42,656 nucleotides of DNA, from assembly GCA_945870035.1 (NCBI GenBank), contig CAMBQQ010000028.1, positions 1 through 42,656 of the forward strand. Direction: 5' to 3'. This DNA is from Rhizobium sp. Q54. GTDB taxonomy: Bacteria > Pseudomonadota > Alphaproteobacteria > Rhizobiales > Xanthobacteraceae. The translations under genes were made by a program, and so were the position numbers. Below, in pieces: positions 1-42,656 of this stretch (its first letter is position 1; every line of letters starts with the position of its first letter). The notes beneath the pieces are model-generated. The model ran no database searches and had not been told where the DNA came from. It worked only from the letters and a program-made list of their open reading frames with translations.

Positions 1-291
1 GGCCGCCGCCAGCACCGGCGAATAGCGCACGCCGCGCGCGATCAGCGCCTGCGCCATGGCGCGCAGCCGCGCCGCGCCCGGCGGCGTCAGCCGCTGCGGA
101 ATCGACGGCCGCGTCGACGGGTTGAGCAGATAGGCCTGGCGGAACAGCCGGGCGAATTCATCGGCGTCACCGGCGTCTGCCACGGCCTCGGCAAGCGTGA
201 ACTGGAGATCGGACGAATCCGGATTGGCGGCGAGCGCCTGACGCGCCAGCGCGATGCGGGCTTCCGCGTACGAGCCGAACCTGTCGGACAT
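1..291 (-). CDS. TPR-like protein, N-terminal 97 residues, cut by window edge
   Basis: An open frame runs on the minus strand from the ATG at 289-291 to the window edge without a stop, giving 97 residues that begin MSDRFGSYAEARIALARQAL. The first 50 residues form two Ala-rich helical segments ending in a LNP-type turn, which looks like a tetratricopeptide repeat. TPR modules mediate protein-protein contacts, so the function depends on the part outside the window. It lies 81 bp downstream of the SDR gene on the same strand. A competing frame at 87-341 is rich in Arg/Ser/Pro and is a high-GC artefact. The frame is fairly sure, the family is not. Confidence 0.55.
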   Translation of the reverse strand, partial: MSDRFGSYAEARIALARQALAANPDSSDLQFTLAEAVADAGDADEFARLFRQAYLLNPSTRPSIPQRLTPPGAARLRAMAQALIARGVRYSPVLAAA

Positions 292-372
292 CGGTCGATC
301 GTCCCATTGCGCCGGGATACAACCTTGAGGTTCGGCCACACTAACAGACACGCGGCGACTTTGAAACCCGTT

Positions 373-1137
373 CTAATTATTCACCGACCCGCCATCCACC
401 ACCAGCGACTGGCCGGTGACGAAATCGCTGTCGCTGGAGCATAAAAACACCAGCGCGCCGAGCAGATCTTCGGGGTAAGCATCGCGCTTGAAGGCGCGCG
501 AGTTGCGCACCGGGATGCGCGCCTCCTCGACATGGGTGGCGTTGGAAAGACCGGTCTCGGACAGTATGAAGCCGGGCGCCAATGTATTGACGCAGATATT
601 GTGGTCGCCGAGTTCGCGCGACAGCGCGCGCGTCAGGGCGATGATCGCGCCTTTCGAGGTGACGTAAGGCAGCATCCGCGGCGTGCCTTTATACGGCGTG
701 CCGGAAGCGATGTTGACGATCTTGCCGCTTTTGCGCGCGATCATGTGCGGCGCGACGTGGCGCACCATCAAATACGGTCCGCGCACATTGACCGCCATGA
801 CCTTGTCCCAGGTCTCGACATCCCACTCGCCGTAATTGCGCGGCGTCAGCGTCGAATAGACCGCCGCGTTGTTGACCAGGATATCGATCTGGCCGAAGCG
901 CGCGATGGTCTCGGCCACCAGCGCCTTGACCGACGGTTCATCCGAAACATCCGAGACGAAGCTGGAGACGGAGCCTTCGCCGTGCAGGGCCGAAATCGCC
1001 GCGGCTGCTTCCTTGCCGTCGGCAATGTCGGAGATCATGACGCGGGCGCCTTGCGCCGCCAGCGCCTGCGAATAATGCCGGCCGATGCCCCTGGCGCCAC
1101 CGGTAACGATAGCCGTTTTTCCCGCTAGTCTGGACAT
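373..1137 (-). CDS. SDR-family NAD(P)-dependent oxidoreductase
   Basis: A 254-residue classical short-chain dehydrogenase/reductase, the normal length for the family. It has the cofactor-binding TGGARGIG at 12-19, NNAA at 89-92 and the catalytic set Asn117, Ser145, Tyr158 and Lys162 (YVTSK), followed by the usual PG motif and a C-terminal VDGG. Asp37 after the second strand (SDIAD) suggests preference for NAD over NADP; this is inference. The start at 1137 was chosen because GAGGAG lies about 7 nt upstream; the longer frame from 1161 adds a leader unlike the family. It is divergent from the SnoaL-like gene at 1202 and probably belongs to the same catabolic group. The substrate cannot be read from sequence. 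Confidence 0.9.
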   Translation of the reverse strand: MSRLAGKTAIVTGGARGIGRHYSQALAAQGARVMISDIADGKEAAAAISALHGEGSVSSFVSDVSDEPSVKALVAETIARFGQIDILVNNAAVYSTLTPRNYGEWDVETWDKVMAVNVRGPYLMVRHVAPHMIARKSGKIVNIASGTPYKGTPRMLPYVTSKGAIIALTRALSRELGDHNICVNTLAPGFILSETGLSNATHVEEARIPVRNSRAFKRDAYPEDLLGALVFLCSSDSDFVTGQSLVVDGGSVNN

Positions 1138-1201
1138 GCGCTTCTCCTCATGACGGACCATTCCTTATCAGCTAAGACGACACCTGCCGAGAGGGAACGA
1201 C

Positions 1202-1798
1202 ATGAGCGACACCAAGGACCGGGCGGAAATCCGGGCGCTGATCGAGAACTGGGTGCTGTTCCGCGATGCGAGACTGTGGGACCGCTTCCGCAAGGTCTGG
1301 CACAAAGACGGGCAGATGTGGGCCACCTGGTTTCAGGGCTCGTTCGAGGATTTCATCAAGGTCAGCGAGGCCGGCTTCGCCAAGGGCGTGCGCATCAATC
1401 ACATGCTCGGCGGCACCACGATCGAGATCAAGGGCAAGCGCGCCATCGCGCAAACCAAGCTGTCGATCGCGCAGCGCGCCACAGTTGAGGGCGTCCTGTG
1501 CGACGTCACCTGCTGGGGCCGCGCCTATGACTTTCTCGAAAAGCGCAAGGGCACATGGGGCATCGTGCTGCGCCGGCACACCTACGAGAAGGACCGTATC
1601 GATACGGTCGAGCCCGGCGCCAAGGTCAAATTCGACAAGCAACTGCTGGCCCGGTTCCCGGAAGGGTACCGTCACCTGGCTTATTTGCAGACCCGCATCG
1701 GCTACACCATCAAGGACGAGTTGCCGGGCATCAGTGGGCCGCCGCTTGAGGCCTTGTACAAGCAGGGCGCCGCGTGGCTGAAGGGCAAGAAGATTTAA
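1202..1798 (+). CDS. SnoaL-like / NTF2-fold family protein
   Basis: A 198-residue cytoplasmic protein. The first 130 residues follow the SnoaL/NTF2-like cone fold: an N-terminal helix with DRAEIRALIENWVLFRDARLW, a WHKDGQMWATWFQG segment, then a curved sheet with Arg- and His-containing strands. Members are isomerases, dehydratases or small-molecule binding proteins and often sit beside SDR enzymes in aromatic or steroid catabolism. Here the divergent neighbour is an SDR and an old-yellow-enzyme reductase follows 115 bp downstream. The tail after residue 140 is longer than a minimal SnoaL domain. The reaction and substrate are unknown; fold assignment is moderately confident. Confidence 0.75.
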   Translation: MSDTKDRAEIRALIENWVLFRDARLWDRFRKVWHKDGQMWATWFQGSFEDFIKVSEAGFAKGVRINHMLGGTTIEIKGKRAIAQTKLSIAQRATVEGVLCDVTCWGRAYDFLEKRKGTWGIVLRRHTYEKDRIDTVEPGAKVKFDKQLLARFPEGYRHLAYLQTRIGYTIKDELPGISGPPLEALYKQGAAWLKGKKI

Positions 1799-1913
1799 CT
1801 TTATTTCGCCGCGCGAAAGGCCTTGTGGTCTTCAATGACTTGGCGCGCGCGCCGATAAATGCGAATTTCCGCCGCAAGCGGCCGGACATGCGCCGCAGGG
1901 GAAGGATATTTCT

Positions 1914-3026
1914 ATGGCCAGCGCTCTGTTTTCACCGATCACGCTCCGCGGCATGACCATGCCGAACCGCGCCGTCGTGTCGCCGATGTGCCAATACAAT
2001 TCGACCGACGGCTCGGCCAATGACTGGCATATCATGCATATCGGCCAGTTCGTGCTCGGCGGCTTCGGCCTGATCATCGCCGAAATGACCGACATTAATC
2101 CGGTCGGCCGCATCTCGCTGAAATGCGCCGGGCTCTATTCGGATGAAAACGAAAAAGCGATCAAGCGCGTTGTCGATTTCGCCAAGCAATACGGACCTTC
2201 CAAGCACGGCCTGCAGATTGGACACGCCGGCCGCAAGGGCTCGACCAAAGTGCCGGCGATGGGCGGCACGCCCCTCGCCAAGGAAGACGGCGCCTGGGAA
2301 ACGCTCGCGCCGTCCGCCATTCCCTACGATCCGACCTGGCATGTGCCGCGCGCCATGACCAAAGAGGAAATGAAAGCGACGCTCGACGACTATGTCGCGT
2401 CGGTCAAACGCGCCGAGCGCGTCGGCTATGACCTCATCGAACTGCACGCCGCGCACGGCTATCTGCTGCACCAGTTCCTGTCGCCTTTGTCAAACCAGCG
2501 CACCGACGATTACGGCGGCAGCCTCGAGAAGCGCATGCGCTATCCGCTGGAAGTGTTCGCGGCGATCCGCGCCGTCTGGCCGAACGACAAGCCGCTCGGC
2601 ATCCGCGTCTCAGCGGTCGACTGGGTCGAGGGCGGCACCACGATCGAAGATACGATCAAATTTGCGCAGGAACTCAAAGCGCTCGGTTGCGATTACATGG
2701 ATGTGTCGTCGGGCCAACTCGATTCCCGGCAGAAAATCCCGTTCGCGCCGAATTTCAACGTGCCGTTCGCCGAAGCGGTCAAGAAAGCAACCGGGATGCC
2801 GACCATGTCGGTCGGCCTGATCACCGACGCCCGCGAAGCCGAAGCCGCGATTGCTTCAGGCAAGACGGATATGGTGGCGCTGGCGCGCGGTGCGATGTAC
2901 GACCCGCGCTGGCCGATCCACGCCGCGATGGAAATCGGCGCCGAGCCGCCGATCGTGCCGCGCATGACGCCGGCGCATCCGAAAATGCGGCCGATGATTT
3001 TTCCGGGATATAAGCCGGCGGCGTAA
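1914..3026 (+). CDS. NADH:flavin oxidoreductase, old yellow enzyme family (YqjM-like)
   Basis: A 370-residue FMN-dependent ene-reductase of the thermophilic-like OYE subclass. Visible marks are SPMCQY with Cys26 and Tyr28, the same numbers as the flavin-tuning Cys and active-site Tyr of Bacillus YqjM; QIGHAGRK at 101-108; the substrate-binding pair His178/His181 in ELHAAHGYLLHQFLSP; and the late SVGLI and LARGAMYDPRWP segments that bind the FMN phosphate. Such enzymes reduce activated C=C bonds with NAD(P)H. GGGGAAGGA precedes the ATG by about 7 nt. It converges on an NADPH:FMN reductase gene and may share a catabolic role with it. Confidence 0.92.
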   Translation: MASALFSPITLRGMTMPNRAVVSPMCQYNSTDGSANDWHIMHIGQFVLGGFGLIIAEMTDINPVGRISLKCAGLYSDENEKAIKRVVDFAKQYGPSKHGLQIGHAGRKGSTKVPAMGGTPLAKEDGAWETLAPSAIPYDPTWHVPRAMTKEEMKATLDDYVASVKRAERVGYDLIELHAAHGYLLHQFLSPLSNQRTDDYGGSLEKRMRYPLEVFAAIRAVWPNDKPLGIRVSAVDWVEGGTTIEDTIKFAQELKALGCDYMDVSSGQLDSRQKIPFAPNFNVPFAEAVKKATGMPTMSVGLITDAREAEAAIASGKTDMVALARGAMYDPRWPIHAAMEIGAEPPIVPRMTPAHPKMRPMIFPGYKPAA

Positions 3027-3036
3027 ACTCTCGAAC

Positions 3037-3069
3037 TTTCTCTCTCCCCGCACAGCGGGGAGAGAGAGA
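3037..3069. terminator. bidirectional terminator hairpin between convergent genes
   Basis: CTCTCTCCCCGC (3040-3051) pairs perfectly with GCGGGGAGAGAG (3055-3066) across a 3-nt loop, and the stem extends outward with T/A pairs and one G-T. It fills the 47-bp gap between the stop codons of the OYE gene and the convergent FMN reductase gene, so it can serve both. Confidence 0.75.
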
Positions 3070-3073
3070 AAAA

Positions 3074-3637
3074 CTAGACCTTCACCCTTGCCACAAACTT
3101 CGCAAAGGCCGCGAGTTGCTGCTTGATGATGTCCTTGACGGCATCGTCGGTCAGTTCGCCCTTGTCGTCGATCTTCTTTGCCGCGAAATTGACGAACACT
3201 TCCGGCCGGCCGAACAACTGCGCGTCGATCGACTGCAACGACATGCGCAGGTGATACTGCATGCGCGCGCCGCCGACCTGCCCGGTCGAGGCCGATTGCA
3301 GCGCCACCGGCTTGTCCTTGAACGGCACGTCCTTGAGCTTCGACACCCAGTCGATGGCGTTCTTCAACGGGCCCGGTATCGACCAGTTGAATTCCGGCGA
3401 GACAATGATGACGCCGTCGGCTGAGCGGATCGCCGCCGCAAAAGCCTCGACATCGGCCGGCGCGCCGGTGCTGGCCCGCACGTCGTCATTGTATAGCGGG
3501 AAACCGGCGTAGGACGGCGCCTCCACAAGTTTCAGTTCCGGCGGCGCCAGCGCCGGAAGAGCGCGTACGATTGCGGCATTGTACGAGCCCTTGCGCAACG
3601 ATCCGCAGATCGTCAGCACCTTCAATTGTTCGGCCAT
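3074..3637 (-). CDS. NADPH-dependent FMN reductase (ChrR/azoreductase-like)
   Basis: A 187-residue flavodoxin-like protein. GSLRKGSYN at 12-20 is the phosphate-binding loop of the NADPH-dependent FMN reductase family, and PEFNWSIPGPLKNAIDW (from 81) matches the family's conserved flavin-contacting PEYN...LKNAIDW segment. These enzymes reduce FMN, quinones, chromate or azo dyes in the cytoplasm. The gene lies 19 bp upstream of nothing on its own strand; the next minus-strand gene, the Bug receptor at 3657, ends 19 bp before its ATG, so both are probably cotranscribed with the receptor first. The physiological acceptor is unknown. Confidence 0.88.
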   Translation of the reverse strand: MAEQLKVLTICGSLRKGSYNAAIVRALPALAPPELKLVEAPSYAGFPLYNDDVRASTGAPADVEAFAAAIRSADGVIIVSPEFNWSIPGPLKNAIDWVSKLKDVPFKDKPVALQSASTGQVGGARMQYHLRMSLQSIDAQLFGRPEVFVNFAAKKIDDKGELTDDAVKDIIKQQLAAFAKFVARVKV

Positions 3638-3656
3638 GTCGTCCTATTCCCTGATG

Positions 3657-4634
3657 CTACTGCGACTCCAAGCCGGCCTTGTCGCGCACCGCGCGCCACT
3701 TCGCAACCTCGTCGGCCATGTGCTTACCGAATTCCGCCGGCGTCGAGACGTGCACAACGGCGCCGACCTTGGCCAGAGCCGCGGCGATTTCCGGCCGCGC
3801 CAGCACCGTCTTCAGCGCGGCACTGGTCTTGTCGACGATCGGCTGCGGCGTGCCGGCGGGATAGACCCAGCCGTACCAGCCGACCACCGAATAGCCCGGC
3901 ACGCCGGATTCGGCGACCGTCGGCACGTTCGGAATCGCCGGCCAGCGCGCCGGCGTGCCAACCGCGAGCAGATTGAGTTCGCCGGCCTGCACCTGGCCCG
4001 CCACCGCGTGGACGAGTTCGACAGCGTAATCGACCTCGCCCGCGCGTAACGCGGTGACCACCGCCGGCGTGCCACGATATGGAATATGCTTGACGTCGAT
4101 GCCGGCCATCTGGCGCAGCAGTTCGCCGGAGAAGTGCTGGGTCAAGCCGACGCCGACGCTGGCGAAATTCAGTTTGCCGGGCGACGCCTTGGCGAGCGCC
4201 ACCAGCCCCTTGATGTCGTTGGCGGGGAAATCCTTGCGCGCCACCACGACGAAGGCGCTGTCGGCGACCAGAGCGACCGGCGCGAAATCCTTGACCGCGT
4301 CGTAGCGCACCGCCTTGAGCATCACCGCCGAAACGGTGTGACCGGCGCTGATCATCGACGCGGTGTAGCCATCCTTGTCGGCCTTGGCGGCTTCCGCCGA
4401 AGCGATCGATCCGCCGGCGCCGGGCTTGTTCTCGACCACGATGGATTGCTTGAGCAGTTCGGCCAGAGGCGGTGCGAGAATGCGCGTGACGATGTCGGTG
4501 CCGCCGCCGGCGCCGAAGCCAACCAGAACGCGGATCGGCTTGTCCGCCGGCCATTCGGCGGCAGCCGGATACGTGGCGGCGATAGCCAGCAAGCCGGCTA
4601 GTGCGGCGATTATGCGATTGATGATGCGATTCAT
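3657..4634 (-). CDS. Bug-family (TctC) tripartite tricarboxylate transporter solute receptor
   Basis: A 325-residue periplasmic binding protein. It starts with a Sec signal peptide (IINRIIAALAGLLAIAATYPAAA, cleavage near residue 26), followed by the family's WPADKPIRVLVGFGAGGGTDIVTR segment, the VVENKPGAGG motif and the central GEVDYAVE...GELNLLAVGTPAR region. Bug proteins capture carboxylates and other small organics, some for TctAB permeases, many as orphans. No tctA or tctB is seen in the window, so it is an orphan receptor here. It lies upstream of the FMN reductase and downstream of the FAH-family gene on the same strand, consistent with a catabolic locus. Confidence 0.92.
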   Translation of the reverse strand: MNRIINRIIAALAGLLAIAATYPAAAEWPADKPIRVLVGFGAGGGTDIVTRILAPPLAELLKQSIVVENKPGAGGSIASAEAAKADKDGYTASMISAGHTVSAVMLKAVRYDAVKDFAPVALVADSAFVVVARKDFPANDIKGLVALAKASPGKLNFASVGVGLTQHFSGELLRQMAGIDVKHIPYRGTPAVVTALRAGEVDYAVELVHAVAGQVQAGELNLLAVGTPARWPAIPNVPTVAESGVPGYSVVGWYGWVYPAGTPQPIVDKTSAALKTVLARPEIAAALAKVGAVVHVSTPAEFGKHMADEVAKWRAVRDKAGLESQ

Positions 4635-4716
4635 GTGCCCCTCCCTGTCACGGCCTGTTCGGCCTCGTTGCCCGACAGGGAACGCGGGGACGACGGCAGA
4701 GTCAACGGGCCGCGCC

Positions 4717-4744
4717 CCCTCCCCACCACGTCGTGGGGGGAGGG
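4717..4744. terminator. GC-rich hairpin, probable terminator of the FAH-family gene
   Basis: CCCTCCCC (4717-4724) and GGGGGGAGGG (4735-4744) form a stem closed by CCAC/GTGG, with one unpaired base. On the minus strand it falls 10 bp after the stop of the FAH-family gene. It resembles the 3037-3069 hairpin in its CTCCCC/GGGGAG stem. There is no clear T tract. Confidence 0.5.
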
Positions 4745-4754
4745 AAAGGAAGCG

Positions 4755-5627
4755 TTACTTCTCGTCTTCGATCTTGTTGCTGAGAACGCCGACCTTCTCG
4801 ATCTCGACCTCGATCGTGTCGCCGGCCTTCATCCACACCGGATCGGGCTTGCGCGCATGGCCGACGCCGGACGGCGTGCCGGTGAACAGGATATCGCCCG
4901 GCTCCAAGGTCATGCCTTCGGTGAGATAGACCAGCGACTCGGCGACAGGGAACATGAAGTGGTCGGTGTTCGACGACTGCATCATGTTGCCGTTGAGACG
5001 GCTTTCGATCTTGAGGCCCTTGGCGCCGCGCGGCAGTTCGTCGGCGGTGACCATCCACGGGCCGACGCTGCCGGTCTGGTCGAAATTCTTGCCCATGCCC
5101 CACTGCGTGGTGTGGCGCTGATATTCGCGGATCGAGCCTTCCATGCCGCAGGAATAGCCGGCGATGCAGTCAACAGCATTCTCCAGCGTCAGATGCCGGG
5201 CGCGTTTGCCGATGATGACGACGAGCTCGGCCTCATAGTCGAACTGGATCGACTTCTTCGGCCGCAGCAGAGGCTGGCCGTGCGCCGCCATCGAGGTCAG
5301 GACGCGGAAGAAGATCGACTGAAACTTCGGGATGTTGTCCTTGTAGCCGCCTTCCTTGACGTGGTCGAGGTAGTTCAGGCCAAGACAGATGATCTTGCCG
5401 GGATTGACGACCGGCATCGCCAGCTTGAGGCCGGCCAGCGGCAGCCGCGCCGACGCCGGCGCCTTGCCGACCGCGGCGGCCAGTGCCTTCATGTCGCCAT
5501 TGGCGCGCAGGAACGCGCCGAGCTCATTCGGCAGCGTGTGATCGACCGCCTGGACGTCGATGACATTGTCGCCGTCGACCACGCCCATATGGATGCCGTT
5601 GCCGGTCTGGAAATTGACGATCTTCAT
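4755..5627 (-). CDS. fumarylacetoacetate hydrolase family protein
   Basis: A 290-residue FAH-superfamily enzyme. It shows IICLGLNYLDHVKE, the metal-binding acidic strand FDYEAELVVIIGKRARH, the GYSCGMEGSIREYQR segment, WMVTADELP and the C-terminal GDILFTGTPSGVGHARKPD. Family members are Mg-dependent C-C hydrolases or acylpyruvate/2-oxo-hept-3-ene-dioate hydrolase-type enzymes in aromatic-ring catabolism. The ATG at 5627 with an upstream GAGG was preferred over a start at 5714, whose extra residues are not family-like. It is first in a minus-strand run leading to the Bug receptor and FMN reductase. The exact substrate is unknown. Confidence 0.9.
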   Translation of the reverse strand: MKIVNFQTGNGIHMGVVDGDNVIDVQAVDHTLPNELGAFLRANGDMKALAAAVGKAPASARLPLAGLKLAMPVVNPGKIICLGLNYLDHVKEGGYKDNIPKFQSIFFRVLTSMAAHGQPLLRPKKSIQFDYEAELVVIIGKRARHLTLENAVDCIAGYSCGMEGSIREYQRHTTQWGMGKNFDQTGSVGPWMVTADELPRGAKGLKIESRLNGNMMQSSNTDHFMFPVAESLVYLTEGMTLEPGDILFTGTPSGVGHARKPDPVWMKAGDTIEVEIEKVGVLSNKIEDEK

Positions 5628-5747
5628 TGTGCTCTGCCTCACATGGTGCCGGCCCAGCCTGACACGGCGGGCGGTCGCATCACTTAGCGCAGACGGAAGC
5701 GCCGCGAAAGGCATCGCCTGCGCGGTTTCTCTTTCGGAATGCGAAAG

Positions 5748-6725
5748 TTACGGCGCCAACGAGAAGGCCTGGATCGAGAAATACTTCTTGGCGTCGGTCC
5801 ACACCCCCGCGGGCTGCCAGCCGACGCCGCGCGCCAGAGCGGCAAGCGACTCGGGCGAATACTTGTACGAATTTTCCGTGTGGATGGTCTCGCCGGCGCG
5901 GAATTCGAAACATTCGCCGGCGACCCGCACCTTCTGCCGCGTCAGGCTGGCGAGATGCATTTCGACGCGGTGCCGCTCGCGATTGTAGAAAGCGTGGTGC
6001 TCGAAGGTGGCGAGATTGAAGTTGCCATTGAGTTCGCGGTTGATGCGCGCCAGCAGATTGAGATTGAATTTGGCGGTGACATCCGCCTCGTCATTATAGG
6101 CGGCGTTGAGGATTTCCGCCGGCTTGATCAGGTCGGCGCCGATGACGATCTTCGCGCCCGGCCCGAGAATTGTCGCCGCGTTGCGCAGGAAGCTCGCCGC
6201 TTCATGGGGCTCGAAATTGCCGATGGTCGAGCCCGGGAAAAAGCCGACGCGGACAGCGGCGTTCTTCGCTGCTTCCGGAAGTTCGAACGGTTGGGTGAAA
6301 TCGGCGGCGACCGGATGAATTTTGAGGCGTGGAAAATCGAGCTGCAATGCGCCGGCTTCCTCTTCGAGCATCTCGGCCGAAATATCGACCGGCACATAGG
6401 CGGCGAGCACCGGCATCGCCGCCAGCAAAATGCGCGCCTTCTTGTTCGAACCGGAGCCGAACTCGATCAGCGCAGCGCCGGCCGGGATAAGGGCTGCGAT
6501 TTCGGCGCCGTGATCCTGCAGAATATGGATCTCGCAACGCGTCGGGTAATATTCCGGCTGGTCGGTGATGCGATCGAACAATTGCGAGCCGGCGGCATCG
6601 TAGAAATACTTCGGCGGCAAATGCTTACGTCGCGCGCCGAGGCCCTTAAGCACATCGCTCTTGAACGCAGAGATGTCGCTCTCGTCGCTTAGCGGCAACT
6701 GACTGGATCGTGCAAGCGCAACCAT
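5748..6725 (-). CDS. egtD: L-histidine N-alpha-methyltransferase (EgtD)
   Basis: EgtD trimethylates histidine with SAM to give hercynine, the first step of ergothioneine synthesis. The 325-residue protein has the family layout: KYFYDAAGSQLFD near 39, the SAM loop EFGSGSNKK at 88-96, FFPGSTIGNF at 162-171, YNDEADVTAKFNLNLL from 210, and HTENSYKY with Glu284 and Ser286, matching the Glu/Ser pair that binds the histidine amino group and ring in the mycobacterial enzyme. It lies 33 bp downstream of egtB on the same strand, so the two form an operon with the second-step enzyme first. Confidence 0.95.
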   Translation of the reverse strand: MVALARSSQLPLSDESDISAFKSDVLKGLGARRKHLPPKYFYDAAGSQLFDRITDQPEYYPTRCEIHILQDHGAEIAALIPAGAALIEFGSGSNKKARILLAAMPVLAAYVPVDISAEMLEEEAGALQLDFPRLKIHPVAADFTQPFELPEAAKNAAVRVGFFPGSTIGNFEPHEAASFLRNAATILGPGAKIVIGADLIKPAEILNAAYNDEADVTAKFNLNLLARINRELNGNFNLATFEHHAFYNRERHRVEMHLASLTRQKVRVAGECFEFRAGETIHTENSYKYSPESLAALARGVGWQPAGVWTDAKKYFSIQAFSLAP

Positions 6726-6758
6726 AAGGGCCTCTTACTTCTCGTTCCGACGTTTCAC

Positions 6759-8030
6759 TTAAAATTCCGCCAGACGCACGCTGCTGAATTGCCAGCGCGA
6801 GGGCGGATAGAAGAAATTTCGATAACTCACGCGGTCATGGCCTTCCGGGGTCGCCAGCGACGAACCCCGCAGCACCATCTGGCTGACCATGAACTTGCCG
6901 TTGTACTCGCCAAGTGCGCCCTCGACCGCGCGGTAGCCCGGATACGGCAAATAGGCACTGCGAGTCCACTGCCAGGCGACGCCGAACCCATCGGCAAGAA
7001 GGCCGGCGCGGGCCGCCACCTCCCATTCCTGCTCGCTTGGCAGGTGTTTTCCGGCAAAACGGGCAAATGCCTCGGCCTCGTAATAGCTGACATGCAAAAC
7101 CGGCTTAGCATGATCGACGGCTTTGAGACCGCCGAGCGTCATTACATGCCACTGATCGCCCTTGCGTTGCCAGTATCCAGGTGCCTCCCAGCCTTGCGCC
7201 TGCACCATGGCCCAGCCGTCGGACAGCCAGAACGACGGCGTCGTATAGCCGCCGGCGTCGATGAACTGCATCCACTCTTCGTTGGTCACCAGATGACGCG
7301 CAATGCGCACAGTCGGGATCAGGACGTCGTGGCGCGGCAATTCATTGTCGAACGAAAAACCGTCACCGTCATGCCCGACCGCGTGAATGCCGGCCGGCAC
7401 GTCAACGTAATCATCGGCGCCGACGCTGCGCGGGCCGTAGCCGGCGCGCGGCATCTGCCATTGCGTGTCGTACACCGGGTTGGTCGGATTCTGCGCGAAG
7501 GCATGCAGAATATCGGTGATGAGAAGTTCCTGATGCTGCTGCTCGTGGTTGAGACCGATCTCGAGAATCTCGAAGACACGCGCTGCGTCCGCCTCCGAAA
7601 CGTTCTCGATCAGCCGCACCACCGCCGCATCGACATGAGCGCGATAATTAGTAACATCTGCGCCGTTCGGCCGGGTGATTAGGCCGCGTTGCGGCCGCGC
7701 ATAACGCGGGCCGGCGGCGACGTAATAGGAGTTGAATAGAAACGGAAACCGCTCGTCGAATATTGTGTACGACAGATCGTAAGGCACCAGCAGGAACTGC
7801 TCGAAGAACCAGGTGACATGGGCGCGATGCCATTTGGTTGGCGAGGCATCGGCCATCGACTGGACGATCTGGTCCTCGGCGGACAACGGCGCGGCGCGGG
7901 CTTCGGTCTCGTCGCGTACGCGGCGGAACGCCTTGATCCAATAACCGCGCGCGCTAGCCCCTTGCGGCCGATCCTGGGCAGAAGCGACGGCCGAGCCGCG
8001 CGGACCTTCGATAACTGCGGCTCGCGCCAT
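6759..8030 (-). CDS. egtB: ergothioneine sulfoxide synthase (EgtB)
   Basis: EgtB is a non-haem iron enzyme that joins a thiol substrate to hercynine with O2. The 423-residue protein has a DinB-like N-terminal domain carrying the iron ligands His68 (TKWHRAH), His162 and His166 in HEQQHQE, then a formylglycine-generating-enzyme-like domain from about 195 to the C terminus (VPAGIHAVGHD... LRGSSLATPEGHDRVSYRNFF). The ATG at 8030 has a perfect GGAGGG 5 nt upstream; an open leader back to 8294 is not family-like. No egtA, egtC or egtE is nearby. Whether it uses gamma-glutamylcysteine or cysteine cannot be told from motifs seen here. Confidence 0.95.
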   Translation of the reverse strand: MARAAVIEGPRGSAVASAQDRPQGASARGYWIKAFRRVRDETEARAAPLSAEDQIVQSMADASPTKWHRAHVTWFFEQFLLVPYDLSYTIFDERFPFLFNSYYVAAGPRYARPQRGLITRPNGADVTNYRAHVDAAVVRLIENVSEADAARVFEILEIGLNHEQQHQELLITDILHAFAQNPTNPVYDTQWQMPRAGYGPRSVGADDYVDVPAGIHAVGHDGDGFSFDNELPRHDVLIPTVRIARHLVTNEEWMQFIDAGGYTTPSFWLSDGWAMVQAQGWEAPGYWQRKGDQWHVMTLGGLKAVDHAKPVLHVSYYEAEAFARFAGKHLPSEQEWEVAARAGLLADGFGVAWQWTRSAYLPYPGYRAVEGALGEYNGKFMVSQMVLRGSSLATPEGHDRVSYRNFFYPPSRWQFSSVRLAEF

Positions 8031-8200
8031 GTATCCCTCCGTCACGAACTGGTACTGCCGCCGCCTGTCTACAGATACGAATAATGGCGGCAATTGTTCC
8101 ATTGACGGCAAGACGGGGCAACCGGGAAGGCGCCCTTTTGTGCAAAACTGACGTTCATGTGATGGGACGCAGAGGGAACTCCCCCGGGGCCACGCCGGGT

Positions 8201-9280
8201 CTAGACGGCGGACTTGAAGTGGTGCTGGTCGAATTTCGACGCAAACTCGAACTCCCGCACCAGAGCCTGGTCGAGTTTGCATCCCATATCGCACAGGACT
8301 TTGTAGGCGGCGGCGCCGGTGAAAGGCGGCTTGTACGCACGCCTTTCGATCAAAGCACCGAATATGTCGGAGATCGTGATGATCCGGACCAGATCCGAAA
8401 TCTCGGGGGCGCGCAGCCCGTGCGGATAACCGCTGCCGTCGAGGTATTCATGATGATGGACCACCATGTCCAGCATTTCCGCCGAAACCACCCGCGGTTC
8501 GTTGAGCATGTCGAAACCATATTGCGGATGATTTCGCATTTCGAGCATTTCGCCCGCGGTCAGCGGGCTGGGCTTTTCGAGGATATCCACCGGAATGCGG
8601 GCCTTGCCGATATCGTGAAGCATGCCCGCGAACGACAGCCGATCGCGATCGGCGCGTGACAGGCCGAGGCGGTTGGCGAAGGCAACCGCAACCCCGGTCA
8701 CAAGCAGGCAGTGCTGATAAGTCTGACTGTGATGCGCGCGAACGGTGTCGACCCAGGTTGCCAGGCCGGTTCTTTCGATCTCGTCGACGACGGCGCCGGC
8801 GGCCGATTGAATCATCGCCGCATCGATTGACCGGCCCAAAGACGCCTGATCGAAGACGCTTTCAAGACCCTTGATCGCGGCGCCAAAGCCATCCGGCGCC
8901 TGCGGAACCAGCGGCGGCGCGCCTCCGACTGGCGCTGCCGGGATGCCGGCTACGAGTTTCGCCAGCAATTCGCACTTGTTAAAGGGACGGTGGATGAAAT
9001 CGGTACCGCCGAGGGCGCACGCCTGCATCACTTCAAGATGCGATGATTTATCGGTCACGAACAGAACCATGGCGCCGCTCGGCTTGCGCGCAATCCAGTC
9101 CTTCAATTGGCCAAGCTGCGCGCCCTCATTGAGATCGATGTCGATCAAGGTGAATTCGCCGGGGGCCACGCCAAGGGTTGCAGCGATCGGCTTGAAATCG
9201 CATGCGAAAACGTCGGCGACGCCCTTGACGATCGATTTGAAATCGTCCGGCGCCGTCCCGATAATTGTCAATTTGCGCAT
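8201..9280 (-). CDS. response-regulator-like HD-GYP domain protein (cyclic-di-GMP phosphodiesterase)
   Basis: A 359-residue protein. Residues 1-110 look like a receiver domain: LIDIDL with Asp48/Asp50 in the phospho-acceptor strand, Thr76 in LFVTD and FIHRPF, where Arg98 stands in place of the usual Lys. Residues 180-345 are an HD-GYP domain with His190, HD at 222-223 plus GK 225-226, His251, HHH 275-277 and DGSGYP (GYP 284-286), all of the metal and substrate signature residues. HD-GYP proteins hydrolyse cyclic di-GMP and so favour motility over biofilm. It stands alone with no adjacent kinase. Catalytic activity is likely; the partner kinase is unknown. Confidence 0.9.
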   Translation of the reverse strand: MRKLTIIGTAPDDFKSIVKGVADVFACDFKPIAATLGVAPGEFTLIDIDLNEGAQLGQLKDWIARKPSGAMVLFVTDKSSHLEVMQACALGGTDFIHRPFNKCELLAKLVAGIPAAPVGGAPPLVPQAPDGFGAAIKGLESVFDQASLGRSIDAAMIQSAAGAVVDEIERTGLATWVDTVRAHHSQTYQHCLLVTGVAVAFANRLGLSRADRDRLSFAGMLHDIGKARIPVDILEKPSPLTAGEMLEMRNHPQYGFDMLNEPRVVSAEMLDMVVHHHEYLDGSGYPHGLRAPEISDLVRIITISDIFGALIERRAYKPPFTGAAAYKVLCDMGCKLDQALVREFEFASKFDQHHFKSAV

Positions 9281-9632
9281 GGGCCTTCCGTGGCTGCAAC
9301 GGACTACTCTTTTACCACCAGAGGTTTAATTCCCTTTTAATTCGCTTGATATCGCAGTTTGCTATTTTGAACGGAGACGGCCCTTATGACACCCGATAAG
9401 CTGCCGCACGGCGCCGCTCCGCAAACCACGGATTCCTGCTGTGTTGGGGCTGGTTATCGACGGCCGCGTCAGCGTACTGGACCCAAGTATCGCTGATGCT
9501 ATTGGTCATCATCGCCCGGTGATTCTGAGTGAATGGGTTTCGGCCAAGGTCCGTCACGCGATCATTTGAAATGCCGCCGAACTTGACGAGAACCGCCGCG
9601 CGCTCTCGCCGCACATCAAGCCCGAGAAACCT
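9281..9632. other. intergenic region with one doubtful short frame
   Basis: This 352-bp gap separates the divergent HD-GYP and DMT-transporter genes and must hold both promoters. The first 80 bp are AT-rich for this genome. A 36-codon frame at 9386-9496 has GGAGACGG upstream but a composition (Arg, Pro, Cys pairs) that is not convincing. An in-frame stop at about 9564 excludes an upstream extension of the transporter. No RNA gene or repeat was recognised. Confidence 0.4.
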
Positions 9633-10535
9633 GTGCCGACCTATCACGACAACAAGCGCGGCATCCTCGCCCTGACGTCGGCCTGCGGGCTGTTCACCAT
9701 TGCCGATACGCTGACCAAGCTGGCAGCGCTGACCTATCCGAGCGGCGAAGTGCTGTTCGCGCGCGCCGCGGTTTGCATGCTCGTGATCGGCTTGGTGGTG
9801 ATCTACACGCATCAGTTTTCCTGGCTGCGCCACGCCGCCAACCGCTACGTGATCCTGCGCGCCATTCTCGACGCCGCCGCCAACATCGCCTTCATTCTGG
9901 CCCTGAGCCATATGCGGCTCGCTGACTTGCTGGCGGTCAATCTGGTATCGCCGCTGCTGCTAACCATGCTGCTGGTCGTCTTTTTCGGCGAACGCATCGG
10001 CTGGCGGCGCTGGACCGCGATTCTGATCGGCTTCAGCGGCACGCTCTTGATCGTGCGGCCGAGCACCTCGTCGCTGAACGTCTGGGCGCTGCTCGGATTG
10101 GCCGCCGCCGCCTGCTCGGCGACGCGCGATCTGGTGACGCGCCGCATCGATCCCGGCGTGCCGACTTTGGCGATCTCGTTCATCAGCATTTTTACGGTAA
10201 CGGCGGCGGCGCCGCTGATGGCGCTGGCCTTCAACGAACAATGGCGCATGCCGGACATCGAGTATCTGAGCTTCATCGGCGTCGCGGGCTTGCTGCTTAG
10301 CGTCGGCTCGACCTTCGCCGTCTCGGCGTTCCGCAATGTCGATATTTCGGTGGTCGCGCCATTTCGCTATTCGCTCCTGATCTGGGGCGGCATTTCCGGC
10401 TTTGTCGTGTTCGGCGAAGTGTCGGATGCGCAGTCGCTGATCGGCTCGGCACTGATCGTCGGCAGCGGCCTCTATAGCCTGCACCGCGAGCGCGTGCGCC
10501 ACCGCGAACTGTCGGCGAAGGCCGGGATACATTGA
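9633..10535 (+). CDS. DMT-superfamily (EamA) transporter
   Basis: A 300-residue inner-membrane protein with about ten hydrophobic segments arranged as two EamA repeats (roughly 10-140 and 150-285). Family features include an N-terminal GILALTSACGLFTIADTLTKL helix, the ARA segment near residue 31 and the GERIGWRRWTAILIGFSGTLL loop-helix at the end of the first repeat. Such carriers export or import metabolites such as amino acids. The GTG start is the first possible one after an in-frame stop, and its ribosome binding site is weak. Substrate unknown. Confidence 0.88.
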   Translation: MPTYHDNKRGILALTSACGLFTIADTLTKLAALTYPSGEVLFARAAVCMLVIGLVVIYTHQFSWLRHAANRYVILRAILDAAANIAFILALSHMRLADLLAVNLVSPLLLTMLLVVFFGERIGWRRWTAILIGFSGTLLIVRPSTSSLNVWALLGLAAAACSATRDLVTRRIDPGVPTLAISFISIFTVTAAAPLMALAFNEQWRMPDIEYLSFIGVAGLLLSVGSTFAVSAFRNVDISVVAPFRYSLLIWGGISGFVVFGEVSDAQSLIGSALIVGSGLYSLHRERVRHRELSAKAGIH

Positions 10536-10554
10536 GGATTGGTTGGGAAAGTGT

Positions 10555-10631
10555 TGGTAGCGGGGGAGGGACTCGAACCCCCGACCTACGGATTATGATT
10601 CCGCCGCTCTAACCAGCTGAGCTACCCCGCC
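10555..10631 (-). tRNA. tRNA-Met (CAT anticodon, elongator type)
   Basis: Reading the minus strand, GGCGGGG pairs with CCCCGCT (G1-U72 wobble) as the acceptor stem. GCTC/GAGC forms the D stem, GCGGA/TCCGT the anticodon stem, and the loop ATCATAA gives anticodon CAT. GGGGG TTCGAGT CCCTC is the T arm, followed by discriminator A and an encoded CCA. The length is 77 nt. The lack of initiator features (a C1-A72 mismatch and three G-C pairs above the anticodon loop) points to elongator tRNA-Met. A tRNA-Ile with a modified CAT anticodon cannot be wholly excluded. Confidence 0.93.
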
Positions 10632-10722
10632 ACCGATCCCGGCGGTCAACCGGGATGGCGCGATATAGGGAGGCAGGGCCGATGCTGTCAAGCAAGCGGC
10701 CACTCCCCCGCCTCAGAGCGGA

Positions 10723-11070
10723 CTATTTCGGCCGCACGGTCGGATCGCCGCCCGGTGAGCCCGGCGGCGGGATCACCTCAATGGCGCCGCCCGGCGGCGT
10801 CGGCGCGAGGATTTCGGAATCGACGTGGCGCGGCGGACATATGACTCCGTCCGAGCGCGCCAGTTGATCGCTGAGATTGCGGCCGGGCGGAGTTTTCACC
10901 TCGACGTCGCCGCCCTGCCCGATCGTCGCCCGCGTCGTCGGATGAGCGCAGGCATTGGGATCGATCCTGTCGACCTTCGGAGCCACCGGAGTCGGCGGAG
11001 TCGGCGGCGATTGCGCCAGCGTCACCGCCGGCGTCAGCACCAAAGCCGCTGCAATGATCAGGTTCCGCAT
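10723..11070 (-). CDS. small secreted proline-rich protein, unknown function
   Basis: A 115-residue protein with a clear signal peptide (MRNLIIAAALVLTPAVTLAQ, cleavage near 20), followed by a Pro-rich stretch (SPPTPPTPVAPK), a central DPNACAHPTTRATIGQGGDVEVK segment and another Pro/Gly-rich tail. Two Cys residues (in NACAH and VICPP) could form a disulfide in the periplasm. The ATG at 11070 follows GGGAGGTCACC, an excellent ribosome binding site. Small proteins of this build are common hypothetical proteins in Bradyrhizobium relatives. I do not recognise a function. Confidence 0.75.
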   Translation of the reverse strand: MRNLIIAAALVLTPAVTLAQSPPTPPTPVAPKVDRIDPNACAHPTTRATIGQGGDVEVKTPPGRNLSDQLARSDGVICPPRHVDSEILAPTPPGGAIEVIPPPGSPGGDPTVRPK

Positions 11071-11149
11071 GGTGACCTCCCGGCGCTGATTGGCTTGTCC
11101 GGGACAACGATCAGGCAAGAGCAAGGGTTCCGCGCGTGGTAGCCCTGGC

Positions 11150-11833
11150 CTATGCGGCCTTTTGGCCTGTCGCCTTGAGTGCGAAGCGGATCAAAGTGAA
11201 ATTGCCGAGCGGCGGCAGCGCGCGCCGTTCGACAATCTCTACGCCGCCATGCCGCGCGGCCCAGTCCGACAGCCGGCTGAATGGAAATTCCGGCCGCCAG
11301 CCGAGCCGTCGCGCGATCGGCGAGAAGCACAATTCAAACAGCCAGCGCGGCCCGCTCTCGGCGCCGATATGATTGACCAGAATGATCTCGCCGCCGGGCT
11401 TGAGCACGCGCGCGAATTCGTCAAGCGTCTCTTCCGGATGGGGCACCGTGGTGATGACGAATTGCGCGACGACCACGTCGAAGCTCTGGTCCGGCAAAGC
11501 CATGCGCTCGGCATCCATCACCGACAGGCCATCGACCTGCGAAAGCCTGAGCGTTCGCACGCGCTCCTGCGCCTTGCGCAGCATCGGCTCGGATAGATCG
11601 ACGCCGACAATGCGGTTGACCGGACCGTAATCGGGCAGCGAAATGCCGGTGCCGACGCCGACTTCAAGAATGCGGCCGCCCAAGCTCCCGAAAGCCATGG
11701 CGCCGCAATGGCGTTCGGCGGCGACGATGGCCTCGCTGCGGCCGGTCGCAAAGACCTTGCCGAACACGAAATCATAGACCGGCGCCCACGCCGCATAGGC
11801 GCGCGTGACGCCGCGCTTGTCGAGATCGCTCAC
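11150..11833 (-). CDS. pmtA: phosphatidylethanolamine N-methyltransferase, Rhodobacter type (PmtA)
   Basis: A 227-residue class I SAM-dependent methyltransferase. The N terminus AYAAWAPVYDFVFGKVFATGR is typical of the bacterial PmtA family. Motif I is ILEVGVGTGISLPDY (from about 54), motif II carries IVGVDLSEPML, and later come VVAQFVITTVPHPEETLDEFARVLKPGGEIILVNH and a FELCFSPIARRLGWR segment. It methylates phosphatidylethanolamine stepwise to phosphatidylcholine at the inner membrane, a trait widespread in Hyphomicrobiales. UbiE-like methyltransferases are the alternative, but the N-terminal signature favours PmtA. It stands alone, 70 bp downstream of mnmA on the same strand. Confidence 0.8.
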   Translation of the reverse strand: MSDLDKRGVTRAYAAWAPVYDFVFGKVFATGRSEAIVAAERHCGAMAFGSLGGRILEVGVGTGISLPDYGPVNRIVGVDLSEPMLRKAQERVRTLRLSQVDGLSVMDAERMALPDQSFDVVVAQFVITTVPHPEETLDEFARVLKPGGEIILVNHIGAESGPRWLFELCFSPIARRLGWRPEFPFSRLSDWAARHGGVEIVERRALPPLGNFTLIRFALKATGQKAA

Positions 11834-11903
11834 TTGTCGGTCACGCGCATGGGGAGAAACGGAACCCGGCAGGTCACTGGCTGTATAGTTTTACCCTAAA
11901 ACC

Positions 11904-13091
11904 TTAGCCTTGGGCCGCCGCCGCTGCAATCGCTTCCGGGCGCAGAACCGGGGCCGCGGCACTGGCGCTCTTGATAAAGCCGCCGCCGAGAACGCGGGCC
12001 TGGCCCGCCGCTGCGTCATAAAACACACAGGCCTGGCCGGGCGAAACACCATGTTCGCCATCGACCAGTTCGATTTCGTAGCCCTGTGCACCCTGGCGTA
12101 GCCACGCCGCCTGCGGCGGGCGAGACGAGCGCACCTTGACGAAAACCTCGAGCCTGTCGTCGGCAAGCTGCGCATCGAGATCGCCGCCGCCGATCCAGTT
12201 GACGTCACGCAACACGATGCCGGTCGTGCGCAGCGCGTCACGCGGCCCGACAATGACGCGGCGCTGTTCAGCGTCGAGCTTGACGACATAAAGCGGCGTG
12301 CCGCCGGCGAGCTTCAAGCCGCGCCTTTGGCCGACGGTAAAGTGAATAATGCCGGAATGCTCGCCCAGCACCTTGCCGTCGAGATCGACAATCGTGCCCG
12401 GCTCGGCCGAACCGGGCTTCAGGCGTTCGATGATGTCGGCATAGTGCCCGGTCGGCACGAAGCAGATGTCCTGGCTGTCATGCTTCTCGGCAATTGCCAA
12501 TCCGTATTGCCGCGCCAATTCACGCGTTTCCGCCTTGGTGCGGTCGCCGAGCGGAAAGCGCAGAATCTCGAGTTGCTCGGCCGTGGTGCCGAACAGAAAA
12601 TAGCTCTGGTCGCGCTCTTCCTCGCGTGCGCGAAACAGGCCGCGGCCACCGCCGGGCAGTGCGCGCGACGCGATGTAATGACCGGTGGCCAAAACATCGG
12701 CGCCGAGTTCGCGCGCGGTGACCAGAAGATCCTTGAACTTGATCGACATGTTGCAGGCGACGCAAGGCACCGGCGTTTCGCCGGCGATATAGCTTTCGGC
12801 GAAGCGGTCGATCACCGCTTCCTTGAAACGGCTTTCATAGTCGAGAACGTAATGAGGAATGCCGATGCGCTCGGCGACGCTGCGGGCGTCGTAAATGTCC
12901 TGCCCGGCGCAGCAGGCGCCCTTGCGGTGGGTCGCCGCGCCATGGTCGTAAAGCTGCAGAGTGACGCCGACGACATCATAGCCCTCGGCCTTGAGGATCG
13001 CCGCGGTCACCGAACTGTCGACGCCGCCGGACATGGCGACGACAACACGGGTATCCTGGGGACGGGCGGAAAGATCGAGAGAATTTGACAT
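11904..13091 (-). CDS. mnmA: tRNA-specific 2-thiouridylase MnmA
   Basis: MnmA thiolates U34 of tRNA-Glu, -Lys and -Gln using persulfide sulfur and ATP. The 395-residue protein has the PP-loop SGGVDSS at 21-27, the catalytic cysteine Cys113 in PCVACN and the second cysteine Cys210 in DSQDIC (equivalent to Cys102 and Cys199 of E. coli). It also has RDQSYFLFG, the FTVGQRRGL segment and the C-terminal beta barrel with PGQACVFYD. The ATG at 13091 begins MSNSLDLS just before the first strand; the open leader back to 13313 runs into flagellar promoter DNA and is not coding. Divergent from fliK. Confidence 0.96.
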
Positions 13092-13138
13092 GGTGCTTCT
13101 TACTATATGTGGCAGCCGAAGGCCCACAAGCAAAGGGC

Positions 13139-13155
13139 CGTAAAGGCGCTTTACG
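13139..13155. promoter_or_regulatory. perfect inverted repeat upstream of mnmA
   Basis: CGTAAAG-GCG-CTTTACG, two 7-bp arms around 3 bp, lies 48-64 bp upstream of the mnmA start codon. The size and position suit an operator or a small hairpin in the leader. No regulator is assigned. Confidence 0.4.
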
Positions 13156-13183
13156 ACCGCAATATGCCCGCCCCCGGCGTTTA

Positions 13184-13201
13184 CCCGGCAAAACCTGCCG
13201 G
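13184..13201. promoter_or_regulatory. candidate FlbD (ftr-like) enhancer site of fliK-flgD
   Basis: CCCGGCAAAACCTGCCGG has the arms CCGGCA/TGCCGG around AAAC/C. It lies about 86 bp upstream of the sigma-54 -24 element at 13287, a usual distance for an enhancer site. The same core occurs beside the CtrA boxes of fliF and flhA. Binding by FlbD is inferred from general similarity to Caulobacter ftr elements. Confidence 0.55.
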
Positions 13202-13286
13202 ACACCTTGCATCCGCTGCCGGGTCGGGCCGTCAAATCCGGCAGTAAAATTGTATTAAGCCATTGAAAATAAACAATAATGTCGTC

Positions 13287-13301
13287 TGGCCTGGCGATTG
13301 C
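13287..13301 (+). promoter_or_regulatory. sigma-54 (RpoN) promoter of fliK-flgD
   Basis: TGGCCTGGCGATTGC matches the -24/-12 pattern TGGCAC-N5-TTGC, with exactly 10 bp between the invariant GG (13288-13289) and GC (13300-13301). Transcription would start near 13313, just before the ribosome binding site CGGAGG and the GTG of fliK at 13334. This also argues against the TTG at 13298 as the start codon. Confidence 0.7.
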
Positions 13302-13333
13302 AGAATAAGGCATGTCAATCCGGAGGTCTGCCC

Positions 13334-14767
13334 GTGGCTCACGTTGCGTCTGATTTGAAGTCGATGTCGCTCAACCGCCTGCTGCCGCAGGCCGGCAAGA
13401 CGTCTTATGCGTCGGACCGCACGCAGGCGGCGCCCTTCGACAGCATCCTGGACGAAACCGCGCGCCCGGCCCCCGAGCCGCGCCAGAAGCGCGCCGCCGA
13501 CGACAGACCGCGCGCTGAGCGCCCCGAACGCGCCGACCGCGCCGACCGGCCGAAATCCGCCGACAGGCCGGAGCGCGCCGCCAAATCGGACGATACCGCG
13601 AAGCCTGCCGACGTCACGGCATCTGCAGATTCCGCCGAGGATACCGCCATCGACGGCAAAAACGCCGAGCCGGTTCCGGCCGAGCAGGCCGCATCCGAAG
13701 GCGAAACGAAAACCCCGGAAACCACGGAAACGGCGGGCGAGACCAAGCCGGCTGAGACTGCGGCCCCCGAGGCGGTTGCCGTCGTCATCGACCCGGCCAT
13801 CGCCGCCGCGGCGCAAGCCGATGCCAAACAGGACATCAAGACCGCTGCGATGGCCGCGACCGCCAGTGCCGCCAACGCTGCTGAAGCGACCCCCGACACC
13901 GCCGCCGAAGCCGGCGCCGACGCCGCTTTGGCCGACGCTTTCCCGGACGCGCTCGCGGCGCTGGCCGCCAAAGCCGACAAGACGGACAAGAAAGCCGAGG
14001 ACAAGCCCTTGCTCGCCGCCAAGGATGCGGTCAAAGCCGCCGGCAAAGCCGAGACCGCGCTGCATGCCGACGCCGCCAACCAGGCCGCCGCGGCCGGCGA
14101 GACGCAAAAAAATTCTGGCGCGCATGCCAGCGCTCAGGACACCGCCAACAGCCATCGCGGCGTCGCCACCGACGCGCCGGCCACGCCGGCCAACGACACT
14201 CCCACCGCAGCCAATACCGCCGCCGCGCCGAAACTCGATCTGGCGCCACCGCCCAGCCTGATGACGGCGCAGGCGCCGGCTCAAGTCCCGCAAGCAAGTG
14301 CTGCGATCGCCGCCACCGCGCCGGCCCAAAGCAACGCCGCTGACGCGGCGGTGCCGGTCTCCGGCGTCGCGTTTGAAATCACCAGCAAGGTGATGTCGGG
14401 CAAGAACCAATTCGACATTCGCCTCGACCCCGCCGAACTCGGCCGCATCCATGTCCGCCTCGACGTCGATCGCGACGGCAATGTCGTCACGCACATGATC
14501 GCCGACCGTCCCGATACGCTCGACATGCTGCGCAAGGACACCGCCGGCCTTGAGCGCGCCTTGCAGGATGCCGGCCTGAAAACCTCCGACAACAGCCTGC
14601 AGTTCTCGCTGCGCGATCAGCAGACCAACCAGCAGCAAAGCAACAATGGCGGCTCGAGCAACGCCCGCATTGTTGTTGAAGAAGAGCAGGCAAACGTCAA
14701 TGAACCGGCGGTGCGCAATTACGCCGCCTATCGCGGCCAGGCCGGCGGCCTGGATATTCGCGTTTAA
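13334..14767 (+). CDS. fliK: flagellar hook-length control protein FliK-like
   Basis: A 477-residue protein. Residues 1-330 are low-complexity Ala/Pro/Asp/Lys/Glu-rich sequence, the extended ruler part of FliK. The last 140 residues hold the Flg_hook domain with [36 protein letters not shown] and [10 protein letters not shown]. FliK measures hook length and switches FlhB-controlled export from rod/hook to filament substrates. The GTG at 13334 was chosen because CGGAGG lies 7 nt upstream and a sigma-54 promoter covers the alternative TTG. It is followed 29 bp later by flgD, a usual pairing. The N-terminal ruler evolves fast, so assignment rests on the C-terminal domain and context. Confidence 0.88.
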
Positions 14768-14796
14768 TACGTCAGAGAGCGATCTAGGAAAAAACG

Positions 14797-15495
14797 ATGA
14801 GCATCATTCCAGCGACCGCCACGGGCTCCACCCCGACGACGACGTCGAGCGCCAGCAGCACCGTCGACAGCGGCACGCTGGCCGGCAACTTCACCACGTT
14901 CCTGACGTTGCTGACGACGCAGCTCAAGAACCAGAACCCGCTCGAACCGCTCGACACCAACCAGTTCACCGCGCAGCTGGTGCAGTTCGCGCAGGTCGAG
15001 CAGCAGATGAAGCAGAACGAACAGCTCGCCAGCCTGGTATCGATGTCGAAAAGCGCCGAAGCGACCACCGCGCTCGCCTTTGTCGGCGCCACCGTCGTCG
15101 TCGACGGCTCGACCGCGCCGCTGACGGCGTCCGGCGCGACCTGGAGCTTCAACGTCGCCAAGCCGTCGACCGCCTCGATCGTCATCAAGGATTCGACTGG
15201 CCAGACCGCCTACACCGGCACCTTCGCCGGCACGCCCGGATTGATGAACTTCACCTGGGACGGCCGCGGCAATGACGGCAAGGCCTGGCCGGCAAGCAAT
15301 TACACGATGTCGGCGACCGCGGTCGACGCCAACAACCAGTCGGTCGGCATCTCGACCGAAGTGCAGGCAGTTGTCGATTCGGTCGACCTGACGCAGGATC
15401 CGCCGCAACTGTCGATCAGTGGCTCGAACTACACGATGGACAAGATCAAGCGCGTCAATCGCTATGTGGCGCCGACAACGGATTCGGCAACCTGA
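14797..15495 (+). CDS. flgD: flagellar hook assembly scaffold FlgD
   Basis: FlgD caps the growing hook and is needed for hook subunit assembly outside the cell. The 232-residue protein has a Thr/Ser-rich export region (1-28) and the family signature FLTLLTTQLKNQNPLEPLDT at 35-54 followed by NQFTAQLVQFAQVEQQ. The C-terminal half (about 85-220) has Tudor and FnIII-like strands including FTWDGRGNDGKAWPASNYT. It is in an operon behind fliK and ends 21 bp before the convergent end of the hybrid kinase gene. Confidence 0.95.
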   Translation: MSIIPATATGSTPTTTSSASSTVDSGTLAGNFTTFLTLLTTQLKNQNPLEPLDTNQFTAQLVQFAQVEQQMKQNEQLASLVSMSKSAEATTALAFVGATVVVDGSTAPLTASGATWSFNVAKPSTASIVIKDSTGQTAYTGTFAGTPGLMNFTWDGRGNDGKAWPASNYTMSATAVDANNQSVGISTEVQAVVDSVDLTQDPPQLSISGSNYTMDKIKRVNRYVAPTTDSAT

Positions 15496-15516
15496 TCGCC
15501 ATAGCGCAACAAATGA

Positions 15517-18432
15517 TCAAACCGCGCGCTTGAACCCACCGCGCCGCACCTTGTCGAGCGCCTGCTCGATGGCATTTTCCAGCGCGCTCATTTCGAACGG
15601 CTTGCGCAGAATGTCGAATTGGCCATCGGCGGCCAAGGCGGCCTGGCTGTAGCCGCTGGTGAGCAATAGCGGCAGTTCGGGAAAGCGCTCACGGCACAGA
15701 TGCGCCAGCGCCATGCCGTCCATCGCCCCCGGCATCACGATGTCCGACAGCATCAGATCGAAGGCGATGCCCTGCTCGAGATGGCGCAGCGCCTCGGCGG
15801 CGTTCTCGGCGCGCACCACGCGGTAGCCGAACTGCTCGAGCAGCGCGGTGGTGACGTCGGCGACTTCGCGGCTGTCCTCGACGACCAGCACCGTGCCCTG
15901 CGCCGACGTGGCAGGCGCGATTTCATTTTCACCAGCGGTCTGCTCGGCCTCGCTCTGCGCGCGCGGCAGATATATCGTGACGACCGTGCCTTTGCCGACT
16001 TCGCTGGTCACCGTCGCCGCGCCGCCGCTCTGGTTGGCAAAGCCGTGCACCTGCGACAGGCCGAGCCCGGTCCCCTTGCCGACCGGCTTGGTGGTGAAGA
16101 ATGGCTCGAACACCCGCGCCAGAGTTTCCGGCGCAATGCCGGTGCCGGTGTCGATCAGCGACAGCGCGACAAAGTCGCCGGTTAACGAACCGACCGACGA
16201 GCCCGGCCGCAGCACGACATTGCGCGCCTGCAAGGTGATGCTGCCGCCGTCCGGCATCGCGTCGCGCGCATTGACCTCCATGTTCACCAGCGCCAGTTCG
16301 AGCTCGCCGAGATCTGTTTTCACCGGCCAGATATCCGGCGCGACATCGCAGATGAATTCGATGGTGCCGCCAAGCGACGGCGCCAGCATGTCGCGCACCG
16401 CGTCGATGCGCGGACCGACATCGGCCACCACCGGCATCAATTGCTGGCGGCGCGAGAAGGTCAGCAATTGCCGCGTGAGCCGCTCGCCACGGCCGGCGGC
16501 GGCGCGGATCGCCTCGACCGCATGAGTATCTTTCTGCTCTTTCAGCCGGCGTTGCAGGATCTGCGCATAGCCCGACACGATCATCAAAAGATTGTTGAAG
16601 TCGTGCGCGATGCCGCCGGTCAACTGGCCGAGCGCTTCCATCTTCTGCGACTGCGCCAGTTGTTCGCGCGTCTGCTCAAGCGCGAGCCGTGCTTCGTGCT
16701 GTACGGTGATGTCGCGGACCAGTTGAGCGAAGCCGATCAACTGGCCCTGTTCGTCGCGAATGGCGTCCATCACCACGCTGGCGAAGAATCGGCTGCCATC
16801 CTTGCGCACCAGCCAGGCCTGGCCCTCGAACTGGCCCTGTTCGGTCGCCGCAGCGATCGCCTTTTCGCCAAGACCGACGGCGCGCTCTTCCTCGGCCAGA
16901 AATATCTCGAAATGCCGGCCGATAATCTCGCCGGCGCTATAGCCCTTGATGCGCGCGGCGCCCTCGTCCCAACTGCTGACGCGGCCATTGCCATCGAGCA
17001 TATAGATGGCGTAGTCGCGCACGCCCCTGAGCAGAAACTGGTAATTCTGTTCGCTGTCGCGCAGCGCCACCTCGGCCTCGCGCCGCGCCGTGACGTCAAG
17101 ACAGACGCCGAGCATGCGGATCGGCGCGCCGCTCTCGTCGCGCACCACTTCGCCGACGCTCTGCAAATGGCGCACGCCACCATCGGGCCGCACGATGCGC
17201 TCTTCATGGCTGAAGTCGGCGCGGCCGCTTTCCAGCGCCTTGCTGATGTTCTTCTGCACGCGATCGCGGTCGTCCGGATGCAGGAAGCCAACAAAGTCCT
17301 CAACCTTGCTCGGCGCCGTTTGCCGGGTGACGCCGTAGATGTCCATCAGTTCGTCCGACCAGGTGACCTTGTTGTCGCGGATGTCCCACGACCAACTCCC
17401 GAGATTGGCGAGGCGCTGCGCTTCGGTGAGATGAATATTGGCGTCGGCCAGAGCGGCGGTGCGTTCCTTGACGCGGGCATCGAGTTCGATCTGCGTACGC
17501 CGCAGATCATCCTCGGTGGCGCGCCGCATCGCCACGTCGGCGCTCAGCGCCAGTGACGGCACCGAGACGCTGATCATGAAGGTCAGCAGCAGCAGGAAGG
17601 ATTCATTCAGGCCCAACTGGCCGAACGGACCGGCATTGAGCGTCGTCGCCCAGATGGCGAAGCCGGTCAGGATCACCGCCACCGTCGCGGTGTCGCGGGG
17701 CCCACGCCGCAAAGCCGCCCACAGCAGCGGCAGGATAGCGAGAAAGCCGAGCGGGCTGGTGTATTCCGACAAAGGCAGCAGCGGGCTGAACGCCGCCGCG
17801 CCGACCGCGACGGCTAAGCCGAGTACGGCGGCGACCTCGCCGACTTCGCGGCCGGACGGCCGCAGCCTCGACCAGGCCGTGCGCGCCCACAGAACAATGA
17901 CCGGCGTCACCACCAGCGCGCCGGCAGCGTCGCCCAGCCACCAGGTCACCCAGACCGGCGTCAGCTTGTCGTATGGCGCAAGGCCGGCCCAATACAGCGT
18001 CGCCACGCCGATGCTGGCGCTGACCACGGTGGCTGGCGCAAAGCTCACTGCGGCGAACTTCATCACTCCGGCCGGCGTCGTGAAGGTATTGGCGCCGTCC
18101 GACCAGCGCGCGATCAGAAACCCGCCGACCACGGCTTCCAGCGTATTGCCGAGCGCGATCAAAGCCGAGGTCTCGATCGTGCCTGCAGTGGTGAGATTGG
18201 CGGCAAAGGCGCCGGCAAAGATGGCCGGCCAGAGCCGCAGACCGCCCAATAGCACCGCGGCGAGCGCCAGGCCGCTCGGCGGCCAGATCGGGCTGGCGCT
18301 CGGATTGATCGAGGCCAAAGCCAGGCCAAGCTTGGCCAAAATAAAATAAGCAAGAAAAACAGCGATGAGCGCCGCGACGGTCCGGGCGAGCGAAGGCCAA
18401 ATCGGCCGAGCCGTTTCAGGGAACTTTTCCAA
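15517..18432 (-). CDS. MASE1-PAS-PAS hybrid histidine kinase with C-terminal receiver
   Basis: A 971-residue inner-membrane sensor. Domains in order: MASE1, about eight membrane segments at 10-295; coiled coil 300-340; PAS 340-450; PAS 462-578; HisKA with His610 in GGIAHDFNN; HATPase with Asn721, DTGTGI at 761-766 and GKGTGLGLS near 786; receiver 846-965 with Asp897 in LMLSDIVMPG and Lys944. All phosphotransfer residues are present. The start is a TTG at 18432 with GGGGGA about 7 nt upstream; the open leader back to 18885 overlaps the divergent sciP gene. It sits between flgD and sciP, which hints at a link to motility or cell-cycle control, but the signal and target are unknown. Confidence 0.88.
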   Translation of the reverse strand: MEKFPETARPIWPSLARTVAALIAVFLAYFILAKLGLALASINPSASPIWPPSGLALAAVLLGGLRLWPAIFAGAFAANLTTAGTIETSALIALGNTLEAVVGGFLIARWSDGANTFTTPAGVMKFAAVSFAPATVVSASIGVATLYWAGLAPYDKLTPVWVTWWLGDAAGALVVTPVIVLWARTAWSRLRPSGREVGEVAAVLGLAVAVGAAAFSPLLPLSEYTSPLGFLAILPLLWAALRRGPRDTATVAVILTGFAIWATTLNAGPFGQLGLNESFLLLLTFMISVSVPSLALSADVAMRRATEDDLRRTQIELDARVKERTAALADANIHLTEAQRLANLGSWSWDIRDNKVTWSDELMDIYGVTRQTAPSKVEDFVGFLHPDDRDRVQKNISKALESGRADFSHEERIVRPDGGVRHLQSVGEVVRDESGAPIRMLGVCLDVTARREAEVALRDSEQNYQFLLRGVRDYAIYMLDGNGRVSSWDEGAARIKGYSAGEIIGRHFEIFLAEEERAVGLGEKAIAAATEQGQFEGQAWLVRKDGSRFFASVVMDAIRDEQGQLIGFAQLVRDITVQHEARLALEQTREQLAQSQKMEALGQLTGGIAHDFNNLLMIVSGYAQILQRRLKEQKDTHAVEAIRAAAGRGERLTRQLLTFSRRQQLMPVVADVGPRIDAVRDMLAPSLGGTIEFICDVAPDIWPVKTDLGELELALVNMEVNARDAMPDGGSITLQARNVVLRPGSSVGSLTGDFVALSLIDTGTGIAPETLARVFEPFFTTKPVGKGTGLGLSQVHGFANQSGGAATVTSEVGKGTVVTIYLPRAQSEAEQTAGENEIAPATSAQGTVLVVEDSREVADVTTALLEQFGYRVVRAENAAEALRHLEQGIAFDLMLSDIVMPGAMDGMALAHLCRERFPELPLLLTSGYSQAALAADGQFDILRKPFEMSALENAIEQALDKVRRGGFKRAV

Positions 18433-18527
18433 GCTCGATCCCCCGCAAAACGCTAATCTAGCGGGTCTAATTGAACTTGAAACCCCGATCTTGCTATCCT
18501 CGGCAGCCGCGGGGAAATTCCCAACCG

Positions 18528-18576
18528 TAACCAAAAGGTTAGCAAAAACCGGGCAAACTTTTCCTGTTCCGCCCGA
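18528..18576. promoter_or_regulatory. possible regulatory region between hybrid kinase and sciP
   Basis: TAACC-AAAA-GGTTA (18528-18541) holds two opposed TAACC half-sites like those in CtrA boxes. Ten bp later GGGCAAACTTTTCCTG and then CCGCCCGA (18569-18576) line up, with a 1-bp shift, with the block following the CtrA box of fliF. No full TTAA-N7-TTAA is present, so CtrA binding is only a suggestion. Confidence 0.35.
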
Positions 18577-18657
18577 TGAGCTTAGGCGAATTTTAAGTCG
18601 GGGCCTGTAGTTTTTGTCGCAGTTGCAGTCATCAGTAGAGTCTTTGTGAGTATTCCA

Positions 18658-18933
18658 ATGACCGAACCCCACCGCCCGAGGCTCAAATACGTCATCGGGC
18701 CCGATGGCAGTCCGCTTACGATTGCGGACCTGCCGCCGCCGACAACGAAACGTTGGGTCATCCGCCGCAAGGCCGAGGTGGTCGCAGCCGTCCGCGGCGG
18801 ATTGCTGTCCCTCGAAGAAGCCTGTGCGCGCTATACCCTCACCGTCGAAGAATTCCTGTCCTGGCAGTATTCGATTGACCAGCACGGCCTCGCCGGCCTG
18901 CGCACCACGCGCATCCAGCAGTACCGGCAGTAG
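18658..18933 (+). CDS. sciP: SciP-like CtrA inhibitor (DUF1153 protein)
   Basis: A 91-residue protein of the DUF1153/SciP family. In Caulobacter, SciP is a small helix-turn-helix protein that binds CtrA and blocks its activation of transcription in swarmer cells. Family marks are YVIGPDGSPLTIADLPPP, RWVIRRKAEVVAAVRGGLLS, the helix-turn-helix at about 36-70 (LEEACARYTLTVEEFLSW) and the terminal HGLAGLRTTRIQQYR. ATG 18658 was chosen over an upstream GTG at 18646 because family proteins start MTEPHRP. It lies between the divergent hybrid kinase and the fliF operon and ends in a strong terminator. The family call is firm; conserved function in this organism is inferred. Confidence 0.92.
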   Translation: MTEPHRPRLKYVIGPDGSPLTIADLPPPTTKRWVIRRKAEVVAAVRGGLLSLEEACARYTLTVEEFLSWQYSIDQHGLAGLRTTRIQQYRQ

Positions 18934-18965
18934 CCTTCTTCATCGATCTTCTTTGAACCTGATTT

Positions 18966-19006
18966 GAAAACGCCGGCCCCAAGGTCAACTTGGGGCCGGC
19001 GTTTTC
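18966..19006. terminator. strong bidirectional rho-independent terminator after sciP
   Basis: An 18-bp perfect stem: 18966-18983 pairs with 18989-19006 around the 5-nt loop GTCAA. The core is CGCCGGCCCCAAG, flanked by AAAA on the left and TTTT on the right. It separates sciP from the fliF promoter. Confidence 0.92.
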
Positions 19007-19115
19007 GCATGTTCAATTTCCTTGCGAAATTCACAGCCGCGCGGAGTGATCTGTTCACGATCAAAACAATGGTTCAGCGCGCGCCGATTGAAAAAAGGCC
19101 TTGCCGCCCAACTCG

Positions 19116-19156
19116 TTAACCAGACGCTAACCATATACTGGGCAAAACTTGCCGGG
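19116..19156 (+). promoter_or_regulatory. fliF promoter: CtrA-like box plus GGCAA/TTGCC palindrome
   Basis: TTAA-N7-CTAACCAT (19116-19134) matches the CtrA consensus TTAA-N7-TTAA in seven of eight positions. After a 9-bp gap from CTAA, GGGCAAAACTTGCCGGG (19140-19156) forms an inverted repeat similar to Caulobacter ftr-type FlbD sites. The same two elements at the same spacing precede flhA. The fliF start codon is 39 bp downstream of the palindrome. Confidence 0.7.
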
Positions 19157-19194
19157 TACCGCCCGAAGGGGCGCCACGCGGCTAGGAAGAACCA

Positions 19195-20931
19195 GTGCAA
19201 GGCTTTTTCGATTTTGTGAAATCGCTGGGTGCGGCGCGAATGGCGGCGATGGCCGCAGTGACGTTGGCACTGATCGGCTTCTTCGCCTTTCTGATGATCC
19301 GCATGAATGCGCCGACCATGGTGCCGCTGTTTACCGACCTCTCGGTCGAGGATAGCAGCGCGATCATCAAGGATCTGGAACGTCAGGCCATCGCCTACCA
19401 GATGAAGAACGACGGCGCGATCATCATGGTGCCGAAGGATAACGTCGCCCGCTTGCGCATGAAGCTGGCCGAAGGCGGGCTGCCCAAAGGCGGCGGCGTC
19501 GGCTACGAAATCTTCGACAAGTCGGACGCGCTCGGCGCCACGTCGTTCATCCAGAACATCAATCACCTGCGCGCGCTGGAAGGCGAACTGGCCCGCACCA
19601 TTCGCGGCCTCGACCGCGTCTCGGCGGCGCGCGTCCATCTGGTACTGCCGGAACGCCCGCTGTTCTCGCGCGACAAGGTCGAGGCCTCGGCCTCGATCGT
19701 GCTCAAGGTGCGCGGCTCGCTGGAGCCGCAGCAGGTGCGCGCCATCCGCCATCTGGTTGCCACCGCGGTCAGCGGCATGAAGCCGGAGCGTGTCTCGGTG
19801 ATCGACGAAAGCGGCCGCCTGCTGGCCGACGGCGCGGCGCAGGATAATGCACTGGGCGGTGTCAGCGCCGACGAACGCAAGGCCGGCTACGAAAGCCGCC
19901 TGCGCGCGCAGGTCGAAGCCATCGTTTCCTCGGTGGTCGGCCCCGGCAAGGCCCGCGTCCAGCTCAACGCCGATTTCGACCTCAACCGCATCACCCAGAC
20001 CTCCGACAAGTTCGATCCGGACGGCCGCGTCGTGCGCTCGAGCCAGACCCGGGAAGAGCAATCCAACTCGCAGGACGGCAAGGAAGGCGGCCCGGTCTCG
20101 GTTGCCGGCGAACTGCCCGGCACCAACAAGGACGCCAACAGCCCCGGCGGCGGCCAGCGCGACCAGAGCAAGAAGACCGAGGAAATCGTCAATTACGAGA
20201 TCTCGCGCACGACCAAGACCGAGGTCATCGAAGCCGGCCGCGTCAACCGCATTTCCGCCGCCGTGCTGGTCGACGGGCGTTATGTGAAAGACGCCAAGGG
20301 CGAGATGGTCTATCAACCGCGCGCCAAGGAAGAGATCGACCGCATCGCCGCTTTGGTGCGTACCGCCATCGGCTTCGACGCCAAGCGCGGCGACCAGATC
20401 GAAGTCGTCAACCTGCGCTTCGCCGACAGCGGCGAGCCTTTGTCGATCGCCGATAATCTCGGCTGGATGAAATATTTCCAGTTCACCAAGGACGACATCA
20501 TGGGCGCCGCCGAAAAGGGCGTCATGGCGCTTCTCGGCCTCATCGTACTCTTGATGGTGGTGCGGCCGCTGGTGCGCCGCATCGTCACGCCGGACACCGC
20601 CGCTCTCGGCAAGGCCGGTGCTGCCGGCATGGCCGGCGTGGCCGGCGCGCTCGGCGGCGCCGTCCAGTTCGGACCCGACGGCCAGCCGCTCCCGCCGGGC
20701 GACGCCGGCGGCTCCGACAGCCTGACCAATACCAGCGGCACCAATATCGCGATCGTCGGCGGCGAAGACACCGTGGCGATTTCCAACCGCACCTCGGCCA
20801 TGATCGACGTCGCCAAGGTGCAGGGCCAGGTGCACGCCCAGTCGGTGCAGAAAGTCGGCGAACTGGCCGAGAAGAATCCGCACGAGGCGGTCTCGATCAT
20901 CCGCAGTTGGCTCCACGAGGAAGCGGCCTAA
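19195..20931 (+). CDS. fliF: flagellar MS-ring protein FliF
   Basis: FliF builds the MS ring that anchors the flagellar basal body in the inner membrane. The 578-residue protein has a first membrane segment at 16-36, the YscJ/FliF ring-building domains at about 40-215 (including RALEGELARTIRGLDRVSAARVHLVLPE), an FliF C-domain with a disordered Gly/Asn-rich insert near 290-325, a second membrane segment at 441-462 and a cytoplasmic tail. The last helix, VQKVGELAEKNPHEAVSIIRSWL, is the FliG-binding end. The start is GTG with AGGAAGA upstream. First gene of fliF-fliG-fliH-fliN-flbD; its TAA directly abuts the fliG ATG. Confidence 0.97.
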   Translation: MQGFFDFVKSLGAARMAAMAAVTLALIGFFAFLMIRMNAPTMVPLFTDLSVEDSSAIIKDLERQAIAYQMKNDGAIIMVPKDNVARLRMKLAEGGLPKGGGVGYEIFDKSDALGATSFIQNINHLRALEGELARTIRGLDRVSAARVHLVLPERPLFSRDKVEASASIVLKVRGSLEPQQVRAIRHLVATAVSGMKPERVSVIDESGRLLADGAAQDNALGGVSADERKAGYESRLRAQVEAIVSSVVGPGKARVQLNADFDLNRITQTSDKFDPDGRVVRSSQTREEQSNSQDGKEGGPVSVAGELPGTNKDANSPGGGQRDQSKKTEEIVNYEISRTTKTEVIEAGRVNRISAAVLVDGRYVKDAKGEMVYQPRAKEEIDRIAALVRTAIGFDAKRGDQIEVVNLRFADSGEPLSIADNLGWMKYFQFTKDDIMGAAEKGVMALLGLIVLLMVVRPLVRRIVTPDTAALGKAGAAGMAGVAGALGGAVQFGPDGQPLPPGDAGGSDSLTNTSGTNIAIVGGEDTVAISNRTSAMIDVAKVQGQVHAQSVQKVGELAEKNPHEAVSIIRSWLHEEAA

Positions 20932-22038
20932 ATGCCCTCAGTTTACGACAAGCAAAAAGCCGGCGACCGTGACGAGGCCCGTGAGGACATTGGCGGCCTG
21001 ATGGCCGAACTCGCCAGCCGGCCGCAGGTGGCGACGGGCAAGCGCAAGCTGACCGGGCCGGAGCGTGCGGCCGTGTTGATGCTGGCGCTCGGCGACCAGT
21101 ATGGCGGCAAGATCTTCAGCATGCTCGACGACGACGAGCTGCGCGAGATTTCCATCGTTATGTCACAGCTCGGCACCATCGAGTCGGAAGAGGTCGAAGC
21201 GCTGCTCCTGGAATTCGTCGGCCGGCTGTCGGCCTCCGGCGCGCTGCTCGGCAATTACGACGCCACCGAGCGCCTGTTGCAGCAATATCTGCCGAAAGAC
21301 CGCGTCGGCGGCATCATGGACGAAATCCGCGGCCCCGCCGGGCGCAACATGTGGGAGAAGCTCGCCAACGTTCAGGAAGAAGTGCTGGCGAACTATCTCA
21401 AGAACGAATATCCGCAGACCGTCGCCGTCGTTCTGTCCAAGCTCAGGCCCGAACACGCCGCGCGCGTGCTGTCTATTCTGCCTGAGGACATGTCGCTCGA
21501 CTGCGTCGGCCGCATGCTGAAGATGGAAGCGGTGCAGAAGGATGTCATCGAGCGCGTCGAGCAGACGTTGCGCACCGAATTCATGTCCAACCTGTCGCAG
21601 AAGCGCCGCCGCGACGCGCACGAAGTCATGGCGGAAATTTTCAACAATTTCGACCGCCAGACCGAAACCCGCTTCTTGACCGCGCTGGAAGAAGAAAACC
21701 GGGACGCTGCCGAGCGCATCAAGGCGCTGATGTTCACCTTCGACGATCTGATCAAGCTCGATGCCGGTTCGGCGCAGACGTTGATGCGCAACATCGACAA
21801 GGACAAGCTCGCCATCGCGCTGAAAGGCGCGACCGAGAAGGTGCGCGAATTCCTCTTCAAGAACATGTCGAGCCGCGCCGCCAAGATGCTGGTCGACGAC
21901 ATGGGCGCGTTAGGGGCGGTGCGCCTGCGCGACGTCGACGAGGCGCAGACGTTGCTGGTCAATATCGCCAAGGATCTGGCGGCGAAGGGTGAAATCCTCA
22001 TCGCCAAGAGCCAGGGCGACGACGAACTGATCTATTAG
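20932..22038 (+). CDS. fliG: flagellar motor switch protein FliG
   Basis: FliG is the rotor component that meets the MotA stator and the FliF tail. The 368-residue protein has about 35 extra N-terminal residues, then the FliF-binding N domain (from 40), the middle domain with EYPQ at 159-162 where most FliGs have EHPQ, and the C-terminal torque domain with Arg315, Asp322-Asp323 and Arg331 in [22 protein letters not shown]. These charged positions correspond to those needed for torque in E. coli. Start codon directly follows the fliF stop, so the two are translationally coupled. Confidence 0.97.
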
Positions 22039-22049
22039 GGTTTTAAAGA

Positions 22050-22670
22050 ATGGCCACCGCCGCGAAATTCATGTTCGACGAAGACTTCGCCCCCGGCGGG
22101 GTCAAGCCGACCATTACCTTGATCGAGCACGAGCGTCGCAGCGCCGATGCCGAGGCCATCGCGCATCGCAAAGGCTTCGAGGCCGGGCAGACGCAGGCCC
22201 GCGCCGAAGCGGCCGAACGTATCGCCCGCGCGCTGACCCAGATCGCCGACAGTATGACGCGCCTCAACGCGGCGTTGACCGGCATCGAGGCGCGGCTTGA
22301 AACCGAAGCGGTGCAGGTCGCGGTTGCGGTCGCCGGCAAGCTGTCGCCCGAACTGGTGGCGCGTGAGCCGCTGGCCGAAATCTCCGCTCTCGCCAGTGAG
22401 GCATTCCGCCAGTTGGTGGCGACGCCGCAAATCTCCATTCACACCGGCGCCGATATTTTCGACGCAGCCAAGGAAAAGCTCGAAGAGATCGCGCGCACGC
22501 GCGGCTTCGAGGGCCGCCTGACCGTGCAGAGCGACGCCAACGTCGCGCCGGGCGACTGCCGCATCGAATGGGCCGACGGCGGCGTCACCCGCGACACCAC
22601 GGCGACTTTGGCGACAATCGAAGACATGGTCGCCCGCTATATCGCGGCGCGCGCCAACGTAGCGAGCTAA
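22050..22670 (+). CDS. fliH: flagellar export ATPase regulator FliH-like (FlbE-type)
   Basis: A 206-residue, Ala/Glu-rich, mostly helical protein without membrane segments. The N terminus (KFMFDEDFAPGG) is followed by a long helix (about 25-95, with RKGFEAGQTQARAEAAERIARAL) and a C-terminal domain carrying LVAREPLAEISALASEAFRQL and GDCRIEWADGGVTRDT, the FliH/YscL end. FliH links the FliI ATPase to the C ring and restrains it. In Caulobacter the gene at this place is flbE. The call rests on position between fliG and fliN plus the C-terminal GDCRIEWADGG motif. Confidence 0.85.
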   Translation: MATAAKFMFDEDFAPGGVKPTITLIEHERRSADAEAIAHRKGFEAGQTQARAEAAERIARALTQIADSMTRLNAALTGIEARLETEAVQVAVAVAGKLSPELVAREPLAEISALASEAFRQLVATPQISIHTGADIFDAAKEKLEEIARTRGFEGRLTVQSDANVAPGDCRIEWADGGVTRDTTATLATIEDMVARYIAARANVAS

Positions 22671-22709
22671 CAAGGTTTCGGAATTGAACAGGCTTCTGGA
22701 GACGACGCG

Positions 22710-23069
22710 ATGAGTGAAGACGAAACCAAGGTGCCGCTGCCCGATCTCGAGAGCGGCGAACTCCAGGCGCAGGACTCCGGCTCGCTGGCGCCGTCGCAGC
22801 AACCGGATTCGGTGCATCGCGGCGCCCAGGATCTTGAAGCGCTGTTCGACGTGCCGGTGCAGGTTTCCGCCGTGCTCGGCCGCGCCCGCATGGATGTCGG
22901 CGAACTGTTGAAGCTCGGGCCCGGCGCCGTGCTCGAACTCGACCGCAAGGTCGGCGAAGCGATCGATATCTACGTCAACAATCGCCTGGTGGCGCTCGGT
23001 GAAGTGGTGCTGGTCGAAGACAAGCTCGGCGTGACGATGACGGAAATCATCAAGTCGGAAAAGAACTGA
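22710..23069 (+). CDS. fliN: flagellar motor switch protein FliN
   Basis: FliN forms much of the C ring and docks FliH for export. The 119-residue protein has a flexible acidic N terminus (1-40) and one SpoA domain at about 44-115, with LFDVPVQVSAVLGRARMDVGELLKLGPGAVLELDRKVGEAIDIYVNN and the closing LGVTMTEII. The ATG follows GGAG by 8 nt. It lies between fliH and flbD. No fliM is present in the window. Confidence 0.95.
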   Translation: MSEDETKVPLPDLESGELQAQDSGSLAPSQQPDSVHRGAQDLEALFDVPVQVSAVLGRARMDVGELLKLGPGAVLELDRKVGEAIDIYVNNRLVALGEVVLVEDKLGVTMTEIIKSEKN

Positions 23070-23114
23070 TACCCGTAGAAACGGGACTACCAACATGGAC
23101 TTCGGAGCACGATC

Positions 23115-24485
<1,371 letters not shown>

Positions 24486-24505
24486 ACGCCACGTCATTTG
24501 ATTAA

Positions 24506-24533
24506 AACAGCCGGCGATTTTCCGCCGGCTGTT
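24506..24533 (+). terminator. hairpin terminator of the fliF operon
   Basis: AACAGCCGGCG (24506-24516) pairs perfectly with CGCCGGCTGTT (24523-24533) around a 6-nt loop, 21 bp after the flbD stop. There is no long T tract, so termination may be partial. Confidence 0.7.
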
Positions 24534-24571
24534 GCATGGAACCAGCCGCCCTGCCCCGCCGTTAAGGCCGC

Positions 24572-25489
24572 ATGGTAAGGGCACTCCTCTGTCACAATCC
24601 GAGCGCGGGCACTGACGGCAAGGACAAGGACAGCATCCTTGCCGCGCTCAAACTCGCCGGTTACGACACATCCTATGTCTCGGTAAAGGATGACGATTTC
24701 AAAAAAACGCTCGCCGGCGACGACGACCTCATCGTCGCTGCCGGCGGCGATGGCACGCTGGCCTCGGTCCTTCTCGCAGTGCAGGACCGCACCCGGCCGG
24801 TCGCGATCCTGCCACTGGGCACCGCCAACAACTTTGCCCGCTCGCTAGGCATTGCCGGCACGCCGCAGGAGCTGGTCGAGACCTGGACGCTGGACCGTTA
24901 CGTCGAGGTCAATATCGGCTCGGTCACCGGCTACTGGGGCACCACGCTGTTTCTGGAAAGCTACGGCGTCGGCGTGTTTCCGGCTTTCCTTGAAGACGTC
25001 GCCAAACGCAAGAAACCGAAAGGCGCCAATAATCTGCTCAAGGGCCGCGAGGCTTTCCAGGAGACGCTGAAGGAAGCCAAACCCTTTGACGTCGTCGTCA
25101 AGATCGATGGCAAGAACTACGAAAAAACGCTGCTCGGCGTGGAGGTGGCCAACATTGCCTTTACCGGTCCGGGCCTGCCGATTGCCGCGAAAGCCGATCT
25201 CGGCGACGGCAAGCTCGACGTCGTTTATTTCGAGACGGCCGAACGCAAAAAGCTGATCAAGTGGATCGACGCGCCGCAGGTCGAGATGCCGCCGGTAACG
25301 TTGCGCAAGGCGACCAGCGTCAGCCTCACATGGAGCGGCCAGCCGGCGCGCGTCGATGATGAATACTTCGAGGCGAACGAAAAAGAGCAGACCGTCGATA
25401 TCGTCTGCGAGGAAATCCCGGTTTGCGTCTTGATGCCGGTGAAGCATCCGGTGCAGAAAGCGCATCAGAAGAAAGCAGGTGCGGCATGA
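24572..25489 (+). CDS. diacylglycerol kinase-family lipid kinase (YegS/DgkB-like)
   Basis: A 305-residue cytoplasmic kinase. It has the DAGK catalytic signature: NPSAG at 9-13, GGDGT at 58-62 and PLGTANNFARSLG from 81, then an all-beta second domain with LLGVEVANIAFTGPGLPIAAKADLGDGKLDV. Members phosphorylate diacylglycerol or other lipids, including sphingoid or glycolipid substrates. The ATG of the next gene overlaps its stop (ATGA at 25486-25489), so it is translationally coupled to an inositol-monophosphatase-family enzyme. The actual lipid is unknown. Confidence 0.88.
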   Translation: MVRALLCHNPSAGTDGKDKDSILAALKLAGYDTSYVSVKDDDFKKTLAGDDDLIVAAGGDGTLASVLLAVQDRTRPVAILPLGTANNFARSLGIAGTPQELVETWTLDRYVEVNIGSVTGYWGTTLFLESYGVGVFPAFLEDVAKRKKPKGANNLLKGREAFQETLKEAKPFDVVVKIDGKNYEKTLLGVEVANIAFTGPGLPIAAKADLGDGKLDVVYFETAERKKLIKWIDAPQVEMPPVTLRKATSVSLTWSGQPARVDDEYFEANEKEQTVDIVCEEIPVCVLMPVKHPVQKAHQKKAGAA

Positions 25490-26424
25490 GCACCACCGCC
25501 AAAACCAAAAAGCAGGACGTCGTCAATAGATCCGATACCGCGGCAAAAATGCCGCCGCTCAAACCGGTGGTGAAAAAGCCGGCGCCGAATGCCGATGTCG
25601 GCATTTCACGCGAAAAGTTGCGCGAGATCGAATCCGCCGCCATTGAACTGGCCGGCATCGCCGGCGCGGAGATCACCAAGGCGGTCGGTGGCCTTCTGGC
25701 CGTGCGCTACAAGACCGCCGTCAAGGAAGACCAATGGAAGGACCCGGTTTCCGAGGTCGATCAGAAGGTCGAGCGTATGATCCGCAGGCGCTTGGCCGAA
25801 AGCTTTCCCAAGCACGACATCATCGGCGAAGAGAGCGCCGAACGCCCGGGCAAGCACGATTTCATCTGGGCGGTCGATCCGATCGACGGCACCGCGAATT
25901 TCATCAACGGCCTGCCGCTGTTCGCCGCCTCGATCGGCATTCTGCATAAAGGCGTGCCGGTGGTCGGCGCGGTGTGGACGTCCGTCAGCCACGCCCTGCG
26001 CGCCGGGGTCTATCATTGCACCGCCGGCGGCAAACTGCGCTTCGACGGCGCCGACGTCACGCCCAAGGTCAATCCGGATGTCAAGCGCCGCCTGGTCGGC
26101 GTGCCGGTCGCAACCGTCAGCGACGGCCTGTGGGAGACGCGCAAGACCGGCTCGGCCGCGCTCGAATGCGCCATGGTCGCCGCCGGCCTGTTGCAGGCGG
26201 CGCGCTTCGCCTCGCCGAATATCTGGGATGTTGCCGGCGGGCTGGCGCTGGTCTTTGCCGGTGGCGGCGTCGCGCGCCGCCGCGTCGCCAAGGAATGGGT
26301 CGAGATGACCAAATTCGAAGCGACCAAGGAAAATCCCGATTTGCGTCACTGGCGCGGCGAGATCATCATCGGCGAGCGCAGCGCTGCCGACAAGATGTGC
26401 GAGATGCAGTCGTCGACCGGTTGA
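25486..26424 (+). CDS. inositol monophosphatase family protein
   Basis: A 312-residue Mg-dependent phosphatase. A Lys/Pro-rich leader of about 38 residues precedes the IMPase fold. The metal ligands are visible: GEE at 114-116, WAVDPIDGT at 128-136 with Asp131 and Asp134, and NIWDVAGG with Asp248. Family substrates include inositol phosphates, fructose-1,6-bisphosphate, histidinol phosphate and 3'-phosphoadenosine 5'-phosphate. Its start overlaps the stop of the lipid kinase by ATGA, so the two are probably made together. The Lys-rich leader is longer than usual and may be disordered. Function within the family is not resolved. Confidence 0.88.
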   Translation: MSTTAKTKKQDVVNRSDTAAKMPPLKPVVKKPAPNADVGISREKLREIESAAIELAGIAGAEITKAVGGLLAVRYKTAVKEDQWKDPVSEVDQKVERMIRRRLAESFPKHDIIGEESAERPGKHDFIWAVDPIDGTANFINGLPLFAASIGILHKGVPVVGAVWTSVSHALRAGVYHCTAGGKLRFDGADVTPKVNPDVKRRLVGVPVATVSDGLWETRKTGSAALECAMVAAGLLQAARFASPNIWDVAGGLALVFAGGGVARRRVAKEWVEMTKFEATKENPDLRHWRGEIIIGERSAADKMCEMQSSTG

Positions 26425-26616
26425 TTATTTGCGCGCCGCTTTGCGAATCTTGGCCGGCCGCTCGTCATCGCGCTGCCGAAGGGTGTCAAGCTCGACCGCC
26501 TTGGCCATCAGATTATTGCTCATCGCTTCAAGTTTTTCCGCCATGGCACGGCCGGCGCGCGCCATCGCGACGCACTGGTCGGCGGCTTCGATCAGGTATT
26601 CTTCGGTTTTGCTCAT
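26425..26616 (-). CDS. small helical protein, unknown function
   Basis: A 63-residue, probably all-helical protein beginning MSKTEEYLIEAADQCVAMAR, with a heptad-like middle (AMAEKLEAMSNNLMAKAVELDTL) and a basic tail (PAKIRKAARK). AGGAC lies about 6 nt before the ATG. Its stop directly abuts the end of the convergent IMPase-family gene. I do not recognise the family. It could be a short coiled-coil protein. Confidence 0.6.
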   Translation of the reverse strand: MSKTEEYLIEAADQCVAMARAGRAMAEKLEAMSNNLMAKAVELDTLRQRDDERPAKIRKAARK

Positions 26617-26708
26617 AACGGTCCTGTATCCTTAGCACCGCATATGAGGAACCGAGCCGTGCATGCAACCCGTCGCACAATCAAAATTCATGTCCGGAGC
26701 GCAATATT

Positions 26709-27068
26709 ATGACAGCATCCTCTTCGCCCCGGTTCATTTATAAAATATGCCCGGAATCGCTATGGCGCGCGGCCGAATCGGCCGGCATTTTTCGCGGCGC
26801 ACCTATCGATGTGCAGGACGGCTTCATTCATTTTTCGACCGCGGCGCAGGCTGTCGAGACAGCCGCCAGGCACTTTGCCGGGCGAGACAATCTGCTGCTG
26901 CTGCAAGTGGATACCACACAGCTTGGCGACCGCTTGAGATGGCAGATATCGCGCGGCGGCGCGCTGTTTCCGCATCTCTACGGCGATCTCGCTCTCACGG
27001 CGGTGAGCCGTGTCGACAAGCTGCCGCTCGGCGCGGACGGCGCACACCTATTCCCGCCAATGCTTTGA
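26709..27068 (+). CDS. DUF952 domain protein
   Basis: A 119-residue cytoplasmic protein matching the DUF952 family: IYKICPESLWRAAESAG at the N terminus, the hallmark DGFIHFSTAAQAVETAARHFAG, then LLLLQVDTTQLGDRLRWQISRGGALFPHLYGDL and a closing LPLGADGAHLFP. The FIHFS strand and the His in LFPHLYG are conserved and lie together in the fold, but no biochemical role is established. CGGAG precedes the ATG. In many alphaproteobacteria this gene lies near pyrD; that neighbour is not seen here. Confidence 0.88.
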   Translation: MTASSSPRFIYKICPESLWRAAESAGIFRGAPIDVQDGFIHFSTAAQAVETAARHFAGRDNLLLLQVDTTQLGDRLRWQISRGGALFPHLYGDLALTAVSRVDKLPLGADGAHLFPPML

Positions 27069-27159
27069 AGCGTACAGGAGTACCAGCGTTGCACTTGCGC
27101 CGGAGGAACCAAGCCGGCCCCTTCCTGCTTATCGCTGCAGTGCAACATCGCAGGGCCGC

Positions 27160-27465
27160 ATGACCGCAATCCCGCAAATCTGGAGCAGTATTCACCCGTC
27201 GGTTTTTCATAATACCGCCGGGCCGATGCGCGCCACCGAGGCAATGCCACGGCCGGGCGGCGCCTTGCGCTATCGCTGTCCGGTCAATGGCAGCCTGGTG
27301 CTGCTGACCGACGACGTGACGCTCGCCAGCATCGATCGCCCGCGTGCCCGCCTGCGCTGCATCGATTGCGGCGAAATGCATTTGCTCACGCAGGCCGCCG
27401 AAACCGACGACGATGACGCCCCAGCGCTGCGGTGCGCGATTGTCGAGGCTCCGGCCCGGCTTTAA
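27160..27465 (+). CDS. small protein with Cys motifs, unknown function
   Basis: A 101-residue protein. YRCPVNGSLVLLTDD near 43 and RLRCIDCGEMHLLTQ near 69 suggest a single Cys plus a CxxC pair that might bind zinc; the middle part is otherwise polar. The ribosome binding site (GCAGGG) is modest and the start is uncertain, since an upstream GTG at 27010 would run through the DUF952 gene. I do not recognise a function. Confidence 0.6.
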   Translation: MTAIPQIWSSIHPSVFHNTAGPMRATEAMPRPGGALRYRCPVNGSLVLLTDDVTLASIDRPRARLRCIDCGEMHLLTQAAETDDDDAPALRCAIVEAPARL

Positions 27466-27513
27466 TCTCGCGCCCCGGAGCCGGCCGCATTCCGCGCCGG
27501 TGGGGGATTTGAA

Positions 27514-27867
27514 ATGCGACATGTCATCCTTGTTGCGGCCACTGTGCTGGGCAGCGCGCTGTCGGCCTTCGCCGCCGATCCGTCCGGCACCTATCGCGTC
27601 GAAGGCGCCAATCCCGGCGGCAGCGGCAAATACTCCGGCACTGTCGCCGTGACGAAAACCGGCGAGACCTATCAGGTCGTCTGGATTGTCGGCAGCACGC
27701 GCTATATCGGCACCGGCATCGGCAACAAGGATTTCCTCGCCGTGTCGTACAGGTCCGGCAACGACACCGGGCTGGCGCTTTACGGCGCCGATGGCGGCAA
27801 CTGGACCGGCATCTGGACATATGCCGGCGGCAAAACCGTCGGCGCCGAAATGTGGAAGCGCAACTAG
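27514..27867 (+). CDS. small secreted protein, unknown function
   Basis: A 117-residue protein with a signal peptide (MRHVILVAATVLGSALSAFA, cleavage near AFA-ADP). The mature part is Gly-rich with alternating strands (GTYRVEGANPGGSGKYSGTV, TYQVVWIVGSTRYIGTGIG, LALYGADGGNWTGIWTYAGG), pointing to a small beta sandwich or barrel in the periplasm. There are no Cys residues. GGGGGA lies about 7 nt before the ATG. It precedes a FAS1 protein, also secreted. No function assigned. Confidence 0.75.
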   Translation: MRHVILVAATVLGSALSAFAADPSGTYRVEGANPGGSGKYSGTVAVTKTGETYQVVWIVGSTRYIGTGIGNKDFLAVSYRSGNDTGLALYGADGGNWTGIWTYAGGKTVGAEMWKRN

Positions 27868-28025
27868 AAACGTTGCGGCGCCTCTCTCCGGCTGGCGCGG
27901 CACGGCGAACACGCGCGCGTCACGCAGCCGTGACATGGAACAAGCATCCGCCAAGCCGTCTGCTCCGTATCACTTGTGTCTCCGCCAGCACGGGAGGGGA
28001 CGACAACCCAAGGACGGAGTAACGC

Positions 28026-28580
28026 ATGAACTTCTTCAGCAAGACTGCCCTCACCGGGGCAGCTGTCGCGCTCGCCTTCAGCGCCACCGCTTTCGCGCAA
28101 ACCAAGATGGTCGGCGGCGCCGAAATGTTCCCGAACAAGAACATCATCGAGAACGCCGTCAATTCCAAGGATCACACCACGCTGGTCGCCGCCGTGAAGG
28201 CCGCCGGCTTGGTCGACACTTTGTCGGGCAAAGGCCCGTTCACTGTCTTCGCGCCGACAAATGCCGCTTTCGCCAAGCTGCCGGCCGGCACCGTCGATAC
28301 GCTGCTCAAGCCTGAGAACAAGGCGCAACTGACCAAGGTTCTCACCTGTCACGTCGTCGCGGCGAACGCGATGTCGAGCGCGATCGGCAAGATGATCAAG
28401 GACGACGGCGGCGCTCACAAGGTCAAGACCGTCGGCGGCTGCACGATCACCGTCAAGATGAGCGGCGACAAGCTCCAGATCGCCGATGAAAAGGGCCAGA
28501 CCGCGACCGTGACCATCGCCGACGTCACGCAGTCGAACGGCGTCATCCACGTCATCGACACTGTTCTGTTGCCGGGCTGA
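28026..28580 (+). CDS. secreted fasciclin (FAS1) domain protein
   Basis: A 184-residue protein with a signal peptide (cleavage after about residue 24, TAFA-QTK) and a single FAS1 domain at about 40-183. The H1 motif reads FTVFAPTNAAFAKLP and the H2 motif NGVIHVIDTVLLP, both complete. Bacterial FAS1 proteins act in adhesion or envelope interactions. AGGACGGAG precedes the ATG. A perfect hairpin follows 24 bp after the stop. Close to the usual size for Hyphomicrobiales single-FAS1 proteins. Confidence 0.92.
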   Translation: MNFFSKTALTGAAVALAFSATAFAQTKMVGGAEMFPNKNIIENAVNSKDHTTLVAAVKAAGLVDTLSGKGPFTVFAPTNAAFAKLPAGTVDTLLKPENKAQLTKVLTCHVVAANAMSSAIGKMIKDDGGAHKVKTVGGCTITVKMSGDKLQIADEKGQTATVTIADVTQSNGVIHVIDTVLLPG

Positions 28581-28603
28581 TCCCCCTGCCTGGCGACAAA
28601 CGA

Positions 28604-28633
28604 CGGGCCCGCCGCGGCAACGCGGCGGGCCCG
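28604..28633. terminator. perfect GCAA-loop hairpin between FAS1 gene and EamA gene
   Basis: CGGGCCCGCCGCG (28604-28616) pairs perfectly with CGCGGCGGGCCCG (28621-28633) around a GCAA tetraloop. It lies between two convergent genes. The inner stem and loop are identical to the hairpin at 30099-30124. Confidence 0.75.
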
Positions 28634-28650
28634 ATGCGCGCGAGACTCAT

Positions 28651-29562
28651 TCACATCGCCCGCGACCGAAGCTTTCTTAAACTCGCATAGGCGCCGCTGC
28701 CGACGACGATGCCGATCAGCACCAACGCCATGCCGGCGACCAGTTCGGCCGTCAGATGCTCACCGAGCACGATAATGCCGAGCACCATCGCCGCGATCGG
28801 ATTGAGCGTCAGGTACAAAACCGTGACCGTCGGCGGCAGCCAGCGCAGCGCCCACATGAACAGCGAGAACTGCACCGCGCCAGCAACGCTGCCGAGGAAG
28901 ACGACGGCGATCCAGCCGTTGACGCTGAATGACGGCAGCGCGAGGCCGCCCTGCACGATCGCCACCACCGGCAGCAACGCAGCGACGGCGAACGCCATCC
29001 CCAAGGCGGTGACGAACAGCGCGCCGTGACGCATCAGGGTGGCGCGGCCGAAGACGGAATAGATCGCAGCGCAGAGAACGCCGAGCAGCATCAGTCCGTC
29101 GCCTTTCAGCGACCCGGGGGTGCCGCTGCCGAAGGCGGCGGCGCCGAAGGCAACGAGGATGCCGCAGAACGCCACGGCGACGCCGGCCATCTTGGTCGCC
29201 GTCAGCGACTCGCGGCCAAAGGTTGCGGCGACGAGCAGGGTCTGGATCGGGATGGTCGCCAGCCCGACGGCGCCGCGCGCGGCCGGATTGAAATGAAGCG
29301 CGGCGTTGAAGGCCCAAGGGAAGAACACGAAGAACAGGATGCCGAACGCGGCGATCTTCCCATACTCCGATCCAGCAAGCCGCTCCTTCGGCCACAGCAT
29401 CGGCAGGACCGCCGCGAAGCAGACGATTGCGACGACGTAACGGTAAAACACCAGCGACAACGGATCGGTCTCGCCGATGACGAACCGCGTCGCCACGACG
29501 GCCGAGCCCGCGAACAACGCCGCTGCCGCCGCCGCGGCATGGGCCAGCACCGTCCTGTTCAT
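28651..29562 (-). CDS. EamA/DMT-family transporter
   Basis: A 303-residue inner-membrane protein with about ten hydrophobic segments in two EamA repeats (10-140 and 155-290). It begins AHAAAAAAALFAGSAVVATRFVIGETDPLSLVFYRYV and shows the typical loop FGRESLTATKMAGVAVAFCGILV closing the first repeat and LGEHLTAELVAGMALVLIG closing the second. GGGAGA precedes the ATG at 29562. It is divergent from an HxlR regulator, with a likely shared operator, so it is probably an efflux carrier under HxlR control. The exported compound is unknown. Confidence 0.88.
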   Translation of the reverse strand: MNRTVLAHAAAAAAALFAGSAVVATRFVIGETDPLSLVFYRYVVAIVCFAAVLPMLWPKERLAGSEYGKIAAFGILFFVFFPWAFNAALHFNPAARGAVGLATIPIQTLLVAATFGRESLTATKMAGVAVAFCGILVAFGAAAFGSGTPGSLKGDGLMLLGVLCAAIYSVFGRATLMRHGALFVTALGMAFAVAALLPVVAIVQGGLALPSFSVNGWIAVVFLGSVAGAVQFSLFMWALRWLPPTVTVLYLTLNPIAAMVLGIIVLGEHLTAELVAGMALVLIGIVVGSGAYASLRKLRSRAM

Positions 29563-29596
29563 GGCAGCGTCTCCCGGCCCGCGGCGACCGCCGCTT

Positions 29597-29652
29597 GTCA
29601 CTTTAAAACTGAAAGTGACTATGGCCGATAGACTTTTAAGATGCAAGTGACT
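29597..29652. promoter_or_regulatory. tandem HxlR-type operators between EamA and HxlR genes
   Basis: Copy 1 is the perfect inverted repeat GTCACTTT-N7-AAAGTGAC (29597-29619). Copy 2 (29632-29652, ending CAAGTGACT) matches copy 1 at 17 of 21 positions and begins exactly 32 bp later, about three helix turns. Both lie in the 148-bp divergent promoter region. Confidence 0.65.
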
Positions 29653-29710
29653 GCGCTATGATTCGCGTGACCGTGCGCCGGACTGGCCGGGCACAGGAGA
29701 TGCCGACCGC

Positions 29711-30079
29711 ATGGCGAAACACCACTTCCGCTCGGGCTGCTCGATCGCGCGCACCCTGGACATCGTCGGCGACAAGTGGACTTTGCTGATCGTCCGCGAC
29801 TTGCTGTGGCACGGCAAGCAGACCTTCCAGGCGCTGGAGAGCAGCGCCGAGGGCGTGCCGACCAACCTTCTGTCCGACCGGCTCAAGCGGCTGGTGAAAT
29901 GGGGCCTGGTTCGGCGCGAGGCCTATCAGCAGCATCCGGTGCGCTATGCCTATCGTCTCACCGACGAAGGCAAGGCGCTCGAGCCTGTGCTGCTACAGAT
30001 CATGGCGTTCGGTCACAAGCATCTTGGCGGCGGCCGTTACGACCCCAAGACCGGCCGCAACTTTAAGGCCACGGGCTAA
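29711..30079 (+). CDS. HxlR-family transcriptional regulator
   Basis: A 122-residue winged-helix protein. The family start FRSGCSIARTLDIVGDKWTLLIVRDLL is present, with Cys10 at the conserved N-terminal position, which in several HxlR proteins senses electrophiles or redox state. The recognition helix region is VPTNLLSDRLKRLVKWGLVRRE and the wing ends at YRLTDEGKALEPVL. It is divergent from an EamA transporter and very probably controls it and itself through the 29597-29652 operators. The effector is unknown. Confidence 0.92.
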   Translation: MAKHHFRSGCSIARTLDIVGDKWTLLIVRDLLWHGKQTFQALESSAEGVPTNLLSDRLKRLVKWGLVRREAYQQHPVRYAYRLTDEGKALEPVLLQIMAFGHKHLGGGRYDPKTGRNFKATG

Positions 30080-30098
30080 GCGAAGCGCGCATAGGTAA

Positions 30099-30124
30099 AG
30101 CCCGCCGCGGCAACGCGGCGGGCT
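30099..30124. terminator. GCAA-loop hairpin terminator after hxlR
   Basis: AGCCCGCCGCG (30099-30109) pairs perfectly with CGCGGCGGGCT (30114-30124) around GCAA, followed by the T-rich 30128-30137. It lies between the convergent HxlR and DoxX genes and repeats the core of the 28604-28633 hairpin. Confidence 0.85.
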
Positions 30125-30151
30125 CGATTTATTTTTTAAGCGCGTCGTGCT

Positions 30152-30583
30152 TTAGGAATTTGCCGTCGCCAACCGCGTATTGCCGGGCAGAAGACGGCCG
30201 AGCGCATAGGCGCCGTCGCCGAGCAACGCTTGCACGCCCGAAGCGACGATCAGGAACGCCGGATATTCCCAGCCGCCATTCGGATATGAGAACACGAAGC
30301 CGTTCGGCAGATGCACCTTGAGGGCGCCGAACAGGATCGGCAGCATCAGCAAGGCAATGGCGCGCGTTTGCACGCCGAGGATCATCAACGCGCCGCCGCC
30401 GATTTCGCCGGCGACAACCAGATAAGCGGTCCAGCCGGGAAAGCCCTGCGACTCGAAGAAGCCGACAGTCGTCGGCAGGCCGAGCGTCAGCAGCTTCCAC
30501 AGGCCGTGCGAGAGAAAGATGGCGCCGAGGGTCACGCGGAGCAGCGTGGCGGCGTAGTCCTGATTCTGGGTCTGGGTCGTCAT
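30152..30583 (-). CDS. DoxX-family membrane protein
   Basis: A 143-residue protein with four membrane segments and the DoxX pattern: LLRVTLGAIFLSHGLWKL at the N terminus, a GFPGWTAYLVVAGEIGGGALMILG second helix and the following ALLMLPILFGALKVHLPNGF. DoxX-like proteins are linked to thiol-redox or terminal-oxidase functions, but most are uncharacterised. CAGGAG lies about 7 nt before the ATG at 30583. It is divergent from a LysR-type regulator, which may control it. Confidence 0.88.
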   Translation of the reverse strand: MTTQTQNQDYAATLLRVTLGAIFLSHGLWKLLTLGLPTTVGFFESQGFPGWTAYLVVAGEIGGGALMILGVQTRAIALLMLPILFGALKVHLPNGFVFSYPNGGWEYPAFLIVASGVQALLGDGAYALGRLLPGNTRLATANS

Positions 30584-30685
30584 AACGTTTCTCCTGTGCG
30601 GGCTTGTCCAAGGACCGGGTGGCGCCGGCTCGCGGGTGGCGGCGGCCCGGATCAATCTCTGTGCCGACAGACCTAGACCTTGCAG

Positions 30686-30735
30686 AGACGCAATGCGATA
30701 AGCGTCTTCGCCAATCGTATTTGCATAATTGCAAA
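30686..30735. promoter_or_regulatory. inverted repeats in the DoxX/LysR divergent promoter
   Basis: AGACGC-N10-GCGTCT (30686-30707) has the size of a LysR-type site. TTTGCA-TAAT-TGCAAA (30720-30735) overlaps the AAAGGAG ribosome binding site of the regulator gene, which would suit autorepression. Which of the two is bound is unknown. Confidence 0.5.
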
Positions 30736-30744
30736 GGAGCGCCG

Positions 30745-31638
30745 ATGTTCGCCTGGGATGATCTGCGCATCGTGCTCGCCATCGCGCGGGCCGGCGGCCT
30801 GCGCAAGGCGGCCGCCGCGCTCGGCGTCAATCACTCGACCATGTTCCGCCGCCTCAACGCGCTCGAACACGCGCTCGGCTCCAAATTGTTCGAACGGCTT
30901 GCCGCAGGTTACCGGCCAACCGATAGCGGCCAGCGCCTGCTGGAGGCGGCCGAGCGCATGGAGACCGAGGCGCTGGCGCTCGACCGCGATCTGACCGGCC
31001 GCGACACAAGGCTGACTGGCACGGTCCGGGTTACAGCCTCCGAAACCCTGGCGTTCGGCGCCCTGTCTGGCGAGATTGCGCTGTTCCGCACCCAGCATCC
31101 GGGCATTGCCGTCGAACTCATGGTCGACAACCGCGTGCTCGATCTGTCGCGGCGCGAAGCCGATATCGCCTTTCGCGCCGCCCGCCCGGCCGAGGGCGAC
31201 CTGTTCGGCCGCAAGCTCGCCGATGTGGTCTGGCGGTTCTACGCCGCGCCCGGCTACTTTAAGGCGCATGGCAAGCCGCGCGCCCTGCGCGACCTCGACA
31301 AGCACGACGTCATCGGCTGGGGCGAAGCGACGCAGCCGACCAAGGCCGCCGCCTGGCTGGCGAAGCATTCGACCAAGACGCCAGTGAGCTACCGCACCGG
31401 CAGCCTGGTCAACCAGATGCTGGCAGCCAAGGCCGGCATCGGGCTGGCGCTGCTGCCGACCTATCTCGGCGGCAATCAAGCCGGGCTTGCGCCGGTCATG
31501 CCGCCTTTGGCCGATCTGCGCACCGAACTGTGGCTGGTCACCCACCGCTCGCTCAAGGACACCGCCCGCATCCGCGCTTTCATGGAGATCGTCGGCGACG
31601 GCGTGAAAAAGCGGCTCGCCGCCGCCACCCGCGGCTAG
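30745..31638 (+). CDS. LysR-family transcriptional regulator
   Basis: A 297-residue protein with the N-terminal LysR helix-turn-helix (MFAWDDLRIVLAIARAGGLRKAAAALGVNHSTMFRRLNALEHALG) and a two-lobed effector domain from about 90 (VRVTASETLAFGALSGEIALFRTQHPGI). The sequence resembles the subgroup whose first line reads WDDLR.VLAI. The ATG at 30745 has AAAGGAG 6 nt upstream. It is divergent from a DoxX-family gene, its probable target. It ends just 10 bp before the CtrA-like box of flhA. Confidence 0.92.
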   Translation: MFAWDDLRIVLAIARAGGLRKAAAALGVNHSTMFRRLNALEHALGSKLFERLAAGYRPTDSGQRLLEAAERMETEALALDRDLTGRDTRLTGTVRVTASETLAFGALSGEIALFRTQHPGIAVELMVDNRVLDLSRREADIAFRAARPAEGDLFGRKLADVVWRFYAAPGYFKAHGKPRALRDLDKHDVIGWGEATQPTKAAAWLAKHSTKTPVSYRTGSLVNQMLAAKAGIGLALLPTYLGGNQAGLAPVMPPLADLRTELWLVTHRSLKDTARIRAFMEIVGDGVKKRLAAATRG

Positions 31639-31648
31639 CGTCAGCGCG

Positions 31649-31689
31649 TTAACCCCCCGCTAACCATAAACTGGGCAAAGTTTGCCGGG
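31649..31689 (+). promoter_or_regulatory. flhA promoter: CtrA-like box plus GGCAAA/TTTGCC palindrome
   Basis: TTAA-N7-CTAACCAT (31649-31667) is followed, 9 bp after CTAA, by GGGCAAAGTTTGCCGGG (31673-31689), an inverted repeat. The order, spacing and most bases are the same as at fliF (19116-19156). The flhA ATG lies 33 bp downstream. Confidence 0.7.
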
Positions 31690-31722
31690 TGCGTGTGCCC
31701 GTTTTCTTGAGCCTGGTAGCCA

Positions 31723-33846
31723 ATGACCGACATTTCAGCCGCCTCTTCCCCCGCGACCGGCGGCTTCAAGATCCCCAGCCTTGGCGCGATGGGCGAAGCT
31801 GTGCGCAAGGGCGACATGGGGCTCGCCATCGGCGTCCTCGTCATTCTCGTCATCCTGATCCTGCCGCTGCCGCCGGTCCTGCTCGACCTGGCGCTGGCGA
31901 TTTCGATCATCCTGTCGATCCTGATCCTGATGACGGCTTTGTTCATTCACACGCCGCTGGAATTCTCCGCCTTCCCGACCGTGCTGCTGATCGCCACCAT
32001 GCTGCGGCTGGCGCTCAACCTCGCCTCCACGCGACTCATTTTGTCGCACGGTCATGAAGGCGGCGCCGCTGCCGGCCACGTCATTGAGGCGTTTGGCAAT
32101 TTCGTGATGAGCGGCAATTTCGTCATCGGCATTATCGTCTTCACGATCCTGGTCATCGTCAATTTCGTCGTCATCACCAAGGGCTCCGGCCGCATCGCCG
32201 AAGTCGCGGCGCGCTTCCACCTCGACGCCATGCCGGGCAAGCAAATGGCGATCGATGCCGACATGTCGGCCGGCCTGATCGACGAGAACGAAGCCCGCGC
32301 CCGCCGCAAGACTCTGGAAGCCGAAGGCGGCTTCTTCGGCGCCATGGACGGCGCCTCCAAATTCGTGCGCGGCGACGCCATCGCCGGCCTGCTCGTCGTC
32401 TTCATCAATGTCATCGGCGGCATGATCATCGGCATGGCCCAGCAGGGCATGCCGTTCGCCGACGCGGCGCGCACCTACACGCTGCTGACCGTCGGCGACG
32501 GCCTGGTGACGCAGATGCCGGCGCTGATCGTCTCGACCGCCGCCGGCCTGCTTGTCTCCAAGGCCGGCATCTCCGGCTCCGCCGACAAGGCGATGATGAA
32601 GCAGCTCTCCGGTTATCCGAAGGCGCTCGGCATGTCGGGCGGCGTCATGCTGATCATCGCGTTGTTGCCGGGCATTCCGTTCCTGCCGTTCTTTTTCCTC
32701 GGCGGCGGCGCTTCGCTCTTGGCCTTCTACGCCAACAAGCGCGCCAAGGCCGTCGTCGCCGATGAAGCGACCAAGGCGGCGACCGAAACCAAGGCCGCCG
32801 AAGCCGTCGATGAGCCGATCTCGACCGCGCTCAAGATCGACGACCTCAAGGTTGAACTCGGCTATGCGCTGCTGCCTTTGGTGAATTCGCCGGACGGCAG
32901 CGACCGCCTGACCGAACAGATCAAGGCGCTGCGCCGTTCGCTCGCCGGCGAGATGGGCTTCGTCATGCCGGCGGTGCGCATCCTCGACAACGTCAATCTC
33001 GAGTCCAACACCTACGTCATCAAGATCAAGGAAGTCGAAGCCGGCTCCGGCAAGATCTGGGCCGGGCAGTACATGGTCATGGATCCGTCCGGCGGCCAGG
33101 TGAACCTGCCCGGCACGCACACCACCGAACCGACCTTCGGCCTGCCGGCCACCTGGGTCGACGCCAGCATCAAGGAAGAAGCGGCGATGCAGGGTCTCAC
33201 CGTGGTCGATGCCGCCACCGTGCTATCGACGCATCTGACCGAAATTCTCAAGAACAACGTATCGGACCTGCTGTCCTACGGCGAAGTCACCAAGCTGCTC
33301 AAGGATCTGCCGAAAGAACAGGCCGAACTGCTCAAGGACCTGGTGCCGACGCTCATCACCACGTCGGGCATCCAGCGCGTGCTGCAAATCCTGCTCGCCG
33401 AGCGCGTCTCGATCCGCGATCTCTCGACCATTCTCGAAGGCATCGCCGAAGGCGCCGGCGGTACGCGCAACCCGCTCACTCTGGCCGAGCATGTACGCGC
33501 CCGCATCTCGCGGCAGATCTGCGCGCAGTATACCAGCCACAACGGCTATCTGCCGCTCATCGCCATGTCGGCGAAGTGGGAGCAGGCCTTCGCCGAGTCG
33601 ATCGTCGGCCAGGGCGACGACCGCCATCTGGCGATGCAGCCGTCCAAACTGTCGGAGTTCATCACTCTGGTGCGCGAGAAGTTCGAAACCGCGGCGCGCG
33701 AAGGCGAAGCCCCGGTGCTGGTCACCTCGGCCTCGATCCGCCCCTTCGTGCGCGGCATCGTCGAGCGCTTCCGTGCGCAAACGCCGGTGATCTCGCAGAG
33801 CGAGATTCATCCGCGGGCAAGGTTAAAGACGGTGGGGAGTATTTAG
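31723..33846 (+). CDS. flhA: flagellar type III export gate protein FlhA
   Basis: FlhA is the export-gate component whose cytoplasmic ring receives substrates and chaperones. The 707-residue protein has about eight membrane segments at 33-335, the FHIPEP signature region at 152-180 (TKGSGRIAEVAARFHLDAMPGKQ), the conserved Asp209 in FFGAMDGASKFVRGDAIAG, a linker (340-365) and the large cytoplasmic domain with LTEILKNNVSDLLSYGEV and LAEHVRARISRQIC. Length is normal. It has its own CtrA-type promoter and stands apart from other flagellar genes, 7.2 kb after flbD; fliR and flhB do not follow. Confidence 0.97.
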   Translation: MTDISAASSPATGGFKIPSLGAMGEAVRKGDMGLAIGVLVILVILILPLPPVLLDLALAISIILSILILMTALFIHTPLEFSAFPTVLLIATMLRLALNLASTRLILSHGHEGGAAAGHVIEAFGNFVMSGNFVIGIIVFTILVIVNFVVITKGSGRIAEVAARFHLDAMPGKQMAIDADMSAGLIDENEARARRKTLEAEGGFFGAMDGASKFVRGDAIAGLLVVFINVIGGMIIGMAQQGMPFADAARTYTLLTVGDGLVTQMPALIVSTAAGLLVSKAGISGSADKAMMKQLSGYPKALGMSGGVMLIIALLPGIPFLPFFFLGGGASLLAFYANKRAKAVVADEATKAATETKAAEAVDEPISTALKIDDLKVELGYALLPLVNSPDGSDRLTEQIKALRRSLAGEMGFVMPAVRILDNVNLESNTYVIKIKEVEAGSGKIWAGQYMVMDPSGGQVNLPGTHTTEPTFGLPATWVDASIKEEAAMQGLTVVDAATVLSTHLTEILKNNVSDLLSYGEVTKLLKDLPKEQAELLKDLVPTLITTSGIQRVLQILLAERVSIRDLSTILEGIAEGAGGTRNPLTLAEHVRARISRQICAQYTSHNGYLPLIAMSAKWEQAFAESIVGQGDDRHLAMQPSKLSEFITLVREKFETAAREGEAPVLVTSASIRPFVRGIVERFRAQTPVISQSEIHPRARLKTVGSI

Positions 33847-33885
33847 CGCGACGGCACTTCACGCAGCGCAATACCTGTCTTGTTT

Positions 33886-33899
33886 TTGACCCATCTCAA
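33886..33899. promoter_or_regulatory. FixK/FNR-type box upstream of the OsmC-like gene
   Basis: TTGACCCATCTCAA is an exact TTGA-N6-TCAA, the half-site pattern of FNR/FixK regulators. It is 90 bp upstream of the OsmC-like ATG. If it sits at -41.5, transcription starts near 33934. A matching box lies before the convergent AhpD-like gene. Confidence 0.6.
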
Positions 33900-33988
33900 T
33901 AGAGACCGGCAGCCGTCAGCTACCTACACCTATACAATCGTGGCGTCACCACGCGCCCGTCGGCCCGGCCGGTCCAGAGAGGTATCCC

Positions 33989-34396
33989 ATGCTTGAATAC
34001 GATGTAGTCGCGCGGCGCATCGATTCACATGGCAGCGTAGCCCAGTGTAAAGGGGCCGAGATCGCTTTAGACACCGACATCAACGGCCGCGCCGACGCCT
34101 TCAATCCGGCGGAACTGTTTCTGGCCGCGATTGCCGCCTGCATGATCAAGGGTATCGAACGGGTCGCGCCGATGCTCAAGTTCCATTTCCGTGGCGTCGA
34201 AGTCCGGCTTCATGGCGTTCGTCAGGACAGCCCGCCCTTCATGGCGTCGATCACTTATGATCTCATCGTCGATACAGATGAAGACGATCGGCGCCTCGAA
34301 TTGCTGCACCAGAATGTTCGAAAATACGGGACGATCTCGAACACGGTCGCCGCGGCAACGAAGCTCGACGGGCGGATCATACGGCGCCCTTCGTAA
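33989..34396 (+). CDS. OsmC-family protein
   Basis: A 135-residue OsmC-fold protein. FNPAELFLAAIAACMIKGIERVA holds the conserved first cysteine (Cys51) at the start of the central helix. The position of the second cysteine of peroxidatic OsmC/Ohr enzymes reads KYGTISNTV, with Gly instead of Cys, so classical Cys-Cys peroxidase chemistry is unlikely; the only other cysteine is Cys20. GAGAGG lies 8 nt before the ATG. It precedes the P1B-type metal ATPase by 20 bp, an apparent operon with a FixK-type box upstream. Confidence 0.88.
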   Translation: MLEYDVVARRIDSHGSVAQCKGAEIALDTDINGRADAFNPAELFLAAIAACMIKGIERVAPMLKFHFRGVEVRLHGVRQDSPPFMASITYDLIVDTDEDDRRLELLHQNVRKYGTISNTVAAATKLDGRIIRRPS

Positions 34397-34416
34397 AACC
34401 TTGATTGAGAGTGACG

Positions 34417-36777
34417 ATGGCCGCTGACAAACTGGCGCTCGACCTGACGCTCGTGCTGCCGCACATCCCCGACGAGCGGGATTCCTGCGTCGAGCGGCTG
34501 ATTTCTCTACTCAAAGGCCAGAACATCGATCGGGCACACGTCGTTCACGAGGACGGCAAAGCGCGGCTCTGCCTGCACTACGATTCCGACCGCATAGGGT
34601 TAGCGGAGGTCCGCCAACTGGTCACCTCAGCCGGCGCCGCGATCGACAAGCGCTATGTGCATGAAAGCCTTCGCATCGAAGGCATGGACTGCCCGACCTG
34701 CGCCAATGTCATAGAGCACGCCCTTGGCCGCCTCGAAGGCGTGCTCGAGGCCAAGGTGAGCTACGCGGCCGAGCGGCTGCGCCTGGAATATGACAGCGAA
34801 CGAACGTCGCACCGGGCGGTGAAGCGCCGCATCGAAGCACTGGGCTATCACGTCTTCGCATTGGAAGCCGACGCCGGATGGTGGGTTGAGCATCGCGAAC
34901 TGGTCTTCAGCATCACCGCCGGCGTGCTGCTGCTTGGCGGCTGGCTCGGCGGACTCGCGGGCGCGCCGTACTCGGTATCTCTGGGTCTCTATCTTGCCGC
35001 CTATGCATTCGGCGGCTTCTTCACCGTGCGCGACGCGGTGCAGAGCCTGTGGGCGAAGCGGTTCGATATCGACACCCTGATGCTGGTCGCGGCTGTGGGA
35101 GCGGCGATCCTGGGGGAATGGGCCGAAGGCGCCCTGCTGCTGTTCCTATTCAGCCTCGGCCACGCCCTTGAGCATTCGGCGATGGACCGGGCGCGCCACG
35201 CGATCGAAGCGCTGGCCGATCTAGCGCCGAAGACGGCGCTGGTGCGCCGCGATGGCACGGAAATCGAAGTCCCGGTCGCGGAATTGCTGCGCGGCGACAT
35301 CGTCATCGTCAAGCCTGGCCAGCGCCTGCCGGCCGACGGCAAAGTCACCGAGGGAAACTCCGCGGTCGATCAATCGCCGGTCACCGGCGAGTCGGTTCCG
35401 GTGGACAAGAGTCGCGATGACGTCGTCTTCGCGGGCACCGTCAATGGCGACGGCGTTCTGCTGGTCGAAGTCACCAAGCTCGCCACGGAAAGTACGCTGG
35501 CGCGCATGGTGCGGCTGGTCTCCGACGCACAGACCCAGAAATCGCCGACCCAGAATTTGACCGACCGTATCGAGCGCGTCTTTGTGCCGGTCGTGTTGAT
35601 CGGCGCCGGTCTCCTGATCGCGGTGCCGCCGCTGGTCGGCTTCCCCTTTACCGAGGCCTTCTATCGCGCGATGGCGGTGCTGGTGGCGGCTTCGCCCTGC
35701 GCGCTGGCTATCGGCACGCCGGCGGCGGTGCTTTCGGCCGTGGCCCGCGCCGCGCAACTCGGCGTCCTGATCAAAGGCGGCGCCCATCTGGAAAATCTTG
35801 GCCGGTTGGCCGCCATCGCCTTCGACAAGACCGGCACCATCACTGAAGGCAAGCCGCGTCTCACCGACATCGTCGCCTTCGACGCCACGGAGAACGACGT
35901 TCTTGCGCTGGCAGCCGCACTGGAGAGCCGCAGCGGCCATCCATTGGCGCAGGCCATCGTCGCTGCGGCTCGCGAGCGTGGGCTGGGCTGGGACGAGCCC
36001 GCGGACATTGAAGCGGTGAACGGCAAGGGCATACGCGCAACCCTTGGCGCGCGACGCATCGAGATCGGCAACTTAAAGCTTTTCGCAGGCGAAGCGGTCG
36101 ACGCGGCAGCGGCGGCGCAAGTCGAGCGGCTGGAATCCGCCGGGCGCACGACCATGCTGGTCCGCGCGGATGGACGTTTCATCGGCGTCGTCGGACTGAT
36201 GGACACCCCGCGGGCCGGCGTATCGGCTGTTTTGGCGGAACTGCGAGCGTTGGGCATCATCAAGACAGTGATGTTGACGGGGGACAACGAGCGCGTCGCT
36301 CGTGCGGTGGCGCAGACGGTCGATCTGGAAGACGTTCACGCCAGCCTGTTGCCCGAGGACAAGATCGCCGCTGTGGCCGATCTCGTAAAGGCATATGGCC
36401 AGGCGGCCATGGTCGGCGACGGCGCCAATGACGGGCCGGCGCTCGCCCGCGCCACGGTTGGCATCGCCATGGGTGGCGCCGGCACCGACGTGGCGCTGGA
36501 AGCCGCGGATGTCGTGTTGATGGGCGACGATCTCGGCAAACTGCCATTCGCCGTCGGCTTGGGCCGCGCGGCGCGAACGATCATCCGCCAGAATCTGTTC
36601 ATCGCCCTCGGCGCCGTTGCGCTGCTGGTTCCGGCAACTTTGTTCGGCTGGGCCGGCCTCGGCGTCGCCGTGCTGATTCACGAAGGCTCGACGCTTGTCG
36701 TCGTATTCAATGCGCTGCGACTGCTGACTTACTCCACTTCGCCGGCACCGTCCGCTTCACAGCCGAATTCACACTAG
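34417..36777 (+). CDS. P1B-4-type heavy-metal-translocating ATPase
   Basis: A 786-residue inner-membrane pump. A degenerate ferredoxin-like domain without CxxC (about 8-75) precedes a true HMA domain with GMDCPTC at 89-95. The pump core has TGES at 323-326, SPC at 426-428, the phosphorylation motif DKTGT at 470-474, SGHP at 506-509, GDGAND at 667-672 and HEGST at 755-759. SPC in place of CPC together with HEGST defines the P1B-4 subgroup, whose members export cobalt, iron, zinc or nickel. The ATG at 34417 was chosen; GTG 34411 is possible. Operon with the OsmC-like gene. The exact metal cannot be told. Confidence 0.93.
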   Translation: MAADKLALDLTLVLPHIPDERDSCVERLISLLKGQNIDRAHVVHEDGKARLCLHYDSDRIGLAEVRQLVTSAGAAIDKRYVHESLRIEGMDCPTCANVIEHALGRLEGVLEAKVSYAAERLRLEYDSERTSHRAVKRRIEALGYHVFALEADAGWWVEHRELVFSITAGVLLLGGWLGGLAGAPYSVSLGLYLAAYAFGGFFTVRDAVQSLWAKRFDIDTLMLVAAVGAAILGEWAEGALLLFLFSLGHALEHSAMDRARHAIEALADLAPKTALVRRDGTEIEVPVAELLRGDIVIVKPGQRLPADGKVTEGNSAVDQSPVTGESVPVDKSRDDVVFAGTVNGDGVLLVEVTKLATESTLARMVRLVSDAQTQKSPTQNLTDRIERVFVPVVLIGAGLLIAVPPLVGFPFTEAFYRAMAVLVAASPCALAIGTPAAVLSAVARAAQLGVLIKGGAHLENLGRLAAIAFDKTGTITEGKPRLTDIVAFDATENDVLALAAALESRSGHPLAQAIVAAARERGLGWDEPADIEAVNGKGIRATLGARRIEIGNLKLFAGEAVDAAAAAQVERLESAGRTTMLVRADGRFIGVVGLMDTPRAGVSAVLAELRALGIIKTVMLTGDNERVARAVAQTVDLEDVHASLLPEDKIAAVADLVKAYGQAAMVGDGANDGPALARATVGIAMGGAGTDVALEAADVVLMGDDLGKLPFAVGLGRAARTIIRQNLFIALGAVALLVPATLFGWAGLGVAVLIHEGSTLVVVFNALRLLTYSTSPAPSASQPNSH

Positions 36778-36782
36778 TTTCG

Positions 36783-37151
36783 TTAAGCAGAAGGCGTGGA
36801 AGCCGCTGCTTTTTGCGCTTCAAATTGCGAATAGGCCTCGAACGCATGATTGGCGTACATGGCCGATGGGCCGGCCCCCATATAAATAACCATGCCAAGA
36901 ACCTCCGCGACTTCGTCACGGGAAGCGCCGTGCTCGAAGGCGGCCTTGACGTGAAACGCGATGCAGTCATCGCAACGCACGGCGACGGAGATGGCGAGTG
37001 CAATGAGTTCCTTGGTCTTGCCGTCGAGCGCCTTTCCCGCAAGCGCCGCCTGGGCGAGACCGGCAAAAGCCTTCATGGCTTCGGGAGCGCCGCCGCGAAG
37101 ATTGCGCAACGACCCGCTCAGTTCCTTAACGAGATCCGGCCAATCCTGCAT
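36783..37151 (-). CDS. AhpD-like carboxymuconolactone decarboxylase family protein
   Basis: A 122-residue all-helical protein of the CMD/AhpD family. Residues Glu48, Cys60, Cys63 and His67 (ELIALAISVAVRCDDCIAFH) keep the exact spacing of the AhpD proton relay and CxxC redox centre (Glu118, Cys130, Cys133, His137 in Mycobacterium), so a thiol-dependent peroxidase or reductase role is likely. GGAG lies about 9 nt before the ATG at 37151. It converges on the P1B-ATPase with only 5 bp between the stops. A FixK-type box lies upstream. Confidence 0.9.
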   Translation of the reverse strand: MQDWPDLVKELSGSLRNLRGGAPEAMKAFAGLAQAALAGKALDGKTKELIALAISVAVRCDDCIAFHVKAAFEHGASRDEVAEVLGMVIYMGAGPSAMYANHAFEAYSQFEAQKAAASTPSA

Positions 37152-37238
37152 CGCGTAAGCTCCACCTTCGCCGGCAGTTGCTTTGCCGGGACCGCACACC
37201 GAGAGTGACCTTGTTAAGTCCCAAACGAGCCTGCGCCG

Positions 37239-37252
37239 TTGACATGCATCAA
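37239..37252. promoter_or_regulatory. FixK/FNR-type box upstream of the AhpD-like gene
   Basis: TTGACATGCATCAA is an exact TTGA-N6-TCAA; the arms extend to CGTTGA/TCAACG. It lies 88 bp upstream of the AhpD-like start codon, nearly the same distance as the box before the OsmC-like gene. Confidence 0.6.
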
Positions 37253-37526
37253 CGCGCTCTCGGCCACGGCGCCGGTCACCTCGGCGGCATCCACCTGCGC
37301 GGATTGTCAGGAAGCAGCGCCGGCGCCAATCGGCACCTCAATACCAATATCCAGAGCCCCTGACGAAATGTTATGCTGAAATCACCGTGACTGGCGATAA
37401 TCCGCGCTATCATGTAGGCTCGGTTTAAGCATATTCGCCGCCGCCCCTGTAAAACCACGAATTTGGGCCTATATAGAGACAACCCCATCATTCCTCCGGT
37501 CGCCCGGCGTTTTGGAGATTTAACAC
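37253..37526. other. intergenic region, nothing recognised apart from flanking promoters
   Basis: Together with 37152-37252 this makes a 375-bp gap between divergent genes. Beyond the FixK-type box there is an AT-richer stretch from about 37370 to 37500, including TATATAGAG near 37470, which may hold the promoter of the gene at 37527. No convincing coding frame or RNA gene was seen. Confidence 0.4.
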
Positions 37527-37796
37527 GTGAAACCATTCGACTTTTCCGCTCCGGCGGAGCTTTTCCCATCGCGCAACCGCAAGATTGCCAACAAGGTCCG
37601 TTATCGCCGTTTCGATACCGCCGCCGACGCCATTCGCTTCGCGGTCGAGGAACTGCCGGAGCCGCTGCTGCTCGGCGCCTATATCGAAATCCGGGAAACC
37701 CGGCTCGGCCACAAGGACATCCGTGCGCTCTACGATTGCGACAGCTATCCGCTGCCCAAGACCGTGGTTGCTGCGGCCGAAGAGACAGTGGCCTAA
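37527..37796 (+). CDS. small conserved-looking protein, unknown function
   Basis: An 89-residue protein beginning MKPFDFSAPAELFPSRNRKI. It has a basic region (RNRKIANKVRYRRF), a helix (DTAADAIRFAVEELP) and a strand-rich end (LLGAYIEIRETRLGHKDIRALYDCDSYPLPK) with one Cys. The start is GTG, with GGAG 9 nt upstream. The composition is balanced and looks like a real protein, but I do not recognise a family or function. Confidence 0.65.
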   Translation: MKPFDFSAPAELFPSRNRKIANKVRYRRFDTAADAIRFAVEELPEPLLLGAYIEIRETRLGHKDIRALYDCDSYPLPKTVVAAAEETVA

Positions 37797-38010
37797 TCCT
37801 CTGCGCCGAATACACCGAAACGCCGAAGTTTGACGCTTTTCGCCATTTCGTATATGGAAAGGCGTTGAAACTTTGGTTTTCGGTTATGCCTTGCTGACGT
37901 GCCCTTTTGGGCGCTGCCAATGCACCCCCCAAAACTCGGTGTTTCGATCGCACAGGCGAACAATCGCCTGCGCGCATCACACAAAGCAGCGCATAGCAAA
38001 AGGTGCCACG

Positions 38011-38214
38011 ATGGCGACAGGTACGGTCAAGTTCTTCAATACCCAAAAGGGTTTCGGTTTCATCACCCCGAGCGACGGCTCCAAGGACGTGTTCGTGCAC
38101 ATCAGCGCCGTCGAGCGCGCCGGCATGAGCACGCTCAACGAAGGCCAGCGCCTGTCGTATGAAATCGTTACCGAGCGCGGCAAGCAGGCCGCCGCCAACC
38201 TGCAGAACGCCTAA
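38011..38214 (+). CDS. cspA: CspA-family cold-shock protein
   Basis: A 67-residue single cold-shock domain. [21 protein letters not shown] carries RNP1 (KGFGFI) and VFVHISAVE carries RNP2, both complete, so it should bind single-stranded RNA or DNA as an RNA chaperone. The ATG at 38011 follows AAGGTG. The 214-bp upstream gap can hold the long leader usual for such genes, but no cold box was identified. A good terminator follows 36 bp after the stop. Confidence 0.96.
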
Positions 38215-38249
38215 GACCGGCGCCTTCAGTTTCTCGACAAATCAGCGGG

Positions 38250-38276
38250 ACGCCCGGCCTTCGCGCCGGGCGTTTT
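38250..38276 (+). terminator. rho-independent terminator of cspA
   Basis: ACGCCCGGC (38250-38258) pairs with GCCGGGCGT (38265-38273) around a 6-nt loop, followed by TTTT at 38273-38276. Confidence 0.88.
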
Positions 38277-38328
38277 CGCGTTTCTTTAAAAGCCTGATCT
38301 CTTCAAGCAGCAGAATGCGAGCACGCCC

Positions 38329-38523
38329 ATGACGCACAAATTCGCCAGCGGCCAGGATGTCTTTTACGAGCCGACATTCGGCAATGCGGCGGCGCGTGGG
38401 CAGTACAAGGTCGTGCGTCCGCTACCGGTCGAAAACGACAATCGGCTGTCCTATCGCATCAAGAGCCTGGCCGAGAATTTCGAGCGCATCGCCGAAGAGC
38501 ACCAGCTCAGCGACGGCCAATAA
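38329..38523 (+). CDS. small conserved-looking protein, unknown function
   Basis: A 64-residue soluble protein, MTHKFASGQDVFYEPTFGNA at the start, then RGQYKVVRPLPVENDNRLSYRIKSLAENFERIAEEHQL. The pattern of short strands around a turn followed by a terminal helix suggests a small barrel, similar in build to other short hypothetical proteins of Hyphomicrobiales. The ribosome binding site is weak (AGCAG). No function known. Confidence 0.65.
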   Translation: MTHKFASGQDVFYEPTFGNAAARGQYKVVRPLPVENDNRLSYRIKSLAENFERIAEEHQLSDGQ

Positions 38524-38734
38524 GGCCGCGAGCTTTCAGACCCTTCTAATCGCAGCCGAATTGTCGCCCGCCCGTTTCCAGCGGCGCAGCGCCGAATCGC
38601 GCGCATTTCACGCCTTTTCACCGTTCCGTGATCCGCCCCTGCGGAACTGTCGCGGGGCCCCCACGTTATCCGCACGAACACTTGAACCTTTTCCTTGGCC
38701 GGCCCGACGTATGTCCGAGACCTTGGAGGATGCC

Positions 38735-38944
38735 ATGAACTGGTCGATGTACACCGCCGATCGCACCACCCACCTCAAGATCGTGGTCGTCGGTCTTTGC
38801 GCCGCTCTGCTGATCGCCATCATCGGCATCTCGGCGCGCGAACTCAATCTCGGCGTCGACATCATGTCGGCGCAGGGTCCCGCTGTTTACAAGGCCGGTG
38901 GACCGGTCGTTTACACCGTGCGCGACGGCATCGTTATTCGTTAA
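38735..38944 (+). CDS. small single-pass membrane protein, unknown function
   Basis: A 69-residue protein. One membrane helix lies at about 14-33 (LKIVVVGLCAALLIAIIGIS), preceded by a short N terminus with DRTTHLK and followed by an outside part with GPAVYKAGGPVVYTVRDG. The ATG at 38735 has GGAGGA 5 nt upstream, much better than the in-frame ATG at 38711. A strong terminator follows. Unknown family; looks like a real gene from its start signal, composition and terminator. Confidence 0.7.
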   Translation: MNWSMYTADRTTHLKIVVVGLCAALLIAIIGISARELNLGVDIMSAQGPAVYKAGGPVVYTVRDGIVIR

Positions 38945-39002
38945 GCGCCCACGGCCCTTTGCAGGGGCTGCGGCCGTGACTTTCTGGACCTCCCCCAAAC
39001 TT

Positions 39003-39034
39003 GCGCGCCGGAATTATCCGGCGCGCTTTTTTTT
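39003..39034 (+). terminator. strong rho-independent terminator
   Basis: GCGCGCCGGA (39003-39012) pairs perfectly with TCCGGCGCGC (39017-39026) around ATTA, followed by eight T residues (39027-39034). It ends the transcript of the small membrane protein gene. Confidence 0.95.
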
Positions 39035-39170
39035 CGATTTGGAGCATCGGTCCGGGCTGCGGCGAAAGATCGCGCGCAGCCGCTTGCATCGCCGCGCAAA
39101 TGCCGCAGGGTGTTGGGATCTTAAACGAATCAACGCCCTGCAAAGCCAAACGCAAAAGCGAAGACATCTT

Positions 39171-40316
39171 ATGCCCCGCCACGCCCTGACGAACGTCTTT
39201 CTCCCCGCCCTCGCACTTGTCATGCTGGCCACGCCGCAGGCCAGCGCGCCGGCTGTTGCGCAGAATGGCAACTACGAGGCGCGGCTGGCTGCTTATCTTG
39301 CGGCACGCCAGCCCTACGAGGAACAGGCCACCGCCTATTGGGACGCGGTCGCCGCCAAGCGCCGCATCCGCAACGAGAAGCGCCGCAACAACGTACCGGT
39401 GCTGCTGGAAGACTACGTGCTGGAGCAGCCGCCGATCTACAGCGGCCCGCCGCGGCCGGTCGATCCAAATGCGCCGCCGGGACCTGCGCCCGGCGAGCCG
39501 CCGCCGATCCCGCTGCTGGCCGATTTTCTGCGCAACGGCAAAGAGCATTTCGGCTTCGTGCCGGACCGCCCGGCGAGCGAACTCGAGTTCAAGCGCGCCT
39601 ATGTCAAGGCGGCGCTCGCCGCCGGGCTGACCCGCGAGCAGATCGTCGGCATTTATATTTTCGAGACCGGCGGCAACGGCACTTACGACACGCAGTCCGG
39701 CGTGACGCCGACGCGGCCGAAAGCGATCTCGCCGGCGATCGGCTACAATCAACTGCTGTCGACCAACACCATTTCGATTTTCGCCGAGCACGGCGATGAG
39801 ATTCTCAAAATCTTGCGCGCCAAGGCAAAGGCGCTGAACGGCCCAGCCAAACAGTCGATGGAACGCAAGATCGAAGCGGTCAAGCGCATGATCGCGCACA
39901 GCCGCACCGGGCCGCAACGCTGGGGCGACTGGGACAAGATGGCCAAGACCACCGCGCCCGGCATCGGCATTCATGCCGCCATTCTCGACCGCGATATCGG
40001 GCCGATACTGCAAGTGCAGAAGCTCGCCAACTCACTGCACTTCGCCCGCATGAAGGGCTACAAGACCCAACTCAGCGCCGCCGAACTCGAACTGATGAAC
40101 CTGACCGGCGACTCGACCGGACTCGACATGGTGATGATGCCGCACAACTTCCGCGCCCGCGTGCCGACGGCGAATTTCTTTCAGCAGCGCGGCTATGACC
40201 GCAACCCGGTCGCGCGCCGTACCGGCGTGGTGGCGAAACTGATTGCCGACATGGAAAACCAGATGGCGCGCGGCGCGCAGAACCCGGGCGCGAAAGAACT
40301 GGCGGCGGCGTTTTAG
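39171..40316 (+). CDS. secreted protein of unknown function, possible lysozyme-like core
   Basis: A 381-residue protein with a signal peptide (LTNVFLPALALVMLATPQASA, mature from about residue 28). A basic helix (YWDAVAAKRRIRNEKRRNN) is followed by a Pro-rich linker at 87-115. The main domain at 118-340 contains IYIFETGGNGTYDTQSG with Glu165 after a helix, then AISPAIGYNQLLS. The order of an acidic residue, a Gly-rich turn and a GYNQLL segment resembles the lysozyme/transglycosylase fold (ES...GxxQ), but the match is loose. A role in cell-wall cleavage is only a suggestion. The start is judged from the signal peptide; the ribosome binding site is weak. Confidence 0.7.
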   Translation: MPRHALTNVFLPALALVMLATPQASAPAVAQNGNYEARLAAYLAARQPYEEQATAYWDAVAAKRRIRNEKRRNNVPVLLEDYVLEQPPIYSGPPRPVDPNAPPGPAPGEPPPIPLLADFLRNGKEHFGFVPDRPASELEFKRAYVKAALAAGLTREQIVGIYIFETGGNGTYDTQSGVTPTRPKAISPAIGYNQLLSTNTISIFAEHGDEILKILRAKAKALNGPAKQSMERKIEAVKRMIAHSRTGPQRWGDWDKMAKTTAPGIGIHAAILDRDIGPILQVQKLANSLHFARMKGYKTQLSAAELELMNLTGDSTGLDMVMMPHNFRARVPTANFFQQRGYDRNPVARRTGVVAKLIADMENQMARGAQNPGAKELAAAF

Positions 40317-40343
40317 CGCCAGCCGCCGTCTCGTTCGCGCACT

Positions 40344-41627
40344 TCAATCCAGCAACAGCCGCGGCAGCCAGATCGAAATCGCCGGAATGTATGTCACCAT
40401 CATCAGCACGATGAACATGGCGACATAGAACGGCCAGATCTTGCGCGTGACTTCCTCGATCGACAGTTTGGCAACCGCGCATCCCACAAACAATACCGAA
40501 CCGACCGGCGGCGTAACCAGGCCCATGCCGAGATTGACCAGCATGATGATGCCGAAATGGACCGGGTCGACGCCGAAGGTCTGCACCACGGGCAACAGGA
40601 TCGGCGTGCAGATCAGGATCAGCGGCGCCATGTCCATCAACGTGCCGAGAGCCAGCAACAGCATATTGATCAGGAACAGGATGACATATTTGTTGTCGGA
40701 TACGGTGAGGAAGAAGCCCGTCACCTTCGCCGGCAACTGCATCAGCGCCATGATGTAGCCAAAGCTCGACGCGAACGCGATCAGCATCATCACCAGGCCG
40801 ACCGTCTTCATCGTCCGGTGCACGAGCAGATGCAGGTCGCGCCAGCGATAGTCGCGGTAGACGAACATGGTGACGAGGAAGGCCCAGACGCAGGCGACAG
40901 CGGCGGCTTCGGTCGCGGTGAAGATGCCGCCGAGAATGCCGCCGGTAATGATGACCATCGTCATCAGGCCCCACAGCGCCTCGCCCGCCGCCTTGATGGC
41001 CTCACGGAACGGAACGACCTCACCCTTTGGATAATTCTCCCTGTAGGAGATGATCATCACGAGAATGGCGAGCGACAAACCAAGCAGCAGTCCCGGCAGA
41101 AACCCTGCCACCAGTAGATGGCCGATCGACACCGAACCGCCGACCGCCAGCGAATAGATCACCGCATTATGGCTTGGCGGAATGAGGATCGCCTGCACCG
41201 ATCCGCAGATCGTCACGTTGGTCGCGAACACACGCGGGTAGCCGGCTTTTTCCATCTGCGGGATCATCACCGAGCCGATCGACGATGTGTCGGCGACCGA
41301 CGAACCGGAAATGCAGCCGAACAGGCTCGACGCACAGATGTTGACCAGCGCCAGGCCGCCGCGAACGAAACCGACCAACACACTGGCAAATGCGATCAGG
41401 CGGCGCGCCATGCCGCCTTCCGCCATAATGGCGCCGGCCAGCACAAAGAACGGAATGGCCAGCAACGAGAATTTGTTGATGCCGTCCGATATCTTGAGCA
41501 TCACGGCTTCAAGCGGAATATCGATCCACATCGCACCGACAAGCGCCGCGGCGCCGAGGGCATAGGCCACCGGCACGCCGATCGCAATCAGCAGGAACAG
41601 GCTTCCAAGAAGGAACAGTGCGTCCAC
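40344..41627 (-). CDS. dctM: TRAP transporter large permease (DctM)
   Basis: A 427-residue membrane protein with about twelve hydrophobic segments, the size and pattern of the TRAP large subunit that carries solute with Na+. Family stretches include FSLLAIPFFVLAGAIMAEGGMARRLI, ALVNICASSLFGCISGSSVADTSSIGSVMIPQMEKAGY and the late DPVHFGIIMLVNLGMGLVTPPVGSVLFV. It follows dctQ by 14 bp in the dctP-dctQ-dctM order and ends 27 bp before the convergent secreted-protein gene. Substrate is probably a carboxylate but is not determined by the permease sequence. Confidence 0.95.
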   Translation of the reverse strand: MDALFLLGSLFLLIAIGVPVAYALGAAALVGAMWIDIPLEAVMLKISDGINKFSLLAIPFFVLAGAIMAEGGMARRLIAFASVLVGFVRGGLALVNICASSLFGCISGSSVADTSSIGSVMIPQMEKAGYPRVFATNVTICGSVQAILIPPSHNAVIYSLAVGGSVSIGHLLVAGFLPGLLLGLSLAILVMIISYRENYPKGEVVPFREAIKAAGEALWGLMTMVIITGGILGGIFTATEAAAVACVWAFLVTMFVYRDYRWRDLHLLVHRTMKTVGLVMMLIAFASSFGYIMALMQLPAKVTGFFLTVSDNKYVILFLINMLLLALGTLMDMAPLILICTPILLPVVQTFGVDPVHFGIIMLVNLGMGLVTPPVGSVLFVGCAVAKLSIEEVTRKIWPFYVAMFIVLMMVTYIPAISIWLPRLLLD

Positions 41628-41641
41628 AAATGCTCTCCCGC

Positions 41642-42157
41642 TTAATCGGCGCTGACAGGTTCACAATGAACAATCGAGTCTCTGCCCGGTGGACCGATCC
41701 AGACTTGCTCGATGACAAAAAGCAGCGTGATGAAGCCGCCCACAGGAATCGGCAGATAAGTGAGGCCAACCGAGAGGAAAGGAAATTCCGCGATCGTGTT
41801 GTCCCAAGTCACCTCGACCAGCCGGATGCCCCAGACGATGGCAAACACGCTTATAGCCGCCATGATTGCGTCTCGCAGATAGCGGAGGGGCTGCCCCCAC
41901 CGCGACGGCATGGCGTCGACCACCATGGTCACCGCGATGTGAACACCGCCCCGGTAACATGCAGCGCCGGCGATGAAGGTAAACAGGATGACCAGAAGAA
42001 CCGAGAGCGGTTCCGGCCATGCCGAGGCGCTGTTGAGGACGTACCGGGTGAACACACCATAAGGAATAATCAACGTGACGACGACGAGGCAGAGCCCCCC
42101 GATGGCCGCGCAGATGAAGTACAGGGCCTCCATCAGTCGAACGTATTGAGCCTTCAT
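41642..42157 (-). CDS. dctQ: TRAP transporter small permease (DctQ)
   Basis: A 171-residue protein with four membrane segments, typical of the TRAP small subunit. Family features are ALYFICAAIGGLCLVVVTLIIPYGVFTRYVLNSASAWPEPLS near the N terminus, with the RY..N....W.E.L pattern, and LPIPVGGFITLLFVIEQVW near the C terminus. It lies between dctP and dctM. A large hairpin separates it from dctP. Confidence 0.92.
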   Translation of the reverse strand: MKAQYVRLMEALYFICAAIGGLCLVVVTLIIPYGVFTRYVLNSASAWPEPLSVLLVILFTFIAGAACYRGGVHIAVTMVVDAMPSRWGQPLRYLRDAIMAAISVFAIVWGIRLVEVTWDNTIAEFPFLSVGLTYLPIPVGGFITLLFVIEQVWIGPPGRDSIVHCEPVSAD

Positions 42158-42174
42158 TCCGCTCCCCTTCCCCC

Positions 42175-42228
42175 AAGTGTGAGGGCCGGCGCGACCCCCA
42201 CTCGGGGAACGGCCGGCCCTTTCACTTT
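42175..42228 (-). promoter_or_regulatory. intercistronic hairpin between dctP and dctQ
   Basis: GGGCCGGC (42183-42190) pairs with GCCGGCCC (42212-42219), extended by AAGTG/CACTT at the outer ends with a small mismatch. An inner CCCC/GGGG can stack inside. It lies between the dctP stop (42245) and dctQ start (42157) and could reduce permease expression relative to the receptor or protect the dctP mRNA. Confidence 0.6.
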
Positions 42229-42244
42229 CTCTATCCTGCGTCGC

Positions 42245-42656
42245 TTACTTGACGGCCTGCACGCGTTCGATGAACGACTGCAGCGGCTTCGCATGCTTCT
42301 CGTAGACCGCCTTCTTCACCGCGGCGGCCATCGGAGCGTTGTCGACTTTGACGATTGTGACGCCATTGGCCTTCATGTCGGCGATGGATTTCTTTTCCAT
42401 GTCGCCCCACAGCGCCCACTGCTCGGCCTGCGCTTCCTTGGCGGCCTTCATGATCAGGGCCTGGTCTTCCTTGGACAGCGTCAGCCAGGTCTTCTTCGAG
42501 AACACCAGAATTTCCGGAATGATCAGGTGCTGGGTCATCGAATAGTACTTCGCATAGCGATAGTGCTGACCCGAATTGTAGCTCGGCTCGTTGTTTTCCG
42601 CGCCGTCGACGACGCCGGTCTGAAGTGCGTTGATGAGCTGGTCGTAACCCATCGCC
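42245..42656 (-). CDS. dctP: TRAP transporter solute receptor (DctP), C-terminal part, cut by window edge
   Basis: The last 136 residues of a DctP-type periplasmic receptor; the frame is open to the window edge. The family hallmark LINALQTGVVDGAENNEPSY is present, followed by KYYSMTQHLIIPEILVFSKKTWLTLS and a helical C terminus with DMEKKSIADMKANGVTI. This subfamily binds C4-dicarboxylates, sugar acids and related compounds. The Arg that contacts the ligand carboxylate lies outside the window. It is the first gene of dctP-dctQ-dctM. Confidence 0.93.
   Translation of the reverse strand, partial: AMGYDQLINALQTGVVDGAENNEPSYNSGQHYRYAKYYSMTQHLIIPEILVFSKKTWLTLSKEDQALIMKAAKEAQAEQWALWGDMEKKSIADMKANGVTIVKVDNAPMAAAVKKAVYEKHAKPLQSFIERVQAVK

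Follow-up and report, generated by a model that had tools for sequence, protein, structure and literature searches.

Layout of the locus and its proteins

The window analysed here (the whole stretch of DNA, 42,656 bp) carries an osmC-family gene followed by a gene for a P-type ATPase, both facing a gene of the AhpD-like CMD family on the opposite strand, with one FNR/FixK-type box upstream of osmC and another upstream of CMD (Table 1). The ATPase and CMD genes are convergent, with 5 bp (36778–36782) between their stops, exactly the spacing given in an earlier sequence-only reading of this DNA. For CMD we used the ATG start in place of the GTG at 37199 of the mechanical ORF list; close orthologs align from 37151. 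The host is close to MAGs named Pseudolabrys (Xanthobacteraceae). Rfam and tRNA scans detected one tRNA only, distant from the locus, and a Pfam search with a 70-residue fragment gave no match.

Table 1. Features of the locus, with positions in the window
Feature	Position	Strand	Remarks
flhA	31723..33846	+	Resident left neighbour
Segment box–osmC–ATPase	33847..36782 (edges approximate)	+	Absent between flhA and CMD in G002, G037 and G023
FNR/FixK-type box TTGACCCATCTCAA	33886..33899	.	Upstream of osmC; pattern scan and relatives
Candidate −10 hexamer TACAAT (5/6)	33933..33938	+	~43 bp, box centre to hexamer centre
OsmC-family protein, 135 aa	33989..34396	+	Single Cys51, conserved family-wide; PF02566, 57.7 bits (cut-off 27.5)
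P1B-4 (CoaT-like) heavy-metal ATPase, 786 aa	34417..36777	+	N-terminal HMA (CPTC); SPC and HEGST motifs
AhpD-like CMD-family protein, 122 aa	36783..37151	-	E-x11-CxxC-x3-H; start = ATG at 37151
FNR/FixK-type box TTGACATGCATCAA	37239..37252	.	Upstream of CMD; strict in 19/30 orthologs, window counted

The OsmC protein has the OsmC fold, as indicated by its domain match and by a fold match to 1lql with a TM score of 0.81. We aligned 86 of 88 family rows, leaving out two that were too short, and found Cys51 in 86/86, in register with the first catalytic cysteine of a paralog, whereas the second catalytic Cys-Pro is replaced by Gly114-Thr115, again in 86/86. Thus the protein resembles the OsmC/Ohr thiol peroxidases in its fold and first catalytic cysteine but, judging from the alignment, does not have their two catalytic cysteines, which excludes an ordinary two-cysteine peroxidase and leaves the thiol-redox role proposed earlier uncertain for OsmC. 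The CMD protein contains the pattern Glu-x11-CxxC-x3-His (ELIALAISVAVRCDDCIAFH), which is the active-site pattern of Mycobacterium tuberculosis AhpD. Selenocysteine was not seen in any of the three window proteins.

The best solved relative of the ATPase is 7qbz, with a 626.8-bit match over residues 160–776, and the SPC motif in M4 (AASPCALA) and the HEGxT motif in M6 (HEGST) are both present. In addition, residues 85–145 match the HMA domain PF00403 with 58.7 bits. A section title of PMC8880997 describes sCoaT (PDB 7qbz/7qc0) as being without a classical HMBD, so that the two proteins have the SPC and HEGxT motifs in common but the window ATPase alone adds a CPTC-bearing HMA before the core. 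Judged by the description of sCoaT, a P1B-4 pump would have no classical N-terminal HMA; we have taken the domain as a variant and not as an exclusion, and by its sequence we assign the protein to the P1B-4 class with an added HMA domain.

In two sister genomes (G002 and G037) a boxed CMD gene directly follows flhA, with 22–24 bp from the flhA stop to the CMD stop, and in a third (G023) the boxed CMD gene lies ~1 kb after flhA; the osmC–ATPase pair is absent from the interval in all three. The locus is therefore composite, and these sister sites rule out a single ancient osmC–ATPase–CMD unit. The earlier proposal of a metal-export and thiol-redox unit is partly supported, in its gene classes, in the recurrence of the box and in the FixLJ–FixK system of the host (see below), but not as one old unit. 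Instead, a CMD gene that had its box beforehand would have been separated from flhA by the arrival of a box–osmC–ATPase cassette. This cassette resembles the distal part of larger operons in Alphaproteobacteria, built as box–(arsR)–ArsP-type permease–(thioredoxin)–osmC–ATPase. These wider operons can sit in arsenic islands.

Occurrence of the box in the window, the genome and relatives

A pattern scan of the window with TTGANNNNNNTCAA gave exactly two sites, which are those upstream of osmC and CMD. The osmC box, whose centre is asymmetric, ends 89 bp from the osmC ATG, and the CMD box lies 87 bp from the CMD ATG, so that the distances of 90 and 88 bp reported previously were right to within 1 bp. 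Shuffled versions of the window contained a mean of 0.26 sites (S.D. 0.52), with two or more in 2/100 shuffles, in agreement with the earlier estimate that fewer than one site would be expected by chance where two are present. A genome scan, including overlap with the cbb3 oxidase genes, had been proposed as a check: TTGA-N6-TCAA occurs 110 times against 21 for the reversed pattern, an over-representation of ~5-fold by which approximately one-fifth of such sites could be due to chance. Gene assignment covered some of the 110 sites, among the matches listed. Boxes lie upstream of ccoN and of the FixG-type gene in the cbb3 cluster.

Matches to CMD were found in 127/150 genomes. Our counts cover the 30 best loci, including four in which a stop interrupts the match. 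A strict box lies upstream of 19 of these and is missing from the other 11, whereas the reversed pattern and the N5, N7 and N8 spacings gave none and the N4 spacing gave one. At 16 of these 19 boxed loci no ATPase match was found within 1.5 kb of CMD.

For osmC we used a set of 88 loci, from which seven same-genome repeats (L070, L071, L076, L081, L084, L093 and L113) had been removed and in which some same-genome pairs, such as L109/L129 and L132/L143, were retained; the search for related loci covered the best 80 of 408. With L063 left out for its missing upstream sequence, a strict box was found within 250 bp of 18/87 operon heads and a relaxed box in 25/87, with reversed controls of 0 and 0. 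Even the relaxed box is missing in 42/56 osmC-first loci, and in 20/31 permease-containing operons; these include all seven loci named Xanthobacter. The osmC box is common to nine Xanthobacteraceae-type loci in several gene contexts, the same or a near-identical box standing at −80 to −104 in eight of them besides the window. On plasmids, of which 8 of 28 records were examined, a strict box occurs in 7/8 osmC loci, corresponding to ~4 independent cases since L270/L272 and L273/L275/L276 share box and layout. By these sequence counts the box recurs in orthologs of both genes beyond the controls, and is not universal in either.

The host's own ArsP-type permease gene, on another contig (C14), is preceded by an exact box at a distance of 76 bp from the ATG. 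Within 300 bp of arsP orthologs a box was found in 1/19, with a relaxed reversed control that also gave one, and the idea that every arsP ortholog has a box immediately before it was accordingly rejected. Directly upstream of the ATPase gene no box was found (0/5), as expected for an internal gene.

Promoter spacing and candidate regulators

On the distance between box and promoter, PMC5582078 and PMC2908626 give a nosR FixK2 box 40.5 bp from a start site. Among CMD orthologs the −10-like hexamer at the class II place scored 3.63 against 2.49 in shuffles (0/2000, and again 0/2000 when the six closest were removed and 13 kept), and among osmC loci 3.21 against 2.27 (0/2000, or 2/2000 for the ten left without the window, L056, L057 and L059), values to be read with a class II place picked after viewing the sequences and with some rows that are close relatives. 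On average, the box of the CMD family appears to stand at the class II distance from a −10-like hexamer, with its centre close to −41.5; the signal is weaker for osmC. In the window itself the class II place scores 2/6 for osmC and 3/6 for CMD, and on rechecking no clear class II promoter was found for osmC; the candidate TACAAT is so far from the box centre that the osmC box would sit near −53, not −41.5.

The genome encodes FixL, FixJ and FixK together with a cbb3 oxidase cluster, so that the absence of any FixK/FNR gene, which had been named as grounds for abandoning the idea, does not apply. FixJ exceeds its NCBIfam cut-off (311 compared with 255 bits), whereas FixL and FixK are the best matches but fall below theirs (596 compared with 850 and 241 compared with 300 bits respectively). 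The top PDB match of FixK is FixK2 (4i2o), and the recognition helix ETVSR is retained. According to PMC5582078 and PMC2908626, the FixK2 and FNR/FixK/DNR regulons use a box TTG(A/C)-N6-(T/G)CAA, and the host shares with Bradyrhizobium diazoefficiens FixLJ–FixK2 and other alphaproteobacterial regulons both the box type and FixLJ–FixK with cbb3 genes.

Our preferred reading, to which we assign a probability of approximately 0.68, is that both boxes are FNR/FixK-type activator sites which place the osmC–ATPase operon and the convergent CMD gene under low-oxygen control by FixLJ–FixK (or FNR). At falling oxygen, the main threat would come from soft metal(loid)s in their reduced forms, for example Fe(II), Co(II), As(III) or methylarsenite, and FixK would switch on the exporter together with two cysteine proteins for dealing with metal- or thiol-bound damage; the binding, the low-oxygen induction, the exported substrate and the functions of OsmC and CMD are what we infer here.

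The site does not by itself fix the regulator, because 17 Crp-type HTH matches in the genome exceed the cut-off and FNR, FixK and DNR recognize nearly the same sequence (PMC2908626). The boxes could therefore be functional but read by another Crp/Fnr protein, such as an iron–sulfur FNR, a NO-responsive DNR, a protein resembling FtrB or the product of the Crp/Fnr-like gene that neighbours CMD in sister genomes, with NO, nitrate or stress and not low oxygen as the possible signal. A gene of the FtrB family scores 273 bits (cut-off 211) and a second, weaker one 130 bits (below cut-off), beside a nitrate reductase cluster in which several strict boxes occur, and an ORF that we named Crp/Fnr-like by eye is divergent from CMD in L056, L266, L267 and L268. 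However, an apparent homologue of this ORF in the host genome (L028) has, again by eye, a different recognition helix (TTRSRVSHFM), whereas the host FixK has that of FixK2 and lies next to FixLJ and boxed cbb3 genes; we consider control by another Crp/Fnr protein unlikely.

Metal(loid) partners of the OsmC family

Neighbour clustering placed arsenic-type genes near the OsmC-family gene in at least 40/88 loci, a lower bound because the clustering missed the ArsA, ACR3 and LMWP-type ArsC of L062. Each cluster label derives from one Pfam-tested representative, and ‘ACR3’ (SBF) and ‘ArsH’ (FMN_red) are our own names. Partners in relatives include P-type ATPase, VIT, DmeF, SBF/ACR3, ArsC and ArsA, and genes for metal(loid) export accompany the OsmC family. 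Comparison likewise established the boxes, their recurrence and the protein classes. The link of the OsmC family to genes of arsenic type and to other metal exporters was absent from the sequence-only reading. At the window locus, none of the five ars-type clusters was found between −5.5 and +6.5 kb relative to osmC.

The Cys51-only OsmC is also found on plasmids, some typed as conjugative. On two Rhizobiaceae plasmids, NT26_p1 of NT-26 and one of Hoeflea sp., osmC precedes a gene for a heavy-metal P-type ATPase, and a strict box stands before the first gene of the operon. A permease and a thioredoxin, joined in Hoeflea by arsR, are part of these operons, in contrast with the window locus, which has only osmC–ATPase, the ArsP-type permease being on the other contig.

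RSP0690, a heavy-metal P-type ATPase, we take to be FixI/CcoI. This protein, and not an osmC-linked P1B-4 exporter, is the one in the core FNR list of PMC2908626, whose main text nowhere mentions OsmC, AhpD, carboxymuconolactone or arsen*. Selenoprotein families tied to metal(loid) resistance include OsmC-like, AhpD/CMD and metal-binding domain types (PMC13188914), the NCBIfam relatives of which are sub-threshold here and far below curated cut-offs; an OsmC is raised in bean bacteroids with no tie to FixK (PMC6421345); and an OsmC-like gene is listed with another site type (PMC13207237). In a Burkholderia dolosa fixLJ study (PMC5234846), a 4-carboxymuconolactone decarboxylase appears next to PaaY and acyl-CoA genes and is probably unrelated. 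Passages of PMC3596328 contain nothing on the subject, and our literature search, mostly without subscription papers, found no report linking oxygen sensing to metal and arsenic export.

The cassette might instead act on reactive sulfur (sulfide or persulfide) and not on metals, with OsmC, thioredoxin, rhodanese and MBL-fold proteins handling persulfide. Rhodanese (NT-26 and NT-25) and metallo-β-lactamase (the Hoeflea plasmid) genes do occur in the operons, L123 has an ORF that is MBL-like by eye, and one arsR-type regulator has a weak, sub-threshold match to BigR (41 compared with 155 bits), but the partners listed above indicate metal(loid)s, and we regard a sulfur function as quite improbable. 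That both window boxes are chance matches is very improbable indeed: the random fraction of genome sites, the 2/100 window shuffles and the poor −10 of osmC at class II spacing would allow it, but the boxes recur at similar positions before orthologs with diverged flanks while the controls are zero or near zero.

Returning to FixK/FNR control, a broader and distinctly tentative extension is that a mobile, oxygen-gated metal(loid)-efflux cassette exists around the one-cysteine OsmC in Alphaproteobacteria, induced by FixK/FNR ahead of reduced iron, cobalt and arsenic, in which OsmC might be not a peroxidase but a thiol-based handler feeding interchangeable exporters (ArsP-type permease, P1B-4 ATPase or VIT). 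The Cys51-only OsmC, recurring near arsenic-type genes and on plasmids, provides a specific test gene. The recurrence of the box before related genes in many other bacteria suggests that defence against metals and arsenic can be coupled to a lack of oxygen; if so, oxygen sensing would be linked directly to metal and arsenic export, and metal(loid) defence would be armed at falling oxygen, before or without a metal signal.

Two exact boxes and the genes they precede

The strict FNR/FixK-type box, TTGA-N6-TCAA, occurs exactly twice in the window, where 0.26 sites are expected from dinucleotide shuffles (two or more in 2 of 100 shuffles), which bears out the claim of the sequence-only reading that fewer than one would arise by chance. 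That reading had placed the boxes 90 and 88 bp before the two genes; we measured 89 bp to the ATG of the OsmC-family ORF and 87 bp to that of the CMD (AhpD-like) ORF, and found the same 5 bp between the stops of the convergent ATPase and CMD genes. A scan of the whole genome (4.12 Mb, 189 contigs, 91% complete) found the strict box 110 times and the reversed pattern, used as a control, 21 times.

Coordinates and gene order of the features discussed
Feature	Location	Remarks
osmC box	window 33886-33899	strict
OsmC-family ORF	window 33989-34396	
ATPase	window 34417-36777	plus strand
CMD ORF	window 36783-37151	minus strand
CMD box	window 37239-37252	strict
89-residue ORF	window 37527-37796	matches nothing in Pfam or NCBIfam at E 0.001
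Small cold-shock-type protein (by eye)	window 38011-38214	within longer ORF 37873-38214
ArsP-type permease, same genome (contig C14)	L159:3375-4526	exact TTGA-N6-TCAA 76 bp before ATG
Three strict boxes in 130 bp, same genome (contig C2)	L151:13871-13998	between transporter/nitrate reductase cluster and FtrB-type Crp/Fnr gene
CMD-ArsA-osmC run (G084, single-contig genome, same family)	L062:7977-12784	two relaxed (FixK2-type) boxes
84% identical ATPase (G005)	L261:2660-9028	after DnaJ/CbpA-like and short CbpM-like ORFs (by eye); ArsP-type permease follows, same strand
Permease-osmC-ATPase loci	L097, L100, L102, L119, L120, L123, L146	
NT-26 plasmid run		permease-thioredoxin-rhodanese-osmC-ATPase; adjoins arsK, arsO-type, ACR3, arsC and arsR genes
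Hoeflea plasmid run		arsR-permease-thioredoxin-MBL-osmC-ATPase

The OsmC ORF product matches PF02566 (57.7 bits), and its AlphaFold model (mean pLDDT 80.7) has the OsmC fold, matching 1lql at TM 0.81. Cys51 is kept in 86/86 aligned OsmC-family rows, and Gly114-Thr115 stands in the family at the place of Cys-Pro in an OsmC paralogue of the same genome. The CMD product matches PF02627, has 5dik (named AhpD) as its best solved relative and retains unbroken the pattern E-x11-CxxC-x3-H of the AhpD active site. The ATPase carries E1-E2, hydrolase and HMA domains, and its SPC and HEGST motifs align with those of its best solved relative, sCoaT (7qbz); PMC8880997 gives these as motifs of the P1B-4 class.

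Recurrence and promoter position of the boxes

For osmC, 88 loci were compared (the window, 14 loci of 13 relatives, and 73 of 80 named-genome loci after removal of seven repeats). In 14 of these loci osmC has the relaxed box, TTG[AC]-N6-[TG]CAA, within 300 bp, and every one of the 14 has a copy at -80 to -113; reversed controls gave none. Nine of the 14, including the window, share TTGA[CT][CT]CA[TG]C[TG]CAA; the flanks are common to the window, L056 and L057, and also to L058 and L059, and differ in the remaining shared-box loci. Within 250 bp of operon heads, arsR and an ArsP-type permease preceding osmC in some loci, the strict box was found in 18/87 and the relaxed box in 25/87 (reversed controls 0 and 0); 62/87, including all seven Xanthobacter loci, had no relaxed box there. 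In a later set of eight plasmid loci, the operon head carries a strict box (at -48, -86, -87 or -116) in seven, about four of which are independent; no other strict site lies in these stretches.

Among the best 30 CMD loci from 150 genomes (the window's own included), the strict box occurs within 300 bp in 19, and in 18 of these 19 it lies at -64 to -112; the other 11 have none; all six loci at 85% identity or above (window included) were positive. Controls gave 0 for the reversed pattern and for N5, N7 and N8 spacers, and 1 for N4. Outside the box, ungapped comparison of these sequences with the window gives 30-39% identity.

At a class II position the box centre lies near -41.5, and a TATAAT-like hexamer that begins at +19 to +25 after the box would put it there. 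At this place, which was picked after inspection of the sequences and whose adjoining places also score above average, the CMD loci gave a mean best score of 3.63 against 2.49 when shuffled (0/2000), or 3.77 against 2.29 without the six closest (0/2000). The 14 osmC boxes gave 3.21 against 2.27 (0/2000), and the ten remaining without the window, L056, L057 and L059 gave 3.30 against 2.27 (2/2000). The window's own hexamers score 2/6 (osmC) and 3/6 (CMD), osmC having a better one, TACAAT, ten bases further downstream. PMC5582078 describes a start that lies 40.5 bp from a FixK2-like box.

Candidate regulators and assembly of the locus

The genome does hold the FixK/FNR gene on which the sequence-only reading depended: contig C38 carries FixL, FixJ, FixK and a cbb3 cluster. 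FixJ exceeds its cut-off; FixK (241/300 bits) and FixL (596/850 bits) are best matches under theirs. The closest solved relative of FixK is FixK2 (4i2o), and the recognition helix ETVSR is retained. In the cbb3 cluster, ccoN exceeds its NCBIfam cut-off and FixO and FixG domains are present. Two strict boxes precede the called ccoN start, by about 80 and 200 bp, and another lies about 55 bp before the FixG-type gene (gene starts mechanical). Crp-type HTH matches in the genome number 22, 17 above cut-off. According to PMC2908626, the sites predicted for FNR, FixK and DNR are all but the same, so the regulator is not named by the site alone.

In four sister-genome loci (L056, L266, L267 and L268) CMD and a Crp/Fnr-like ORF (by eye) diverge from either side of the CMD box; no such ORF was seen among those listed for the window, and contig C36 (L028) has an apparent homologue.

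The locus had been proposed as a metal-export and thiol-redox unit. In G002 and G037, flhA is followed by a convergent, boxed CMD (stops 24 and 22 bp apart); in G023 another ORF intervenes, and CMD comes about 1 kb after flhA. The osmC-ATPase pair, which occupies this place in the window, G012 and G030, is absent from it in all three genomes, none of which gave an OsmC match in the genome search. Since sister genomes have a boxed CMD beside flhA without osmC-ATPase, the locus represents two separately boxed genes brought together, and the matching box layout is no evidence of one old unit.

Metal(loid) partners of osmC

An ars-type cluster member (ArsP-type permease, SBF/ACR3-type, ArsC, LMWP-type or FMN_red/ArsH-type) lies within about 6 kb of osmC in at least 40 of the 88 loci, and an ArsP-type permease stands in the run upstream of osmC in 32. 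Seven loci have, in this order on one strand, the permease, osmC and an ATPase with the SPC motif (49-55% identical), some with arsR (osmC itself taken from the BLAST match in L119, L120 and L146). The NT-25 plasmid stretch, which ends at the record end, has no ATPase after osmC. Four Agrobacterium, Rhizobium and Shinella plasmids carry osmC-VIT, three of them with dmeF. In L062 the ArsA scores 732 bits (cut-off 650), and arsR, LMWP-type arsC and ACR3-like ORFs (named by eye) lie downstream. The permease (L079 and L102 tested) is no more than a sub-threshold relative of SaoE and the SO_0444 Cu/Zn family.

In four loci from MAGs named Bradyrhizobium or Bradyrhizobiaceae (L074, L075, L079 and L082), CMD and then a conserved protein of about 425 residues (no Pfam match, tested on L075) lie upstream of osmC, three also having methyltransferase-like and glutamine-amidotransferase-like ORFs (by eye) there.

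Judged from sequence, it is most likely that the FixK/FNR-type sites let low oxygen control both a metal(loid)-export cassette and an AhpD-like gene. In the absence of oxygen, metal(loid)s occur mainly in reduced forms that are more soluble or react more readily with thiols, and the benefit of such control would lie in meeting them; for the one-cysteine OsmC, we propose that it may act in metal(loid)-thiol handling.
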